Assembly: GCF_002838835.1 (NCBI RefSeq)
Contig: NZ_NHPP01000001.1
Coordinates: 372,001 to 436,000, forward strand
DNA length: 64,000 nt
Source: Siphonobacter sp. SORGH_AS_0500
GTDB lineage: Bacteria > Bacteroidota > Bacteroidia > Cytophagales > Spirosomataceae
Reading direction: 5' to 3'
Made by a program: the position numbers and the translations under genes. Under the pieces are notes generated by a model, which was not told the origin of the DNA, made no database searches, and saw only the letters and a program-made list of their open reading frames with translations. Shown here piece by piece: positions 1-64,000 of this stretch. The stretch's first letter is position 1. Each line of letters begins with the position of its first letter.

Positions 1-804
1 CATCCCGACGATGCTAGCGGCAGCACCTGAGTTTTCAGCAGCCTTTTCGATGGAAACACCCGCCTGAAACTGCTGGAATCGGGCCATGTCTCCCACCATA
101 TTCATCTGCGTGGTTTTGTCGAGGAAAGCCTCGACTTCGGGAGGTAATGACGTATTCTCAATGTAGAACTTGACGATTTCTAACCCGTATTGATCGAAAT
201 CTTCCGTCAGGATGGGTAACAACTTTCCACCGAGTTCGGTGTAGTTACGAGCCAGATCGAGCACCGAAACGTTGGCTTCGGCAATGGCATCCGAAAATTT
301 GGAGAAGATAGCCGAACGTAACTGTTCTTCCAGATCCCTTACCCGCACCTGCGGATTTGTTCCCGAAAATTCCTTCAGAAATTTCTTCGGCTCTTTTACC
401 CGGAAGGTATACGTACCAAAAGCCCGAATCCGAACTTGTTTAAACTCAGGATCGCGGACAATAATCGGGTTCGCCGTTCCCCATTTCATGTTGGTAAACT
501 GCTTCGTGTTGACGTAATACACGTCTACCTTGAAGGGCGATTCAAAGCCGTATTTCCAGGAACGTAATGTCGTCAGAATCGGCATGTTCGCCGTGGTGAG
601 CTCGTGCCGACCCGGCAGAAAGACATCAGCAATCTGCCCTTCATTCATGAAAATCGCAACCTGACTTTCCCGAACCGTTAACTGAGCTCCATACTTAATA
701 TCGTTTCCTTTGTCAGGAAACTTCCAGATGATCGTATCCTGAGTATCATCTACCCATTCAATGACATTGATAAATTCGTTCCGAATGAAATCAAAAATAC
801 CCAT
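1..804 (-). CDS. SPFH/band-7 protein, YdjI-like (3' end outside window)
   Basis: The first 268 codons are visible, reading leftward from an ATG at 804-802; the C-terminus lies beyond base 1. The protein opens MGIFDFIRNEFINVIEW and continues with a typical SPFH core: FPDKGNDIKYGAQLTV, a FLPGRHEL turn, FRVKEPKKFL, and a helix-rich end rich in Ala and Gln. This matches the SPFH group often annotated as virion core protein or YdjI-like, whose members usually carry a C-terminal zinc-ribbon or GYF-like part that cannot be checked here. SPFH proteins form membrane-associated oligomers; a specific role is not known. It is transcribed divergently from xylB, with 276 bases between. Confidence 0.85.
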   Translation of the reverse strand, partial: MGIFDFIRNEFINVIEWVDDTQDTIIWKFPDKGNDIKYGAQLTVRESQVAIFMNEGQIADVFLPGRHELTTANMPILTTLRSWKYGFESPFKVDVYYVNTKQFTNMKWGTANPIIVRDPEFKQVRIRAFGTYTFRVKEPKKFLKEFSGTNPQVRVRDLEEQLRSAIFSKFSDAIAEANVSVLDLARNYTELGGKLLPILTEDFDQYGLEIVKFYIENTSLPPEVEAFLDKTTQMNMVGDMARFQQFQAGVSIEKAAENSGAAASIVGM

Positions 805-1080
805 AGTGGTGAGTTAGAAGGTTAGCTTCATTGATTACTGACGAATGTAAATGAATCCATCAGTCAGTCAAAGCTATTAAAAGATAAACGGCTTCGCAAG
901 TGGATTAAACTGTCTTTTCTGCCTATGAACACCCCAATAAGATCCGCAGTGATGGGGCCTGATTTTCAAAATATTACCATAAATTCTTTTTTTATTATCA
1001 AAATTTACGTCAGCTTTTAACCGATTCACTTGTTATTATTGTCAATTTGACACTACTTGCAGTATAATTCATCTCTAGCG

Positions 1081-2571
1081 ATGCTTCTTCTAGGAATTGA
1101 CGTTGGTACGTCTTCAATTAAGGTTTCAATCGTTGACGCAGATAGTCAGCAGGTGGTGGCTTCAGCTTCCTACCCCGATCTTGAAAACCCGATTTCTACG
1201 CCCAAGCCCGGTTTTGCCGAACAGGACCCTTCGATGTGGTGGCATTGCGTGCAACAGGCTATTTTAAAGGCAAATGCCACGGGAACTTACCATCCGAAGG
1301 ACATCGCCGCCATTGGGATTGCGTATCAGATGCACGGTCTGGTCCTGGTGGATCGCAACGAACAGGTGCTTCGTCCGTCCATCATCTGGTGCGACAGCCG
1401 GGCTGTCTCCTACGGCGAACAAGCCTTTCAGAAAATTGGTACGGAAAAAGCTTTAAGCCATTTATTGAACTCGCCTGGTAATTTCACCGCCGCTAAATTG
1501 GCTTGGGTGAAGGAAAACGAACCCCAGGTATACGGAAGCGTTTATCAGATCATGCTACCCGGCGATTACATCGCTATGATGCTGACGGGCAGTATTACCA
1601 CTTCTAATTCGGCTCTGTCGGAAGGTATTTTCTGGGATTTTCAGAATAATGCTGTTTCGGAGGAAGTAATGAATGCCTTCGGCTTCCCGAAATCGGTGTT
1701 ACCCAAATTGAATCCGCTTTTCTCTAATCATGGCGAGTTACGCAGTTCAGTAGCGGATTTATTGGGGCTAAAAGCGGGTATTCCCGTTACTTATAAATCA
1801 GGCGATCAGCCTAATAATGCACTTTCGCTAAACGTTCTGGAACCGGGCGAATTTGCGGCAACCGCCGGAACTTCCGGCGTGGTGTACGCCGTAACGGATC
1901 AGGTGGCTTACGACCCCAAAAGTCGGGTGAACACCTTCGCTCACGTCAACCACCAGCGAAATGATCAGACTCGCCTAGGCATTTTACTCTGCATCAACGG
2001 AACGGGCATTCTGAATCGATGGGTACGGGACCAATTTGGCTCGGGCTTGACTTACAGTCAGTTGAATCAACTGGCCGCCACTATTCCAGCGGGCAGCGAA
2101 GGCGTTCGGGTATTACCCTTCGGCAACGGGGCCGAACGGGTGCTTGAAAACCGCACGGTATCGAGCACGTTCTCAGGTCTGGATTTTAACATTCATACCC
2201 GCAGTCACGTTTTCCGGGCCGCTCAGGAAGGAATTGCGTTTTCGCTCAAGTACGGCATGGATATCATGACCGACATGGGCAGTCCGGCAAAGGTAGTTCG
2301 GGCGGGTAAGGCCAATATGTTCCTAAGTGACGTGTTCACCGAATCTTTCGTGAATGTGAACCAAACTCCGGTGGAGTTATACGATACCGACGGAGCCAAA
2401 GGTGCCGCTCTCGGAGCAGGTATTGGACTGGGTTACTTCGAAGCTCCCAAAGAAGCGTTCACGAAGCTAACCAAACTGGCTACCATTGAGCCTGACACTT
2501 CTAAAGCGGAGCAGTATCAGGAATATTATGCTCACTGGCAGTCCATTCTGGAAAAGTTTTTACAGAAGTAA
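1081..2571 (+). CDS. xylB: xylulokinase
   Basis: FGGY-family kinase that phosphorylates D-xylulose to xylulose-5-phosphate, feeding the pentose phosphate pathway. The N-terminal phosphate-binding loop is LLLGIDVGTSS, the sugar-contacting MHG motif is at residues 84-86, and the catalytic Asp is in SGDQPNNA (D242). A second ATP-site loop follows at TAGTSGVVY. The length of 496 residues fits the family. The reading frame extends upstream to a TTG at 1057, but ATG 1081 places the kinase motif at the usual distance from the start. xylA follows 69 bases downstream in the same direction, so the two probably form an operon. No xylose regulator or transporter is in the window. Confidence 0.95.
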   Translation: MLLLGIDVGTSSIKVSIVDADSQQVVASASYPDLENPISTPKPGFAEQDPSMWWHCVQQAILKANATGTYHPKDIAAIGIAYQMHGLVLVDRNEQVLRPSIIWCDSRAVSYGEQAFQKIGTEKALSHLLNSPGNFTAAKLAWVKENEPQVYGSVYQIMLPGDYIAMMLTGSITTSNSALSEGIFWDFQNNAVSEEVMNAFGFPKSVLPKLNPLFSNHGELRSSVADLLGLKAGIPVTYKSGDQPNNALSLNVLEPGEFAATAGTSGVVYAVTDQVAYDPKSRVNTFAHVNHQRNDQTRLGILLCINGTGILNRWVRDQFGSGLTYSQLNQLAATIPAGSEGVRVLPFGNGAERVLENRTVSSTFSGLDFNIHTRSHVFRAAQEGIAFSLKYGMDIMTDMGSPAKVVRAGKANMFLSDVFTESFVNVNQTPVELYDTDGAKGAALGAGIGLGYFEAPKEAFTKLTKLATIEPDTSKAEQYQEYYAHWQSILEKFLQK

Positions 2572-2640
2572 ATGATACCCGACGGGTCCGAAACGATTCG
2601 TCTTTATACGTTAATTAGTTTAACCTTAAACGATTAAATC

Positions 2641-3972
2641 ATGGCCGTTTTATTAGGCGAAAAGGAATATTTTCCCGGCATCGGGAAGATTAACTACGAA
2701 GGTCCCGAATCAGATAATCCACTGGCATTCCGCTGGTATGATGAAAATCGGGTGGTGGCAGGTAAAACCCTGAAAGAGCACTTCAAGTTTGCCATGGCTT
2801 ACTGGCACACCCTCGTGGGTGATGGCTCCGATCCCTTCGGTCCCGGCACGCACGTATATCCCTGGGATAGCTCTTCTGATCCCATTCAACGCCTGAAAGA
2901 TAAAGCTGACGCGGCGTTCGAGTTTACTACGAAATTAGGTCTGCCCTATTTCTGTTTTCACGACGTTGACGTGGCTGATTACACCAATAATGTCGTAGAA
3001 TTTGAAGGTCGTCTGCAAACCTGGGTGGATTATGCCAAAGGTAAAATGGCCGAATCAGGTACGAAGTTGCTTTGGGGTACAGCGAACGTATTCTCGAATC
3101 CCCGTTACATGAACGGAGCTTCTACCAACCCTGATTTTGCAGTTCTGGCTCACGCGGGTGCTCAGGTGAAAGGAGCCATTGACGCAACGATTGCTTTAGG
3201 TGGTGAAAACTACGTATTCTGGGGTGGTCGTGAAGGGTACATGACTTTACTGAACACGGACATGAAACGTGAGCAGGAGCACATGGCAAAATTCCTGCAC
3301 ACAGCGAAAGATTACGCTCGTAGCCAGGGCTTTAAAGGTACGTTCTTCATCGAACCTAAGCCTATGGAGCCTACCAAACACCAGTATGATTTCGACGCGG
3401 CAACGGTAATCGGCTTCCTGCGTCAGTACGACTTACTGAACGATTTCAAACTGAACCTGGAGGTAAACCACGCGACTCTGGCGGGCCATACGTTCTCACA
3501 CGAGTTACAGGTTGCTGCTGACGCGGGTATGCTAGGTAGCATCGATGCCAACCGGGGTGATTACCAGAATGGTTGGGATACTGATCAGTTTCCGAACGAT
3601 ATTTATGAACTGACGGAGTCTGCCCTGATCTTGCTGGAATCAGGTGGATTGCAGGGCGGTGGCGTAAACTTCGATGCCAAACGTCGTCGTAACTCAACGG
3701 ATCCTGCCGATCTGTTCTACGCTCACGTAGGAGCGATGGACATTTTCGCAAAATCATTCATCATCGCTGATAAAATCCTGACTTCTTCCGATTACAAGAA
3801 GATTCGTACGGATCGTTACGCCAGCTTTGATTCGGGTAAAGGTAAAGAATACGAAGAAGGTAAATTAAACCTGACGGATTTACGCAATCTGGCCGTAGAA
3901 TTAGGCGAACCAGAAACCCGTTCTGGTCGTCAGGAATACCTGGAGAATTTGATTAACCGTTTTATTTTGTAG
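2641..3972 (+). CDS. xylA: xylose isomerase, class II
   Basis: Interconverts D-xylose and D-xylulose in the cytoplasm, the step before XylB. At 443 residues it has class II length. The sequence contains the catalytic FHDVD motif (His and Asp), FWGGREGY, the metal-ligand segment [32 protein letters not shown], and the GSIDANRGD motif with DTDQFP ligands. All metal-binding positions expected for the family appear intact. It follows xylB and is closed by a strong hairpin at 4001-4039. Confidence 0.97.
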
Positions 3973-4000
3973 TGGAGTAGCGGTAATCATTGCTTATTAA

Positions 4001-4045
4001 GTAAAAGAGGGCTCTCGTTAAACGAAGGCCCTCTTTTACTTTTTA
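4001..4045. terminator. bidirectional hairpin terminator after xylA
   Basis: A perfect 12-bp inverted repeat (4001-4012 with 4028-4039, arms GTAAAAGAGGGC and GCCCTCTTTTAC, 15-base loop) is followed by a T-rich run on the plus strand. It lies between xylA and the leftward Gln-rich gene, so it could end both transcripts. Confidence 0.85.
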
Positions 4046-4057
4046 CTGAGTTATCTT

Positions 4058-4273
4058 TTATACCCGGTCAGACTGGCGACTTTGTTCGCGGTCACGGTTC
4101 TGATCTTGGTTTTGATCCTGACGACGAGTGCTGTCTTCCTGGTGCTGCTGACCTTGGTCCATTCCTTGCTGACGACCACTCTGTTGTCCAGATTGTTGGG
4201 ATTGACGATTTTCTTGATTCTGATCGTTTTGCTGACCTTGTTGACGGCCACCTTGTTGCGATTGATTGTTCAT
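4058..4273 (-). CDS. small glutamine-rich low-complexity protein
   Basis: A 71-residue product starting MNNQSQQGGRQQGQQ and made almost entirely of Gln, Asn, Asp, Arg and Ser; the C-terminal half is charged (DQNRDREQSRQSDRV). The open frame extends upstream to 4360, but the composition changes sharply at the ATG at 4273, which I take as the start. No fold, signal peptide or known domain can be seen; it is probably disordered. A converging hairpin at 4001-4039 would terminate it. Function unknown. Low-complexity frames can be chance, so confidence is moderate. Confidence 0.5.
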   Translation of the reverse strand: MNNQSQQGGRQQGQQNDQNQENRQSQQSGQQSGRQQGMDQGQQHQEDSTRRQDQNQDQNRDREQSRQSDRV

Positions 4274-4492
4274 GATTTTACTAATTTGAGGTTTTGTTGC
4301 ATAGGGACGACTAATCGTCACTTGTGATGATAAAAGACCCATACCACTGTACTTTTTCAATAAATATTATTGCATTTCTTACACAAAAGTCCCCAGTGTT
4401 TCCACGACTCCTCACAACTTTCCAATCTGAAGCTGTTCTTAAAATGATACCAAAGGCTAATAATGGCGGTTATCTCCACCTAAATTTTTAAA

Positions 4493-4526
4493 TAAAAAAG
4501 GTCTGAGATGCTTCTATCTCAGACCT
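4493..4526 (-). terminator. terminator of the partition operon
   Basis: Arms AGGTCTGAGAT (4499-4509) and ATCTCAGACCT (4516-4526) pair perfectly over 11 bp with a 6-base loop. On the minus strand the hairpin is followed by a T-rich run (4493-4499 complement), directly after the RHH gene that ends at 4558. Confidence 0.85.
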
Positions 4527-4557
4527 TCTCCTGATACCTAACTCGTATCATAAATAC

Positions 4558-4812
4558 CTACTTATTCAAGTCTTCTTCGATGAGTTTCAATACATAATCC
4601 CGAACTGTCATTTCATCTTCGGCCACTTTGATCTTCATTTTCTTGAATAGGGCTTTTGGCATATCGACACTAATTCGAGTCAATTCAATTTTAGTAGAGT
4701 GAATATTCTTTACATCTTTCTCCGTTTTATCGATGTCGATAGTGGATGATTTAACGGCGATTTTGGGAGCCAGGCCCAATGTCCCTTTTAAGCCTACCGA
4801 TTCTTTTGCCAT
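4558..4812 (-). CDS. ribbon-helix-helix partition protein (ParG-like)
   Basis: An 84-residue protein with a polar, probably flexible N-terminal tail and a C-terminal ribbon-helix-helix: a beta strand KIELTRISVDMP followed by two helices (ALFKKMKIKVAEDEM, TVRDYVLKLIEEDL). This layout and size match ParG/omega-type centromere-binding proteins that pair with small ParA ATPases. It lies 7 bases after the parA gene in the same direction, as parFG pairs do. By analogy it would bind the repeats upstream of parA, act as the partition adaptor and repress the operon. Family placement comes from fold and context and is inference; a CopG-like repressor is the alternative. Confidence 0.75.
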   Translation of the reverse strand: MAKESVGLKGTLGLAPKIAVKSSTIDIDKTEKDVKNIHSTKIELTRISVDMPKALFKKMKIKVAEDEMTVRDYVLKLIEEDLNK

Positions 4813-4819
4813 ACCTTAA

Positions 4820-5467
4820 TTAATTATTTACAACTTCTACATATTTAATTAACTCATTAAAGAGGTTTACCAGCTCCGTTTTCGCTTTCGGATCTTTGTA
4901 TTCCACTACGCCTACGCCTTTAATGACGGCTTCGCGGTAAGCGGTTCGGGTACCTAAGGTAGTTTGAAAAACTGGAATTGATGAATCTTCCAGCACATCT
5001 CTAACTTCTTTGGCCAAGTTAATGTTTGACTGAAATTGGTTTAGAATGAAGTACGCCGGAATGGGAGCTTCTTTTTCATGAACTGCATCCTGGTAACGCT
5101 CCATGAATTGTTCCGTCGCCCACATATCCAGACCACTCGGTAAGATCGGGATTAATAACACATCGGCCAGAAGGATAATCTTGCTGGTTACTTTATTCAG
5201 TGACGGCGTACCATCAATCACAATGACTTCATAGTCCCGGGCCAGAATCTTTACATTCTTCGACAGTTCAATGCCGTCGGGCTGACCGAATACCGGAATG
5301 GCCGGATTGTCTTCCGAACGCAATCCCGACCAGCGAATCGTACTCTGGTTGGTATCCACGTCAATGATGCAGACTTTATAACCCGCGTGAGCAAAGCAAA
5401 CGGCTAAATTTTGTGATAAGGTGGACTTCCCAACCCCTCCCTTCAAACTAGTAACGGATATAATCAT
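4820..5467 (-). CDS. parA: ParA family ATPase (small, ParF-like)
   Basis: A 215-residue deviant Walker ATPase without an N-terminal HTH, so of the small type Ib class. The Walker A' motif KGGVGKST is at residues 9-16, the switch segment IIDVDTNQST at about 38-47, and Walker B EVIVIDGTPS near 80. Such ATPases coat the nucleoid and position DNA cargo when stimulated by a partner. The partner is the RHH gene 7 bases downstream. Neighbouring genes are chromosomal housekeeping genes rather than replication genes, which is unusual for this plasmid-type pair. AT-rich repeats at 5505-5559 precede it. Confidence 0.9.
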   Translation of the reverse strand: MIISVTSLKGGVGKSTLSQNLAVCFAHAGYKVCIIDVDTNQSTIRWSGLRSEDNPAIPVFGQPDGIELSKNVKILARDYEVIVIDGTPSLNKVTSKIILLADVLLIPILPSGLDMWATEQFMERYQDAVHEKEAPIPAYFILNQFQSNINLAKEVRDVLEDSSIPVFQTTLGTRTAYREAVIKGVGVVEYKDPKAKTELVNLFNELIKYVEVVNN

Positions 5468-5504
5468 AAGCTTAAGATTTCAACAATTATACGGCCTGAA
5501 TTCC

Positions 5505-5559
5505 TTACTCAGATTATTTATTTTTACTTATTTGAGTAAATTTTTATTTACACAAATAA
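5505..5559. promoter_or_regulatory. candidate operator/centromere repeats upstream of parA
   Basis: An AT-rich stretch within 100 bases of the parA start. It holds a TTACTCA box (5505-5511), an imperfect 18-bp palindrome TTTACT-N6-AGTAAA (5523-5540), and a second inverted repeat TTATTT-ACAC-AAATAA (5544-5559). ParG-type proteins are known to bind ACTC-like tetramer boxes separated by AT-rich spacers. The ACTC/GAGT cores here fit that pattern, but the match is inferred by eye. Confidence 0.45.
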
Positions 5560-5611
5560 TGTTTCACCTATAATTAGTTAACTATCAGATACTTGTTCAA
5601 AATAATATTAC

Positions 5612-5654
5612 CACAAAAAAAGCGGTAGCAGGAAAAGAGTCCTGCTACCGCTTT
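5612..5654 (-). terminator. terminator of the acidic orphan gene
   Basis: A 15-bp perfect stem (5619-5633 with 5640-5654, core GCGGTAGCAGG) with a 6-base loop; on the minus strand it runs into a T tract. It lies 28 bases after the stop of the gene at 5683. Confidence 0.88.
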
Positions 5655-5682
5655 GGGGTATTAACCTAAAAGAGCTACGTAA

Positions 5683-6036
5683 CTATACCAGAGGAATGTC
5701 ACGTTCGGGGCGAGCTTGATCGCCATCGAGTTCGTCGTCTTCTGGGAAACGCTCTTCCAGATCTTTATATCGACGGTCGTGCGTAGCATTGGCGTCGTTT
5801 AAAAACTGAGCTTCTGGATTAGGATCTTCACCATATACTTTTTCTGATCCTGCCTCTTTTTCAATGATGTCCTCTTCAGGATCATAAGGGCCGCCTACAG
5901 GTTTTTCGATGGGCTGCGTAATAGTGCTGTTCTTTCCTGCTTCTGAAGAGGAGCCCTGGTTATTTACTAAATTCGTATCGGCAGTGGCTGAGCCCAGCGA
6001 CGTACCAGCGTGTTTTTCTTTATGACGGTTAAACAT
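5683..6036 (-). CDS. hypothetical acidic protein
   Basis: A 117-residue hydrophilic protein (MFNRHKEKHAGTS at the start). The N-terminal half is rich in Ser, Thr, Asn and Gly. The C-terminal half is strongly acidic (PYDPEEDIIEKEAG, ERFPEDDELDGDQ). There is no signal peptide, membrane segment or recognisable domain, and much of it is probably disordered. It stands alone with its own terminator. I do not recognise a family; the real-gene call rests on a clean start, the downstream hairpin and ordinary codon use. Confidence 0.6.
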   Translation of the reverse strand: MFNRHKEKHAGTSLGSATADTNLVNNQGSSSEAGKNSTITQPIEKPVGGPYDPEEDIIEKEAGSEKVYGEDPNPEAQFLNDANATHDRRYKDLEERFPEDDELDGDQARPERDIPLV

Positions 6037-6112
6037 GATCTTATCTATTTTTGTGGTTATGGATCTACACTACTAAGTAAAAAAGCAATGCCAGCCTCCC
6101 ATCAGAATTGCG

Positions 6113-6120
6113 TATTTTTG
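6113..6120 (+). promoter_or_regulatory. Bacteroidota -7 box abutting the start codon
   Basis: TATTTTTG matches the TAnnTTTG consensus and ends only 4 bases before the ATG at 6125. If used, transcription would begin at or next to the start codon, giving a leaderless mRNA. No good TTTG -33 box is seen at the right distance. Confidence 0.4.
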
Positions 6121-6124
6121 CCGG

Positions 6125-6790
6125 ATGCAATTTGAATTAGTAGTCGCCCATTACAACGAAAATCTCAACTGGCTTCGCAAAGTCCCGAAGCTTATTCAGC
6201 AGACGGTTTATCATAAAGATTCCAGCCAAACCTACGAGTCTGGCATTCGCTTACCTAACGTGGGGCGGGAAGCTCATACGTATCTACATCATATTCTTGA
6301 AAAGTACGATTCTCTGGCTGAAATCACGGTTTTTTGCCAGGGAAAGCCTTTTGACCATGCTTTCGATTTCCATAAAACCTTACGCGAACTAGCCGCTGGC
6401 GAGCGACAGATAAGCGGCTTTCAATGGCTGGGTCACCTGATTGATACGGATGATAAAGCAGGAGAGAAATTATTCAAAACCTGGAGTAAAAATGAAGACG
6501 CCCGCGGGCTGGATATTGCGGGTTACTATCGGGCTTTGACCGGCCTAGAAGGCCCCGAGAAGTATACCTTCGTATTGGGGGCTCAGTTCATCATCCATCG
6601 GGAAATAATTCAACAAAAGCCGAAATCCTATTACCAGCACGCTCTTGAACTTTCCATTACTTTTCCAGATGCAGCTCATTGTTACGAACGTACCTGGGAT
6701 AAAGTTTTCGGAGTTAAAGGCATCCCGGATGAAGTTCTTCAGGGTCGCGAGACGGTGCATCTCAAACCCATGCGACATCAAACTTTATAA
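6125..6790 (+). CDS. DUF3431 domain-containing protein
   Basis: A 221-residue protein matching the DUF3431 pattern: FELVVAHYNENLNWL at the N-terminus, an IQQTVYHKDSS segment, NVGREAHTYLHHI and a C-terminal YERTWDKVFG. The NVGREAHTYLHHI segment resembles acceptor-side motifs in proteins that share loci with glycosyltransferases, and the family is thought to be glycosyltransferase-like, but no activity is established. Cytoplasmic, with no signal peptide. It stands alone and converges with the GH92 gene, separated by a long palindrome. The start is fixed by the family motif beginning at residue 3. Confidence 0.75.
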   Translation: MQFELVVAHYNENLNWLRKVPKLIQQTVYHKDSSQTYESGIRLPNVGREAHTYLHHILEKYDSLAEITVFCQGKPFDHAFDFHKTLRELAAGERQISGFQWLGHLIDTDDKAGEKLFKTWSKNEDARGLDIAGYYRALTGLEGPEKYTFVLGAQFIIHREIIQQKPKSYYQHALELSITFPDAAHCYERTWDKVFGVKGIPDEVLQGRETVHLKPMRHQTL

Positions 6791-6850
6791 AGTAGCAAGG
6801 CTGGCGTTTAGCTTTCGGTATGATCTGTATTACAAATTAGATTTTTGTCA

Positions 6851-6896
6851 GGAGCCCTTTTAACTTCCCGAAAGGTTAAACCTTTCGGGAAGCTCC
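6851..6896. terminator. 29-bp near-perfect palindrome between convergent genes
   Basis: CTTCCCGAAAGGTT (6864-6877) pairs with AACCTTTCGGGAAG (6879-6892) around a single base. An outer GGAGC/GCTCC pair (6851-6855 with 6892-6896) extends the structure past an internal loop. It sits between the 3' ends of the DUF3431 and GH92 genes, so it probably acts as a two-way terminator although no long T tract follows. Confidence 0.6.
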
Positions 6897-6958
6897 AATG
6901 TAAACTACCTGTCCCCTGCATTTTCGTCAAAAGCCAATGGTCAGCTTTCTATCATAAA

Positions 6959-9244
6959 TTACTTTTTAACAGGTTTAGCCGACATGTAGAACGTCAGTTT
7001 ACCCCCGTTCATAAGGTCTGCGTGCGAAAGCGTGTAGTTCGTTACGGGCTTACCATTCAGTACAATCTTCTGTACATACACATTCTTGTCGCTTTGGTTA
7101 ATGGCCTCTACCGTAAACGTCTTTCCATTCTCCAGAGTTAGAACAGCATTTTTCACCGCCGGACTTCCTAACGAATAAAGATCAGAACCGGGAGCTACGG
7201 GATAAAAACCCAGCGACGAAAAAATGTACCAGGCACTCATCTGACCGCAATCATCATTCCCTCCCAGGCCGTCGGATGTTGGCTTATACTGCATGTTCAG
7301 AATCATCCGTACCCGTTCCTGCGTTTTCCAGGGTTGACCCGCCCAGTTGTAGAGGTAAGCCACGTGGTGAGCAGGTTCATTCCCGTGCACATAACCCCCA
7401 ATAATGCCCTCGCGAGAAATGTCTTCCGTTTCAGCGAAGAACTTATCGGGTAAATGCATAGAGAATAAAGTATCCAGACGAGTAGCAAATTTCTTAGCTC
7501 CCCCCATCATTTCCATCATTGTGGCAGGATCGTGAGGAACGAAAAAACTGTAATTCCACGTATTCCCTTCGATGAAACCCTGACCGTGCGTACTCAATAC
7601 GTCGAACTCTTTCTTAAAGCTACCGTCTGCCATCCGTGGACGCATGAAACCGATGGATTTATCATACACATTTTTCCAATTCTGCGAACGTTTTAAATAG
7701 CTCTCATACACTTCCTGGCGATTCAGTTTTTTGGCAATCTGAGCAATACACCAATCGTCATAAGCATATTCGAGCGTATTTGAAACAGACGTCCCATTCT
7801 TCTCCGCCGGAACGTACCCCGTGTCGATGTACTCCCCAATGCCCTCATAATCGCGGTGATTAGACGTGGCCATACAGGCCTCCAGAGCCTTATGGGCATC
7901 ACCCGTATAAACGCCCTTGATAATGGCATCGGCTACTACCGAAACGCTGTGGTAACCACTCATACACCAGTTTTCATTGGCATAATGCGACCAGATGGGT
8001 AACATTTTCAGAGCACTCTGGTCATAATGAGCCATCATGGATTTCACCATGTCATTATTACGCGAAGGCTGAATAATATTAAAATACGGATGCAAAGCCC
8101 GGTAGGTATCCCAAAGCGAAAACGTAGTATAATTCACAAAATCCTTCGCCGTATGAACGCCCTGATCCAAGCCTTTGTATTGCCGATTCGCGTCCATGTA
8201 TTCCGTTGGATTAATGAACGTGTGATACATGGAAGTATAGAAATTGACCAGGTTATCTTCGGAGGTTTCTACCTGAATTTTGTTCAGCTCCTTGTTCCAG
8301 GATGCCTGAGCTTCCGCTTTTACCCGGTTAAAGTCCCAATGGGGCACTTCTTCTTTCAGGTTCTCCAGAGCATTTTCCTGACTTACGGGCGAGATTGCCA
8401 TTTTCAGTTTCACCTGCTCCCCTTCTGCCGTCGCAAAATCGAAGTGCATACGAATGCGTTTTCCCGCAATCTCGGGGAAATTATGGTTCTGGTCGAACTT
8501 CCGCCAGAAACCCCGATAGACCTGATTCTTGTCGAGATTTTTCTGTCCGTAAGACTTGAAAGGCTTTGAAAAGGATAAAGCAAAATATTCCGTGCGGGTA
8601 CGAGCCCAGCCATTGGTTTGACGGTAACCCGTGATGAGCGAATCATTCACCACCCGAACGTACGTCCAGATTACTTTATCATCGTAGTTATAAATCCCCG
8701 AAGCTAAATCCAGAATAAGGTGCGAATCATTTGATTTCGGAAAAGTGTACTGATGAAAACCAACCCGCTTGGAAGCCGTTAACTCCGCCAGAATATGATC
8801 ATCGTCGAGCTTAACTTTATAATACCCTGCCTCAGCGACTTCATTCGTATGCAAAAACGCCGAACGGTAGCCCGTCTTGGGGTCTGAGGCTACACCGGGA
8901 TTGAGTTGAAGCTTCCCCTGCGTTGGCATAATAAGAAAATCACCTAAGTCGGAATGACCCGTTCCACTGAAATGCGTATGACTGAAACCGACAATGGTTT
9001 TATCTTCATACTTATACCCCGCACAGTACTTATAGACCTCGCCATTATACTTGCCATTGAGTTCATACGAAATCGTATCAGAATCAGGACTTAACTGCAC
9101 CGAACCAAAAGGTACGGTAGCCCCGGGAAAGGTATGCCCCATTTTCTCGGTACCAATCAAGGGTTTCACGTAAGGCACCATATTCTTCTGAGCGAAGGAG
9201 TAAAGGAAAATGAATTGAAAACCTAGAGTAAGTATTATTCGCAT
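6959..9244 (-). CDS. GH92 alpha-1,2-mannosidase family protein, secreted
   Basis: A 761-residue glycoside hydrolase family 92 protein, a family of calcium-dependent exo-acting alpha-mannosidases common in Bacteroidota. A signal peptide (MRIILTLGFQFIFLYSFA, then QK) suggests export to the periplasm or surface; there is no lipobox. GH92 features run in order: PLIGTEKMGHTFPGATVPFG, GFSHTHFSGTGHSD, the central TFSLWDTYRALHP, the helical-domain motif GNEPAHHVAYLYNW, and GNDDCGQMSAWYIFSSLGFYP near the C-terminus. No susCD pair or other glycosidase adjoins it, so it is a solitary gene, not a polysaccharide utilisation locus. Confidence 0.94.
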   Translation of the reverse strand: MRIILTLGFQFIFLYSFAQKNMVPYVKPLIGTEKMGHTFPGATVPFGSVQLSPDSDTISYELNGKYNGEVYKYCAGYKYEDKTIVGFSHTHFSGTGHSDLGDFLIMPTQGKLQLNPGVASDPKTGYRSAFLHTNEVAEAGYYKVKLDDDHILAELTASKRVGFHQYTFPKSNDSHLILDLASGIYNYDDKVIWTYVRVVNDSLITGYRQTNGWARTRTEYFALSFSKPFKSYGQKNLDKNQVYRGFWRKFDQNHNFPEIAGKRIRMHFDFATAEGEQVKLKMAISPVSQENALENLKEEVPHWDFNRVKAEAQASWNKELNKIQVETSEDNLVNFYTSMYHTFINPTEYMDANRQYKGLDQGVHTAKDFVNYTTFSLWDTYRALHPYFNIIQPSRNNDMVKSMMAHYDQSALKMLPIWSHYANENWCMSGYHSVSVVADAIIKGVYTGDAHKALEACMATSNHRDYEGIGEYIDTGYVPAEKNGTSVSNTLEYAYDDWCIAQIAKKLNRQEVYESYLKRSQNWKNVYDKSIGFMRPRMADGSFKKEFDVLSTHGQGFIEGNTWNYSFFVPHDPATMMEMMGGAKKFATRLDTLFSMHLPDKFFAETEDISREGIIGGYVHGNEPAHHVAYLYNWAGQPWKTQERVRMILNMQYKPTSDGLGGNDDCGQMSAWYIFSSLGFYPVAPGSDLYSLGSPAVKNAVLTLENGKTFTVEAINQSDKNVYVQKIVLNGKPVTNYTLSHADLMNGGKLTFYMSAKPVKK

Positions 9245-9629
9245 CTGTTTTTTCTTAAAATTAACGTTTCTTGAGGATTCTCAACCGACTCCCGATACCT
9301 AAAGCGACGGAATGATGGCCTTTCAGCTCGTGAATCTGTTAAGGGTTAGCGACTGATTTCATACAAATTATAGCACTTAAGCAGGATTTAGAACTCTTCT
9401 AACCGCAACATTTTTTATGCGGCCTGAATACCCCTAAAAGTTAGCAAGTACGCCTTACGTATAATGACAAAAGCCTCCTGTTTTAGACACAAGAGGCTTT
9501 TTATCGTCCATACTACCAGCTATTTAAGGGGTTCTGGTACTGCTTTTTCTGCGTGATAAGGCTTTAGTAACTGAAGTAAGTAATCCCGAAACCCTGCTTG
9601 TGATGCGAGCAGGGTTTCTTTTGGTTTGA
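9245..9629. other. intergenic region with two hairpins
   Basis: This 385-base gap between two leftward genes holds no convincing ORF. It has two inverted repeats: AAAAGCCTC/GAGGCTTTT (9469-9477 with 9493-9501), and GAAACCCTGCT/AGCAGGGTTTC (9588-9598 with 9608-9618). The second lies just after the aldo/keto reductase stop and is probably its terminator. The first may be a second terminator or a leader structure of the GH92 transcript. The part nearest 9245 would contain the GH92 promoter. Confidence 0.5.
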
Positions 9630-10754
9630 TTAACCCACTTTAGGCGTGGGAGCCTGTTCGGAAATCAGCTTTTGGGCTTTTAGTTCTTGCCATACCTCAG
9701 CCGGTACCTTTGCTTTCATCGAAATCGCGTTTTCGGAAGCTTGTTGAGCCGTTCGTGCTCCGGGAATAACCGCCGAAACGAACGATGGAGCCGCCGAGAA
9801 ATGCAAAGCGACGGTTCGCAAATCCGTTCCGTGTTTTTTCGCAATGGCACTGATCTTCTCCCGCTTTTCCTTATACCCTTCGGGCATTTGCCCACTGTAA
9901 TTATAGCGATCCACACCCGCCAGAAAACCAGCATTCAGTGGAGCACCCACCACTATTGACACGTCTTTTTTCTCACAGGCCGGGAAAAGCCGGTCCAGAG
10001 CATCCTGATGATACATGAGCGAATATTGCGTGGCTGAAAGGCAAACATCTGGATCAGCTACTTCGAGCGTCTTTAGAATAGGTTCGATGGTATTAACCCC
10101 CAATCCCCAACCTTTAATTATCCCTTCTTCCCGCATTTTAGTCAGCTCGGGCATGGCTCCTTTGGCAGCAATCTCGAATTGCTCCGTCCAGCGTTCTTTT
10201 AAATCTCCGTTATCGGGCGATAAATCGTGAATGAACACGATATCAATGCTGTCCAGACCTAAGCGTTGCAGGCTATCTTCTACGGAACGGCGAACGCCCG
10301 AGGCCGTGTAATCATATGCATGCTGAAAAGGCGAAGGATTTTGCCACAGGGCTTTGGGCGGCGTTTTAGTAGCTTTGAGAATACGCCCAACCTTCGTGGA
10401 CAATACATAATCCTCGCGTTTCTGATTCTTGAGAAAATGACCAAAGCGTCTTTCGCTCAACCCCAATCCATACCAAGGAGACGTGTCAAAATAACGAACC
10501 CCCTGTGCCCAGGCTGCTTCCAGTGCCTGTTCAGCATCCTTGTCGGAAGTAGGCTTAAATCCGTTACCAATCGCTACCCCACCCAAACCCGAGTGATAAG
10601 GCAGCCGATAATGTTTCCTGGCTATTTTCTGGTCTTCTGTCATGGTTTCTGGTTCATTTGACGGTTCGCTCCAGAAGGGAGTAAGCAGTGGTGCCGTACC
10701 GGTCAACGCCACTCCTTTTAAGGTATTCGTAAGAAAATGTCGGCGAGTAATCAT
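9630..10754 (-). CDS. aldo/keto reductase with twin-arginine signal
   Basis: A 374-residue NAD(P)H-dependent oxidoreductase. The start MITRRHFLTNTLKG followed by a hydrophobic stretch is a Tat signal, so a folded, cofactor-loaded enzyme would be exported. The AKR tetrad is visible: Asp in RYFDTSPWYGLG, Tyr in the same motif, Lys in LSTKVGRIL, and His in IVFIHDLSP. The order and loops resemble the D-threo-aldose 1-dehydrogenase / pyridoxal 4-dehydrogenase branch; the substrate is not certain. It stands alone. A hairpin at 9588-9618 lies just past its stop. Confidence 0.88.
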   Translation of the reverse strand: MITRRHFLTNTLKGVALTGTAPLLTPFWSEPSNEPETMTEDQKIARKHYRLPYHSGLGGVAIGNGFKPTSDKDAEQALEAAWAQGVRYFDTSPWYGLGLSERRFGHFLKNQKREDYVLSTKVGRILKATKTPPKALWQNPSPFQHAYDYTASGVRRSVEDSLQRLGLDSIDIVFIHDLSPDNGDLKERWTEQFEIAAKGAMPELTKMREEGIIKGWGLGVNTIEPILKTLEVADPDVCLSATQYSLMYHQDALDRLFPACEKKDVSIVVGAPLNAGFLAGVDRYNYSGQMPEGYKEKREKISAIAKKHGTDLRTVALHFSAAPSFVSAVIPGARTAQQASENAISMKAKVPAEVWQELKAQKLISEQAPTPKVG

Positions 10755-11002
10755 AGCGTTCCGTTGCGTAAAGAAGTGTAGATTAATCGTTTAAATCGTC
10801 AAAAAACAGCTTTTCTTCAAACCATCCTTCGATCTGGTATTAACCCATTTGAAGTTGAATTGATTGAAAAAAATTGAATTTATCCTCATCCTTACTTATC
10901 TATTCACAATACCTAGGTTTTACTCATCTAAATTTCTAAACATTCAAGTATGTTTATGTGATTTTTCACCTAATTTGATCAGCATAACTATCCGGCAGTT
11001 CT

Positions 11003-13363
11003 ATGCCTACCCCAACAAACCTTCACTCTGAAATCAAACGATTGCAACTGGCTTTACAGGTGGGCGGAATCGGTACCTGGAGTTACGAACCAACAACGCA
11101 GGAAATCGTATGCAACGACCTGGCCCAATCGCTTCTGGGGTACTCCGGCGAAGGCCGCATTTCCTTCCTTCAATTTCTGGCGTGTATCCATACTGAAGAT
11201 CATCATCAAATCATCCAACGTTTTCACTTTACCCCTAATACGCCTACTGCTTCCGCTTTTGAAGTACAATTCCGAACGAAAGATGCTTTTCAATGGCGGC
11301 GGATGAAGGGTAAGATTTTAACGCTGGAAAACTCTTTTGAATTAACGGGCATCATTGAAGAAATGGCTCCGCACCAGCCTTCTCAGAAACTAGCAGAACT
11401 GGCTTTTCAGAATCAGGAAGTCGGTTTTTGTATCGTTAATCTCAAGAGTAATGCCATTGAATACTCTCCCTCGTATGCCTGGCTGATGACGGGTAATGCA
11501 GCGGCCCAGCTCAGCCGATTTGCTTTCGTACAATACTTTCACCCAGAGGATGAGTTACTCCGACAGGCGGCTTACTCTACCCTCATGGAAACGGGTCAGG
11601 TGTATTTTGAACCCCGAGTCGTTTGGGATGACGGCTCGATTCATCGGATCAGGGCAAGGTGTGCCTATGATACTGAAAGGAAACCGGATTACTTTAAACT
11701 CATCATTACTTCCTATAAAGAAGCTCCGGTTTCTCATGGGTCTGCTGATCTCTATCCTCGCTTCCAGACGCTGATTACCGCCTCCCCGATTGCCATGGGC
11801 TTGGTTTCGGGAGAAGACATGACGCTTGAAATTGCGAATGAAGCTTTGTTTAAGCTTTTGCAGAAAGGACGTGAACTCATTGGCAAGTCCTGTTTGGAAA
11901 GCCTGACCGACTGGGCTGAGCATGATTTCATCCAGGATCTGAAAAGAGTTCATCAACGTAAAGAAGCTTATACTTCTGCCGAATTACCTGTGTATGAGCC
12001 ATCTGACTCGATTGCGAAACGTTATTACCAATTTCACTATACCCCAGTTGCAACCGGAACCGGCCACACCACCACGCTGATTGTAGCCGTTGATGTCACG
12101 GATGTAGTGGTTCAACGACAAAACGCCATTGAAGCTCAGGCTACCCTGATGGGTGCCGTTGAACTGGCTCAATTAGGTACCTGGGAGCTGGATTTAAAAA
12201 CGGACGAAATCATTTTCTCTGATCGGATGCGGCAATGGTATGGGTTTGACAGTGAAAAAGTAATCACGCTGGAAGCCTTTTTCGAATCCGTTCGGAAATC
12301 GGATGTGCCTCGACTGAAAGAAGCCCTGGCAGGAGCTTTTCTTCTCCAGAGCATTTACGATGTAGAGTATACGCTGGAAAACGTTCATACGCATACAGAA
12401 CGCATTTTGCATGCTCAGGGAAAGATCTTTTACGACGCCAAGAATGAGCCCTACAAAGTCAGTGGAACTGCTCAGGATGTTACCAAACAGCGAAAACTTC
12501 AGTTTGCTTTGGAAAGTCAGATTCAGGCACGAACGGAAGAGCTGGCGGTAGCCAATGGGGAATTAATCCATACGAATGAAAAGCTAGCCCGTACAATTGA
12601 CGAACTGGCGGAATTGAACCTGCATTTAATGCGTTCGAACGAAAGTCTGGAACAGTTTGCCTATATCGCCAGTCACGATTTACAAGAGCCGCTGCGTAAA
12701 ATTCAGCAGTTTGGCGATTTGCTAAAGAAGAAATTCCAACCTACGGCCAAGGATGAGTTGCTGTATCTAAACCGAATGCAGGATGCCGCCAAACGGATGT
12801 CTTTATTGATTCATGACCTGCTCAATTTTTCCAAAATTTCCAGCCGCACGATCACATTACTACCTGTTTGTCTGAATGAGGTCTTTCAACAGATTCGGGA
12901 TAATCTTTCGATTGTCATTGAAGAGTCCGGGGCTCAGGTCCAGCAGGCTCCATTGCCCAGCGTTCAGGGAGATGCCTCGCAATTGCGTCAGTTATTCCAG
13001 AATTTATTAAGCAATGCTCTAAAATTCAGCAGTCGTGACACGCTAGGCAATGCGACGATTCCGAACATTCAGATTCGGTACCGGATTACGAAAGTTACCG
13101 ATTTACCCCTTACCGTAAAACCCATTGTACAAACGCCCCTTTACCATCAGATTGACATTCAGGATAACGGTATTGGTTTTGACGAACAATACCTTGACCG
13201 GATTTTTCAGGTTTTTCAGCGGTTACACGGTAAAAACGAATTCGCCGGAACAGGCGTCGGCCTGGCCATTTGCCTGAACGTAGTCAATAACCACGGCGGA
13301 GCCATCACCGCTCATAGTGTCGTGGGTGAAGGATCTATTTTTACGGTTTATTTTCCAGCCTAG
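11003..13363 (+). CDS. multi-PAS sensor histidine kinase
   Basis: A 786-residue protein with no transmembrane segment, so a cytoplasmic sensor. Four PAS-like units are visible at about residues 10-120 (GGIGTWSYEP), 130-245, 250-375 (ASPIAMGLVSG) and 385-500 (LGTWELDLKTDE). A coiled coil (ARTEELAVANGELIHTNEKL) leads to the HisKA H-box YIASHDLQEPLRKI, with the phospho-acceptor His at residue 558. The ATPase domain has the N box FQNLLSNALKFS, the G1 box DNGIGFD and the G2 box GTGVGLAI. The layout resembles the PAS/phytochrome-type kinases common in Cytophagales. There is no receiver domain and no response regulator nearby, so it is an orphan; its ligand is unknown. Confidence 0.92.
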   Translation: MPTPTNLHSEIKRLQLALQVGGIGTWSYEPTTQEIVCNDLAQSLLGYSGEGRISFLQFLACIHTEDHHQIIQRFHFTPNTPTASAFEVQFRTKDAFQWRRMKGKILTLENSFELTGIIEEMAPHQPSQKLAELAFQNQEVGFCIVNLKSNAIEYSPSYAWLMTGNAAAQLSRFAFVQYFHPEDELLRQAAYSTLMETGQVYFEPRVVWDDGSIHRIRARCAYDTERKPDYFKLIITSYKEAPVSHGSADLYPRFQTLITASPIAMGLVSGEDMTLEIANEALFKLLQKGRELIGKSCLESLTDWAEHDFIQDLKRVHQRKEAYTSAELPVYEPSDSIAKRYYQFHYTPVATGTGHTTTLIVAVDVTDVVVQRQNAIEAQATLMGAVELAQLGTWELDLKTDEIIFSDRMRQWYGFDSEKVITLEAFFESVRKSDVPRLKEALAGAFLLQSIYDVEYTLENVHTHTERILHAQGKIFYDAKNEPYKVSGTAQDVTKQRKLQFALESQIQARTEELAVANGELIHTNEKLARTIDELAELNLHLMRSNESLEQFAYIASHDLQEPLRKIQQFGDLLKKKFQPTAKDELLYLNRMQDAAKRMSLLIHDLLNFSKISSRTITLLPVCLNEVFQQIRDNLSIVIEESGAQVQQAPLPSVQGDASQLRQLFQNLLSNALKFSSRDTLGNATIPNIQIRYRITKVTDLPLTVKPIVQTPLYHQIDIQDNGIGFDEQYLDRIFQVFQRLHGKNEFAGTGVGLAICLNVVNNHGGAITAHSVVGEGSIFTVYFPA

Positions 13364-13605
13364 AGAGTTTCTAAAATAACATTGTCTCGCTTTATTCGAG
13401 ACCATTAATGAACGAATCTGTCATCCACAAGGAAGGACGTTGGGGGAAACTTTACTATCCCCAATACGGGATTAGAACAGGAGTAACTCCCGACGTCATA
13501 GCCACTAAGCAACAGCTTAGATTTATAGCAATACCCCTAGTACAGTCTATCTGAAACTTTCAGCCCATTTTCTACGACTTATGCAACATTGATCGTCTCC
13601 TAATA

Positions 13606-13785
13606 GCCTCCCGCAGTCGCTCGGCTCTGCCGAGTGACAAAGTAGAGTGCAGGCCTCTGGCCGATGGAAGTCAAAGCTTTTAGGTTAGGCAAACCTTTTA
13701 GCTTTCTGGTAGATTTCTTTGCCTCAGACGGCCAGAGGCCTACAGCTATGCAGTCACTCGGCAGAGCCGAGCGACTGCGGGAGGC
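13606..13785. repeat. 180-bp element with perfect 33-bp terminal inverted repeats
   Basis: The left arm 13606-13638 and the right arm 13753-13785 are exact reverse complements over 33 bases, with ends GCCTCCCGCAG and CTGCGGGAGGC. Inside, AGGCCTCTGGCCG (13651-13663) pairs with CGGCCAGAGGCCT (13729-13741), and a weaker AAAGCT-rich inverted pair lies nearer the centre. Each outer arm also contains its own small palindrome (CTCGGC-TCT-GCCGAG). The unit could fold into one long stem or a cruciform. It encodes no protein. A non-autonomous mobile or REP-like element is the likely class; no target-site duplication is obvious. Confidence 0.85.
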
Positions 13786-13824
13786 GAAGTAACGTACCAG
13801 GATATAAAAATTAAACTATTTCAG

Positions 13825-13959
13825 GTGCAAATTGATGGATACACTTTCGGCCTTATTCCAGATGAAGAAGAGGAAAGGGTGCATGTGCAACCGTCAGTTT
13901 TGAAGGGCCTTGGGATGGTGAATATTACACTTAATAGCAGACTCAAAGCATTTCAATGA
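13825..13959 (+). pseudogene. short ORF, possibly 5'-truncated by the repeat
   Basis: This frame is open from 13702 to a TGA at 13957-13959 and has no ATG upstream. The only plausible start is GTG 13825, giving about 44 residues with DGYTFGLIPDEEEERVHVQ in the middle and SRLKAFQ at the end. Its stop overlaps the ATG of the next gene (ATGA), which is typical of a real coupled pair. The composition looks coding, while the frame upstream runs into the 33-bp repeat. The simplest view is a gene that lost its 5' end when the repeat arrived, or a small GTG-started gene. No family recognised. Confidence 0.45.
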
Positions 13960-14342
13960 TGATAGATGTTAACAAGCGAATAAAAATTAACTTGTTAAAA
14001 ACCCCAATTCTGGGAGTTTCATTCGTTTCAGGCCTTTTCCCTGATAAATACTCCTTATCTGACTTTGCCTATGGTGAACTGCTGATTTTTGAAAATAACT
14101 ATCCCCAATACTATGTCTATTTGTTAGATGACTACTATAAAGACCTGATTAGCTATGCAGCAGCTCAGAGTATTTCCATCGATGTATTATTAAACCAGAT
14201 GTTTAAATTTCATAATCTGACTTTAACTACTAGACAATCTATCTATGGCTTTGAAAGATTCTCTAAATCATCCTCTGAAGAATGGCATCTGCCTTACTTA
14301 CCTATGGATTACTGGCTAGAGTATAGAGCAACTTTGCACTAG
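13956..14342 (+). CDS. hypothetical protein, coupled to the upstream short ORF
   Basis: A 128-residue protein beginning MMIDVNKRIKINLLKTPILG, rich in Tyr, Phe and Leu (NNYPQYYVYLLDDYYKDLI). There is no signal peptide or clear membrane helix. The base composition is AT-rich compared with the flanking kinase gene, which fits acquired DNA. ATG 13956 overlaps the upstream TGA; ATG 13959 is an equally possible start. I do not recognise the family. The overlap could suggest a two-component unit such as an effector and partner, but nothing in the sequence supports a specific role. Confidence 0.55.
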   Translation: MMIDVNKRIKINLLKTPILGVSFVSGLFPDKYSLSDFAYGELLIFENNYPQYYVYLLDDYYKDLISYAAAQSISIDVLLNQMFKFHNLTLTTRQSIYGFERFSKSSSEEWHLPYLPMDYWLEYRATLH

Positions 14343-14685
14343 TGAATTAATAATTACATTAGTGTATTTGATAATTTACGGTTCCAGTAGAGCCATAAGC
14401 TTCATGTAGGTTTCAAAAAAATACTAGTTATTCCTGACTGATTACAAAACAATTGTGGGTCACAAAATCGTATGCCATAAATGTAAAGATTAAATCGTGC
14501 AGGTTTAAATCTTAAAAATAAAGAAGTTAAATAGATAACAACAAACCATTCGCTCATTAGTATATGCCGGTGTAAGCGAAAGTTTGGCAATAGCTTACCT
14601 TTGATTTTTCTAAAATCTATAAAAACTAAATCACCTGATAATAAAGGGCGTTTAAAATTTTACACCCCAGAGAATTGCTTATTAC
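14343..14685. other. AT-rich intergenic region, nothing convincing
   Basis: These 343 bases separate convergent small genes. A 62-codon leftward open frame exists (14402-14590) but its composition looks non-coding and no neighbour supports it. No strong hairpin or promoter box stands out. Confidence 0.5.
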
Positions 14686-14904
14686 TTACTTCTCAGCAAG
14701 AGATCTCTTCTTTCCATACGTCACTGCAACAGCGATGGCACAAGCGACTCCCACATGGCTATAGTTAGGCTGATAGAGAGTCATGGCTTCTTCAAATGGT
14801 AATCCTTTCATAACTCGGTAGAGGACTTCGATGGCAAAAACGCAGACGAACATGCCTACTAAGGTAACTAAGAAGACTTTTATAAACTCTTTGTAAGTAG
14901 ACAT
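14686..14904 (-). CDS. small membrane protein, hypothetical
   Basis: A 72-residue protein with one clear transmembrane helix near the N-terminus (VFLVTLVGMFVCVFAIEVLY) and a second, weaker hydrophobic segment (HVGVACAIAVAVTY), ending in a basic tail KKRSLAEK. It would sit in the inner membrane. No domain is recognised. It lies alone among other small orphan genes in the accessory stretch. Confidence 0.5.
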   Translation of the reverse strand: MSTYKEFIKVFLVTLVGMFVCVFAIEVLYRVMKGLPFEEAMTLYQPNYSHVGVACAIAVAVTYGKKRSLAEK

Positions 14905-15038
14905 AAGCAGACGGTTAAGGGTGGATAGTTTATCTAAGATCGTTCTTCCATGACTAGTAACAAAGAACTTAGGATGAACGGCCTTGCAACCTATAATACA
15001 AGTTCAGGGTCTGTATTGAACCAATTAAGTCTATGCCT

Positions 15039-15431
15039 ATGAAATCCCATATCGTATCGGTCATCCTGCTTGCTTTCATCCTCTTCTCCTGCTCGAAAGA
15101 GCAAGCAAACGTTCATAAGCGTACATGTGTAGCGGTACGTTATACCATGGAGTACTGCCCAGTTAAAGCTTCTCTGGTGACATTTTTGGAGCCACGCTCG
15201 GACCTTCCTCGGCCTGCTCACTTGAGTACTATTTATACCTCTCAGGCAGCAGTACTTAATCTTCCAGATGAATTTAAGAAAACAGACACTGTGTTTTATC
15301 TGACCTTTCACTATGATGAAGACCGGGAAAAGAAAGAGAATGCTGAAGCTCCCTATATCTTCTGTCCAGCCCATATAGGAGTTAGTCCAATCATCGTTGG
15401 TGAATCAGCCTCCTGGCAGTCTTGCAAGTAA
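15039..15431 (+). CDS. putative lipoprotein, hypothetical
   Basis: From ATG 15039 (an ATG two codons upstream is also possible) the protein starts MKSHIVSVILLAFILFSCSK. The LFSC lipobox gives lipidation at the Cys and predicts an envelope lipoprotein. The mature part is about 110 residues with four further Cys and no domain I recognise. A leftward frame overlaps most of it but lacks a signal or other support. The location is in the accessory region, without an operon partner. Confidence 0.6.
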   Translation: MKSHIVSVILLAFILFSCSKEQANVHKRTCVAVRYTMEYCPVKASLVTFLEPRSDLPRPAHLSTIYTSQAAVLNLPDEFKKTDTVFYLTFHYDEDREKKENAEAPYIFCPAHIGVSPIIVGESASWQSCK

Positions 15432-15495
15432 AGGGCGGTAGAGTTACTATTTAACCCTCCCCGGTAGCTAAAAGCGTCTAATCTACCCCCGGGAG

Positions 15496-15867
15496 TTAGG
15501 TGGAAGATTTTCGAAACATGATAGTTCTGACGAAAGCTACGGTTCCTAAAAATGCTCCGATGCTATTGCAAACGGCTGAGATTCGGAATATTTGCCTGTA
15601 ACTTGATGCGTCTGATACGATCGTTCCAAGAACGGCAATCGCAACAGATGCTAGTGTTGATAACAGTGAAAACCCAACCCATCTAGCTACTAGAATTAAA
15701 ACCCATCCCTGTTCAATAAGCATAACCTGTGAATCATCTTTAGAGCCCAGGTAAAAGCCAAAGGATAGTAATAGAGTAACTAATGTTGAGGCTATAATCA
15801 AGATCCAGGAGAAGTAGGAAAGCCGGAGGTTAATGTCCATAACTTTAGCGAGTATTGAACCAACCAT
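15496..15867 (-). CDS. small multi-span membrane protein, hypothetical
   Basis: A 123-residue protein with three or four hydrophobic segments: ILIIASTLVTLLLSFGFYL, VLILVARWVGFSLLSTLASV joined to AIAVLGTIV, and a C-terminal SAVCNSIGAFLGTVAFV. The ATG at 15867 gives the longest form; a second ATG at 15840 (MDINLRLSYF) is also plausible. No family recognised. The neighbours give no clue. Confidence 0.5.
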   Translation of the reverse strand: MVGSILAKVMDINLRLSYFSWILIIASTLVTLLLSFGFYLGSKDDSQVMLIEQGWVLILVARWVGFSLLSTLASVAIAVLGTIVSDASSYRQIFRISAVCNSIGAFLGTVAFVRTIMFRKSST

Positions 15868-15893
15868 TGAATCTACACAATCCTAGCAAACTA

Positions 15894-16027
15894 ACAGTGG
15901 ACTATATAGCCAACCCAGTTAGGCAAACCACAAATACCTGATAATCAATAATTTGATTTTCACTCACAACGGGTACTGAAACGTTCGTTATCACGAAAAG
16001 CCTCTACAGTGGACTAGATAGCTAACG
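15894..16027. repeat. imperfect direct repeats, 22 bp, 112 bp apart
   Basis: ACAGTGGACTATATAGCCAAC (15894 onward) and ACAGTGGACTAGATAGCTAAC (16006 onward) differ at two positions. They lie in the gap before the VOC gene. The second copy is followed by a GCTCGCTTCGCTC stretch. They may be remnants of a duplication or attachment-like event; no gene lies between them. Confidence 0.5.
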
Positions 16028-16185
16028 GTCCGCTCGCTTCGCTCACTGCCAGCAGACTCTTTACAGGTGATTTGGAATATCTATAACGTGGGATTATTCC
16101 ACCCCTTTTGCATGGATTACCTTTAGATCTTGCAGTGATTAAATACCACCAGTACCAGTATTTAATCACTAGCTTAGCATCTTCT

Positions 16186-16578
16186 ATGAATCAACGCATT
16201 GCTCACCTCACCCTAGTAGTCCAAGATTACGATGAGGCGATAGACTTTTATACGACTAAGCTTGGGTTTACTTTGCTGGAAGATACGAAACTTAGCGAAA
16301 CCAAACGCTGGGTGTTAGTGGCTCCAAAGGGCGATGGGTCGTGTGCTTTATTACTAGCCAAAGCGGATGGGCAAGCTCAGGAAAGCCGGGTTGGCAATCA
16401 AACGGGTGGCAGGGTATTTCTCTTCCTCTACACCGACGACTTCGAAAGAGACTATCAGGCGTATCAGCAACAGGGAATCAAGTTTGTTAGATCTCCCAAA
16501 GAAGAAACCTACGGAAAAGTAGCCGTATTTGAAGACCTCTATGGCAATCTTTGGGACTTGCTAGAGCCGAAAGCTTAA
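16186..16578 (+). CDS. VOC family (glyoxalase/dioxygenase fold) protein
   Basis: A 130-residue single-domain protein with the VOC pattern: IAHLTLVVQDYDEAIDFY, then KLGFTLLED, and the C-terminal KVAVFEDLYGNLWDLLE. Metal ligands fit His at residue 7 (in RIAHLTL) and the Glu of the final WDLLE; the middle ligand is unclear. The frame extends upstream to 16108 but ATG 16186 gives the usual family start. Substrates of such proteins vary widely (glyoxals, antibiotics, aromatic diols) and cannot be inferred here. The chorismate mutase-like gene follows 95 bases later in the same direction. Confidence 0.8.
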   Translation: MNQRIAHLTLVVQDYDEAIDFYTTKLGFTLLEDTKLSETKRWVLVAPKGDGSCALLLAKADGQAQESRVGNQTGGRVFLFLYTDDFERDYQAYQQQGIKFVRSPKEETYGKVAVFEDLYGNLWDLLEPKA

Positions 16579-16673
16579 ATGTCTCCAAAAAAGATATTCA
16601 CAGCTAAATTGCTTCCCTAACAGCCTCAGCTAGTTAATATAACATAACGATTGATTATACAATTAAGAAATAC

Positions 16674-16985
16674 ATGGATCATCCCTTTAAGAAGCCAGAA
16701 GATTGTCAGGACATGGTTGATATCAGGCAGGCTATTGATGCCCTCGATAAGGAAGTGATTCGTCTATGGGCACAGCGATTTGAATATGTCAAAGCAGCGG
16801 CTAAGTTCAAAACCAATGAAACAGCGGTACGTGCCCCTGAACGCTTCACTGCTATGCTAGTTCAACGCCGAGACTGGGCCCAGCAGCAGGGATTAAATCC
16901 AGATATAATTGAAGGGCTCTATCGAACCTTAGTCACTCACTTCATTGAGGAAGAAATCAAACATTGGCAGAAACATTCGACTTAA
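16674..16985 (+). CDS. chorismate mutase type II / isochorismate-pyruvate lyase (PchB-like)
   Basis: A 103-residue all-helical AroQ-class protein. KKPEDCQDMVDIRQAIDALD, FEYVKAAAKFKTNE and APERFTAMLVQRRDWAQQQG follow the PchB pattern closely; PchB makes salicylate and pyruvate from isochorismate and has weak chorismate mutase activity. The Arg of DIRQAID, the Lys of AAAKFK and Arg of QRRDW match active-site positions. No isochorismate synthase or siderophore genes are nearby, so the true substrate is uncertain. A full chorismate mutase domain also exists in pheA at 35.4 kb, making this a second copy of the fold. Confidence 0.8.
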   Translation: MDHPFKKPEDCQDMVDIRQAIDALDKEVIRLWAQRFEYVKAAAKFKTNETAVRAPERFTAMLVQRRDWAQQQGLNPDIIEGLYRTLVTHFIEEEIKHWQKHST

Positions 16986-17304
16986 TTAAAAACACTTATA
17001 AAACAGGATCGGAATAGGCTTTTCCCGGACATGGGCTAGATAGCACTTACTAACGATATAGAGTAGCTAAAATACTGGGAGAAGAACGTTCTTCCAGTAC
17101 TTACCTACTCATCTATTACAATCGTACGTGGAAACGTATACGTACGATAAATCAAATGGGGATTACCTTAGAAGAAAGTAGATTATACATAAGGATTAGT
17201 GAAAAACAGCAACTAACCCTGGGAAAACCGATTTGCGGTGTCACTTCTACATAGATGCTTTTATTTCAAGCCTATACAAATACATTTTTTGTATCTAATT
17301 GACC
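16986..17304. promoter_or_regulatory. intergenic region with two inverted repeats
   Basis: No gene is seen in these 319 bases. The first inverted repeat has outer arms TACTGG/CCAGTA (17073-17078 with 17094-17099) around the self-complementary AAGAACGTTCTT and may end the PchB-like transcript. The second, ATCGTACGT/ACGTACGAT (17121-17129 with 17140-17148), lies about 160 bases before the AraC-type gene and could be an operator or a hairpin. Confidence 0.4.
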
Positions 17305-18498
17305 ATGAGTCACAATGCCGGATTTTCCCTTTTTGAAGTAATTATTCTCATTGGGATCGCCCAGGGTATCATTATTTCAGCAATGATTACCCTTCGCAAA
17401 AGACAACAGTTGAATAAGTTGTTATTGTTAGCAGTGCTGATCACTTTCAATTTATTAGGTGTGAAAATATTGATTCACACTACCGGACTTTGGCACTCTG
17501 TATACTTTCGGTACTTCCCACTGGCATTTGAACTGCTCATTCAGCCACTCGTCTGGTTATACATCCATTCCCTGGTTTATGTCCCTTTTAAACTAAACAG
17601 AAAGCACTGGCCGCATTTTGTCCCCTTTGCTATTTCAATGGGGTATGCACTTGCTGTATACATGGCAACCTTATCGACCATGGATTTAAATGAAAAAGAC
17701 GCTATTGCCAATGGCCTTTCGTTTAATCTAGTCAAGCAAATAGAGGAAATTTTAGCCATCTTTTCAGCTATTATCTACTGGTGGATGGGGGCAAGGTTAG
17801 TTCATCAGTATCGTCAATGGCTTTTTGATTATACCTCTACTACCGATTATCCCACCTACAATTGGCTTAGAAGGTTATCGCTGCTGTGCTTTATACTGAT
17901 TGGAATCTGGGGGCTAACTTTCTTGCTGGAAAATTTCTCGATTTTCCAGATACGGCCCTTTGTCTATTTGCAAGTGTTTTTCATTTACCTTTCAAGCCTG
18001 GTGTATTACCTTGGTTTTAGGGGTTACATGATTGCAGACAACACGGTTATCCTTGCAAAGCTTTCCCAACAGCAGTTACTTTCATTCCTGCCGGCCCAGC
18101 GAAGCGGTCCTGTCTCACCCGTTTCTAATGACCAATCAAGTAAAAAAAATTTACTAAAAGAGCAGATCGAGAAGGTTTTGATAGAGCAAAAATTGTATTT
18201 GGATCCCGAGCTTACTATTCAGAAACTGGCGGATGTACTGGGCAGTAGCTCGTCAGTGGTGTCCAAGGTGATTAACCAATCATTTGGCAAGAGCTTTCGA
18301 ACACTAGTTAATGAATACCGGGTAGAGGCGGTGAAAAGGATGCTGGATACCCCTCAATCACAAAACCTTTCCTTGCTAGGAATCGCATTTGAGTGCGGGT
18401 TTAATTCGGAGGCCAGCTTTTACAGGATTTTTAAATCAATCGCCGGGATTTCACCCAAAACCTATGTACAACAAAACAAACACTTCAAACAAGAGTAA
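17305..18498 (+). CDS. membrane-bound AraC-type transcriptional regulator
   Basis: A 397-residue regulator. The N-terminal 250 residues form about seven transmembrane segments (for example ILIGIAQGIIISAMI and FALAI-type helices through to LVYYLGFRGYM). The C-terminal 100 residues carry two helix-turn-helix motifs of the AraC/XylS class: LTIQKLADVLGSSSSVVSKVI and SLLGIAFECGFNSEASFYRIF, ending PKTYVQQ. Membrane AraC regulators of this kind are common in Bacteroidota; the ligand is unknown. The open frame begins at TTG 17299 but ATG 17305 is preferred. The following serine hydrolase gene, 110 bases on, is a candidate target. Confidence 0.88.
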   Translation: MSHNAGFSLFEVIILIGIAQGIIISAMITLRKRQQLNKLLLLAVLITFNLLGVKILIHTTGLWHSVYFRYFPLAFELLIQPLVWLYIHSLVYVPFKLNRKHWPHFVPFAISMGYALAVYMATLSTMDLNEKDAIANGLSFNLVKQIEEILAIFSAIIYWWMGARLVHQYRQWLFDYTSTTDYPTYNWLRRLSLLCFILIGIWGLTFLLENFSIFQIRPFVYLQVFFIYLSSLVYYLGFRGYMIADNTVILAKLSQQQLLSFLPAQRSGPVSPVSNDQSSKKNLLKEQIEKVLIEQKLYLDPELTIQKLADVLGSSSSVVSKVINQSFGKSFRTLVNEYRVEAVKRMLDTPQSQNLSLLGIAFECGFNSEASFYRIFKSIAGISPKTYVQQNKHFKQE

Positions 18499-18608
18499 GG
18501 GTATATCCGTATTCTGAGGTATCGACCCAAGTTAATTACTCTCAAAATATCTTTTGAGGGCCTTATCTAATTATTCGATGGTTGCTTCGCCCAAAACTAC
18601 AAGCAACT

Positions 18609-19700
18609 ATGAAAAAGAGAGTCAAATCTTTACTTACAGCGACGCTGATCATCCTGGTCTTAACATCCGTATACGCCTGTTTACCACGCGTATGGTACAA
18701 GCAGAGCCGCTATGGCAAGCCCCTTTCCACAGCGGGTACATTATCCGCCGCAACCCAAAACCAGCTTTCTCTTTATATACAAGATACTGCCCAGAACGCT
18801 CAGGCCGTAGTAGCCATTCAGAAGGAGCGGATCATTCTTGAAGTGGGAGACACCCGGCGGCTGATTAACTGTCACTCAGCCAGAAAAAGCATAATGGATC
18901 TATTGATCGGTATTGCGGTTGAAAAAGGTATGCTGCGTCTTGACCAGACTTTGGGAGAACTAGGAATCGATGAAAGCAAAACCCCGCTGACCCACCAGGA
19001 GAAAACCGCTACAGTTCGTGATTTGTTAATGGCCAAATCAGGAGTGTATCTGCCAGCCGAAGCCGAGACGGATTTTGCCAAGGCCAACCGACCGAAACGA
19101 GATCAATATAAACCTGGAGAGTTTTTCTTTTATAATAATTTTGACTTCAACGTGTTAGGTGCTATTCTCGAAAAGAAAACAGGGCAAACCATTGGCGGGT
19201 TTATGGATAAATACCTAGCCCAGCCTCTTGGCCTGCAGGACTTTGCACCATCCAATGTTGTATACGGAAACCCATGGCCCATCCGAAACGACCAATCTGA
19301 TTACCGGGTGTACTGGATTTTTCTCAGTGCCCGCGATATGGCCCGGATCGGGGCGATGGTATCTCAAAAGGGAGTCTGGATGGGCAAGCCAATCGTTTCG
19401 GCTTCCTGGATTGAAGAAAGCTTTCAACCCTATACCCAGACATTGGATAAAAGCATGTGGCCTTTTGATGCCTATGGGTATTTGTGGTGGATTGATAAGG
19501 ATACTCAAACCTATTGGGCAGACGGTTTTGGGGGACAGTTTCTTTTGGTAGACCCGACACGTGGATTGGCAATCGCCCAACGCAACTTTACAGGCAACTC
19601 TCTGTTGAGCTCTGGTTTGTTCTTAATGAAAAAAAGACGCGACGGAAGCCGAAGGCAGTTAATCCATGTGTATGAAATGATTAAACAGCAGTTGGACTAA
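18609..19700 (+). CDS. serine hydrolase of the beta-lactamase (class C) superfamily, lipoprotein
   Basis: A 363-residue protein from ATG 18609. The start MKKRVKSLLTATLIILVLTS with VYAC is a lipoprotein signal. The catalytic SxxK is S90-A-R-K93 and the YxN motif is Y175-N-N177, as in AmpC-like esterases and D-aminopeptidases. A downstream GYLWWIDKD and ADGFGGQFLLV fit the domain. Such proteins are usually esterases or peptidases; true beta-lactamase activity cannot be claimed. It lies between two AraC-type regulator genes. Open frames starting upstream at 18554 or 18582 lack the lipobox start. Confidence 0.85.
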   Translation: MKKRVKSLLTATLIILVLTSVYACLPRVWYKQSRYGKPLSTAGTLSAATQNQLSLYIQDTAQNAQAVVAIQKERIILEVGDTRRLINCHSARKSIMDLLIGIAVEKGMLRLDQTLGELGIDESKTPLTHQEKTATVRDLLMAKSGVYLPAEAETDFAKANRPKRDQYKPGEFFFYNNFDFNVLGAILEKKTGQTIGGFMDKYLAQPLGLQDFAPSNVVYGNPWPIRNDQSDYRVYWIFLSARDMARIGAMVSQKGVWMGKPIVSASWIEESFQPYTQTLDKSMWPFDAYGYLWWIDKDTQTYWADGFGGQFLLVDPTRGLAIAQRNFTGNSLLSSGLFLMKKRRDGSRRQLIHVYEMIKQQLD

Positions 19701-19808
19701 AATCTATTCGTTATTAGCCAACTTTTTTACCAGAACGGGTTTATCCTAGCAAACTGTTAACAAACTCACCAAGCTATCTTGTTCATGGCCTGCTAAACAT
19801 CATTGCCC

Positions 19809-20612
19809 ATGCGTTACCTACGCTATCTGCCCTCCCCGAGGCTCCGAGACTACATCCATTTTTTCTGGACACTGGAAAGTAGTGCCCCTCCAACTACCCA
19901 CTTTTTTCATTGGGCGGTCGCTTCGGGCTCTTCCAAACTGGTCTTTCAGTATCAAGGGACGATGGAACTCGAAAATCCATCGGGTACCTCGCAAATTCTT
20001 AAGGGAGCGAGTATACAAGCTCAAACCCAGCGAGCCTATCAGTATGTGACCCCCCAGGCTGTGGGTTTGGTGGGAGTTTACTTTCATCCCGGAGCACTGG
20101 GGATGCTGTTAGGAGTTCCCGCCCATGAACTCACGAACCAGCATTTAGCACTTTCTGACTTGTTGGGACAAGTCGGAAAGGATTTGGAAGAAACCATTAT
20201 CCTCGCCCGATCAAACTCAGAGCGAATCCACCAGCTGACGATGTTTTTTGAGAATAGATTGGCCACTCTGTCGAGTAGCGATCTAGGCGTCCTCCGCTGC
20301 ATCCAGTCTATTACTTCGAGTAAAGGACAACTCGCCATTCAAGCGTTAGTAGATCAGCATTATCTGTCCCAACGGCAGCTAGAACGACGCTTTAAGACGA
20401 TAGCCGGGTTTAGCCCCAAGTTATTATCACGCATCATTCGCTTTGAGCATAGCATCAATTTGTTTATGGATCACCCCACTTCGCTGACCCAAACGGCCTA
20501 CGCGGCTGGCTACTCGGATCAGTCCCATTTTATTCGAGATGTCAACGAGTTTGCTGGCCAACCGCCAATGACTTATTTCAGGCAGGATTGGTCCCTGTTT
20601 CGTTCTGAGTAA
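19809..20612 (+). CDS. AraC family transcriptional regulator
   Basis: A 267-residue soluble regulator. The N-terminal half (RYLRYLPSPRLRDYIHFFW, then SSKLVFQYQG) matches the DUF6597 sensor-like domain found in many AraC proteins. The C-terminal half has two helix-turn-helix units: LAIQALVDQHYLSQRQLERRF and SLTQTAYAAGYSDQSHFIRD, ending PMTYFR. The frame also allows an upstream TTG (19803), but ATG 19809 is the natural start. The next gene downstream is an alpha/beta hydrolase, 122 bases away in the same direction; a regulatory link is possible but not shown. Confidence 0.9.
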   Translation: MRYLRYLPSPRLRDYIHFFWTLESSAPPTTHFFHWAVASGSSKLVFQYQGTMELENPSGTSQILKGASIQAQTQRAYQYVTPQAVGLVGVYFHPGALGMLLGVPAHELTNQHLALSDLLGQVGKDLEETIILARSNSERIHQLTMFFENRLATLSSSDLGVLRCIQSITSSKGQLAIQALVDQHYLSQRQLERRFKTIAGFSPKLLSRIIRFEHSINLFMDHPTSLTQTAYAAGYSDQSHFIRDVNEFAGQPPMTYFRQDWSLFRSE

Positions 20613-20734
20613 AATGTCGATTTTATACAAGTAAGGCCATTGCCGATGGGACTACCTTTGTCCACGCAGGTGTACTGCTCAAAAGAGCTGGTTTACCTGG
20701 TGCTTCAGCAGATGATACCTATTACCATAAGTCG

Positions 20735-21589
20735 ATGAATGAACGCCTGATTCAACACAAAGATGTGCAGTTATGCACCCAAAGCTTCGGCCAGGTAGGC
20801 AGGCCTACCGTTTTACTGATCATGGGTGCCACGGCTTCCATGCTCTGGTGGGATACCTCTTTCTGCCAGCAGCTGGCTCGTAAAGGCTATTTTGTCATTC
20901 GCTACGACAACCGGGATGTGGGTCAATCGACCACCTATACCCCGGGGCCTCCTCCCTACCAGTTAGACGATCTAGTGGATGATGCCATGGCCATCATTAA
21001 CGGTTACGGGCTGGGTCAAGCTCATTTGGTGGGCATGTCCCTGGGCGGATTGATCGCCCAGATGGCAGCACTCAAATACCCGCGACGCGTTAAGTCCCTC
21101 ACGTTGATCTCCACAGGACCTTGGGGGGACTCTGATCCCACCATTCCGGAAATGGACCAGCGTATCGTTGCTTTTCAGGCTAAGCGAGGAGAGGTAGATT
21201 GGACTGATGAGCAGGCCGTGGTCGAGTACATGAGTCAAGGGGCCCACTTGATGAGTGGTAGGAAACCTTTTGATAAAAACAGACACGAACAGCTGATCCG
21301 GGCTGAATTCAAGCGGGCAACTAATTACGTGAGTATGTTCAATCATGCATTCCTACAAGGCGGAGAACAATACTATGGACGAGTCTCGGAGATTAAACAG
21401 CCGACTTTGCTTATTCATGGAACCGATGATGTCATCTGGTCTTACAAACACACGGATGTATTGCTAGCGGAGCTCGATGATGCACACCGGATAACTTTAG
21501 AAGGAACAGGCCATGAACTTCATGCGGCAGATTGGGATAAAATAATCTCTGGCATTGCTGATCACATTAGCTCCGTGGCTAAACCATAA
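20735..21589 (+). CDS. alpha/beta hydrolase
   Basis: A 284-residue cytoplasmic alpha/beta hydrolase. The nucleophile elbow is GMSLGG (Ser102), the acid is Asp231 in HGTDD, and the His is H260 in GTGHELH, so the triad is complete. The oxyanion region is LLIMGATASMLWW, and YDNRDVGQS is typical of the pimeloyl-ACP esterase/prolyl aminopeptidase-like group. The substrate is unknown. A TACCTTTG box at 20653-20660 is a possible -7 element. After it comes a decayed DinB gene on the other strand. Confidence 0.9.
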   Translation: MNERLIQHKDVQLCTQSFGQVGRPTVLLIMGATASMLWWDTSFCQQLARKGYFVIRYDNRDVGQSTTYTPGPPPYQLDDLVDDAMAIINGYGLGQAHLVGMSLGGLIAQMAALKYPRRVKSLTLISTGPWGDSDPTIPEMDQRIVAFQAKRGEVDWTDEQAVVEYMSQGAHLMSGRKPFDKNRHEQLIRAEFKRATNYVSMFNHAFLQGGEQYYGRVSEIKQPTLLIHGTDDVIWSYKHTDVLLAELDDAHRITLEGTGHELHAADWDKIISGIADHISSVAKP

Positions 21590-21684
21590 GGCCAAGTCTC
21601 AGCATTGACAATTCTGTTGGCACAGGTAAGCTTTGGTACCATCCTTTAAGGTTAGACATTAAAAGAAGTTAAGTTTGATAAGGT

Positions 21685-21971
21685 TTACTGGTGCTTGAGC
21701 ATGCTCATTACTAAGCCAATTTGCCCAAGATGGTAGATGTTCATGCTGAATGATGCCATTAATGAGGTAATCAAACGTACGCATCTGATCGTTATATGCT
21801 TTGGGCAAACATTCATCCAATTGTTGTTTTAACAATTCAATTAAACGCGACTAATTAGCGGCTAATTGTTCCTGTAAAACAGCCCATCCTAGGCCTTAAA
21901 GCTGCTCAAGTGAAGGCCAATCCTGAGTGCTTTGCATGGGGATCTGATACGCATAGTTAGCTACCTTCTAT
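21685..21971 (-). pseudogene. DinB family protein remnant
   Basis: Read leftward, the DNA encodes the C-terminal half of a DinB-like (YfiT superfamily) protein: ANYAYQIPMQSTQDWPSLEQ, then AYNDQMRTFDYLINGIIQH, then YHLGQIGLVMSMLKHQ and a stop at 21685-21687. The frame has two stop codons (complement of 21896-21898 and 21851-21853) and a one-base insertion near HD-YHLGQ. The N-terminal half is missing. Typical members are four-helix metal-binding enzymes or thiol transferases. Because stops occur as well as a shift, this is real decay, not a single read error. Confidence 0.8.
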
Positions 21972-22008
21972 CCTAGCCTTAAAATCTGAGATTATTCAGT
22001 AACAAAGC

Positions 22009-22053
22009 AAAAATCCCTCTTAATATTCTGACAAGCAGACTACTAAGAGGGAT
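22009..22053 (-). terminator. terminator of tRNA-Leu
   Basis: ATCCCTCTTA (22013-22022) pairs with TAAGAGGGAT (22044-22053) over 10 bp with a 21-base loop. On the minus strand a TTTTTG run follows. It begins 7 bases after the tRNA 3' end. Confidence 0.8.
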
Positions 22054-22059
22054 GACCAG

Positions 22060-22143
22060 TACCCAGAGCCGGAGTCGAACCGGCATGCCCGTGAAGGCAA
22101 TGGTGTTTGAGACCATCGCGTCTACCGATTCCGCCATCTGGGC
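22060..22143 (-). tRNA. tRNA-Leu (anticodon CAA)
   Basis: An 84-base leucine tRNA on the minus strand. The acceptor stem pairs GCCCAGA with TCTGGGT, with discriminator A. The D-arm has the Leu-type GGCGGAATCGGTAGACGC. The anticodon stem ATGGT/ACCAT holds the loop CTCAAAC, giving anticodon CAA for UUG codons. A long variable arm and the T-arm GGTTCGACTCC follow. CCA is not encoded. Its 3' end faces the accessory stretch at 13-22 kb. Confidence 0.95.
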
Positions 22144-22166
22144 ATTGCGTATCGCGTTTGGGAGTG

Positions 22167-22199
22167 CAAGTATACAACATTCCTACACGCCTTGGCAAG
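22167..22199 (-). promoter_or_regulatory. candidate promoter of tRNA-Leu
   Basis: On the minus strand CTTG (22199-22196), 21 bases, then TATACTTG (22174-22167) resemble the TTTG / TAnnTTTG Bacteroidota promoter with one mismatch in each box. The predicted start lies shortly before the tRNA 5' end at 22143. Confidence 0.4.
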
Positions 22200-22262
22200 C
22201 TCTTCCCTGAAAAAGTTTTCTACTTCTTCACATTCTCCTGTAAATCAACCTGCTGACTAAAC

Positions 22263-23501
22263 TTATTCATAACGCAATGCATCAATGGGATCAAGCCGGG
22301 AGGCTTTCCAGGCGGGGTAAAAGCCCGAAAACAGGCCTACGACGATGCAAACGCTAATCCCAATGCCAAGCCATAACCAAGGAATAATAAAGCTAGCCGT
22401 GCCCTGACTGAGCAATTGCGAAACCACATTGCCAAATACCATTGCCAGGATGAGCCCTGCAACGCCTCCCAATACACAAATAACAATGGCTTCGATTAAA
22501 AACTGCTGTCGAATGCGACTCGGTGTTGCTCCCAGGGCTTTCCGAATGCCAATTTCCTGAGTTCGCTCGGTTACCGAAACCAGCATAATATTCATCAGAG
22601 CAATGCTGGCTCCTAGTAAGGTGATGATGCCGATACCAAAACCGCCATATTTGAGTTTAGAACTGGCTTCTTTGAAGTTTTCCGCCACGGCATCCGCCCG
22701 TTCTACCTGAAAAGAATCTTCCTGCGTCGTCGGATCACGGCGGATTTGCCGCATTAAGCCCCGGGCTTCGCCCATTAATAACTCTATCCGATTGAGGCCG
22801 GGGACGCTGGTTGTAATGGCAAAAGATAACACGCGGGTACCGGCCAATTGCCGGGCCGTTTCAATGGGTATATAAATTCGGCGGTCGTCTCCTCCACCCG
22901 TCAGGTTACCTTTTCGTTCCAGTAAGCCTACCACCCGAAATTTTGTCCCCAGCACCGTAATATCTTTCCCGATGGGTTGGGACGTTCCAAAAAGATTAGT
23001 CGCAATTTCGGCCCCCATAATGGCAACATTCGTAGACATCGACACATCATTGGCCGTCAGGTTACGCCCTTCCTGAAGTTTAAAACTTTTCACTGCGAAA
23101 AAATTCTCGTCAATTCCCATCACCGTGACGTTGGGATTACTTTTTTTGCTCTCAAACTTGACCTGAGCTGCTCCCGTCACCATCGTAGCAAGAGAAACGG
23201 TAGCACCAAAGCCAAATCGTTCTTTGTATTCCTGAGCTTCGCGGTAAAGAATCGCCCCAAAAACCTTCTGTCGGCGACCGCCAATACGAATCCCCATCTG
23301 TTCGCCCTGATTAATATCAAACGTATTCGCCCCCAGACCAGCAAAGCTATTATCCATACTGCTTTGAATACCGTCGATGGCCGTCAGAATACCCACCAGG
23401 CTACTGATTCCCACGGCAATGATCAAGGAAGTAAGAACCGTACGTAATAAATTCGCCCGGATGGATCGTAATCCTTCGCGGGTATTTTCAAGCAAATTCA
23501 T
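22263..23501 (-). CDS. ABC transporter permease, MacB/FtsX type
   Basis: A 412-residue permease. One N-terminal membrane segment (LLRTVLTSLIIAVGISSLVG) precedes a periplasmic MacB-type domain (LGANTFDIN, VMGIDENFF, KVVGLLERKGN). Three C-terminal membrane segments follow, starting TLLGASIALMNIMLVSVTER, with the conserved EIGIRKALGAT loop and final FYPAWKASRLDPIDALRYE. These proteins work with an ATPase and often a HlyD-like adaptor as tripartite efflux or mechanotransmission systems. Neither partner is adjacent here. The gene converges on the tRNA and diverges from the next gene. Confidence 0.93.
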   Translation of the reverse strand: MNLLENTREGLRSIRANLLRTVLTSLIIAVGISSLVGILTAIDGIQSSMDNSFAGLGANTFDINQGEQMGIRIGGRRQKVFGAILYREAQEYKERFGFGATVSLATMVTGAAQVKFESKKSNPNVTVMGIDENFFAVKSFKLQEGRNLTANDVSMSTNVAIMGAEIATNLFGTSQPIGKDITVLGTKFRVVGLLERKGNLTGGGDDRRIYIPIETARQLAGTRVLSFAITTSVPGLNRIELLMGEARGLMRQIRRDPTTQEDSFQVERADAVAENFKEASSKLKYGGFGIGIITLLGASIALMNIMLVSVTERTQEIGIRKALGATPSRIRQQFLIEAIVICVLGGVAGLILAMVFGNVVSQLLSQGTASFIIPWLWLGIGISVCIVVGLFSGFYPAWKASRLDPIDALRYE

Positions 23502-23621
23502 AGATTGCTCCTTAATTATCTTTAATTTCTGGTAAATTCATTCTTTCAAGAACCATGATCGGAAGATCGTATATGGTCTAAAGGTCAAAATTCGTTCCTG
23601 ATTTTGAAAACTACTGCACCA

Positions 23622-24883
23622 ATGAAACGACTAATCGTTCCGTTCATCCTTTTCTGCGTGATTTGCGGTTCCGCTCGGGCCTCGCAAATACTGATTCCGA
23701 TGGATGAATCCCAGAAAAATCACCTCAAAGCGTATGGTCTGGCGTATTGGGTCCTAAAAAATTACGAAACCGAAGTTGAGTGGTTACTTAATTACCGGGG
23801 CGGCAGTTTCATGATCCCCGAAAATCAGAAATTTCAGAATGAGCTAGTTATTCGGGGCATCAGTTATGAAGTCATTTCGGACGGTCAGGCCCAGCAAATT
23901 CGTCAGGAGTTGCAACAGCCGGATGTGAACATGGACGTGGTAAAACTTCAGAAAGCTCCGAAAATTGCCGTGTATAGTCCAAAGGTAAATCAGCCCTGGG
24001 ACGACGCCGTAACACTGGTACTAACCTACGCTGAAATTCCCTACGAAACGGTTTATGATGATGAAGTCATGAGTGGCAAGTTACCCACCTACGACTGGCT
24101 ACACCTTCACCACGAAGACTTTACCGGACAAATGGGTAAGTTCTGGCAGCACCGAAATTATCCCTATTACCAGGCTCAGAAAAGGAATGGCTTACAGGCA
24201 GCGGCTAAATATGGGTTTTCAACCATTCCTGAATTGAAATTTAACGTGGCAAAAAAATTCAGGAATTCGTTTCGGGTGGTGGGTATATGTTCGCCATGTG
24301 TAACGCAACGGATACCTATGACGTAGCTCTGGCGGCCAATGGTGTTGATTTCGTAGACCCTTTTTACGACGGAACCCCCGCCGATCCAAACATTAATCAG
24401 AAGCTTGATTTCTCTAAAACCTTTGCCTTCAAAGACTTTAAGGTTATCCTTGACCCTTACCAGATTGAATTTTCTACGGTAGACAGCCAGCCCGAAGAAC
24501 GCCGATTGATCGAGTCTAACGATTACTTTCAGTTGTTTCAATTTTCAGCGAAATGGGATGCCGTTCCTACGATGTTAACCCAGAATCATACCACGACCGT
24601 GAAAGGATTTATGGGGCAAACGACGGCTTTCAAAAAGGAATACATTAAGCCGGAAGTATTGATTCTGGGCGAGAATCGTTCAGTGGGCGAAGCTCGCTAC
24701 ATTCACGGAACCTTCGGTAAAGGCTTCTGGACCTTCTACGGCGGTCACGACCCCGAAGATTATCGTCACGAAGTAGGCGAAGAACCGACAGATTTAAACT
24801 TACACCCTACCTCACCGGGGTATCGGCTGATTCTTAATAACATTCTTTTCCCCGCCGCGAAAAAGAAGAAAATGAAGACCTAA
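23622..24883 (+). CDS. exported protein annotated as asparagine synthetase B in Bacteroidota (frameshifted in this sequence)
   Basis: From ATG 23622 the product begins MKRLIVPFILFCVICGSARA, a signal peptide, then SQILIPMDESQKNHLKAYG. Frame 1 continues to about 24250 and ends off-frame at 24325; the true C-terminal half resumes one frame back (FAMCNATDTYDVALAANG) to 24883, total about 420 residues. The join is a run of seven A (24251-24257), where eight would restore the frame. Relatives carry the name asparagine synthetase B, but I see no glutaminase Cys or synthetase motif, so the name is doubtful. The late GKGFWTFYGGHDPEDY motif recalls ThuA-like folds. It ends at a strong bidirectional terminator. 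Confidence 0.75.
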
Positions 24884-24884
24884 T

Positions 24885-24921
24885 AAAAAATCCCAGTCGA
24901 CTATACCGACTGGGATTTTTT
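24885..24921. terminator. bidirectional terminator
   Basis: AAAAAATCCCAGTCG (24885-24899) pairs with CGACTGGGATTTTTT (24907-24921), a 15-bp perfect stem with a 7-base loop and T tracts in both directions. It separates two convergent genes. Confidence 0.95.
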
Positions 24922-24940
24922 ATGGTACTAACCTAAGCCG

Positions 24941-25921
24941 TTAACGTCCCCGGCCAAACCAGGCTTTCACGTCATGCTGAGCTTCAATATTCGTTTGAAC
25001 GGACTTGGGTAACTTGGCAAAGAAGTCAATTCCGGTTTTCTTTTCAACGTCATCAATTGAAGTCGTAAAATCCTGAAGAACTACGTTCACAAAAGCTTTA
25101 TTGGCGATAAAGAACGCAATAGCTTCCTGTTTATGAGGATCGTATACGAGTTTGTAGTAGTATTCAGGAACCGCAATTTTCGTACTCTTGCCAATCGTTG
25201 GTAATCCTTTTTTCAGAACGGGTCCGGTAACAATAACCAGATCACCCCGTTTTTTGCTCCAGCTTCTTACTTTCTGCTCAATGTTATTCCAGATGCCCGT
25301 GTTAAGCTCGTGCAATTGCGGAGACATATTACTCATGTAAAAACTTTCGTCCTTCAATTCCTGATCATAGTTAAAATCACCTGCCGGAGCCAGGTGCCCC
25401 CGATCATAACCCGTATTGGTGTAATCATTCGGCAAAGCTGTTTTCGTCTTTACCATTGGATCGGGCTGAAAACTATCGGCTCGCTTAGCATTACCTTTTT
25501 TGTTAAGTAACAAATGGACCACCCAGGATGGCTGCTCATATTCTTCCTGATAGTCAAGAATGTATCCTCTGCGTCTGATAATCTGATCATTCTTGTTGTA
25601 GGCAGGTAAGTACTCATCTATCGAACCCAGCGTAGAGCTAGTATTTTCCTCTCCGCTTTGTGTACTGCTTTCCTCCCGTACATCCGAAGCTTCCGAGTCA
25701 TACTCTTCTTTCCTACCCTTTTCACGTTTCGAACCTGTTTCTTTGCTGGTATCCACCGGACGCGTTTCCGGTGGGCGTTTCATGCCCGCTATTTCATACA
25801 AATCCCCCTTGATTACCTCAAAAGGATGCGGCTGGTTACAGTAGCGGAGAACCAGTCCGATACCCACTAAAAACAGAATAAAAACGAAGCGATTATTACG
25901 CATCCCTCTCGTACGTGCCAT
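24941..25921 (-). CDS. DNA/RNA non-specific endonuclease, membrane-anchored
   Basis: A 326-residue NUC1-type (beta-beta-alpha metal) nuclease from the ATG at 25921; the frame extends to 25978 but that start would put charged residues before the membrane segment. The N-terminal helix FVFILFLVGIGLVLRYC anchors it, followed by a Ser/Glu-rich linker of about 80 residues. The catalytic motif DRGHLAPAGDF gives the general base His176, and IWNNIEQKVRSW supplies the metal-binding Asn. The domain would face the periplasm, suggesting nutrient or foreign-DNA degradation. It is not next to secretion or immunity genes. Confidence 0.88.
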   Translation of the reverse strand: MARTRGMRNNRFVFILFLVGIGLVLRYCNQPHPFEVIKGDLYEIAGMKRPPETRPVDTSKETGSKREKGRKEEYDSEASDVREESSTQSGEENTSSTLGSIDEYLPAYNKNDQIIRRRGYILDYQEEYEQPSWVVHLLLNKKGNAKRADSFQPDPMVKTKTALPNDYTNTGYDRGHLAPAGDFNYDQELKDESFYMSNMSPQLHELNTGIWNNIEQKVRSWSKKRGDLVIVTGPVLKKGLPTIGKSTKIAVPEYYYKLVYDPHKQEAIAFFIANKAFVNVVLQDFTTSIDDVEKKTGIDFFAKLPKSVQTNIEAQHDVKAWFGRGR

Positions 25922-26084
25922 TTCAACTAATAAATAACGAATTCTAAAACGGGTGTAAAGATGACTCGTTTTTGTCAAATCAGTTTAGTTTACGGTTGTC
26001 GGTTTGCAGTTTTTAGTCAGATTTATTCCGTTTTGTTTCAATTTATTACTCACAATCTATCTTCGTACTTCTGACATCTCTCTT

Positions 26085-26909
26085 ATGACTCCTGAAATCA
26101 TTCGCGAAACCAGCGAATTCATACAAAATCAGTTACCCGATTTTGAAGCCAAGATCGGTATTATTCTAGGTACGGGCCTTGGGCATCTGGCTCAGGAAAT
26201 CGAGGTGCTTTGCGAAATTCCTTATCATGTGCTCCCCCATTTCCCGATCTCTACGGTTGAAACGCATTCAGGTAAATTAATACTGGGCACTTTGGGCGGA
26301 AAATCCGTTATCTGCTTGCAGGGTCGCTTTCATTATTACGAAGGGTATTCGATGCAGGAAGTTACCTTTCCCATTCGGGTATTGCATTCGCTGGGCGTGA
26401 AGTATCTGTTTGTTTCCAACGCCGCCGGGGGTCTCAATCCGGTATTCAACATCAGCGATTTAATGATCATTGAAGACCACGTTGCGTTATTTCTGCCCGA
26501 AAGCCCCTTACGCGGCAAAAACCCTGCTTCATTTGGCCCGCGTTTCCCCGACATGAGCCAACCGTATGATCTTGAGTTAATTAATCAGGGAAAAGCTATT
26601 CTAAAAGCGTTGGGAGTAACCGTTCATTCGGGTGTATATACCAGCGTTCAGGGACCACAACTGGAGACAAAAGCCGAGTACCGACTCCTTCGTCAGCTCG
26701 GCACAGATGCCGTTGGCATGAGTACTGTTCCCGAAGTAATCGTAGCTCATCAGGTGGGCATGAAGGTTTTTGCCTGTTCTGTCATCACGGATTTATGTTT
26801 TCCTGAAACGCTGAAAGAAGCCAAATTCGAAGAAATCCTGGCGGCAGCCGCTCAGGCTGAACCTCACTTAACCCAACTCTTTATTCGATTAATCCAACAG
26901 ATTTCCTGA
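26085..26909 (+). CDS. punA: purine-nucleoside phosphorylase
   Basis: A 274-residue trimeric-type PNP that splits purine nucleosides to free base and ribose-1-phosphate. Motifs in order: [16 protein letters not shown], the phosphate-binding [37 protein letters not shown], and the purine-binding [10 protein letters not shown] with [15 protein letters not shown]. The open frame reaches 26004 but the upstream part is AT-rich and unlike the family start; ATG 26085 gives a normal length. It is followed 70 bases later by the Gfo/Idh/MocA gene, with a hairpin between them. Confidence 0.95.
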
Positions 26910-26937
26910 GGTTTTGTATCTTTCGGTTCCTCTACAC

Positions 26938-26963
26938 GCCTTCGGGTTTCACCGCCCGAAGGC
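26938..26963 (+). terminator. hairpin after punA
   Basis: GCCTTCGGG (26938-26946) pairs with CCCGAAGGC (26955-26963) over 9 bp, with an 8-base loop. No T tract follows, so it may attenuate rather than end transcription before the next gene at 26979. Confidence 0.4.
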
Positions 26964-26978
26964 AGACGCTAAACCTCT

Positions 26979-28268
26979 ATGAACCGAAGAACTTTTCTGG
27001 AAAGCACTTCCAAGGCTTCCCTGGCCTTTTCCGCCGTCCCTTTGTTATCCTCTTTCGTTCGAACGGAAAAATACAAAACCGCCCTCATTGGCTCAGGCTG
27101 GTGGGGCATGAATATCCTACGGTGTGCCGTGCAGGCAGGGCAATCGAAAGTAGTTGCTCTTTGTGACGTGGATACTCGCCAGATCAAGTCCGCTCAGCAG
27201 GAACTCCGTAAACTCACCAGCGATCAGCCCAAAGTCTATCGGGATTACCGCGAAATGCTGGCCAAAGAAAAACCTGAAATTGTAATTGTAGCCACGCCCG
27301 ATCACTGGCATCCGCTTTGCTGCATTGCGGCCATCGAGTCGGGAGCTCATGTATATGTAGAAAAACCCGTTAGTCATACCATCTTGGAAGGTCGGGCGAT
27401 GGTGAATGCCGCTCGTAAGCATAATCGCGTCGTACAGGTAGGCACGCATCGACGCGTTTCCCCCCATAACACTTCAGGAATGGATTTTCTGAAATCGGGC
27501 AAAGCCGGAAAAATTGGCATGGTCCGGGCTTTCGTGCATTACGGCGGTGGTCCAGGAGAGAAAACAACCGCTCAGGAGCCCCCTAAAGAACTCGACTGGA
27601 ACGCCTGGTGCGGCCCCGCTCCCCTCGCCGAGTACCACCCCAGCATGCATCCGAAAGGCTTTCGTTTATTTCTGGATTATGCCAACGGGCAGCTTGGCGA
27701 CTGGGGCATTCACTGGCTGGATCAGATTCTGTGGTGGAGTGAAGACCCGCATCCCAAACAGATTTACTCGACGGGCGACAGAGCCATTCGCCAGGACGAC
27801 ACCGACGCCCCGGATCACCAAATTGCGGCCTGGAAGTTTGACGATTTTACGGTTGAATGGGAACACCGGCTTTTTGCGGGGAATGAAGCCGAAAAAGCCA
27901 ATGTCGGCTGTTACTTCTACGGTACGGAAGGAACCTTTCACATGGGCTGGACGGATGGCTGGACTTTCTATCCGACTAACAAGAACAAATCCATCATTCA
28001 TCAGGACCCTAAACTGGATTTACCCGATCAGCAAAACATTGCTGCACTCTGGCGTAATTTCCTCGACTGCATTGAAAGCGGACAAAAGCCCATTTGTGAT
28101 ATTGAAATTGGTCAGCGGTCCACGAACATGGCTCTCTTAGGGATGCTTTCGTATAAATTAGGCAGAAGCATTAACTGGGACGGTACGAAAGAACAAATCC
28201 TGAATGACGAAGAAGCCACCAAACTTCTCCGACGAGATTATAGGGGAGAATGGCAATATCCGGTCTAA
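26979..28268 (+). CDS. Gfo/Idh/MocA family oxidoreductase, Tat-exported
   Basis: A 429-residue NAD(P)-dependent sugar dehydrogenase-like protein. MNRRTFLESTSKASLAFSAV is a Tat signal, so export is likely. The Rossmann domain begins TALIGSGWWGMN, with the CDVDTRQ acidic residue binding the adenosine ribose. The catalytic EKPVSHT motif is present, and the C-terminal domain has GDWGIHWLDQILWW. The group with Trp-rich C-terminal region often acts on glycosides in Bacteroidota; the exact substrate is unknown. It ends before a repeat-filled gap. Confidence 0.92.
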   Translation: MNRRTFLESTSKASLAFSAVPLLSSFVRTEKYKTALIGSGWWGMNILRCAVQAGQSKVVALCDVDTRQIKSAQQELRKLTSDQPKVYRDYREMLAKEKPEIVIVATPDHWHPLCCIAAIESGAHVYVEKPVSHTILEGRAMVNAARKHNRVVQVGTHRRVSPHNTSGMDFLKSGKAGKIGMVRAFVHYGGGPGEKTTAQEPPKELDWNAWCGPAPLAEYHPSMHPKGFRLFLDYANGQLGDWGIHWLDQILWWSEDPHPKQIYSTGDRAIRQDDTDAPDHQIAAWKFDDFTVEWEHRLFAGNEAEKANVGCYFYGTEGTFHMGWTDGWTFYPTNKNKSIIHQDPKLDLPDQQNIAALWRNFLDCIESGQKPICDIEIGQRSTNMALLGMLSYKLGRSINWDGTKEQILNDEEATKLLRRDYRGEWQYPV

Positions 28269-28304
28269 AATAAGGCTTTTACTGATGGGAACTTAAGAAA
28301 TGAA

Positions 28305-28449
28305 CTATTGCTGGCAGAGAAAAAGCTGGAAAAACTGTTTCTCACTCACAAGCTGAAAGCCCTGCCGCTGCCAGCTTTTCTGCTGGCAGCAATAGCTTAT
28401 TTGGGGTTTGCTGCCAGCAGAAAAGCTGGCCGGGCCACGCTGGCAGCGG
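28305..28449. repeat. nested inverted repeat element with 23-bp perfect arms
   Basis: 28370-28392 and 28408-28430 are exact reverse complements (core CCAGCTTTTCTGCTGGCAGC) separated by 15 bases. CCGCTGCCAGC (28365-28375) also pairs with GCTGGCAGCGG (28439-28449), giving an alternative longer fold. A degenerate third copy, TTGCTGGCAGAGAAAAAGC, starts near 28308. The element fills the gap between two convergent genes and has no coding capacity of its own. It is a REP- or MITE-like structure, different in sequence from that at 13.6 kb. Confidence 0.8.
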
Positions 28450-28512
28450 TACTTCCTAATACGGCTGATCCAATGTGTTCACTTGTTTCTTCTATTAACA
28501 AACAACTATCCC

Positions 28513-28833
28513 CTAAAGCTCCCATTCATCCACCCAGCGTTGATAAGCTCCCTTAAGCTCTCGCAGGGCATGGAAATCCTTTGCTTCTTCCGCCTTCTGA
28601 ATTCCCTGTTCGTAAATCACTCGGGCTTTGTCCTCTTCCTCCTGCTCTGCCCAGAATTGGGCGGCGTGGTAATAGGTGGGTAAGTAGTCTGGGAAATCGC
28701 TGATTAGCTTATCAAACCCTTCCCCCGCTTTAGTGGAATCCGTTTTCTGATATTCTAACGTCAGAGCATACCAGTTGAAAGGATCATTGGGTTCTTCCCT
28801 ACAAAAATCTATTAACAATTCCAGACGGTTCAT
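28513..28833 (-). CDS. small TPR-like protein
   Basis: A 106-residue helical protein made of about three tetratricopeptide-like units: MNRLELLIDFCREEPNDPFNWYALTLEY... pattern, PTYYHAAQFWAEQEEEDKARVIY, and EGIQKAEE-type repeats. The W/A/Y/P spacing (DPFNWYALTLE, ALRELKGAY) fits TPR helices. It would act as a protein-binding scaffold in the cytoplasm; no partner is indicated. It converges with the oxidoreductase gene across the inverted repeat element. Confidence 0.7.
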   Translation of the reverse strand: MNRLELLIDFCREEPNDPFNWYALTLEYQKTDSTKAGEGFDKLISDFPDYLPTYYHAAQFWAEQEEEDKARVIYEQGIQKAEEAKDFHALRELKGAYQRWVDEWEL

Positions 28834-29073
28834 AACGGGATTTTATGGGCTGATCGCGGAGAAACAGACCCGTATGAGTATTTTTATTTTATTCCATTTG
28901 CGAAGATAATCCATAAGCGATTCTCCTTCAAAATGCTGCTTATGTCAGCTTAAAATCATGAGCTGACCCTAATTTTTCTGCCAAAAATGGCATCAGAACA
29001 ATTGGTATAGTCTTTTCGTTACACTTTTTGTAACTCCTGAAAGGCATTATAAATCGGAATAAGGCAGGTCTGG
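28834..29073. other. divergent intergenic region
   Basis: Between the divergent TPR and DUF151 genes. Besides the promoter listed separately, only AT-rich sequence is seen, with no ORF. Confidence 0.5.
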
Positions 29074-29105
29074 TTTCCAAAACTCGACGGGTCTTGTTAC
29101 TTTTG
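29074..29105 (+). promoter_or_regulatory. candidate Bacteroidota promoter of the DUF151-ftsX cluster
   Basis: TTTC (29074-29077), 20 bases, then TACTTTTG (29098-29105) match the TTTG / TAnnTTTG pattern with one mismatch at -33. The start codon is at 29135, leaving a leader of about 25 bases. Confidence 0.55.
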
Positions 29106-29134
29106 CCTACCTTTCTAAACAGAGGTCGTAACCA

Positions 29135-29719
29135 GTGGAAAAAATCAAGTTAGAGATTTTAGGTCTTTCCCCGAGTCAATCACAGACCGGGTCATTTGCT
29201 CTGATATTGGGTGAAGAGTTTGGTAATCGTCGATTACCCATCATTATTGGCATGTTTGAAGCCCAAGCAATTGCTATCGAAATTGAAAAAATAACCCCGA
29301 ACCGTCCGATGACGCACGATTTGTTTAAATCGTTTGCTCAGGGTTTTCATTATAAGGTCACTGAAATTGTGATTTCCGATCTGCGGGAAGGGATTTTCTT
29401 CGCTCAGATTGTCTGCACGGATGGATTAAAAGAACGCGTAGTTGATGCCCGTCCGTCGGATGCCATCGCCATTGGTCTGCGTTTCAACGTTCCCATTTAT
29501 ACTTTTGAAAACTTACTTTCAGAAGCCGGAATCGTTGCCAATGAAGGAACTTCAAGCGAAAAACCTGAGCCCGCTCCCGTGTCAGCCAGCAAGCCCTTTC
29601 CCGATCAGTTGAAAGATAACACAACCGAAGATTTGCATAAAATGCTGGATCAGGCTTTGACGAATGAAGAGTACGAAAAAGCAGCCCAGATTCGCGACGA
29701 AATAAGTCGTCGCAATTAG
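29135..29719 (+). CDS. bifunctional nuclease family protein (DUF151) with UvrB/UvrC motif
   Basis: A 194-residue protein with a DUF151 domain in the first 135 residues (LILGEEFGNRRLPIIIGMFEAQAIAI split as ALILGEEFGNRRLPII and GMFEAQAIAIE; DARPSDAIAIGLR) and a C-terminal UvrB/UvrC helix pair (LHKMLDQALTNEEYEKAAQIRDEI). Members of this group have DNase/RNase activity and are common in Bacteroidota. The start is GTG 29135, since no ATG in frame lies upstream and the family begins at this point. It leads the ftsX-DUF3098-uppP-truB-ribF set, all in one direction. Confidence 0.9.
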   Translation: MEKIKLEILGLSPSQSQTGSFALILGEEFGNRRLPIIIGMFEAQAIAIEIEKITPNRPMTHDLFKSFAQGFHYKVTEIVISDLREGIFFAQIVCTDGLKERVVDARPSDAIAIGLRFNVPIYTFENLLSEAGIVANEGTSSEKPEPAPVSASKPFPDQLKDNTTEDLHKMLDQALTNEEYEKAAQIRDEISRRN

Positions 29720-29761
29720 GAGTTACTGTTCGTTAAAAACCCTTAAAAATAGCAAGCGGCT

Positions 29762-29791
29762 GTTTCTTCCTTCGGGAAACATCTATTTTTG
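29762..29791 (+). promoter_or_regulatory. candidate Bacteroidota promoter of ftsX
   Basis: TTTC near 29763-29766, about 18 bases, then TATTTTTG (29784-29791) match the TTTG / TAnnTTTG consensus with one mismatch. The ATG at 29807 is 15 bases downstream of the -7 box, so the leader would be very short. Confidence 0.5.
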
Positions 29792-29806
29792 CAAGGATTC
29801 GCTCGT

Positions 29807-30691
29807 ATGGCCACAGAAAAACAACGTAAAAAGTATTTACCTAATCTGACTATTACTGTTAGCTTAACCATCGCCCTGTTTATCATTGGCTTGTGTGGTT
29901 TATTAACAGTGATGGGCCGGAAATTATCGGAGGTAGTAAAGCAAAATATTGAGGTTCAGGTGTACCTCAACAAAGACCTTACTGCCGAGCAATCCGAGGG
30001 AGTTCGTAACCAGATTCTGGCTAAACCATACGTTGCCCGGAAAGAGGGCAAGCCTCAGGTAACCTTTGTTTCCAAGGAAGAGGCTGCGGAAAAGTTTATT
30101 AAAGATACGGGCGAAAATTTCAAAGAGTTTCTGGGCGAAAATCCGCTTCGGGATGGCGTCTTTATTAAAATTCAGGAAGATTATTTTTCAGAAAACGGTC
30201 TGAAACAAATCAAGCAGGATTTACAACGCATTCCGGGGGTTTTTGAAGCTAGCTACGTAGAGAATTTTGTAGATGAGGTGAACAAAAACATCACTAAAAT
30301 CTATATTGTGCTTTCGTCCTTCGTAGTTTTATTACTGATTATCATTGTTGTTCTGGTTAATAATACGATTAAACTCGCTCTTTATTCACAGCGGTTTACT
30401 ATTCGTAGTATGCAGTTGGTTGGAGCCACCAATGGATTCATCCGCAAACCCTTTTTATACCGCGGATTGATTCAGGGCATTGTTAGTGCAATACTCGCCT
30501 GCGGGTTATTAGTAGCTATTATCAATCTGGGTTTCAAGTACGTTCCCGAAATTAATGTCCTGCTAGGCGATTGGGAGAAGTTAGGAATCCTGGCCGCTGT
30601 CCTGTTGATCATTGGCATGTTTATTGGATTTGTAAGCACGCTTCAGTCCGTAGAACGCTATCTACGCTCATCTGTCGATAAGCTTTACTAG
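29807..30691 (+). CDS. ftsX: cell division protein FtsX
   Basis: A 294-residue permease-like protein of the FtsEX complex, which couples ATP hydrolysis to septal peptidoglycan hydrolases. Layout: one N-terminal membrane segment (VSLTIALFIIGLCGLLTVM), a periplasmic domain with IEVQVYLNKDLT and FLGENPLRDGVFIK, and three C-terminal segments (VLSSFVVLLLIIIVVLVNN; LIQGIVSAILACGLLVAI; LGILAAVLLIIGMFIGFV). RFTIRSMQLVGATNGFIRKP is the family loop. The TTG at 29789 in the same frame is less likely. The ATPase gene ftsE is not in the window, as is common in Bacteroidota. Confidence 0.95.
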   Translation: MATEKQRKKYLPNLTITVSLTIALFIIGLCGLLTVMGRKLSEVVKQNIEVQVYLNKDLTAEQSEGVRNQILAKPYVARKEGKPQVTFVSKEEAAEKFIKDTGENFKEFLGENPLRDGVFIKIQEDYFSENGLKQIKQDLQRIPGVFEASYVENFVDEVNKNITKIYIVLSSFVVLLLIIIVVLVNNTIKLALYSQRFTIRSMQLVGATNGFIRKPFLYRGLIQGIVSAILACGLLVAIINLGFKYVPEINVLLGDWEKLGILAAVLLIIGMFIGFVSTLQSVERYLRSSVDKLY

Positions 30692-30744
30692 CCTTTTGTT
30701 ATTAAAGATTTTATACCCGGTTAACGCTCATACATTTAACTATT

Positions 30745-31014
30745 ATGGCAACAGAATTTAAAACCTCAGGCATTTCCAGCCCCTTCGCAACTGGCAATGA
30801 CGCCTCAGCTCAAGCGAAAGCCATGCCTTTTCAGCGTAGCAACTATTTGTGGATGATCATCGGCGTGGTTACCATCCTGGCAGGCTTTTTCATCATGAGT
30901 ATGGACAAAGAGGAATTTGGCTTCGGTTTCCTGGGCCTTACCCTCGGTCCTATCGTTGTGGTTGCTGGTTATATCATTGAATTCTACGCCATTTTACAAA
31001 AGCCTAAGGCTTAG
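30745..31014 (+). CDS. DUF3098 domain-containing membrane protein
   Basis: An 89-residue protein with two transmembrane helices (YLWMIIGVVTILAGFFIM and LTLGPIVVVAGYIIEFYA) and the conserved MPFQRSNY before the first one. DUF3098 proteins are short membrane proteins found in this position beside ftsX and uppP in many Bacteroidota. The function is unknown; the context suggests envelope or division work. It lies 53 bases after ftsX and is followed by a hairpin. Confidence 0.9.
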   Translation: MATEFKTSGISSPFATGNDASAQAKAMPFQRSNYLWMIIGVVTILAGFFIMSMDKEEFGFGFLGLTLGPIVVVAGYIIEFYAILQKPKA

Positions 31015-31037
31015 TTCATACAGGTCTTGTTTGAAGG

Positions 31038-31076
31038 GTACTGGGAGCATCTCTGCTTCCAGTACTTTCTTTGTTT
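31038..31076 (+). terminator. hairpin between DUF3098 and uppP genes
   Basis: GTACTGGGAGCA (31038-31049) pairs with TGCTTCCAGTAC (31054-31065), including one G-T pair, and is followed by a T-rich run. It may end or attenuate transcription before uppP. Confidence 0.7.
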
Positions 31077-31116
31077 TATTCCGCCAAATCTACTTCCTAT
31101 TTAATCAACCTTTTTC

Positions 31117-31911
31117 ATGTCAATTCTACACGCTATTATCTTAGCAATTATTGAAGGCCTTACGGAGTATTTACCCATTTCATCCACCGGCCACATGATT
31201 CTTTACTCTTCGTTCGCCGGCATTGCTTCCGATCCTTTCGTCAAACTTTTTACGGTTGCCATTCAGTTCGGAGCGATTCTATCGGTGGTTGTTTTATACT
31301 TCAAGCGTTTTTTCCGTTCATTTAATTTTTATATCAAGTTATTCGTCGCTTTTATACCCGCCGCCGTTTTTGGTTTGTTATTCAGCGATATCATCGATAG
31401 CCTGTTAGAAAGTGCCATGGGCGTCGCCGTTTCCTTACTGATCGGAGGAATCATTTTACTCTTTGTAGACAAATGGTTTACCAACCCGGTCATTACTGAA
31501 GAGAAGGATATTAACTTATGGAATGCCTTCAAAATCGGGATGTTCCAGTGCATAGCTATGATTCCGGGCGTTTCCCGTTCTGGTGCATCTATCGTTGGCG
31601 GGATGAGTCAGGGGATCAGCCGTAAAGCAGCAGCGGAATTCTCCTTTTTTCTGGCTGTTCCAACGATGTTTGCGGCCACGGGCAAAAAAATGCTGGATTA
31701 TTTCATGGACGGAAACACGCTAACGGGCGATCAGATTCAACTGTTTGTCATTGGCAACGTCGTAGCCTTTATTGTAGCCATGATTGCCATTCGTTTCTTT
31801 ATTAGTTTCCTGACGAAATACGGCTTTAAAGTGTTCGGCTGGTACCGAATTGTGATGGGCATTATCATCATCGCCCTCTTGATGAGTGGCGTTAATATGG
31901 AAGTAGTTTAA
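31117..31911 (+). CDS. uppP: undecaprenyl-diphosphatase
   Basis: A 264-residue polytopic membrane enzyme (BacA/UppP family) that dephosphorylates undecaprenyl diphosphate to regenerate the lipid carrier for peptidoglycan and surface polysaccharides. Both signature motifs are intact: [15 protein letters not shown] at residues 13-27 and the [10 protein letters not shown] motif in the middle. Seven to eight membrane segments follow the family pattern. truB begins 9 bases after its stop, so they are co-transcribed. Confidence 0.96.
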
Positions 31912-31920
31912 CCCTTGAGT

Positions 31921-32643
31921 ATGGAGCGTGAGGAACAGCAAGTCCAGGCAGCAGATCCCGGAGAAGTCATTATGATAGATAAGCCCCTGGGCTGGACTTC
32001 TTTTGCGGTAGTTAAAAAGCTGAAGTGGGCGGCGAAATATAAAAAGATTGGTCATGCAGGTACCCTGGACCCTCTGGCAACGGGGCTGCTGATTTGCTGT
32101 ACGGGTAAAATGACCAAGCAAATTGAAACGTATCAGGCGGCAGAAAAGGAATACACCGGAACGCTGGTGTTAGGAAAAACCACTCCTTCCGTCGATCTGG
32201 AAACGCCTTTTGATGGCGAATATCCGGTAGATCATATTACTCCCGAAGTGATTGAAAAGGCTTTGGCAGAGTTAACCGGAACGATTTTACAAACCCCTCC
32301 TATTTTTTCAGCCGTGAAAGTAGAAGGCGTTCGGGCTTATGAACTGGCCCGCAGTGGTCAGGAAGCAGAAATTAAGCCTAAACAAATTACTATTACCGCT
32401 TTTGAACTCGATCAAAGCCGTTTTCCTGAACTGGATTTCCGGATTGTCTGTTCCAAAGGCACTTATATCCGTAGTTTAGTTCGCGATTTCGGGTTGCTCT
32501 GCCAGTCAGGAGCTTATATGAAAAGCCTTCGTCGGACGCGTATTGGTGAATTCCACATTGATGACGCGATTTCTCTGGAAGATTTCGTAGAAACACACCG
32601 CCCCGGCAGTGTGCTTTACGAACCCCGAATCAGACCCCTTTAA
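31921..32643 (+). CDS. truB: tRNA pseudouridine synthase B
   Basis: A 240-residue enzyme that makes pseudouridine-55 in the tRNA T-loop. The catalytic Asp50 is in GHAGTLDPLATGLL. IDKPLGWTSF precedes it, and the conserved YEYTG-like KEYTGTLVLG and CSKGTYIRSL motifs follow. The TTG at 31915 is in frame but ATG 31921 is the normal start. ribF starts 4 bases after the stop. Confidence 0.96.
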   Translation: MEREEQQVQAADPGEVIMIDKPLGWTSFAVVKKLKWAAKYKKIGHAGTLDPLATGLLICCTGKMTKQIETYQAAEKEYTGTLVLGKTTPSVDLETPFDGEYPVDHITPEVIEKALAELTGTILQTPPIFSAVKVEGVRAYELARSGQEAEIKPKQITITAFELDQSRFPELDFRIVCSKGTYIRSLVRDFGLLCQSGAYMKSLRRTRIGEFHIDDAISLEDFVETHRPGSVLYEPRIRPL

Positions 32644-32647
32644 ATTT

Positions 32648-33570
32648 ATGCAAGTATACCATGGTATAGAGGAATTCAGGAGACTTCCCAACGCAGTTGT
32701 CACCAGTGGAACTTTCGACGGTGTACACTTAGGCCATCAGAAAATCTTAAATCGATTAATCGAATCAGCCAGGCAGTCCAATGGTGAGTCGGTGGTGATT
32801 ACCTTCTGGCCTCATCCGCGGATTGTGGTTTCCGCGGATAGTGCGGACCTAAAATTACTCAATACGCTCGATGAAAAAATAGAGTATCTCCAGGCTTCTG
32901 GTATTGATCACTTGCTGGTTATTCCTTTCAATCGTGATTTTTCTTTATTAACCTCTGACGAGTTTATCCGAAAGATCCTGATTGATACCATTGGTACCAA
33001 GCGTCTGGTAATTGGTTACGATCATCGTTTTGGACGAAACCGGGAAGGTGGGTTCGATTACCTTCAGGCCCATTCGCACGAATATGGTTTTGAAGTGGAA
33101 GAAATCCCCCGGCAGGATGTTGAACATCTGGCCGTAAGTTCAACCCGAATCCGGCAATCCTTACTGACCGGAGATGTGACGACAGCGGCGGCCTTTCTAG
33201 GTCGATCATATACGCTGAGTGGAACGGTCGTTAAAGGTCGGCAACTGGGTCGCAGTTGGGTTACCCTACTGCCAATCTGGAATTACCCGAATCCTATAAG
33301 CTTGTTCCTGCCGATGGAGTGTATGCCGTTCGGGTGAAGTGGAAGAGCAACTGGTATGGGGGAATGTTGAGTATCGGAACCAACCCTACTGTTGACGGTA
33401 CGATCCGTACCATTGAAGTCAATATTTTCGATTTCGATAAGGAAATTTACGGAGAAAAACTCACGCTGGAATTTGTCATCTGGCTTCGCGGGCAAATTAA
33501 ATACAACGGCCTTGAACCCTTAATAGCCCAGATTGGACAGGATAAAATTGATTCATTAAAGTTCTTATAA
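32648..33570 (+). CDS. ribF: bifunctional riboflavin kinase/FAD synthetase (frameshifted in this sequence)
   Basis: Converts riboflavin to FMN and then FAD. The FAD synthetase half has TSGTFDGVHLGHQKIL near residue 21 and IGYDHRFGRNREG; the kinase half has GYPTANLEL and the nearby SIGTNPTVDGT, ending DSLKFL. The first frame runs off into unrelated residues after KGRQLGRS; the kinase half continues one frame back from about 33256. One base missing within 33250-33256 explains this. No homopolymer is present at the site. Given its essential role, a read error is the likeliest cause. Total about 307 residues. Confidence 0.9.
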
Positions 33571-33573
33571 ATC

Positions 33574-33604
33574 AACAAAGGATGGGTAATGCTCATCCTT
33601 TGTT
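33574..33604 (+). terminator. terminator of the ftsX-ribF cluster
   Basis: AACAAAGGATG (33574-33584) pairs with CATCCTTTGTT (33594-33604), an 11-bp perfect stem with a 9-base loop, directly after ribF. Confidence 0.75.
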
Positions 33605-33720
33605 CGTAACTATAGTAACATAAACGTATAAAATAATAGAGTTTTTAACTCACGAAGAGTCAATTTAGCATTCTAGATATTCTCTTATATTTGGCTGGAC
33701 TTTTTATTACACCACCTTCC

Positions 33721-35330
33721 ATGCCAATCATTTATACTTTTTACGGAAAAATTATTATTATACTACTTCTTGTAGCTTTTACCCCTTATGTCTGGGTTAA
33801 GTATAGGTCGGAAGCTTCCTTAAAACAAAAGGATTTATCTACATTTTTCTTGCCATTACTTTAACATTACGGCTTTTAAATATTCAGAATATTGAGGGAG
33901 ATGTGGATACAAGTACCTGGCTTTCGAGTGCTATTTCCATCAATTATTATCCAGATAAACTTTGGAAGATTCTGAATTATACGGACTCACGTCCGCTTAC
34001 TGTTCTACCGATCCTAATTCCCAGTTGGTTAGGTATTAACTTAAGTTACGCTCTGACCAATGTGGTTACTATTCTCTGCTGGTTAGGAATCATTTTCTAT
34101 TTCTATAAATCCATTGCTCTCTTTATTGATGCTAAACGGGCTCTACTGATTACCTGGACGCTTTGTCTTTTTATTAGTACTACCTGGTCTCTCCAGCATA
34201 CGGCCTATAACTCAGAACATATCAGCATTTTTTTCATAACACTGGCGACCTACCTATATGTTAAGTTTGAAAAAACGGGACAGACCTCTGGTTTTCAGAT
34301 CTTTACTTTAGGAATTATTCTGGGAAGCTTGATCTATGCGAAGTTTCAAAACGCTCCAATGGGTTTGGTCATTGCTGCTTTCGCGATGCTATTAACCCTT
34401 CGTTTAAAAAACTATACATTCTTAGCTTTACTGATTTTAGGAGGAATTCTTCCTACATTATTAATCAATCTGGTCTTTATTTATTATCATAAACTCTCAG
34501 ACTTCTGGATAAATTATTTCTGGAATTATCTATTGTATTCTTACTCGACTCAATTTCAATCCCTACCAACCATCGAAAGGTTTAATCCAATTCGAATTGG
34601 TAAATTCATTCTGAATGTAAAATCCTCTAGAATTTATTTCTTTGCCTTGATACCTTTGACTATTCTAGGAGTTTCATATACTTTATTCCGGAGCAGAATA
34701 ACCAGTTCTTTTGAAAAAATTAATGGTTATTTTTCGGTACTTATGGTGGCTACCAGTCTGTATGCCATTGGTCAATCAGGTAACCTATTTTCTCATTATA
34801 TCCTCTATCTATTTATTCCTGTTTTATACTGTATTGCTGCATTTATTCCTTATTCCAATCGAAAAATTAGTTATGCGTCCATCCTTCTTTTAGTACTAGT
34901 TTCATTGATTCAGGCTATCTACAACGTCTTTACTATACCGCCTGAAAGTAGCTCTGATAAAGTTGCTTATGAAACGCAAATTGTCGATAAAATCAGGCAA
35001 CATTCCACCGATAAAGATAACATCGTAATTTGGGGTTGGGTAGACCGCTGGTACGTGCAGTCTAATCGAGCCTGTGGGTATCGGATGCCTCACAGTCACC
35101 ATTTATTTATGAAGTCGGATCTTTACGCTCACCGTATAGCTAACTTTATTGGCGATATGGAGGAAAATAAGCCGGAGATTTTTATTGATACGATGGAATC
35201 CACCTATCCCATGGCTAAAGGACTAGGTAAGGCCCATGAATATTATGCCGAAGTGAAAGCCTATGTAGGATCAAAATACCACTTAATTTCAACCATAGAT
35301 CAGGTTAGAATTTTCAAACGTAATCCATAG
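33721..35330 (+). CDS. GT-C-like membrane glycosyltransferase (frameshifted near the N-terminus)
   Basis: About 536 residues if two frames are joined. Frame 1 starts MPIIYTFYGKIIIILLLVAF at 33721; near 33800-33830 the coding passes one frame back and continues FLKTKGFIYIFLAITLTL, NIQNIEGDVDTSTWLSS, and on to 35330. The acidic DVD after the first membrane segment resembles the catalytic Asp loop of GT-C (ArnT/PMT-like) enzymes. About ten further membrane segments and a soluble tail (NIVIWGWVDRWYVQ) follow. Such enzymes move sugars from a lipid carrier in the periplasm. The gene stands alone between ribF and pheA. Confidence 0.75.
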
Positions 35331-35363
35331 AAAAAGGCCTTCAGTAATGCTGAAGGCCTTTTT
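35331..35363. terminator. bidirectional terminator
   Basis: AAAAAGGCCTTCAG (35331-35344) pairs with CTGAAGGCCTTTTT (35350-35363), 14 bp perfect with a 5-base loop and T tracts on both strands, between the convergent GT-C and pheA genes. Confidence 0.95.
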
Positions 35364-35382
35364 CATTTAGCTATTTTTCCGT

Positions 35383-36459
35383 TTAGTCTACCAGCTTTAC
35401 GTAGCTTCCAAGCCACTTCACTTCAGACTTTAACTGGCGAAAAATTTTCTGCACTTTATCGTCTTTCACGTGTCCTTCAAATTCCATTAAAAACCAGAAT
35501 CCGAAACGATCGCCCTGACGGCTGGGGTGACTGGCTAATTTAGTCAGGTTAATGTCGTATAACTCAAACTCACGCAGGCAACGCGAAAGTGTACCGGGCT
35601 TATCCGAATCTGGGAACTGGACAATTACCGTCGTTTTGTCATTACCGGAAGGCACGGTTTCAAACTCTTTCGCCAAAATCAGGAAACGAGTTCGGTTAAC
35701 GATGGAATCCTGAATGTTATTAAACAAAACAGGAACCCCAAAAATTTTACCCGCAATGGCCGAGCAAATGGCAGCAGCGTTAGGATCCTCAGAAGCCAGT
35801 TTTGCTGCTTTGGATGTTGATTCTACCGGAATAATTTCTACTGAATAATTTCCAAAGTAATCATCCAGGAAACGCTTACATTGACGGAAACCGATGTCCT
35901 TGGAGTAAATGCGTTGAATTTCGCTCAGCTTTTCTGCCTTCGTTACAAAAGCAAAATGAATGGGCGTTACGATTTCCGCTGCAATTCGAATATTCTTCTC
36001 GTTGAGGTTATCAACCGTTTCAAATACTAAACCCTCCTGATTATTCTCGATGGGAACGACTCCAAATTTCGCCCTTCCCGTTTCAACCGACTCGAACACT
36101 GAACGGATAGTTGGCAAGGCATCATACTCACTCATGGCTCCAAAACGCGACTCAGCGGCTTGGTGCGTAAAGCTACCTTCCGGTCCCAGATAGGCTACAC
36201 GCTCGGGCAACTCGATGTTACGGGCAACGGCAAAAATTTCCTGGAAAATCGCTTCAATAGCATCCTTCTGTAATAAGCCTTCGGATTGGTGGCTTAAACG
36301 ATCTACAATTGATTTCTCACGTTCAGGGCGATAGATCAGTGCTTGCGAAGAGCGTTTCAGTTCACCTACCTGCTGAACTACATTCATCCGCGAGTTCATC
36401 AAAGCAAGCAACTGATTATCAATAGAATCTATCTGATTTCTTAATTCATCTAAAGTCAC
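35383..36459 (-). CDS. pheA: bifunctional chorismate mutase/prephenate dehydratase
   Basis: A 358-residue enzyme making phenylpyruvate from chorismate for phenylalanine synthesis. Domains: AroQ chorismate mutase (residues 1-85; LRNQIDSIDNQLLALMNSR, RPEREKSI), prephenate dehydratase (about 95-275; YLGPEGSFTHQAAE, IPIENNQEG-like VVPIENNQEG, NRTRFLILAK with the TRF motif), and an ACT domain at the C-terminus (TVIVQFPDSDKPGTLSRCL). The ACT part has NLTKLASHPSRQ where the classical Phe-binding motif would be ESRP, so feedback control may differ. It is the first gene of a leftward run but faces away from the GT2 gene by 35 bases. Confidence 0.95.
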   Translation of the reverse strand: MTLDELRNQIDSIDNQLLALMNSRMNVVQQVGELKRSSQALIYRPEREKSIVDRLSHQSEGLLQKDAIEAIFQEIFAVARNIELPERVAYLGPEGSFTHQAAESRFGAMSEYDALPTIRSVFESVETGRAKFGVVPIENNQEGLVFETVDNLNEKNIRIAAEIVTPIHFAFVTKAEKLSEIQRIYSKDIGFRQCKRFLDDYFGNYSVEIIPVESTSKAAKLASEDPNAAAICSAIAGKIFGVPVLFNNIQDSIVNRTRFLILAKEFETVPSGNDKTTVIVQFPDSDKPGTLSRCLREFELYDINLTKLASHPSRQGDRFGFWFLMEFEGHVKDDKVQKIFRQLKSEVKWLGSYVKLVD

Positions 36460-36494
36460 AACAGGGAGGAGTTTATGTCGATAGGCTGCTGTTC

Positions 36495-37451
36495 TTACTT
36501 CAGGCCTCTTAATTTTCGTGTAAAATTAAGTTGTTTTTGCGTGAGTATCTTTTCTTTTAACAAAGTTCCCCAGGGTCTTTTGTAGTTCTCGGGGTCATAC
36601 TTCATGGCGCGCATGGTGTACTTCAACCGATCCCAGAATTTTTGCTCAAATTCAACAGTGTCGGGTAATAGCCAGTAAAATTCGGCCATCGTCCGTTTGA
36701 AACGATCCGTAAACTGATACCCCGTTTCCCGATCCAGATGCTCATACATATTAATGCGATTCAGCAGAAAATGGGCTTGCCAGCGGTGATCGGTGTTGCT
36801 CTGACCTCCGGCATGCTTGCGATACACCGACATTACCTCGTCCATATATCCCGCAGGACCACGCTGAGTCATCAGAATATTCAAAGGAATATCACCGCTT
36901 TTCGACTGGGGCATCCAGGCTGGTAACTTGGGCAAGAAAGACTTACGCAGTACAATACTTGCCGTGGCCATAAACCAGGTTTCTTTATTACCAATCAGAT
37001 CATCGACCGTAACGACTTTCTTTTGGGTATGGTCGTTAATCAGATATGAAGGAGCACTGTTATCCTGGTAACGAGCTTCTGCATTATGAAAGCACATGGA
37101 GAAATCAGGATGCTGATCCATAAAATCAACCTGCTTTTGCAGTTTCAATGGATCAATCCAAAAATCATCTCCTTCGCACAGAGCCAGATACTCGCCCTGA
37201 CAGGCATCGTAGGTGTCAATGAAGTTGTAAATAGCTCCCCGATTGACTTGATTCAACAACAGTCGAATCTTATCGGGATACCGTTGCTGGTATTCTCTCA
37301 ATACTTCCTGAGTATTGTCTTTGGAAGCATCATCGCCCACCACAATTTCAAATTCAAAATTGGTTTGCTGGGCAAGAAAACTCTCCAGAGCCTCGGCGAT
37401 GAAAGGCCCGTGGTTATAAGTAATGCAATAAACGCTAAGCTTTGGCTTCAT
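36495..37451 (-). CDS. GT2 family glycosyltransferase
   Basis: A 318-residue cytoplasmic GT-A enzyme. LSVYCITYNHGPFIAEALES opens the fold, VVGDDASKDNTQ binds the nucleotide, and CEGDDFW carries the DxD-type metal motif. There is no membrane helix. It lies in a leftward group with an acetyltransferase and a methyltransferase, 18 bases past the first of these, so it probably modifies or transfers a decorated sugar. Donor and acceptor cannot be told. Confidence 0.9.
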   Translation of the reverse strand: MKPKLSVYCITYNHGPFIAEALESFLAQQTNFEFEIVVGDDASKDNTQEVLREYQQRYPDKIRLLLNQVNRGAIYNFIDTYDACQGEYLALCEGDDFWIDPLKLQKQVDFMDQHPDFSMCFHNAEARYQDNSAPSYLINDHTQKKVVTVDDLIGNKETWFMATASIVLRKSFLPKLPAWMPQSKSGDIPLNILMTQRGPAGYMDEVMSVYRKHAGGQSNTDHRWQAHFLLNRINMYEHLDRETGYQFTDRFKRTMAEFYWLLPDTVEFEQKFWDRLKYTMRAMKYDPENYKRPWGTLLKEKILTQKQLNFTRKLRGLK

Positions 37452-37469
37452 AATTTTTAAAGAATAGCA

Positions 37470-37982
37470 TCAGGCGATCTGATACTCATCGCGAAGAAGA
37501 CTCATTCCCATAACATCGACAAACTGTCCGTTTTTGAAAAGAGACTTGCGATAAATGCCCTCCCGTTGAAAACCGATGGATTCGTACAGGCGAATGGCCC
37601 GTTCGTTATCGGTTAGCACAGTCAGGTAAATGCGGTGAAGGTTTAAGTCAAGAAAGCCGTGTTTCAGAATAGCCTGCGTAGCCTGACGGCCCAGCCCTTT
37701 CGACTGGTGATTCTTTTCACCAATCATAATGCTGTATTCCGCCTGCTGATTCATCCGATCAATCTGGGTAAGCTGAACCGTGCCCACTAATGTGCCTTCA
37801 TCCAGAATGGCTAGCCGCACGGCTTCGTTTCGGTGTTGCTGGTAATAAGCAAACCAGTTCCGGTCGGCTTCGAGGCCAATGTACCGAAACTGGTTTGTTA
37901 AGTACTGCATCACTTCCGGGTCGTTCCGCCATTGATTAATAACGGGAACGTCTTCAGTTATGATTTCTCTTACTTGAATCAT
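37470..37982 (-). CDS. GNAT family N-acetyltransferase
   Basis: A 170-residue acetyltransferase of the RimJ/RimL-like group. The acetyl-CoA loop is SKGLGRQATQAIL, and the conserved NLHRIYLTVLTDNERAIRLYESIGFQREG segment (given here in parts: NLHRIYLTVLTDN, RLYESIGFQREG) is clear. Such proteins in sugar loci acetylate amino sugars (PseH-like). Its start ATG overlaps the methyltransferase stop by 4 bases, so the two are coupled. Confidence 0.88.
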   Translation of the reverse strand: MIQVREIITEDVPVINQWRNDPEVMQYLTNQFRYIGLEADRNWFAYYQQHRNEAVRLAILDEGTLVGTVQLTQIDRMNQQAEYSIMIGEKNHQSKGLGRQATQAILKHGFLDLNLHRIYLTVLTDNERAIRLYESIGFQREGIYRKSLFKNGQFVDVMGMSLLRDEYQIA

Positions 37983-38719
37983 GCTTTGTTTTCTGCAACA
38001 ACGTATACACTACTGCACAAATCGGGATATACCTGACCTAACTGATAGCATCCTTCCATGTACTTATCGTCGATGATACCCGCTTCCAGAGCTTTGTCTA
38101 ACTGGAAGTTAGCCAGGCCTTTGAAGAAAATACCCCCACGGTGTACTACGCTTAATCCCGCTTCCAGCACATCTTTTTCCAGCGTATCCAACGAGTATGT
38201 AATGCGGTGACCGTGTTTGATGTCAGCAGGAGTCAGAGCTGCATTGTGTGTCAGGAAGCCCATTTTAACGGCAATCTGACGTGAACCAGCATTAGCATTA
38301 GGTACAATCAGGTATAACCGTCCCGTTGGTGTCAGGAAGTTTTTAACCCTTGACATGATTTCAACGGGGTTAATGAGGTGTTCCAGTACGTGCATGATAA
38401 AGATGGCGTCGTACTTTTCATCAGATTCAAACGTTTCGAACAGCCCGTTAATAAATTTCACTTTATCGCCTACCCGACCCCGAGTAATATTCAGGAATTC
38501 TTCTGCTGCGTCAACAACCGTCAGGTCTTCGAAACGCTTGGAAAGAATGGTCGTAAACTCCCCATACATGCAACCCATTTCCAGTGCTTTTCCTTCACGC
38601 ATGAACGGCTCAAGCGTCCGCATCATATAATGACGCATCCGACGGTCAAACTCATAATCGTCGTAATCGGCAGTGATTTTATTAAGGTTGTCATATTCAG
38701 CCTGAAGCGTCTGATCCAT
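37979..38719 (-). CDS. class I SAM-dependent methyltransferase
   Basis: A 246-residue Rossmann methyltransferase. The SAM-binding motif I is KALEMGCMYGEFTT, followed by an acidic strand end VVDAAEEFL, and motif IV YDAIFIMHVLEHL. It resembles the methyltransferases that act in sugar or glycan modification. It overlaps the acetyltransferase gene by 4 bases and is preceded by a hairpin, so it probably starts the transcription unit with the acetyltransferase and GT2 genes. Confidence 0.88.
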   Translation of the reverse strand: MDQTLQAEYDNLNKITADYDDYEFDRRMRHYMMRTLEPFMREGKALEMGCMYGEFTTILSKRFEDLTVVDAAEEFLNITRGRVGDKVKFINGLFETFESDEKYDAIFIMHVLEHLINPVEIMSRVKNFLTPTGRLYLIVPNANAGSRQIAVKMGFLTHNAALTPADIKHGHRITYSLDTLEKDVLEAGLSVVHRGGIFFKGLANFQLDKALEAGIIDDKYMEGCYQLGQVYPDLCSSVYVVAENKA

Positions 38720-38749
38720 AATCTTGGTTGAATTTGTTTAAATGATAAA

Positions 38750-38778
38750 CCCCTCCCGGCTTTCAAACCGGGAAGGGG
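38750..38778 (-). terminator. hairpin after the PhyH gene
   Basis: CCCCTCCCGG (38750-38759) pairs with CCGGGAAGGGG (38768-38778) with one bulged base and an 8-base loop. On the minus strand it separates the dioxygenase gene from the methyltransferase gene. A weak T tract only. Confidence 0.5.
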
Positions 38779-38885
38779 AGAGTATATAATTTCAGAATAA
38801 ATTATTCATCAATAAGCTCTTATCTATCGCTTGACAAGAGGTTTTTACGGAGTTAGCACTGGTTCCCGTCTGCAAGTTAACGATA

Positions 38886-39695
38886 TTAACCCTGACCTGG
38901 AATATACAAACGTTTTTCTGGTACCTGATACCATTCGTCCAGGTTAGCTGGTACGCGGGAATTATATCCTAAAAGCTGTTTGGCTAAAGGAGGGAAATTT
39001 GCTACCCGATCATAACCAAAGTAACGAGAATAATCGAACTGAGGCTTGAAGAAAGGCTTCGTAAACATCGGTGTTAACCCACGACGAATCTGGTCTGTCT
39101 GGTTCGTACCAGCAGCGTGCCATACGTTAGAGTTAAATAGAACGATACTCCCTTTTTTCGCAACGGCCTGCTCGGCAACAGCGAAGAACTCTTCATCCGT
39201 TGGTTTCTCAGCGTATTTATGAGAACCGCCCATGAACCACGTCGCACCGTTTTCGGGCGTAAAATCATCCAGCATCACCAGCATATTCATCATCAGGGGT
39301 AGGTCTCCACTCCAGGTACGAATATCCCGGTGCACGTTACCTACGTATGAAGACGTTTCTGCCTTGAAGTTCATTACTCCCCCGAAGGAATTAAGAATAT
39401 ATGGACCGTTATCAAAATAGGCAGTCAGGTATTCATGCAAAGGCATTTCTTCCACAAACTTCATGAAAGGGCCTTCAAAAACCACCAGGTGGTGTGAAGT
39501 TCCTGCCGTACGATTCACTACCCCATTTTTAATCTGAATCTGACGACACTCTTCAGTGGCTATATCCTGAGCTTTGATCAGCTCTTCACGGAAGCTATCT
39601 TCCAGTACTTCATGAAAAATTACCCACTTCGTATCCATCTCTGACTTGAAAGTTTCGAGATCCATTAATTGGGGGCTGGTTACTACATTGTCCAT
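38886..39695 (-). CDS. phytanoyl-CoA dioxygenase (PhyH) family protein
   Basis: A 269-residue Fe(II)/2-oxoglutarate oxygenase. The iron triad is visible: H and D in NVHRDIRTWSGD, and the distal His in NSNVWHAAGTNQ; the 2-oxoglutarate Arg is in QIRRGLTP. Substrates of bacterial PhyH proteins range from lipids to sugars and natural products. It lies upstream of the methyltransferase in the same direction, with a hairpin between, so joint action on one product is possible but not shown. Confidence 0.9.
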   Translation of the reverse strand: MDNVVTSPQLMDLETFKSEMDTKWVIFHEVLEDSFREELIKAQDIATEECRQIQIKNGVVNRTAGTSHHLVVFEGPFMKFVEEMPLHEYLTAYFDNGPYILNSFGGVMNFKAETSSYVGNVHRDIRTWSGDLPLMMNMLVMLDDFTPENGATWFMGGSHKYAEKPTDEEFFAVAEQAVAKKGSIVLFNSNVWHAAGTNQTDQIRRGLTPMFTKPFFKPQFDYSRYFGYDRVANFPPLAKQLLGYNSRVPANLDEWYQVPEKRLYIPGQG

Positions 39696-39960
39696 AACAG
39701 ATTGGATTTGGTTTTCGCAAAGATAGAGTGGAACACTTTTCAGAGGGGTACCGAAAAGTCACCCTATCCATAAATAATTATCACTTTTTAGAATGAACTT
39801 TTAAGCAGAATAAAATAAAAATCCGCTTAAATTGAATTTTTCTAATAAACCAGTTCTATGCTCGTAACTATCTTCTTGCTATTTCGTGGTTTCTGATCGC
39901 TAAACGTTATCAACGATCTTCCGTAAAACCTGTTACTTGGAAGAATGTTTGAAGTTATAG
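39696..39960. other. AT-rich intergenic region, PhyH promoter side
   Basis: The gap between the leftward topoisomerase and PhyH genes is AT-rich and has no ORF. A PhyH promoter must lie here, but I see no strong TAnnTTTG box. Confidence 0.5.
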
Positions 39961-40001
39961 AAAAAACGCCTGATTCATAAAATCTGAATCAGGCGTTTTT
40001 T
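39961..40001. terminator. terminator of topoisomerase IV subunit B
   Basis: A 17-bp perfect stem (39961-39977 with 39985-40001, core CGCCTGATTCA) with a 7-base loop and a T6 tail, about 20 bases past the stop of the gene on the minus strand. Confidence 0.95.
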
Positions 40002-40020
40002 ACTAAAGGCTTATGCTTGG

Positions 40021-41919
40021 CTAAGCGACTTCCAGCGTTTCTTCTATCTCGTCTTTTTCAATAACTAAGTTATCAATAATAAATCGCTGACGATCGGGCG
40101 TGTTTTTGCCCATGTAATAACTCAGCAGTTTCGGAATGGTCGATTCTTTCTGTAAGATCACCGGTTCCAGACGCATATCTTCACCAATAAACTTACCGAA
40201 CTCGTCGGGAGAAATCTCTCCCAACCCTTTAAACCGGGTTACTTCCACTTTCTTACCTCCTGAACTCAGCTTCGCTACCGCTTTTTGTTTTTCTTCTTCG
40301 GAATAACAATAGGTAGTATCCTCATGCTTCTTCGGATTCCGAACGCGGAACAAAGGCGTTTCGAGAATATACAAGTGCCCATTCCGAACAATATCCGGGA
40401 AGAATTGCAGGAAGAACGTCATCAGCAGTAAACGAATGTGCATACCATCGACGTCAGCATCGGTCGCAATAACAATCCGGTTAAACCGCAACGTTTCCAG
40501 TCCAGCTTCAATGTCCAGAGCGTGCTGAAGAAGATTAAATTCTTCGTTCTCATACACGATCTTTTTCGTTAACCCAAAGCAGTTCAACGGCTTTCCCCGA
40601 AGACTGAACACGGCCTGCGTTTGTACGTTTCTGGATTTGGTAATGGATCCCGAAGCCGAATCCCCCTCGGTTATAAACAGGGTCGTTTCCAGCCGATCTT
40701 CCGCTTTGGCATCCGGCAGGTGAATACGGCAATCACGTAACTTTTTGTTATGCACGCTCGCTTTACGAGCCCGGTCGTTAGCTAATTTTTTAATCCCAGC
40801 AATTTCCTTTCGCTCCCGCTCCGACTGCTCAATCCGCTTTTTCATGGCTTCTGCCACGGCTGGATTTTTGTGAAGGAAGTTATCAAGCTCCGTTTTCAGG
40901 AAATCAACCACGTGCCCACGAACGGTCGGCGAACTAGGGTCAGGCGACATATTGGTTGACCCTAGCTTCGTTTTCGTCTGCGATTCGAAAACGGGCTCCT
41001 GTACCCGAACGGACACGGCAGCCGAGATACTCGCCCGGATGTCTTCGGGAGCGTAATCTTTCTTGAAGAATTCACGGGCCGTTTTTACTACCGCTTCTTT
41101 GAAAGCCGCCAGGTGCGTTCCGCCCATCGTTGTGTTCTGACCATTGACGAACGAGTAATATTCTTCCCCGTATTGATTCCCATGAGTCATGGCAATTTCA
41201 ATATCCGGGCCTTTCAGGTGAATAATCGGATACCGAATACTTTCCTGATCGGTTTTACGCTCCATCAAGTCCAGCAAGCCCCGTTGAGCTACGTATTTTT
41301 GTCCATTAAAAACAATGGTCAGGCCTGCATTCAGATAGGCATAATTCCAGATCTGATTTTCAAGGTACTGAGGAATGAAATGGTAATTCTTGAAAACCGA
41401 ATTATCCGGTTCAAAAATCACGTGCGTTCCGTTGCGTTCCTTGGTCTCAATCGTGCCTTTCGACTGTTTCGTCAGCTCTCCTTTTGAAAATTCGGCCCAC
41501 TTGGCCTGGCCATCCCGAATCGCCTGAACTTTAAAATAACTGGAAAGTGCGTTGACCGCTTTGGTACCAACGCCGTTCAACCCTACCGATTTCTGGAAAG
41601 CTCCAGAATCGTATTTCCCCCCCGTATTAATCTTTGAAACTACATCAATCACTTTCCCCAGGGGGATTCCACGACCATAATCACGTACTTCAACCCGATG
41701 TTCTGTAATCTTAACTTCAACGGTTTTGCCAAAGCCCATTACGTGTTCATCGATACAGTTGTCAATTACTTCTTTTACAAGCACATAAATCCCGTCATCA
41801 GCTGAAGATCCATCTCCAAGCTTACCAATATACATACCGGGTCTGAGACGAATGTGCTCCTTCCAGTCGAGCGAGCGGATACTATCTTCGGTGTAATCCG
41901 TTAATTTTTGTTCTGCCAT
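40021..41919 (-). CDS. parE: DNA topoisomerase IV subunit B
   Basis: A 632-residue type IIA topoisomerase ATPase subunit that unlinks replicated chromosomes together with subunit A. GHKL motifs: [22 protein letters not shown], and [14 protein letters not shown]. The TOPRIM motif [11 protein letters not shown] is near residue 418, followed by [13 protein letters not shown]. The short length and the [16 protein letters not shown] start fit the ParE-like B subunit rather than gyrase. No parC gene is adjacent, and no quinolone-resistance context is seen. Confidence 0.95.
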
Positions 41920-42168
41920 TAGTCAATTATTCGTCCAACCTTTCGTTCTTCAAAAATAAGATTTGTTCAATTTCTATCATAGCGGAAAAGCTATTTTAGG
42001 GAAATGTTAATTATACCTGTGGTATCAGAAAATACGAATTTAGTGTTTTACTTTGTGCATTAAAGTAGATTTCTTTCGTTATCATAATTAAAACTATTTA
42101 GTTCGTCAGTGAGTTTCATATACCGACCCATCCGGGAAAAAATCAATTATCACCAAAAAAGAATCGAA
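41920..42168. other. divergent intergenic region, start of the polysaccharide locus
   Basis: These 249 AT-rich bases separate parE from the first gene of the rightward polysaccharide locus, so promoters for both should be here. A TTACTTTG box (42050-42057) is one base from TAnnTTTG. No ORF beyond the extension of the next gene is supported. Confidence 0.4.
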
Positions 42169-44618
42169 ATGTTGCCTTTCTTTCGGCCTTGTGTTTTGAA
42201 AATCTTAAAGTCTTCCCTACCCTTCTCCACCGTTAAAACCGCTTTTCTAGTTGTACTAACGCTTTCGAGTACGTTTGTACAGGCCCAGGTACCCTTTCCG
42301 ACAAACACGATTCCGCAGGGTTTTCCGACCTCAACGGTTCCGATGAATCCATCGGTTCCATCGGCAACTCCTTCCATGCAGAGCGATAACATTCAGCCCA
42401 GACAATACACACTGGATCAACGCACCAAAGCTCGTGAAGATTCCGTACGCATGCTGCGGGCTAATACACAGGAACCCGGCACAGCAGAACAGAAAATCAA
42501 GATTTTTGGTGCCGATATTTTCTCTAACAAGAGCCTTGATATTGCTCCTATTACCAACATCCCTACGCCCAAAGGTTACATCTTAGGTCCTGGAGATGAA
42601 GTGGTCATTAATATTTATGGTGACCAATACAAAGACTTTGATTTTAAGAAGACCGTTACTCCTGAAGGTGTACTGCAACTCGAACAGGTAGGTCCTGTAT
42701 TCGTGAGTGGTTTATCCATTGAAGCAGCGACATCTCGTTTGCGGGCTAAACTTTCCAGAATCTACCTATCGGACGGGGAATGGAAATGAATGTTCGTATT
42801 GGTAATATCCGTAGCATCCGCGTTAACTTCATTGGTGAGGTTGTTAATCCGGGCACGTACAATTTACCATCACTGGCTACGGTAATGAACGCCCTGTATT
42901 TTTCAGGCGGTCCCACAGCATCTGGCTCTTTCCGTAACATCAATCTGATTCGCCGTAACAAATTTGGACAGGATACGATCATTCGCACGATTGACCTTTA
43001 CAAGTACCTGACCAAAGGCTTACGCATGAGCGACATCAGCCTGAAAGATGATGACGTTATCCAGATTCCTCCCTACAAAACCCGGATTGAGTTAACTTCT
43101 GGAACGAAGAAGACGGGGTACTTTGAATTACTTCCCGGCGAAAAATTAGGTAACCTGATTGAGTATGCGGGTGGATTTATTGAGGATGCCTATAAGAATA
43201 CCATCGTTATCCAACGTATTACCAGCAATGGCCGTAAATTCCTTGACGTCAAAGAAGATGAAGTATTCAACTTTGAAATTAAGAATGGTGACCGTGTTGG
43301 CATTGGCAAAGTGCCTGAACGTGAAGAGAATATGGTTACCATTTCAGGTGCCGTTTATTTGCCCGGCTCTTATCCGCTCGATCGTAACCCAACGGTGAAA
43401 GATCTGGTCAACCGGGCAGAAGGGACCAAACGGGATGCGTTTTTAGGCCGGGCAGGTTTGTACCGTCAGAAAGATGATTTAACGGAAGAACTGATTACGG
43501 TAAACCTTTCCCGGATCTTGGCGGGCAAAGACACTAACGTCACTCTGAAAGCACTGGATCGTTTGGAAGTAGAAAGTGTAACGCAGCTTCGGGAAGGAAT
43601 GCAGGTACGGATTCTGGGCGAAGTGAACCTGGCTAAAGGAGATTCAACTCGTGGCTATTTCCCCTGGTATGAAGGAATGACCGTAGAAGATTTAATTATT
43701 CAGGCCGGTAACCTTCGGGCGGCGGCTTCTCCCAACCATATTGAAGTTATTCGCCCTAAACGTCTGGACTCTGACGATCCAAAGCTGATTACCTCTGCTC
43801 TCTCAGAAAGCTTTACTCTGGCTATCAGCAAGGATTTACGTCTGACTGAACAAGCTTCGAAGTTTCAGTTAAAGCCTTTTGACGTAGTATACGTTCGTTC
43901 CTCTCCTAACTTCGAGAATAATCAGGAAGCTCGCGTAGAAGGACAAGTCCTGACGCCTGGCGATTATGGCCTTATTGATCGTGACGAACGTATTTCGGAT
44001 CTGATCAAACGCTCAGGAGGATTAACTGCTTATGCTTACGTAGAAGGAGCTTCGCTGATTCGTAAAACCAAGCTGACCAAAATTGAAATTGAGCAACAGC
44101 AAAAAACGATTGGTCAAATTGGTAATGATAACAAGCGGACGGCTGTAAATGCTGATTACGTAGCTGAAAACAAAGAGGAAGCTATTGGTATTGATTTGAA
44201 GAAAATCCTGGAAAAACCTCATTCGGATATGGATTTAATTCTTCAAGATGGGGATGTTCTTAACATTCCGAAGTATAACCCAACCGTCAAAATCGAAGGT
44301 GAAGTTCAGCTTCCTACTACCAGCCGTTTCACTCGTGGGGTAGGCGTTGGCGAGTATATCTCAAGAGCGGGTGGATTTACTTCGAAAAGCGTGAAGAAAC
44401 GTACGTATGTGATCTATGCGAACGGCTTTGCTAAAAAAACGAAACATTTCCTATTCTTTAATTCTTATCCTGAAGTAAAACCTGGAGCTCGTGTTATTGT
44501 CCCACAAAGAACGCAGGCTGATATTACTTCCCAACAGGTGATTGGTGCAATTGCACAAATTGGTGGTGCACTTAGCGGCATCGTAGGTATTGTAGCCTTA
44601 CTGAGAACATTCAATTAA
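42169..44618 (+). CDS. polysaccharide export protein with SLBB repeats (frameshifted in this sequence)
   Basis: About 816 residues if two frames are joined. From ATG 42169 the first part is MLPFFRPCVLKILKSS plus a signal-like VKTAFLVVLTLSSTFVQAQ, then a Pro-rich stretch. The export domain follows (GYILGPGDEVVINIYGDQY) and ends RLRAKLSRIYLS near 42770. One frame back the protein continues VRIGNIRSIRVNFIGEVVNP and holds about six SLBB-like units (VTISGAVYLPGSYPLD; VRILGEVNLAKG; VEGQVLTPGDYGL; VKIEGEVQLPT). It ends in a membrane helix. Wza-type outer membrane export is the likely role. GTG 42109 is a longer but weaker start. Confidence 0.85.
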
Positions 44619-44644
44619 GATAAGACCTTCATTCAGAGATAATA

Positions 44645-45756
44645 ATGATCACAGATTCAACAAAACCAGTATTAACTCCAAATGGAGAAGTGGCCGTTAT
44701 AGAGCCCGCTCCTCCATTTGACCCCCGAAAACTGGTTCGGAATGCAAAAGCGATTTTCCTAACAATTTTAAAGTATTGGTGGTTATTAGGGTTGTGTATC
44801 ATTCTTGGAGGCGTAGGCGGCTGGATTTATGATCAGGTTAACGAAGTTCCCGATCAGTATGAGGCTTCTATCGTCTTTAACCTTGAAACCGGCTCGGGAG
44901 GATCAGAACTTTCAAGTTTTGCCAGTGCTTTGGGGATGAGTAGTGGTGGCTCGAATGGTAATATTTTCGCGGGTGCCAACTTCACCGAGTTATTCCGTTC
45001 GAAAAAAATCGGTAACCGGGTAATGACTACTCCGGTCACCATCGCTGGTAAAAGAGATTTGCTCGTAAACTTTTATAAGAACCGTTCGGGTGCTTTACGT
45101 AGAACCAAGAACGCTGAATATTTACGGAATGAATTCACCTTTCCAGATACGTCCTTGAAATATTACACGACTACGCAAATGTCTTATCTGGACATGTTTC
45201 GTGAGTATGCTTCTCAGGATCTGGAATTGGTAACCTCGATCGCAAGTCAAGTTTCATGGAATTGACGGTGAAAACTGACTCGGATACACTATCGAAAATC
45301 ATGGTTGAAACCTGGCTCAAAACGATGACCCATTTCTATACTGAGACCCGTAGTCAGAAAACATTGGAATTACTCCAGTTGCACACAAGTCGCCGGGATT
45401 CTGTGCTAAGTATTCTGTCGGGAGAGGAAAGAAAATTAGCAAGAGCCCAGGATTACAGTCAGTACATGGTTATGCCGTCGGGTCGGGTTAATGAGCAGCG
45501 GATGTCTCAAAATACGACCTATTTGCAAGGACTATACATGGACGCGTTACGTAACATTGATGCCTTGCGTACGTCCCTGATTCGTGAGAGTCCTCTGGTA
45601 ACCATCATTGATGAGCCTACGTATCCCCTACCCGTAACGCCTTATCCAAGAGGGAAAGCCATAAAAATTGGGATTGCTTTAGGAATTGTATTATCCTTTG
45701 TGATGATGTTCCTGATTACGACCTATCAAAATATGATGAAAAAATTACAAGAGTAA
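44645..45756 (+). CDS. Wzz-like chain-length determinant (frameshifted in this sequence)
   Basis: About 371 residues across two frames. It has an N-terminal membrane segment (YWWLLGLCIILGGVGGWIYDQ), a periplasmic Wzz part (ASIVFNLETGSGGSEL), and a C-terminal segment after PYPRGKAIKIGIALGIVLS. The first frame ends in ASQVSWN; the second resumes with MELTVKTDSDTLSKIMVE one base back (join within 45225-45255). Wzz-type co-polymerases set glycan chain length. It overlaps the transporter permease gene by one base, and follows the SLBB gene by 26. Confidence 0.82.
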
Positions 45757-46595
45757 TGACCCAGGAAACGATTATTGAACACGGTAGGTCGCAGAAGAAT
45801 TACTGGGCTGAGTTTTGGAAGTCAACGGAATTATTCTGGATTCTGGCGAAACGTGATATTACGGTTCGATACAAACAGACCGCTCTCGGCGTTGTTTGGA
45901 GTGTAGTCCGCCCGGTTCTGACCTCAGCCATTTTATTTTTTGCCTTTGGTAAAGTAGCAGGTCTTCCCTTTGAAGAAGGCGTTCCTCCGAAACTGGCCAC
46001 CTTTGCAGGGGTACTAATCTGGCAATTTTTCGCCAATTCTCTTTCTCAGGTAAGTCACAGTATTGTTGGAAATTCTAACCTGGTTTCGAAGGTATACTTT
46101 CCGAGACTGATCCTGCCAACTAGTTCAGTAATGGTAGGTTTTGTTGACTTTTTAGTGGGTTTTGTTTTAATAATTCCCATGTACCTGTATTACTTTTTCA
46201 AACAGGGCTTTTTACCATCCTGGCAATTACTTTTTATACCAATCTTTCTAGCGATGGCTTATCTGGCCGCTTTTGGATTTGGTTTATTATTGTCAGTAAT
46301 GAACGTAAGATACCGGGATTTTGCACAGCTTACTCCATTCATTATTCAGTTTGGGTTTTATGCGTGTCCCGTTGCCTACTCTCCAGTAAACATTGAAAAC
46401 GAATCCTGGTATCCCATCTATAACCTCAACCCGATTGTAGGCATTATCGATGGTTTCCGCTGGACTTTGATGGGGGGCCATGCTCCCTTCCGCTGGGAAA
46501 GTTTTATTCCCAGTGTCATCATTATCCTGATTGTCGTTTTCTCATCCGTTGCTTTTTTCCGTAAACGAGAAAATAGTTTTGTTGATTATATCTAA
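45756..46595 (+). CDS. ABC-2 type polysaccharide/polyol phosphate export permease (Wzm-like)
   Basis: A 279-residue inner-membrane permease with about six membrane segments and the family loop DITVRYKQTALGVVWSVVRP near the start, then ANSLSQVSHSIVGNSNLVSKVYFPRLILP in the middle (read as ANSLSQVSHSIVGNSN plus KVYFPRLILP). Ends in FFRKRENSFVDYI. It pairs with the ATPase gene 71 bases downstream and would flip a lipid-linked glycan. Its ATG shares one base with the preceding stop (TAATG). Confidence 0.95.
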   Translation: MTQETIIEHGRSQKNYWAEFWKSTELFWILAKRDITVRYKQTALGVVWSVVRPVLTSAILFFAFGKVAGLPFEEGVPPKLATFAGVLIWQFFANSLSQVSHSIVGNSNLVSKVYFPRLILPTSSVMVGFVDFLVGFVLIIPMYLYYFFKQGFLPSWQLLFIPIFLAMAYLAAFGFGLLLSVMNVRYRDFAQLTPFIIQFGFYACPVAYSPVNIENESWYPIYNLNPIVGIIDGFRWTLMGGHAPFRWESFIPSVIIILIVVFSSVAFFRKRENSFVDYI

Positions 46596-46666
46596 TCTGC
46601 AAGCTTTTCTACCCATACTAAAATTAGGTTGGATGGATTTGAATAAGTTCTTTAACCTTTAATGTT

Positions 46667-47926
46667 ATGAATGCCATCCAGATTGAAAATATCAGTAAGC
46701 GATACTACATTGATCATCAGCGAAAGAATGGCGGTCCATCGGGCCTCAAAGAATCGTTAGTCAATGGAGTTAAATCGATCTTTGGCTCTAAGTCGAGTGA
46801 AAATACCGTTTCCGAAAAAGAAGAGTTCTGGGCTTTGAAAGACGTCAGTTTCGACGTAGCTCAGGGAGATCGAATTGGTATTGTTGGCCATAACGGGGCG
46901 GGTAAATCTACGATGCTTAAAGTACTAAGCCGTATTACCGAACCCACTACGGGCCGGGTAACCGTTCGGGGTCGAATTGCCAGTTTGCTTGAAGTAGGCA
47001 CTGGCTTCCATCAGGAGTTGACTGGCCGTGAAAATATCTTTCTAAACGGTGCCATTCTCGGCATGAAGCAAGCCGAAATCAAGCAGCATTTTGATGAGAT
47101 CGTTGCTTTCGCAGGTATTGAGAAGTTCTTGGATACCCCTGTGAAACGCTATTCCTCGGGTATGTTTGTTCGCCTGGGTTTTGCTATTGCAGCTCACCTC
47201 GAACCAGAAATTTTGATCATTGACGAAGTATTAGCAGTAGGTGACGCCGAATTCCAACGGAAATGTCTGGGTAAAATGAAGGATGTTTCCGACAGTGGTC
47301 GAACTATTCTTTTCGTAAGCCATAACCTGACAGCCGTGCAGAGTCTGTGTAACCGAGCGGTTTTCATGAATCGGGGTCAGATGGTAGCCGTAGGTGAAAC
47401 CGGTCAGATTATTACGGATTATATGTCCAAAATTAATCAGACTAGTCTCATTCGGGAATGGCTTACGCCTGAACAGGCTCCGGGTAACGATCAGGTTCGG
47501 ATTCGTAAAATCGAGCTCATTCCTCAGTTCGAGGTAGGCCAGACCCGGATCGACGTTCGTACGCCCATTAAGCTTCGGTTTGAGTTCTGGAATTTTGTTA
47601 AAAATGCAAAGCTTAATCTAAGCATGCACTTTAACTCCATGACGGGTGAAACGATCTTTAATTTGGCTTCTCCCCAAATAGAAGCCAATCCCGGCTTGAT
47701 TACGGGAGAAGTTAATCTTCCCGGAAACTTCCTGAATGACGGAACGTATACCATAACCATGATGATCGTGAAAGATGCCTCGACGGTTCTTTACCACCTT
47801 CAGGAATCGGTAATGTTTGAAATTGATGATTATCGTGGCGGTGTGGAATGGTACGGCAAATGGCCGGGCTCCGTTCGTCCTTATTTCCCTTTTAGTATCG
47901 AGCAGTCTGAGGAGGTTAATGTATGA
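46667..47926 (+). CDS. ABC transporter ATP-binding protein with C-terminal glycan-binding domain (Wzt-like)
   Basis: A 419-residue ATPase. Walker A GHNGAGKST, signature YSSGMFVRLGFAIA, and Walker B EILIIDEVLAVGD are all intact. The C-terminal 150 residues (KIELIPQFEVGQTRIDVRT onward) form a beta-sandwich like the Wzt carbohydrate-binding domain that recognises modified chain ends, so this looks like an end-capped O-antigen type exporter. Its stop overlaps the aminotransferase start by 4 bases (ATGA). Confidence 0.95.
   Translation: MNAIQIENISKRYYIDHQRKNGGPSGLKESLVNGVKSIFGSKSSENTVSEKEEFWALKDVSFDVAQGDRIGIVGHNGAGKSTMLKVLSRITEPTTGRVTVRGRIASLLEVGTGFHQELTGRENIFLNGAILGMKQAEIKQHFDEIVAFAGIEKFLDTPVKRYSSGMFVRLGFAIAAHLEPEILIIDEVLAVGDAEFQRKCLGKMKDVSDSGRTILFVSHNLTAVQSLCNRAVFMNRGQMVAVGETGQIITDYMSKINQTSLIREWLTPEQAPGNDQVRIRKIELIPQFEVGQTRIDVRTPIKLRFEFWNFVKNAKLNLSMHFNSMTGETIFNLASPQIEANPGLITGEVNLPGNFLNDGTYTITMMIVKDASTVLYHLQESVMFEIDDYRGGVEWYGKWPGSVRPYFPFSIEQSEEVNV
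47910..47922 (+). promoter_or_regulatory. perfect Shine-Dalgarno sequence before the aminotransferase
   Basis: AGGAGG at 47910-47915 is 7 bases before ATG 47923, inside the end of the Wzt gene. Such a strong site is unusual for Bacteroidota and supports the start and coupled translation. Confidence 0.7.
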
Positions 47927-49004
47927 GTGAAAAAATATTTGTAACAAAATCTTACCTTCCTCCTAAAGAAGAGTATACGGCTTATCTGACTGGTATCTGG
48001 GAACGTTCGCATCTTACCAATCAGGGTCCTTTAGTTTTAGAATTAGAGCAGAAACTCCGCGATTATCTGGATGTTGAACACCTGCACTTTGCTTCGAACG
48101 GAACCATCGTACTACAGATGGCTCTGAAAGCTTTAAAAATTACGGGAGAAGTCATCACGACTCCTTTTTCATACTGTGCAACGTCCCATGTTATTGCCTG
48201 GGAAAACGCCACCCCTATTTTCGCGGATATCCGTGAGGAAGATCTTTGCATCGACCCCGATTGCATCGAAGCCCTGATTACCCCAAAAACGCAGGCTATT
48301 CTGGCCACGCACGTGTACGGAATTCCTTGTCAACTAGAACGTATCGAGGCCCTCGCTAAGAAACATAACCTTTATGTAATTTACGATGCCGCTCATACGT
48401 TTGGCGTAAAAGTTGACGGAAAATCGTTGCTAAGTTTCGGCGATATTTCCACTTGTAGTTTCCACGCAACGAAAGTTTCCATACCGTCGAAGGCGGCATG
48501 ATTACTACACCTCATCAGGAACTATCGGAGCAGCTAAAACTATACCGAAGCTTCGGACACATAGGTGATGAGTATTTTGATATTGGCATCAATGCCAAGA
48601 ATTCAGAATTTCACGCCGCCATGGGTCTTTGTAACTTGCCGCATGTTCAGGAAATCATTGCCGGTCGCCGCCGGGTTACTGAGTCTTACGATCAGCAGTT
48701 AAACTGGAGCAAACTTCGCAAACCCGTTATTCCGAAAAATGTCGAATGGAATCATGCGTATTACCCCATCTTCTTCAAAACAGAAGCTGATTTGTTACGC
48801 ACCCGGCAAGCCCTGGAAGCTCAGCAGATTTTCACCCGTCGTTATTTTTATCCTTCACTGAATACATTGACGTTCCTGCATGCTCAGCAATCCTGCCCGG
48901 TTTCGGAAGCAATGGCTCTGCGTGCTCTTTGCTTGCCTTTGTATCCTGATTTAGCGGATACAGATGTTCAGCGAATAATTTCTATCGTCAACGAAAACTT
49001 ATAA
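47923..49004 (+). CDS. DegT/DnrJ/EryC1/StrS aminotransferase (frameshifted in this sequence)
   Basis: About 361 residues over two frames. PLP-dependent enzymes of this family make amino sugars on NDP-linked donors. Motifs: SNGTIVLQMALKAL, EVITTPFSYCATSHVI, YDAAHTFGV, and the PLP-Lys motif CSFHATK at 48450-48474. Directly after this Lys the frame fails; one frame back it resumes with a GGMITTPHQ start through GINAKNSEFHAAMG to the end. One missing T in the run at 48476-48478 restores it. The product would be an amino sugar for the glycan exported by the Wzm/Wzt pair. Confidence 0.88.
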
Positions 49005-49013
49005 GTAACCGTC

Positions 49014-51068
49014 ATGTGGGATTGGTTTTACCGCATACTCTTCCTGATGTTTGTGGGCTTCTGCTTTCGCGTCGCAGCACAGGTATCCCGAAAGTCCTTA
49101 GTAGACGTCCTGATTACGGCTTTCACCGTTTTTGCTGGTAGCATTATCGTCTCCGGCTTTTTATTATCCTTTTTACACAAAACTGACGACGTTCGGTTTT
49201 GGGCAGGCCTGGTATTTGTCCCCCCCTTTATTTTCTACCTGCTCTTTACCAGAATATTCATCAAAGAATACGAAGATTTTTCTGTTATCAGTCTGATCGG
49301 TAGTTCTTTACAAAATTTATGGATTTGGTATAAAGACCTAAGCTTATACCTGAAAATCATATTCGGTTTATTAAGCTTTTCCCTGCTTTTCGTATCCATT
49401 ATTAGTTTAGCCCTCGTCTTATTCACCGTTCCAAATGAATGGGACAGTATGACAGGGCACCTCGTTCGGGTGATGTATTTTATGCAACGTGGCACAATGG
49501 CTCCTTTTTATGGCACTAACTGGAACATTGATACATACCCCCGAAGTGTTTGCAACATCCAGATTTACAGCTACCTAATCACTGGAAAAGTTGAGAATGC
49601 CTTTAAACTCATTAATTACCTAAGTTACTGGGTTGCGGTATTAGGTGCCTACGGCATTGCCAAGTCGATTAGCCGGAATCTTACTGCGGGCTTGTTCTGC
49701 GGTCTGGTTATGGGTCTGTTACCTAACGTACTCCTCCAGTCCACTACTACCGATACGGACATCGTTCTGATGGGGTATGTTAGCTGTCTGGTGTATTTTT
49801 TGTTTTCCTATCACGAAACCAAACGCCGTCGGTATCTATACCTGGCAGGACTCACGTTTGGCATAGCTCTGGGACATAAAATTACGCTAGTACTGCAATT
49901 CCCTTCACTATTTATGGTTGCGGTATATGTATTCGTTGCTGGCGTTCCTAATGTAAAAGCTTCCCTTTTCAAGCTCAAGCATTTGGTTACTTCGGCTCTA
50001 GTGGGCATACTTCTATTCACCTTACCGACTGGTTATTTATCTAATCTGAAGAGATACAACCACCCGATTGGTCCCCCAACGGCTACTCGTCATCAGTCAG
50101 TGGAACGAGCAGGTGGAATTTTCAGTGCCAACCTTTATGAGCAAGGCACTCGAAATTTGTTACGCTACAGTTTTGATTTCATGAATCTGGACGGTCTAAC
50201 TAACATTCCAGCTATTGAAAAAGGACCCAATCGTTGGTTTAAAGCCCCGTTCATCTGGCTGGAAGAAAAAGCTCACGCCCGACTGGTGGAAGAGACGGAC
50301 TTTACAATCCGTCCTTTTGAATATAATCGTCCTTATATTTTCACAAATGGTCTACCTTACTGGGGAGCCTTGGGTTTTCTGTTGATTTGGCCGCTGGTGT
50401 TTCTGGTGCTTTTTGGAGTCATTCGTTCTAAACCACATTGGTTTCTGGCAATCGCTACGCTTTTACACGCGGCAGCCCTCTCCTATTCGGCCCCTTATGA
50501 TCCCTTTAAAGGACGCTATTTTATCAGTACGGCCATTTATGCCGTTCCATTTTTGACCTTACTTTTTACGAAACGTCAAAGCCTTCTGGCTACCAACAGT
50601 GGGTTACTTAAAGCGTATACGTTGGTACTTGTGTTGCTGGCCTGCCCTTCCGCCATTCTGGCAGTGCTCTGGAACGAGCGTTGCTTGCCCGTAGCTCATC
50701 ATGGAAAGCCCTCGGCCTTCCAAGCAGGGCGAATCGAGCGAATGTCTTATGCCCGGGAAGATTTACAGACTGCTTATGAAAATTTTGAAAAGCTGGTGCC
50801 GGAGAACGCAACAATCGCTTTAGCTGATATTAATGATGATTATGAGTATCCGCTTTTTGGTAAAAACCTGACCCGTAAACTCATTCCAATCAATCCGTTT
50901 GAGCAAGGTTTACAGCCTATCCCTAAAGAAGCTGATTACCTTTTCTTTGCGGCCAGTGTTATTAAACCACAACCCGGTGACATTCGTCTGGGTACGGATA
51001 CTACAGCTGCCACCCGAGCGAAAATGTTGGTGCCGGCTGAAGATTACTGGTTACGTAAATTGAAATAA
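49014..51068 (+). CDS. multi-span membrane protein, GT-C (RgtA/ArnT-like) glycosyltransferase
   Basis: A 684-residue protein with about twelve membrane segments and a soluble C-terminal third. The NEWDSMTGH motif after the third segment is the expected acidic-pair site of GT-C enzymes. LGHKIT and a FLFIY-type pattern resemble the dolichyl/undecaprenyl phosphate-sugar mannosyltransferase-like (DUF2142/RgtA) group. It would add a sugar to the glycan in the periplasm from a lipid carrier. It follows the aminotransferase by 9 bases and is closed by a strong terminator. Confidence 0.72.
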   Translation: MWDWFYRILFLMFVGFCFRVAAQVSRKSLVDVLITAFTVFAGSIIVSGFLLSFLHKTDDVRFWAGLVFVPPFIFYLLFTRIFIKEYEDFSVISLIGSSLQNLWIWYKDLSLYLKIIFGLLSFSLLFVSIISLALVLFTVPNEWDSMTGHLVRVMYFMQRGTMAPFYGTNWNIDTYPRSVCNIQIYSYLITGKVENAFKLINYLSYWVAVLGAYGIAKSISRNLTAGLFCGLVMGLLPNVLLQSTTTDTDIVLMGYVSCLVYFLFSYHETKRRRYLYLAGLTFGIALGHKITLVLQFPSLFMVAVYVFVAGVPNVKASLFKLKHLVTSALVGILLFTLPTGYLSNLKRYNHPIGPPTATRHQSVERAGGIFSANLYEQGTRNLLRYSFDFMNLDGLTNIPAIEKGPNRWFKAPFIWLEEKAHARLVEETDFTIRPFEYNRPYIFTNGLPYWGALGFLLIWPLVFLVLFGVIRSKPHWFLAIATLLHAAALSYSAPYDPFKGRYFISTAIYAVPFLTLLFTKRQSLLATNSGLLKAYTLVLVLLACPSAILAVLWNERCLPVAHHGKPSAFQAGRIERMSYAREDLQTAYENFEKLVPENATIALADINDDYEYPLFGKNLTRKLIPINPFEQGLQPIPKEADYLFFAASVIKPQPGDIRLGTDTTAATRAKMLVPAEDYWLRKLK

Positions 51069-51090
51069 CCATTTTCAGTATCATTCCAGC

Positions 51091-51148
51091 AAAGCTGTTT
51101 AGAAGATTGCGTTTCCGATGCATGAAACTCTAAACAGCTTTTAATTTT
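51091..51148 (+). terminator. terminator after the GT-C gene
   Basis: AAAGCTGTTTAGA (51091-51103) pairs with TCTAAACAGCTTT (51129-51141), 13 bp perfect with a 25-base loop, followed by a TAATTTTG run. It divides the locus into two transcription blocks. Confidence 0.82.
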
Positions 51149-51171
51149 GACTTCAACTTAATTTTAGAGTT

Positions 51172-51870
51172 ATGACCTTAGCCATCATGCAGCCTTATTT
51201 ATTTCCATACATTGGATATTTCCAGCTGCTTAATGCCGTAGATAAGTTCGTGATTTATGATGACGTAGCTTTTATTAATCGGGGATGGATTAACCGTAAC
51301 TCCATTCTGAATAACGGAAAAGCCCAGTTATTTACTGTACCTCTGAAAGAAGCCAGTCAGAATAAATTAATCCACGAAATTTCAATTGATACCGATCAGA
51401 AATGGCGGGATAAATTGCTTAAAACGATTCAGCAGAATTATAAAAAGGCCCCTCATTTCGCTGCTGTTTTCCCAATAGTGGAAGCCGTTTTTCAACAATC
51501 TGAGTCGAATATCAGCACTTACATTTACAATAGCCTTACCATGATCGGCGAGTATCTTTCCATTGCTACGCCCCTCGTTAAAAGTTCTACCATTTACAAT
51601 AATCAGCATCTAAAGGCTCAGGAACGTATTCTGGATATTTGCTTACAGGAAAAAGCTGATCATTATATCAATCCCATTGGCGGTAGAGAACTGTATAACA
51701 AAGACCTGTTTGCTGAACACGGGATTCAACTAAACTTCATCCGTTCGGAACGAGTGGAATACCCTCAACTGGGCGGCGAGTTTACCCCTTGGCTGAGTAT
51801 CATTGATGTCATGATGTTTAATAGTAAAGAACAGATTCAGGAACTGTTAAAGGCCTATATTCTGGAGTAG
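51172..51870 (+). CDS. WbqC family protein
   Basis: A 232-residue soluble protein that matches WbqC through MQPYLFPYIGYFQLLNAVDKF, FINRGWINRNSIL and the late INPIGGRELYNKDLF region. WbqC proteins are frequently found in O-antigen or capsule loci. The family is thought to be an acyl-CoA or sugar-modification enzyme, but no activity is certain. It opens the second transcription block of the locus. Confidence 0.9.
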   Translation: MTLAIMQPYLFPYIGYFQLLNAVDKFVIYDDVAFINRGWINRNSILNNGKAQLFTVPLKEASQNKLIHEISIDTDQKWRDKLLKTIQQNYKKAPHFAAVFPIVEAVFQQSESNISTYIYNSLTMIGEYLSIATPLVKSSTIYNNQHLKAQERILDICLQEKADHYINPIGGRELYNKDLFAEHGIQLNFIRSERVEYPQLGGEFTPWLSIIDVMMFNSKEQIQELLKAYILE

Positions 51871-51953
51871 TGGAACGTTTGAAGTCGGTAGTTATTCAGC
51901 GTTAATGCCCCGACCTTGAAACCTAAAACAGGCCACTGAAAACTCAGAAAAGT

Positions 51954-52958
51954 ATGTACGATGTTTCGATTCTGATCATTAATTATAAATGTGCCGGGCT
52001 TACCAACGATGCCATTCAGTCGGTTAAAGACTGGACCCGAAAGGTAACCTACGAAATCATTGTCGTTGATAATGACTCGCAGGATTCCAGCCAGACGGAA
52101 GTTCTTCAGAAACACCCCGATGTTCAGTGGATTAACATGGGGTATAATGCCGGTTTTGCCCGAGCTAATAATCGGGCCATTCAGGCAGCTACAGGTCGGT
52201 ATTACTTATTACTCAACGCCGATACCTTACAGAACATGCCCGCGATTGACCTTTGCGTGGAACGCATGGATGCAGAACCCGACGTGGTAGCGACCGCCCC
52301 CATGCAATTATATGCAAATGGTACACCGCAGCCGTATTTTCAAAGTTTCGCCGAATTTCGTCGCATATTTTATATCGTACCCATCCGTCTGCAAACATGG
52401 GTGGAACGCCTGATTCCAGAAACTAAGTATCAAGATCCTCGTCAGCATGACTGGCTGGTGGGAGCATTCATGGTGGTTCGTCGCGAGGCCGTCGTAAAGG
52501 TCGGACCGCTGGACGAAAGTTTCTTTATGTATGGAGAAGACGTCGAATGGTCTTATCGACTAGGTAAGGCAGGCAAGTTACTCTATTTTAAAGACTTAGG
52601 ATTCCTACACTTAACCAGCGACTCCCCTTTCCGCCGAACGGATGTCTCATATGTGAATCGCTTCAATGTACAGATGCAGGTTTCTAATCTGCTCTGGCTA
52701 CGCAAGCAGTATGGCGTTGGAGCTTATTTAGTTGTGATGCTAAATTATGCTTTACTGATTCCCATTTTTACTGGGTGGAAAGCCTTCGTTAACTTCCGCA
52801 ATCGCCGTCCGATTTTTAGTGAAATGGAAAATCAAAAGCGGTTTTCCCGCCGCTTTCAAATGTTATTACGGTATTTTTGGCCCACGGTCTGGAACCGCCC
52901 CGGGTTTTACAAAATCAAACCCGAAGAAATATCGTCTGATACGTATGCCTACCCCTAA
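51954..52958 (+). CDS. GT2 family glycosyltransferase (rhamnosyltransferase-like)
   Basis: A 334-residue GT-A enzyme. VSILIINYKCAGLTNDAIQS leads, VVDNDSQDSS binds the nucleotide, LLLNADT is the DxD-like region, and DWLVGAFMVVRREAV with FFMYGEDVEWSYR is the acceptor-binding pattern typical of rhamnosyltransferase-like GT2. A C-terminal membrane or amphipathic segment (GAYLVVMLNYALLIPI) may tether it. It overlaps the next gene by 14 bases. Confidence 0.92.
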   Translation: MYDVSILIINYKCAGLTNDAIQSVKDWTRKVTYEIIVVDNDSQDSSQTEVLQKHPDVQWINMGYNAGFARANNRAIQAATGRYYLLLNADTLQNMPAIDLCVERMDAEPDVVATAPMQLYANGTPQPYFQSFAEFRRIFYIVPIRLQTWVERLIPETKYQDPRQHDWLVGAFMVVRREAVVKVGPLDESFFMYGEDVEWSYRLGKAGKLLYFKDLGFLHLTSDSPFRRTDVSYVNRFNVQMQVSNLLWLRKQYGVGAYLVVMLNYALLIPIFTGWKAFVNFRNRRPIFSEMENQKRFSRRFQMLLRYFWPTVWNRPGFYKIKPEEISSDTYAYP

Positions 52959-54048
52959 GATACTGATTATCACTCCTTACGCTGGACGGACAGGCTCTGA
53001 AATGATGATTGGGTATTTACTCAATCGTTTTGATCGGAAGTGTTTTCAAATGGCTCTCTGTACCCTTCAGCCCGGAGAGTTACTGAATGATATTCCCAAA
53101 GACGTACCTACGTTTACCGCTCCGAGTCATTTTTCCATTATTCAGAAGCTCCAGAATAAATTCGGTGAAAATCCGATCACTAGTTATCTCAAAAAAGTAC
53201 AGAAAGCGTATCAGGCCGATGTATGGTATTTCAATACGCTGGTGCCTTCTTTTTTGTTACCCCTGGCTCAGGAATTGGGCGTAAAAATAGTTACGCATTT
53301 TCATGAACTTCCCATGGAATATCTGGCCCTGAAAGCCGATGTATTCCGAAATATTATTACCCAAAGTGATCTGATTATTGGTTGTTCGGAAGTGGTTTGC
53401 CAACGAATTCGGGAAGCTGGCGGTCAACGGATTGAGTTATGTCACTCCCTCATTGACCAGTCCAGAATTCAGATTAACCCTACTCGTGTGGAAGAGTTAA
53501 AGGCTGATTTAAAGATTAAACCTGACGAATTCGTCTGGGTAATGTCAGGCCAGGCTACCTACCGGAAGGGTTTCGATTTATTACCCGACTTTGCTACCGA
53601 GCTTCAGGGAACCCGTGCCCGAATCATCTGGCTGGGCCAGTTACTGGACGATGGGCTGGTCGAATATACCCGTCAAAAACTAAAACATAATACGGGCATT
53701 CGGGTTGATGTAATGGGCATCCAGCGGGAGGATTACTACGCGTATCTTTCCCTGGCCAATGGTTTCCTTCTGACTTCCCGTGAAGATCCCTTTCCCTTAG
53801 TCATGATTGAGGCAGCTACTTTGGCTAAACCCATTGTGGCTTTCCCTTCTGGTGGCGTGATTGAATTTGTACAGGAAGGCATGGGCGAAGTACCCGACTC
53901 CTGGAACGTGCGGGATGTGGTTACTTCCATGAAAAAAGTCATGAACAATCAGTTGGCTTTGAGTGAAGTAGCTAGCCAGAACAGAGCCCGGCAATTTGAT
54001 GTTTCCGCCATTGTTTCCCGTTGGGAAACCCTCATGGCTCAGCTTTAA
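52945..54048 (+). CDS. GT4 family glycosyltransferase
   Basis: A 367-residue GT-B enzyme starting MPTPKILIITPYAGRTGSEM. The C-terminal domain has the GT4 motifs QATYRKGFDLLPD and TSREDPFPLVMIEAATLAKPIVAF (listed as TSREDPFPLVMIEA and LAKPIVAF), ending with EFVQEGMG. A longer open frame from 52819 covers the previous gene and is rejected. Sugar and linkage unknown. Confidence 0.9.
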   Translation: MPTPKILIITPYAGRTGSEMMIGYLLNRFDRKCFQMALCTLQPGELLNDIPKDVPTFTAPSHFSIIQKLQNKFGENPITSYLKKVQKAYQADVWYFNTLVPSFLLPLAQELGVKIVTHFHELPMEYLALKADVFRNIITQSDLIIGCSEVVCQRIREAGGQRIELCHSLIDQSRIQINPTRVEELKADLKIKPDEFVWVMSGQATYRKGFDLLPDFATELQGTRARIIWLGQLLDDGLVEYTRQKLKHNTGIRVDVMGIQREDYYAYLSLANGFLLTSREDPFPLVMIEAATLAKPIVAFPSGGVIEFVQEGMGEVPDSWNVRDVVTSMKKVMNNQLALSEVASQNRARQFDVSAIVSRWETLMAQL

Positions 54049-54059
54049 GGTCAGGAAAA

Positions 54060-54090
54060 GACTGTCTTTTATCAAACAGTCGTATTTTTG
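54060..54090 (+). promoter_or_regulatory. weak hairpin followed by a Bacteroidota -7 box
   Basis: A 6-bp hairpin GACTGT/ACAGTC (54060-54065 with 54076-54081) is followed by TATTTTTG (54083-54090). This may be both the end of the previous transcript and a start for the next gene at 54132, but no good -33 box is seen. Confidence 0.35.
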
Positions 54091-54131
54091 CCGCCTTACT
54101 GATTTAATTTTTAACGTAACGATTCCGTATT

Positions 54132-55271
54132 ATGAAAAAAATTCTGTTCATCAGCCACGATGCTAACCGTGCAGGTGCACAGATTTTACTACTCCGATTT
54201 CTGAAGCAACTCAAAAACGTACCTGAGTATCAGTTTAAGATATTACTTCGTCACGGTGGTTCGTTATTGCGGGATTTCGAGAAAGTAGCTCCGGTTTATC
54301 ATTGGTATCATCGGGAATTAGGTAATCGCCAGAAAGTAGCCCGGCTTTTAAACCGTAAAACATTTCAGGAGCAAATTCTAAAAGAGATTAAAAATGAACG
54401 ATACGATCTGATCGTATCTAATACCATTACCAACGGCGAGTTGTTACATCAACTGCGACCGCTGGTAAAATGCCCGATGGTTACGTATGCTCACGAAATG
54501 CCCATGGGCATCGCGATGTATACCGATCCTTCAAGTTTCAATCAGACTCTGCGTTACACAGATGCGTACTGGGCCTGTTCAGAAGCTCAGCGGTTGATTT
54601 ATATTGAACGTTTCGGAATAGATCCTGCTAAGATTTCCGTTCTCCCCTCCCTATTACCCGACGGGGCCTGGCAATTGAAGCCTTCAGAAGAAGCCGTTTC
54701 TCAGATCAGAAAATTGCTGGAATTACCCGAAGGAGCATTAGTAGTCGGAGCTGTCGGAACATTCGACTGGCGAAAAGGCATTGACATTTTTGTACAGCTA
54801 GCCCGTCAGTCCGAACCGGAAACGCATTTTGTCTGGGTGGGGGGCCATGAACATCAGGTAGAATATCACATGATTACGGAAGATCTGCGAAGATTGGGCT
54901 TGAGTGACCGAGTGCACCTGATTCCTCATTCAGATCGCCCTTTTGATTTTATTTCGGCCTTTGATGTCTTCGTTTTAACCTCCCGCGAAGAGCCTTATCC
55001 ACTGGTAGTTCTGGAAGCAGCTTTGCTAGCCCGTCCCATTGTCTGTTTTGCTCAATCCGGCGGAGCCCCCGATTTTGTGGAACAAGATGCCGGCTTTGTA
55101 GCCAACTACCTCGATTCATCAGCCATGAGTCATTATATTTCTCAGTTACTCCGGAACCCGGAATTACGGCAAAAAATGGGTCATACCGCCCGGGAAAAGG
55201 TATTTGCTCGTCATCAGGATGAGCGGGCCATGCAGGCCTTTCTGGAGCTCATTGAAAAAAGCTGCTCCTGA
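54132..55271 (+). CDS. GT4 family glycosyltransferase
   Basis: A 379-residue GT-B enzyme: KKILFISHDANRAGAQILLL, then the acceptor-side AHEMPMGIAMYT. The donor-binding half holds GTFDWRKGIDIFVQLAR, LTSREEPYPLVVLEAALLAR and FVEQDAGF. The two GT4 enzymes side by side are paralogous (SREDPFPL and SREEPYPL), which suggests a tandem duplication giving two linkages. Confidence 0.92.
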   Translation: MKKILFISHDANRAGAQILLLRFLKQLKNVPEYQFKILLRHGGSLLRDFEKVAPVYHWYHRELGNRQKVARLLNRKTFQEQILKEIKNERYDLIVSNTITNGELLHQLRPLVKCPMVTYAHEMPMGIAMYTDPSSFNQTLRYTDAYWACSEAQRLIYIERFGIDPAKISVLPSLLPDGAWQLKPSEEAVSQIRKLLELPEGALVVGAVGTFDWRKGIDIFVQLARQSEPETHFVWVGGHEHQVEYHMITEDLRRLGLSDRVHLIPHSDRPFDFISAFDVFVLTSREEPYPLVVLEAALLARPIVCFAQSGGAPDFVEQDAGFVANYLDSSAMSHYISQLLRNPELRQKMGHTAREKVFARHQDERAMQAFLELIEKSCS

Positions 55272-55295
55272 TTTTCGTACTAAATTCGTTAACCT

Positions 55296-56285
55296 TTGAA
55301 AACCCTCGCTTTCACCATTTGCTCAATCAATTACCTCGCTCAGGCTCGTACTCTGGGAGAATCGCTGGCGGCTACTAACCCGGACATTCATTATGTAATC
55401 GGACTGGTTGATCGCCTGGATGGGGTGGCTTTTGATACGGATAAAACACCTCCGTTTGAGTTACTGGAACTGCACCGGATTCCTATTCCGAACATGCAGT
55501 GGATGCAGGATAATTATGATATTACTGAATTAAATACAGCCGTTAAGCCATTATTTTTTCAGCATTTTTACAAACAATATTCTGATTATCAAAATTTTAT
55601 ATATTTTGACCCAGATATTATCGTTTTTACTGAACTAAATTATTTACTGGACAAATTACGAGAAAACCAGATTGTTATTACCCCACATACCTTAAGCCCT
55701 TACACCGACACCTACATGCCTAATGAATGTGACATGCTGAATTCGGGCACTTTCAATCTGGGATTTATCGCGTTACGGAAAACAGATCAAACGCAGCAGT
55801 TTATTAACTGGTGGGCTGAAAAACTGGCGTATCAGGCGTACAATGACATTTGTAATGGCCTTTTTACGGATCAGAAATGGATCAATTACGTTCCACATTA
55901 CTACGACGAAGTACACATCAACCGACATCCCGGTCATAATGTAGCGTACTGGAATTTGCACGAACGCCATTTTACGTATCAGGACAATCAGTGGCTGATT
56001 AATAATGAATGGCCGCTGCAATTTTTCCATTTCTCGGGGTACTCACCCACTCAGCCGCATTCCATTTCAAAGTATCAGAATCGATTTGATTTTACGCAAC
56101 GCCCGGATGTAAAGCCCTTGTTTGATTATTATGCTGAACGGTTGAAGGCCAATTTCAATGATTATTACCGAACCTTTGCCTGTATTTACGTTCGTCCTAC
56201 CAAAGTCATTCGTCTGAAACGTGTGCGGCAGGCGTTTCGAATGCCTTTTGAAAAAATTGCTCACTGGCTGAATCCATACGCCTGA
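55296..56285 (+). CDS. GT-A-like glycosyltransferase of the nucleotide-diphospho-sugar group (TTG start)
   Basis: A 329-residue protein starting KTLAFTICSINYLAQARTLG at TTG 55296; an in-frame stop lies just upstream (55290-55292), so no earlier start exists, and the next ATG would cut into the fold. YFDPDIIVFTEL is the DxD metal motif, and NSGTFNLGFIALR and FTDQKWINYVPHY are strong family segments. It shares the layout of the protein at 57366. Role in the glycan unknown; donor and acceptor cannot be told. Confidence 0.82.
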   Translation: MKTLAFTICSINYLAQARTLGESLAATNPDIHYVIGLVDRLDGVAFDTDKTPPFELLELHRIPIPNMQWMQDNYDITELNTAVKPLFFQHFYKQYSDYQNFIYFDPDIIVFTELNYLLDKLRENQIVITPHTLSPYTDTYMPNECDMLNSGTFNLGFIALRKTDQTQQFINWWAEKLAYQAYNDICNGLFTDQKWINYVPHYYDEVHINRHPGHNVAYWNLHERHFTYQDNQWLINNEWPLQFFHFSGYSPTQPHSISKYQNRFDFTQRPDVKPLFDYYAERLKANFNDYYRTFACIYVRPTKVIRLKRVRQAFRMPFEKIAHWLNPYA

Positions 56286-56312
56286 ACCATAAACCGTTAG
56301 GAATTTAGCTTT

Positions 56313-57362
56313 ATGGAAAAGTTCATTGCCCTCTGGCAACATCGATACCGAAAATACTCAGAAATCTTCCTGACTTATCTCGCATTCTGGAAGACTGTTC
56401 TACGTATTAAATGGATTAAATTCCGAACGGGAAAACCCACCGTTGGTATCTTAATGACCGAACATTTAGGAGATATCGTTGCCTGCGAACCTATTTCGCA
56501 AACCATCCGCGAACGCCATCCCGATGCTCAAATCTTTTGGATTGTCAAAAAAGCCTTTCGTGACCTGGTAGCTTATAATCCCCGGATTAACCATCTCATC
56601 GAAGAGCCTAATGTCTTGTTTTCCATTTTATTAACGGAGAAAAAACCTTTTGATACGCTTTATAATCTTCACCTCTCTAACCGCGTTTATTTCCCCTTAC
56701 AAAAGCGTTTAGTCAATCCCATTGCCGATCAGCGGGATTTAACCATTCATAATTACCTGAATTTTGGTCGTTTGGGAGAAATTTTCGCCGCCGCCGCGGG
56801 CTTACCCTTACCCGATCGCTCCAAAGCCCCCTCGCTGTATATTCCTGATGAGGTGAGATCTAAAATCGATGCTTTGAATTTACCCGAGAAATTTGCTGTT
56901 TTTCATACCTTTTCTAATCAACCCGTCAAAGATTGGCAACCCCAGCACTGGAATCAGTTAACATCTCAGGTTCTGAGCGAGTTTGGGCCTGTCATTGAAG
57001 TAGGGCTGAAAGGCCAGATTCAAAGTAACTCACCTTCTTTCCGTGATTTATGCGGTCAGTTAAGCATTCTGGAAACCGCCGAAGTTATTCGCCGGGCCAG
57101 TTTCTTTGTGGGCGTTGATAGCGGCCCGGCCCATTTGGCTAACGCCGTAGGAACGTATGGCTTTCTCTTGATTGGCAAGCTCGTACATTTCGAAGATTTT
57201 AACTTATATACAGGAGGTTATGGGGATGGAAGCAACGCCCGAATCATCTGGAAACGGAAAGGCCCAGCTTCTGAACTAACCTTTGAAGAAGTTTGGCAAC
57301 CCCTTCAGGAATACCTCATGGGGCGACGGATGACGGAGTTTATGGCCAAACGAATTGTGTAA
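56313..57362 (+). CDS. GT9 family glycosyltransferase (heptosyltransferase-like)
   Basis: A 349-residue enzyme related to ADP-heptose:LPS heptosyltransferases. GILMTEHLGDIVACEPIS is the N-terminal motif, RERHPDAQIFWIV the second, and FFVGVDSGPAHLANAVGTYG the conserved donor-site motif. It may transfer heptose or a related sugar to a lipid core. It lies between the two GT-A-like paralogues. Confidence 0.92.
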   Translation: MEKFIALWQHRYRKYSEIFLTYLAFWKTVLRIKWIKFRTGKPTVGILMTEHLGDIVACEPISQTIRERHPDAQIFWIVKKAFRDLVAYNPRINHLIEEPNVLFSILLTEKKPFDTLYNLHLSNRVYFPLQKRLVNPIADQRDLTIHNYLNFGRLGEIFAAAAGLPLPDRSKAPSLYIPDEVRSKIDALNLPEKFAVFHTFSNQPVKDWQPQHWNQLTSQVLSEFGPVIEVGLKGQIQSNSPSFRDLCGQLSILETAEVIRRASFFVGVDSGPAHLANAVGTYGFLLIGKLVHFEDFNLYTGGYGDGSNARIIWKRKGPASELTFEEVWQPLQEYLMGRRMTEFMAKRIV

Positions 57363-57365
57363 ACT

Positions 57366-58307
57366 ATGCATTTTTTTACTGCTTGCTGGACGAAGCATTT
57401 ACCGAACATAGCGATTCTGGCGGATCAGGTGGCTCAGCACCATCCAGGTTCGTTTTTATATGTAGGCTGGATTGATCAACCCATTGACGTTACTCTTCCT
57501 GAAAACGTCAGCGTGGTTTCATACGATCAGCTCAGTATTCTTAAAAATTTAGCCCATAAATACACCCAGACCGAATTACTACACATCGCCCGGGTTTTTC
57601 TGGCTAAATGGTTATTGAAAGAAGATACGCTGGTTTTTCTGGAACCAGAAACACAGATTTTCAGGCCCTTAACGGAGTTAAGTACGGCTTTGACGAAACA
57701 GCCTGCGGTCTTATTTTCGCAATGGTTACGGCCCCATCCCGACCGCCAATTCCCTGATAGCAAACACTATCTAAACTACGGCACTTACTTCTCGGGCATT
57801 TGGGGCATTCGTCCCGGCACAATCACTAACCAGTTTCTGGAATGGTGGTGTCATAACTTGGAAACCCGGGGAGGTTATAATTTATGCGAAGGGCAGGGCT
57901 CTGATCAGCTGTGGCTGGACATGGCTCCAGCTTTGTTCGAAGGGGTTTTTCCACTTCGAAATTCAGCGTACGGCATACATGTGGGGAATGCCTTTGAACG
58001 TTCGGGTGAAAATCCTGCCAGCTTTCATTTTCATTCGATGAAAGCCGACGGCAGTTATCCATCTTACGTAAGCAATCGGTCGATCCCCTCCTATTTTCAA
58101 CAAGCTTCCAGAAAATATTCAACAAACCTTACCGCCCATCGGTTATACTCTCAGGCTAGCCAAATCAAACCGGCGTACGGTTTAGCTGACCCTGCGGAAC
58201 CCGTTAGTTTAATTCGACAACATTGGGCTGAATCCTTTCGAAAACTCATTAAGAAAATCAACACGTATCAACCCGATTTTCTATTCAAGGATTCACAACC
58301 CAAGTAA
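57366..58307 (+). CDS. GT-A-like glycosyltransferase, paralogue of the gene at 55296
   Basis: A 313-residue protein starting MHFFTACWTKHLPNIAILAD. It shares LEPETQIFRPLTEL, YLNYGTYFSGIWGIR and GQGSDQLWLDMAPALF positions with the 55296 protein, so the two are diverged relatives around the GT9 gene. In place of DPD it has EPETQ, so metal use may differ or the activity may be altered. It begins 4 bases after the GT9 stop. Confidence 0.75.
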   Translation: MHFFTACWTKHLPNIAILADQVAQHHPGSFLYVGWIDQPIDVTLPENVSVVSYDQLSILKNLAHKYTQTELLHIARVFLAKWLLKEDTLVFLEPETQIFRPLTELSTALTKQPAVLFSQWLRPHPDRQFPDSKHYLNYGTYFSGIWGIRPGTITNQFLEWWCHNLETRGGYNLCEGQGSDQLWLDMAPALFEGVFPLRNSAYGIHVGNAFERSGENPASFHFHSMKADGSYPSYVSNRSIPSYFQQASRKYSTNLTAHRLYSQASQIKPAYGLADPAEPVSLIRQHWAESFRKLIKKINTYQPDFLFKDSQPK

Positions 58308-58323
58308 GTTCCTACGGCACGGC

Positions 58324-58354
58324 TTTCGTAGTTCTCTCAGATAGGCTACCTTTG
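58324..58354 (+). promoter_or_regulatory. candidate Bacteroidota promoter
   Basis: TTTC (58324-58327), 19 bases, then TACCTTTG (58347-58354) fit the TTTG / TAnnTTTG consensus. The GT2 gene starts at 58414, leaving a leader of about 53 bases. Confidence 0.55.
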
Positions 58355-58413
58355 CAACCAAATTTGTTCAACCTAAACCAAACCAAATCGGTTTATTTAG
58401 TAGATTATTCCCT

Positions 58414-59394
58414 ATGAAAATTTCTGTGGCGATGTGTACATACAACGGTTCCCGATTCCTGAGGGAGCAATTGGAAAGTATACGAAGTCAGTCACATCCA
58501 GTCGATGAATTGATTATTTGTGATGATCGATCCAAAGACGATACTATTCAGATTCTGGAGAATTTTGCTACTCAGGTTCCTTTTCCAGTTCATATTCACG
58601 TCAATCCTAGTAATTTAGGTTCTACCAAAAATTTTGAAAAGTGTCTGAATCTATGTTCAGGTGACGTCATTTTTTGCTGCGATCAGGATGATCGCTGGCA
58701 TCCGCAAAAGGTAGAAAAACAGGTTCATTACCTGCAACAGCATCCCGAAATGGAAGCTGTTTTTTCTGATGCTCAGGTTATTAATGACGATTCTCAACCC
58801 ATTGGAAAGACGATCTGGCAGGAAATTGAATTCGACACCGTGGCTCAGGAACGCTGGAAAAACAATAAGGCTTACGAGATTCTTTTCGGAGGTTATGTCG
58901 TTACCGGGGCAACGCTGGCCATTCGCCGTCGCATTTTAAGCTCCGTTTCGCCTTTCCCTGTGGCTTATAAAGAGCTTATTCATGACGCATGGATTGCCAT
59001 TGTGCTCTCTTTACAGGGAAAAATTGGCTTTATCCCAGAGGAGTTACTTTTCTATCGAAAACATTCAACCCAGCAGGTTGGCTTTGGGGAGAAAAAGGAA
59101 AAAGTAACGATGAGTGATCGTTTTAACCGCGATCGTAAGCTCAAACTGGCCCCCTTACAGGAAAAAGCTACTAATCTGGAGTTATTACAGCAATTATTAA
59201 AAGCACGTCAGGATATTCCAGCGGAAAAACTGACTCAACTAACCCAGCGACAGAAGCATTTCAACGTTCGAGCCACATTACCGGATTCACGTCTGAAACG
59301 TTTTCCACTCGTTTTAAATGAATGGATTCGTGGACGTTATGTCTTTAGTAGTAAAGATTGGTGGTTACCTTTATTAGGTGATCTTTTTGAGTAA
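58414..59394 (+). CDS. GT2 family glycosyltransferase
   Basis: A 326-residue GT-A enzyme of the rhamnan-type group. ISVAMCTYNGSRFLREQLES, IICDDRSKDDT, and FCCDQDDRW (DxD) are present. The late WIAIVLSLQGKIGFIPEELLFYRKH segment (in parts WIAIVLSLQG and LLFYRKHSTQQVGF) matches the rhamnosyltransferase-like subgroup. First gene of the third block in the locus. Confidence 0.92.
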   Translation: MKISVAMCTYNGSRFLREQLESIRSQSHPVDELIICDDRSKDDTIQILENFATQVPFPVHIHVNPSNLGSTKNFEKCLNLCSGDVIFCCDQDDRWHPQKVEKQVHYLQQHPEMEAVFSDAQVINDDSQPIGKTIWQEIEFDTVAQERWKNNKAYEILFGGYVVTGATLAIRRRILSSVSPFPVAYKELIHDAWIAIVLSLQGKIGFIPEELLFYRKHSTQQVGFGEKKEKVTMSDRFNRDRKLKLAPLQEKATNLELLQQLLKARQDIPAEKLTQLTQRQKHFNVRATLPDSRLKRFPLVLNEWIRGRYVFSSKDWWLPLLGDLFE

Positions 59395-59411
59395 TAAAAC
59401 AGAAGTAACGT

Positions 59412-60143
59412 ATGCCTTCCTCTGCATTGGTGGCCGTGGTAATTCCGATCTACCGTTCAGAAATGAACGAATTTGAAAAGATTTCTTTACAACAATGTGT
59501 TCAGAAACTAGGACATTACCCCATCATTATCGTAAAGCCCCAATCACTGGATGTTTCGTATTTACAAACGTTTCATACAAGCTTTAAAATTCAGTCTTTC
59601 CATGACGACTATTTTAAAGGAATTGACGCGTATAATTTACTGTTAACTCAGCCTGATTTCTATCTTTCATTTCAGCAATACCAATACATCTTAATTTACC
59701 AATTAGATGCCTTTGTATTTCATGATGAGTTAGAAGTTTGGTGTAAGAAAGGATATGATTACATCGGGGCTCCCTACCTCAGTCCAAATGCCTCGAAACA
59801 ATCGATCACAGATCTAAAAAAACCATTATTAAACGGAGGATTATCATTAAGAAATGTACAGGCATCGCTTAAATTAATTCACCTTTACAAGCAATTGTAC
59901 GGACAATGGCCGGGTAATGAAGACATGTTGTTTTCTTTACATTCCACTCGCCTTTTTGTCTTCAGACCATTCATGAAACTTCCCGAACCTAAAGAAGCAT
60001 TAGCTTTTTCTTTCGAGCAATTTCCTGAATATTGTTACGAATTGAATCAAAAAAAATTACCCTTTGGGTGCCATGCCTGGGAAAAATATAATCTCAATTT
60101 TTGGCGACCTTTTTTTCAACAATCTGGTTATAAACTTCACTAG
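59412..60143 (+). CDS. DUF5672 family protein
   Basis: A 243-residue protein matching DUF5672: VVIPIYRSEMNEFEKIS, IQSFHDDYFKGIDAYNLL, ILIYQLDAFVF, YIGAPYL, and NGGLSLRN with GNEDMLFSLH. DUF5672 sequences resemble GT-A glycosyltransferases and sit in surface glycan loci, so a transfer role is likely though unproven. It lies between two GT2 genes with short gaps. Confidence 0.85.
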   Translation: MPSSALVAVVIPIYRSEMNEFEKISLQQCVQKLGHYPIIIVKPQSLDVSYLQTFHTSFKIQSFHDDYFKGIDAYNLLLTQPDFYLSFQQYQYILIYQLDAFVFHDELEVWCKKGYDYIGAPYLSPNASKQSITDLKKPLLNGGLSLRNVQASLKLIHLYKQLYGQWPGNEDMLFSLHSTRLFVFRPFMKLPEPKEALAFSFEQFPEYCYELNQKKLPFGCHAWEKYNLNFWRPFFQQSGYKLH

Positions 60144-60157
60144 TCATTCCTTAATCA

Positions 60158-61059
60158 ATGGATTTTTTTAAAGAAGACGATATAAAAAAATTCATCAGCA
60201 CGCCTTCGTTTGATGAAAAAGTATTATTAAATAAAGATACACGCTATCCTAAAATAAGTGTCATTACCCCTTCCTATAACCAGGCTGATTTTTTAGAAAA
60301 AACCATTTTAAGTATTCTCAACCAAAACTATCCTAACCTTGAGTTATTATCATGGATGGGGGATCAACCGATCATAGTGTTGAGGTAATTAAGAAATACG
60401 AAAAATATATTGATTACTGGGTTAGTGAAAAAGATGGAGGCCAAACTGCTGCGATTAACGCTGGCTTTAAGAAAGCTACCGGTGAATGGATTACCTTTCA
60501 GAATTCGGATGATGTCTTTGCTCCTAATGCGTTCCTGAATGTTGCCAAGGGTATCAAACAAAATGCGGATGCCGATGTTTTTTTCGGTCATTTATTAATG
60601 ATTGACGGCGACGATTTAGTTTTCGAACATAAAAAACAAATTCCCTTCTGGAATCAGGCCCAAGTGTATGAAGGCATGCAGGTTTTTAATCAGTGCATGA
60701 TTTTCAAACGTGATTTATTACTCAAACACGGCTATTTCGACGAGAACTACAAGTTCGCTTTTGACTACGAAATCTGTACTCGCTGGGGTAGCATTCCGGG
60801 GATCAAGTTTGTATTACTGGATGATTTCTGGGGCTGTTTCCGTCAGCATGAGTTAGCCAAAAGCTCGACCATTTTCACGGTAGGACTGACTGAACACCAA
60901 CAGATTAAAAACCATTATTCCAAACAAGTACCCGCCAGCTTTCCTGAAAGTATTCTTTATAGAATCATAAAATTCAGAAAGTTAGCGTTATTTCTTCTAA
61001 GAGGTGACCTAGCTTACTTCTTATACCGGATTCGCTTTAATCGTACGGCTAAAGTATAA
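60158..61059 (+). CDS. GT2 family glycosyltransferase (frameshifted in this sequence)
   Basis: About 300 residues if joined. Frame 1 gives KISVITPSYNQADFLEKTIL and NQNYPNLEL; one base is missing within 60341-60351. The second frame then gives MDGGSTDHSVEVIKKYEK, NSDDVF and DFWGCFRQHELAKS. MDGGSTD is the central nucleotide-binding motif, so the join lies just before a conserved core. Probably an intact enzyme in the organism. It is followed by a Wzy-like gene. Confidence 0.87.
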
Positions 61060-61063
61060 CAAT

Positions 61064-62395
61064 ATGTTTAAAAGCCTATTTGAAGGTTTTCACTACAAAC
61101 GAATGGCCCTTGGCGTTGCTATTTTTGCCATGGGACACCCCGTTATTTTCTTCCTTCGGGATGGTTTAAAATTGGCTCCGCAGTCATCCGTATTTACAGC
61201 GGCCTGTCTGGTTTTAGGCTTATTCTTAATGATTCCGAGTACTATTTTTCAGAAATATTACTCACTGAATAATAAAATCGCCATGCCCGTTTTGGCTTGG
61301 ATCGGTGTGTGTTTGTTTTATTTTTTTATAATCAATCCAGGTCCAGGGGGCTCGAGGGAGTTAATTAACTATGCGATGACTGGGGCTTTCCTGTTCATGC
61401 TGTTGAGTATTCCCGATGAAGTAAAGGATTATGCGTTACCTGTCTTTATCGTCTTTATTTTAGCTGGTAATCTAGGTTTGTTTTATTCGCTCTATACTAA
61501 TCCACATTACGTATTAGGGGCTCGGGCTTCCATTTATTTTGACGATGAGTATGGTGGTAACCCACACGTATTCTCCAGAAATGGTTTCGCTGGTGTCATT
61601 GGATCTGTTATTCTTTTGTTCATGACAAAAGAAAATTTCATTTTTAAAGCCATTGCTTTTGTTAATCTTCTTGCCTCTATTGTAACTGTTATTTTAACCC
61701 AGAGCCGGGCCACTTTACTTTCCGTATTTTTATCTATTGGTGTTTTAATGTTTTTTCATTTTAGGCTTAGTACGCTTAAAAATATTGGTAAGACCTTAAC
61801 CAAGCCCGTTAACTTAGTGATAACAATAGCTGTCGTCTCTTTTGTAGTTTACAAACTTACCAGAAGATCTGATTTTATTAATTTATTATTAACTGTTTCT
61901 GAGAGCTTCTGGAATAAGTTTCTCGATGTATTTGAAACGGCTGTACAGGGAGAAGATGCCGAGGAGGTTGCCGATTATTCAGCAATTCAACGGGTGATGT
62001 CGTTTAATGTATTTAAGAATTCATTACTGTATAACCCTATTTCCTTGATTCTAGGAAATGGGTATAAGGCTACTTATATGGATTTCCCTATTCTGGAAGC
62101 CATGTATAATTACGGTATTGCTGGCTTTTACTTTTTTGGAAGATCTGTTTTTGAAATCATAAGAGAATGTTACCGTTGTATTAAAGACATTGTTAGTCCT
62201 TTCTCTGCCTTTCTGGGCTTTATTTTCATTCCTATTGCCGTTTCTGTTTTTTCAGGTGGACAACCTTCAGATACTACTTTTTTATTCCCATTTCTCATGA
62301 TGGCCCGTTTTATGGACTATGATAAAGAAGTAATACGAATAAAATTAAAAGAAGCGGCTCAAAAAACAGGTCGCATATTTGCTCCAGTTGCTTAG
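61064..62395 (+). CDS. O-antigen polymerase/ligase-like membrane protein (Wzy/WaaL type)
   Basis: A 443-residue polytopic protein with about ten membrane segments and a large periplasmic loop (VLGARASIYFDDEYGGNPHVF). LTQSRATLLSVFLSIGVLM matches the Wzy_C/O-antigen ligase core, and ILGNGYKATYMDFP is the second loop. It would polymerise repeat units or ligate glycan to lipid A or a protein. A Wzy-like enzyme alongside a Wzm/Wzt exporter is notable, because the two often belong to different export routes. Confidence 0.82.
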   Translation: MFKSLFEGFHYKRMALGVAIFAMGHPVIFFLRDGLKLAPQSSVFTAACLVLGLFLMIPSTIFQKYYSLNNKIAMPVLAWIGVCLFYFFIINPGPGGSRELINYAMTGAFLFMLLSIPDEVKDYALPVFIVFILAGNLGLFYSLYTNPHYVLGARASIYFDDEYGGNPHVFSRNGFAGVIGSVILLFMTKENFIFKAIAFVNLLASIVTVILTQSRATLLSVFLSIGVLMFFHFRLSTLKNIGKTLTKPVNLVITIAVVSFVVYKLTRRSDFINLLLTVSESFWNKFLDVFETAVQGEDAEEVADYSAIQRVMSFNVFKNSLLYNPISLILGNGYKATYMDFPILEAMYNYGIAGFYFFGRSVFEIIRECYRCIKDIVSPFSAFLGFIFIPIAVSVFSGGQPSDTTFLFPFLMMARFMDYDKEVIRIKLKEAAQKTGRIFAPVA

Positions 62396-62399
62396 AGGT

Positions 62400-63565
62400 A
62401 TGAGAGTATTAATTGTTCACAACATTTTATGGTCTCATTATAAGGCTGCACTTTTTTCAGAACTAGCTCAACAGTGCCCGGTAGATTGTACTTTGCTGGT
62501 TGTTCAGTTAGCCGAATCTGAAGACAAGTACAATCAGTTGGGAAAAAGTGGTTTGATTGAACATCAATACCCCTATCATTTATTACATCCGGGATCGTTA
62601 AACTCACTATCATTTAGCAAAAAAATAACGGAATTAATAAGCCAGATCAATCAGTTCAAACCTGACGTAGTTAATCTCTCTGGTTATTACGATCCTGCTT
62701 ATTGGTTATTAATTGGGTACTGCCGATTACGAGGAATTAAACTGGTTTTGAGTAATGAATCCAGTGAAAAAGATGGGAGTAGAAATGGCTGGAAAGAAAA
62801 ATTCAAACGAACGCTAATCAGGCAGTTTGCAGGCTTTATCAACTTTGGGTCTTCCTCTGCTGAGTATATGCTTAAAATGGGGCTCGTTCTTCTCAAATCA
62901 TTACCCAACACGCCGCAGTTCTGAACAATACGGTTGTTCGTCAGGTTTATGATCGTAGCATCCACAGCCGTCAGAGTCTAAAGGAAAAATATGCTTTACC
63001 TGCTCATAACTTTATTTTTGTGGGCAGACTGGCCGAAGAGAAGAATCTGCCAGCCCTCTTATCAGCCTTTTCCTGGTTGAAAGAAAATGACCCAAAAGCT
63101 CACGACTGGGGTTTAATCATTATCGGTGATGGTCCGCTGCGAGCTCAGCTAAACAGTTCGGCCTTAAAAGATGTCTTCTGGCTCGGTGGTCAGCCCTGGA
63201 ATGAAGTTCCTGCGTATCTGGCTTTGGCGGACGCCCTTGTGCTTCCCAGCCATTTTGAACCCTGGGGTCTGGTGGTGAATGAGGCTATGGTTTGTGGTTT
63301 GCCCGTTGTGGTTTCTAATCAGTGTGGTTGTGTCAACGACTTAGTAGAAGAAGAAAAAAATGGCTACACCTTTAGACCAGAAGTTACACTGGAACTAGGG
63401 GTCGCTTTACAAAAATTTGTCAACTTATCGGAGGCTGAACGAACTCAGATGGGACAGCACTCGCTGAAACTGATTGCTCCTTTTCATACGACTACCGTTG
63501 CTCAGGAAATCTGGCAGGGTTTTCGTCGGATAGGGTCCCCTACTGAAGCCTCCCTTCGTTCATGA
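62400..63565 (+). CDS. GT4 family glycosyltransferase (frameshifted in this sequence)
   Basis: About 389 residues if joined. Frame 1 starts MRVLIVHNILWSHYKAALFS and reaches YMLKMG; the frame then shifts back one and continues ARSSQIITQHAAVLNNTVV, FVGRLAEEKNLPALLSAF, and SHFEPWGLVVNEAMVCGLPV. The join is a run of four G (62879-62882) where five are needed. It overlaps the last gene by 4 bases (ATGA). Confidence 0.87.
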
Positions 63566-64000
63566 AAATATTAAATCTCTGCGGTTATTCCTGGGAAATT
63601 GGCGGCCCCTCCAAGGTTATTTATGATCACACCAACGTTCAGATCAAACTGGGTGCTGAAGTGACCATTCTGACGCCCCTTTCTGAAGGAGAGCGGCTTT
63701 ACATGATCCCCGAAGGAGCTACAGTCATTACTACCAAACGCCATTGGTTAGCTCGATTTATTCCGGAATTTTCACCGGAGCTATGGAAATATTACCGTGA
63801 ACACGCACATGAATATGACATTGTTCATATCCATGGCCCCTTTCATTTTGCGGGTTGGGTTCCTTTCTGGGTTCGCTCAAAAGCTAAAAAAGTTTTTACT
63901 GTGCACGGTACCCTAGACCGTTGGGCAATGAAAAAATCCGGCTGGAAGAAGCAGCTTATTTCTGCCCTTTTTCAGCGTAGGTACGTGGAGCAATGCGACC
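63562..64000 (+). CDS. glycosyltransferase, GT4-like (3' end outside window)
   Basis: The first 146 codons of a GT-B enzyme: MKILNLCGYSWEIGGPSKVI, VTILTPLSEGERLY, and HEYDIVHIHGPFHFAGWV are typical of the acceptor-binding N-terminal half of GT4 proteins. Its ATG overlaps the stop of the preceding gene, so they are translated together. The donor-binding half is beyond the window edge. Confidence 0.85.
   Translation, partial: MKILNLCGYSWEIGGPSKVIYDHTNVQIKLGAEVTILTPLSEGERLYMIPEGATVITTKRHWLARFIPEFSPELWKYYREHAHEYDIVHIHGPFHFAGWVPFWVRSKAKKVFTVHGTLDRWAMKKSGWKKQLISALFQRRYVEQCD

Follow-up and report, generated by a model that had tools for sequence, protein, structure and literature searches.

The ParA-RHH Pair and Its Terminator

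The stretch of DNA considered here (the window) comprises 64,000 nucleotides of a Siphonobacter draft genome of 5.08 Mb in 31 contigs (G000; contig C11, positions 372,001-436,000). Its minus strand carries parA (4820..5467), assigned by sequence and fold matches, which encodes a small ParF-like Walker ATPase of 215 amino acids. The protein begins at the Walker fold, with the HTH extension absent, and contains a deviant Walker A motif, LKGGVGKST, at residues 8-16. All three features that characterize ParF-like small ParA proteins are found in it, namely the deviant Walker A motif, the size class of ~200-230 amino acids (PMC5393062, in the part of the text available), and no N-terminal HTH, and in the family alignment it retains the family-invariant residues, among them K9, K14, D38, and D114. 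Pfam matches are to AAA_31 (3.2e-20) and CbiA (1.8e-16), the PHROG 164 ParA-like partition protein is matched at 1e-44, and the NCBIfam equivalog NF041546 (ParA family partition ATPase) at 177.4 bits over 204 residues, which narrowly misses the curated cut-off of 180. By sequence, the nearest solved relatives in the PDB are TP228 ParA, which is ParF (E 7.9e-23), and ParF (E 2.1e-22). The predicted model (pLDDT 82.6) finds TP228 ParA/ParF in all of its top seven fold matches, with TM values of 0.79-0.85 (5u1g, TM 0.84).

Seven bases after the parA stop lies the gene for the predicted DNA-binding partner, a ParG-like ribbon-helix-helix (RHH) protein of 84 amino acids (4558..4812, minus strand). 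As a single sequence this protein has weak matches (Pfam RHH_10, E 0.057, below the cut-off; a PHROG Arc-like repressor, E 0.0086), and a profile built from eight RHH orthologues matches ParG (1p94) at E 9e-6. The mean pLDDT of its model is 66, with ~80 across most of the last 35 residues and a low-confidence tail; helices are placed at 53-65 and 70-83, and the ribbon is expected at 39-52, the strand being unassigned in the monomer model. Foldseek ranks ParG (1p94) first, with a non-significant E of 0.38, followed by matches that we take to be mostly RHH proteins, such as Arc and MatP. The C-terminal RHH domain and flexible N-terminal tail that characterize ParG-like proteins are both present. 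The tail holds M1, A2, K3, T11, and L12, which are invariant across the eight orthologues; its first arginine does not come before residue 46, and K17 is aligned with an arginine (R17) in two plasmid relatives, from Fibrella and Arundinibacter. The ribbon, ELTRISVDMPK, is identical in the copy found in another Siphonobacter genome, G020.

The two genes share a hairpin terminator (4494..4531, minus strand) recognized by RNA folding: the RNA of 4486-4540 (minus strand) folds at -22.2 kcal/mol (z -6.4, equalled by none of 200 shuffles), and a run of U residues flanks it on the 3' side. The hairpin at 4494-4531 is missing from the results of a consensus terminator scan, an omission that probably reflects the ability of the stem to reach into the T run. 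The corresponding terminator in G062 uses other bases to form an equally strong stem (-28.5 kcal/mol). The pair looks like a separate transcription unit, as another hairpin (5619..5654, minus strand, z -7.1) terminates the next gene upstream, at 5683-6036. An earlier note on this DNA, made from the letters alone, had described a small ParA without HTH, an RHH gene 7 bases downstream, a shared terminator, and a likeness of the pair to ParF/ParG. Each of these points is borne out: the ATPase by its length, its KGGVGKST motif, and ParF as best match by sequence and fold, the partner by the exact spacing and the orthologue profile that matches ParG, and the terminator by the shuffle comparison; the overall likeness is backed by both sequence and fold comparisons.

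Genomic Location and the Empty Site

Six Siphonobacter genomes were compared (G000, G020, G046, G060, G061, and G062), of which at least G060 and G062 are MAGs; in G060 the locus is interrupted by a contig break inside parA. The gene order in G000, G062, and G060 is xylB, xylA, a small Gln-rich protein, the pair, a 117-amino acid protein, and DUF3431. G020 and G061 have the same neighbours with ~1.2 kb less DNA and no pair, and thus display an empty site. From the start of the Gln-rich gene to the stop of the 117-amino acid gene, the distances in the window and in G062 are 1413 and 1395 bp, compared with 224 bp in G020 and 223 bp in G061, and when the empty sites of the latter two are aligned, the flanks are homologous and a cassette remnant is absent. 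The earlier note had proposed a search of relatives for a conserved position, and the outcome is one shared place in three genomes and an empty one in two. G046 has xylA alone among the ten window proteins compared, in the 19 kb examined around xylA.

The spacing relative to the empty-site genomes places the inserted cassette at approximately 4450..5612 (unstranded), with the hairpin at 5619..5654 as its right edge. An integrative element was considered and rejected, as the insert amounts to merely ~1.2 kb between conserved genes and no further genes were found inside it. The G+C content of the whole insert is 39% versus 44% for the window, and the GC3 values of the pair (0.47 and 0.45) are inside the neighbour range of 0.36-0.55. 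Both flanking proteins, the Gln-rich one (4058-4360, minus strand) and the 117-amino acid one (5683-6036, minus strand), are small and hydrophilic, have no Pfam or NCBIfam match above cut-off, and are encoded at the locus in five of the six Siphonobacter genomes, G046 having been viewed only in the 19 kb around xylA.

From its sequence context, the locus is taken to be chromosomal because the empty site of G020 is located on a 3.7-Mb contig, more than half of that 6.4-Mb genome, and because the window carries a tRNA-Leu. A second large replicon in Siphonobacter might carry the locus instead; the 20 sampled 20-kb pieces of the 3.7-Mb contig of G020, in which no tRNA gene was found, count against the chromosomal reading.

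Boxes Upstream of parA

The region upstream of parA (5505..5559, minus strand) is AT-rich and contains GTGT, ACTC, AAGT, and GAGT boxes, some of them degenerate. Within it, TTTACTCAAATAAGTAA (5524..5540, minus strand) contains an inverted pair of tetramers, ACTC and AAGT, at a distance of 8 bp, and is the likely core of an RHH operator or centromere; ACTCaaatAAGT, within 5490-5570, is a candidate RHH site upstream of parA. GTGT precedes ACTC by 16 bp and is in register, and GAGT is off register. The start of TTTACTCAAATAAGTAA is at -73 from parA in the window and at -72 in the other two chromosomal copies. This 17-bp core is identical in 3/3 chromosomal copies, compared with 18-35% for five of the six surrounding 17-bp blocks and 71% for the remaining one. 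It replaces the motif considered first, the palindrome TTTGAGTAAA-n6-TTTACTCAAA, which was dropped, being perfect only in G062, with one mismatch in the window and two in G060. Within the 14-bp dyad, a single base distinguishes the site of the G020 copy from the chromosomal core.

The best 8-mer of the upstream region occurs in five copies, a number equalled by 20 of 100 shuffles and thus within chance. With at most 5/100 shuffles as repetitive taken as the threshold, none of the three chromosomal copies is repetitive, compared with 11 of 23 other copies. The non-random feature of the upstream boxes is their conservation, not their repeat number. Of the AT-rich ACTC/GAGT-containing repeats described in the earlier note, the boxes are present, but their number does not exceed chance. 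Further copies elsewhere in the genome, which the same note had suggested looking for, are reduced to a single extra perfect TACTYAAATRAGTA on contig C27 of G000, missing in G060 and G062. Across the six Siphonobacter genomes, TACTYAAATRAGTA is found at five sites, one upstream of each of the four parA copies and the one on C27, versus nine for the reversed-pattern control; G000 has two, G060 one, and G062 one, so that the many sites of SegAB-type segregation are not seen. Similarly, the 26-bp palindrome with up to 3 mismatches is found at one place in G000, and the 17-mer with up to 2 mismatches at six places in G000 versus eight for the reversed-pattern controls.

In the plasmid relatives, the box words vary (ACTT, ACGT, TCTG, CACA) and stand in an 8-bp register. 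Their mean self-match (n = 23) at lags 8/16/24/32 is 0.396, 0.387, 0.375, and 0.378, with 0.27-0.35 at other lags; control sequence taken from further upstream gives 0.284 at lag 8. For the three chromosomal copies the same lags give 0.336, 0.326, 0.338, and 0.299, with other lags reaching 0.364. The periodicity of chromosomal and plasmid copies differs (Mann-Whitney p 0.004-0.016 across the region lengths used), and 2-4 of the 23 plasmid copies score under the highest chromosomal value; these are 23 of the 25 non-redundant non-chromosomal loci, L125 and L126 being excluded. The comparison suggests an 8-bp-phased array that is weakened in the chromosomal copies, and is suggestive only because the three chromosomal sequences represent one event and are not independent. 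The 8-bp-register arrays with plasmid-specific box words (e.g., at L060, L077, L064, and L046) offer a natural series in which RHH specificity can be compared; at L066 the 8-bp register is not seen upstream of parA.

Plasmid Relatives and the Origin of the Cassette

Close relatives of the ParA (E <= 1e-40) occur in 20 of the 222 genomes of the family, including the three with the chromosomal pair, at 23 places. All 20 places outside this trio are on contigs of 5,703-140,410 bp, and two of them match complete plasmids in size and gene place, one of 98,507 bp from Spirosoma oryzicola and one of 66,926 bp from Runella slithyformis; relatives are found on plasmids of Spirosoma, Runella, and Haliscomenobacter. 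The examined stretches of 19 of the 25 non-redundant non-chromosomal loci contain a Rep gene and those of six do not. The 11 query Rep proteins were drawn from 11 of these 25 loci, and only 8 of the 19 finds are consequently independent, two of these being weak (~25% identity). Pfam independently assigns eight of ten neighbour proteins to Rep3 or RepA_C. The six loci without Rep include the complete plasmid pRUNSL03, for which a partial stretch was examined, and plasmid status is not proven for every small contig.

A maximum-likelihood tree of 24 ParA proteins groups the chromosomal trio as one clade (99/98), sister to the copy of G020 (99/98), which lies on a 140-kb contig, 2.6 kb from a Rep3 gene. 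The tree, with a midpoint root only, covers 21 of the 25 non-chromosomal loci (without L125, L126, L067, and L068); L123 is a second copy of L064 and L127 of L060, L069 and L061 are pieces of G060, and L070 and L071, as weak distant matches, stand outside the comparison. A tblastn search with the 11 Rep proteins, over the 64-kb window and the 10 kb preceding it, yielded no rep gene near the pair, in agreement with the earlier observation that no replication gene is seen around it; the sole Rep3_N match in G000 is on C27.

The earlier note had offered a captured plasmid cassette as one explanation, and this is the strongly supported reading favoured here: an ancestor shared by three Siphonobacter species captured a ParF/ParG-type cassette without rep, on a single occasion, and selection has maintained it since, to which we assign a probability of roughly 0.8. 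The empty site in two congeners, the single clade, and the position of the relatives on small contigs and plasmids, 19 of 25 with Rep, argue for a history in which, as far as sequence comparison goes, a single transfer from plasmid to chromosome probably preceded the split of the three species. Presence and absence alone would be compatible with a pair that is ancestral to the genus and was lost in G020, G061, and G046, but this requires at least two losses versus one gain, the empty sites are free of remnants, and the chromosomal clade is nested among small-contig copies, all of which makes an ancestral pair very improbable.

That the cassette is kept by selection is suggested by the divergence between the copies. 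By the Nei-Gojobori method, pN/pS between window and G062 is 0.022/0.620 for parA and 0.035/0.630 for the RHH gene, and the comparison of window and G060 yields 0.021/0.650 (3' part of parA) and 0.015/0.665 (RHH gene). The neighbours, compared between window and G062, give 0.075/0.636 (DUF3431), 0.066/0.587 (the 117-amino acid gene), and 0.005/0.370 (xylA). Judged by these sequences, both proteins are clearly constrained, more than DUF3431 and the 117-amino acid protein and less than xylA, with the pN/pS ratio being merely indicative because synonymous change is near saturation. A recent, functionless, and decaying leftover of plasmid integration would fit with the upstream array being weakened relative to the plasmid copies (p 0.004-0.016, one event). 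It would not fit with frames that are intact in two complete copies and in both G060 fragments, with pN/pS of about 0.02-0.06, with a terminator stem that has been rebuilt from other bases in G062, or with the invariant box core, and a decaying remnant is thus the least probable of all the readings considered.

Possible Roles of the Chromosomal Cassette

Partition genes are usually held to be useful solely to their own replicon, and two-gene modules of this kind are normally plasmid-borne. It is conceivable, as a best guess held at clearly less than even odds, that the captured cassette no longer acts as a segregation motor for a replicon and instead interferes with related incoming plasmids. 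A more specific version, in which it is a domesticated, clade-wide plasmid-exclusion device, reduced to one operator-like box pair and operating without DNA cutting, is more doubtful. By inference from the family, the operon would be repressed by RHH dimers bound to its inverted ACTC/AAGT boxes, ParA would bind ATP and the nucleoid, and the N-terminal tail of the RHH protein would stimulate ParA. The chromosomal ParA and RHH proteins could then act on the array of an incoming plasmid, with the chromosomal site as a competitor. These steps are modeled on TP228, for which the available portions of PMC7308502 and PMC5393062 describe RHH dimers that coat the boxes and repress the operon, a ParA that binds ATP and the nucleoid, and an RHH tail that inserts into the interface of the ParA dimer and promotes hydrolysis.

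Interference is ranked first because the chromosomal and G020 copies share the same RHH ribbon, from which it is predicted that the chromosomal RHH protein should recognize such plasmids, because their dyads are nearly identical, and because a precedent exists in SGI1, a chromosome-integrating element with parS-like sites that destabilizes a plasmid (PMC10954446, part of the text). A second place of the ParA family (E <= 1e-40) is absent in all three genomes with the chromosomal pair, in agreement with interference; related plasmids would be expected to be missing from three drafts anyway, since only 20 of 222 genomes have such a ParA. In the same portion of the SGI1 study, ~15 extra parS copies alone caused an incompatibility much weaker than that of the whole SGI1 (PMC10954446). 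A single chromosomal site should therefore compete poorly, and a protein-based disturbance is likelier than competition between sites. For pSM19035, at least four contiguous repeats are required for efficient ATPase activation according to the text available for PMC9499535, and on this ground, where only a single good box pair is present, the locus may serve as an operon that represses itself and not as a working centromere.

Next after plasmid interference, and unlikely, ranks the possibility that the cassette positions its own chromosomal region, with ParA moving or tethering the RHH-box complex on the nucleoid in the manner of SegAB. Chromosomal segregation by a ParA and an RHH protein does exist in Sulfolobales (SegAB; PMC12284271, from an excerpt), and here both proteins and the site are conserved. 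In addition, the cassette lies ~277 kb from a plus-to-minus switch in GC skew at about 100 kb on C11 (a single 10-kb bin ahead of the switch is likewise negative), and the empty site of G020, at 2.58 Mb, is ~0.2-0.4 Mb from the skew switch there. The terminus assignment is, however, not unique, as the ends of C2 and C13 are also plus-left and minus-right; sampling covered one end only of C19, C20, C21, C23, and C24, and 20 × 20 kb of the 3.7 Mb of C1 in G020. SegB, in the excerpt cited, has tens of sites (PMC12284271), compared with one in G060, one in G062, and two in G000, the second of which is a dyad that is not conserved. The chromosomal copies show little 8-bp periodicity, which sits poorly with the at least four repeats of pSM19035 (PMC9499535, in part), and a canonical Soj/ParB locus is already present in the genome. 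Segregation of the bulk chromosome is disfavoured because the site would be on the terminus side and the genome has Soj/ParB. The earlier note had also raised a system that positions something other than a replicon; for a non-DNA cargo this is less supported, since the partner is an RHH protein and the box site beside the genes is conserved.

Stabilization in trans of a plasmid or second replicon through boxes carried on it is highly unlikely. In its favour, a perfect TACTTAAATAAGTA dyad, with GAGT close by, is located on C27 of G000 between Rep3 iterons and ParAB genes. This dyad is absent from the same stretch of the Rep3 locus in G060, G062, G020, G046, and G061, a lack of conservation at orthologous loci for which C27 was rejected as a target; moreover, the reversed-pattern controls give nine sites in six genomes versus five real ones, and the C27 replicon owns a ParAB.

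The C27 locus, at ~190.8-197.0 kb of the contig (L116, 4826-10921), encodes a Rep3 initiator of 485 amino acids, ParB, and an HTH-bearing ParA, with iterons like TATCACAAATTGTGATA, and it is situated at a negative-to-positive GC-skew switch of the 336-kb contig, next to surE-, diacylglycerol kinase-, and cydB-like genes (named by sequence reading alone). A Rep of this type is present in 6/6 Siphonobacter genomes, with 79-93% identity in the other five. The locus may represent a genus-wide chromid, or a chromosome with a plasmid-type origin; the ends of C29 and C30 are also minus-left and plus-right. In G061 (C192; L143, 5809-7193), the conserved Rep3 gene appears to be split into two frames, through a frameshift or an assembly error.

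Comparison with Known Systems

The closest characterized system is parFGH of TP228, with which the cassette shares a small ParA without HTH (215 versus 206 amino acids) followed by a small RHH protein and, as far as the available text of PMC7308502 describes it, an AT-rich upstream region with tetramer boxes. Unlike parFGH, the cassette is chromosomal and rep-less and has few in-register boxes, with one conserved pair. ParG also has an ATPase-stimulating Arg19, whereas the N-terminal tail of the window RHH protein has no arginine and a lysine at 17. Two plasmids, unnamed8 of Spirosoma oryzicola and pRUNSL03 of Runella slithyformis, have ParA proteins that are 74.9% and 66.7% identical; among the best 5000 plasmid records, these are the only ones above 60% ParA identity. 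They have the same gene order with an RHH partner downstream, but unlike the window cassette both are complete circular plasmids, and pRUNSL03 is typed as conjugative.

Similar to the cassette, SegAB of Sulfolobales is a chromosome-encoded ParA-type ATPase with an RHH protein and palindromic sites upstream; it differs in being archaeal and in having tens of sites along the chromosome, compared with essentially one here (PMC12284271, both points from an excerpt). SGI1, in its interference with IncC plasmids, shows that chromosome-integrated DNA with partition sites can destabilize a plasmid. In contrast to the cassette, which has a whole ParA-RHH pair, it has only parS-like sites and Sci and borrows the ParAB of the plasmid, according to the part of PMC10954446 available.

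Among the matches listed in a search of the open-licence literature (titles and abstract starts), none concerned the capture of a ParF/ParG-type cassette by the chromosome of a bacterium. Both proteins are of a known kind and unremarkable in themselves, and what is new is a rep-less, stand-alone cassette fixed at one chromosomal place. A complete ParF/ParG-like cassette has persisted there while three species diverged, its binding core invariant and its proteins altered at very few residues, which allows a test of whether partition systems are recruited by chromosomes against plasmids or for the positioning of a chromosomal region. Its plasmid relatives, with their diverse 8-bp-phased centromere-like arrays, provide the material for a comparison of RHH recognition.
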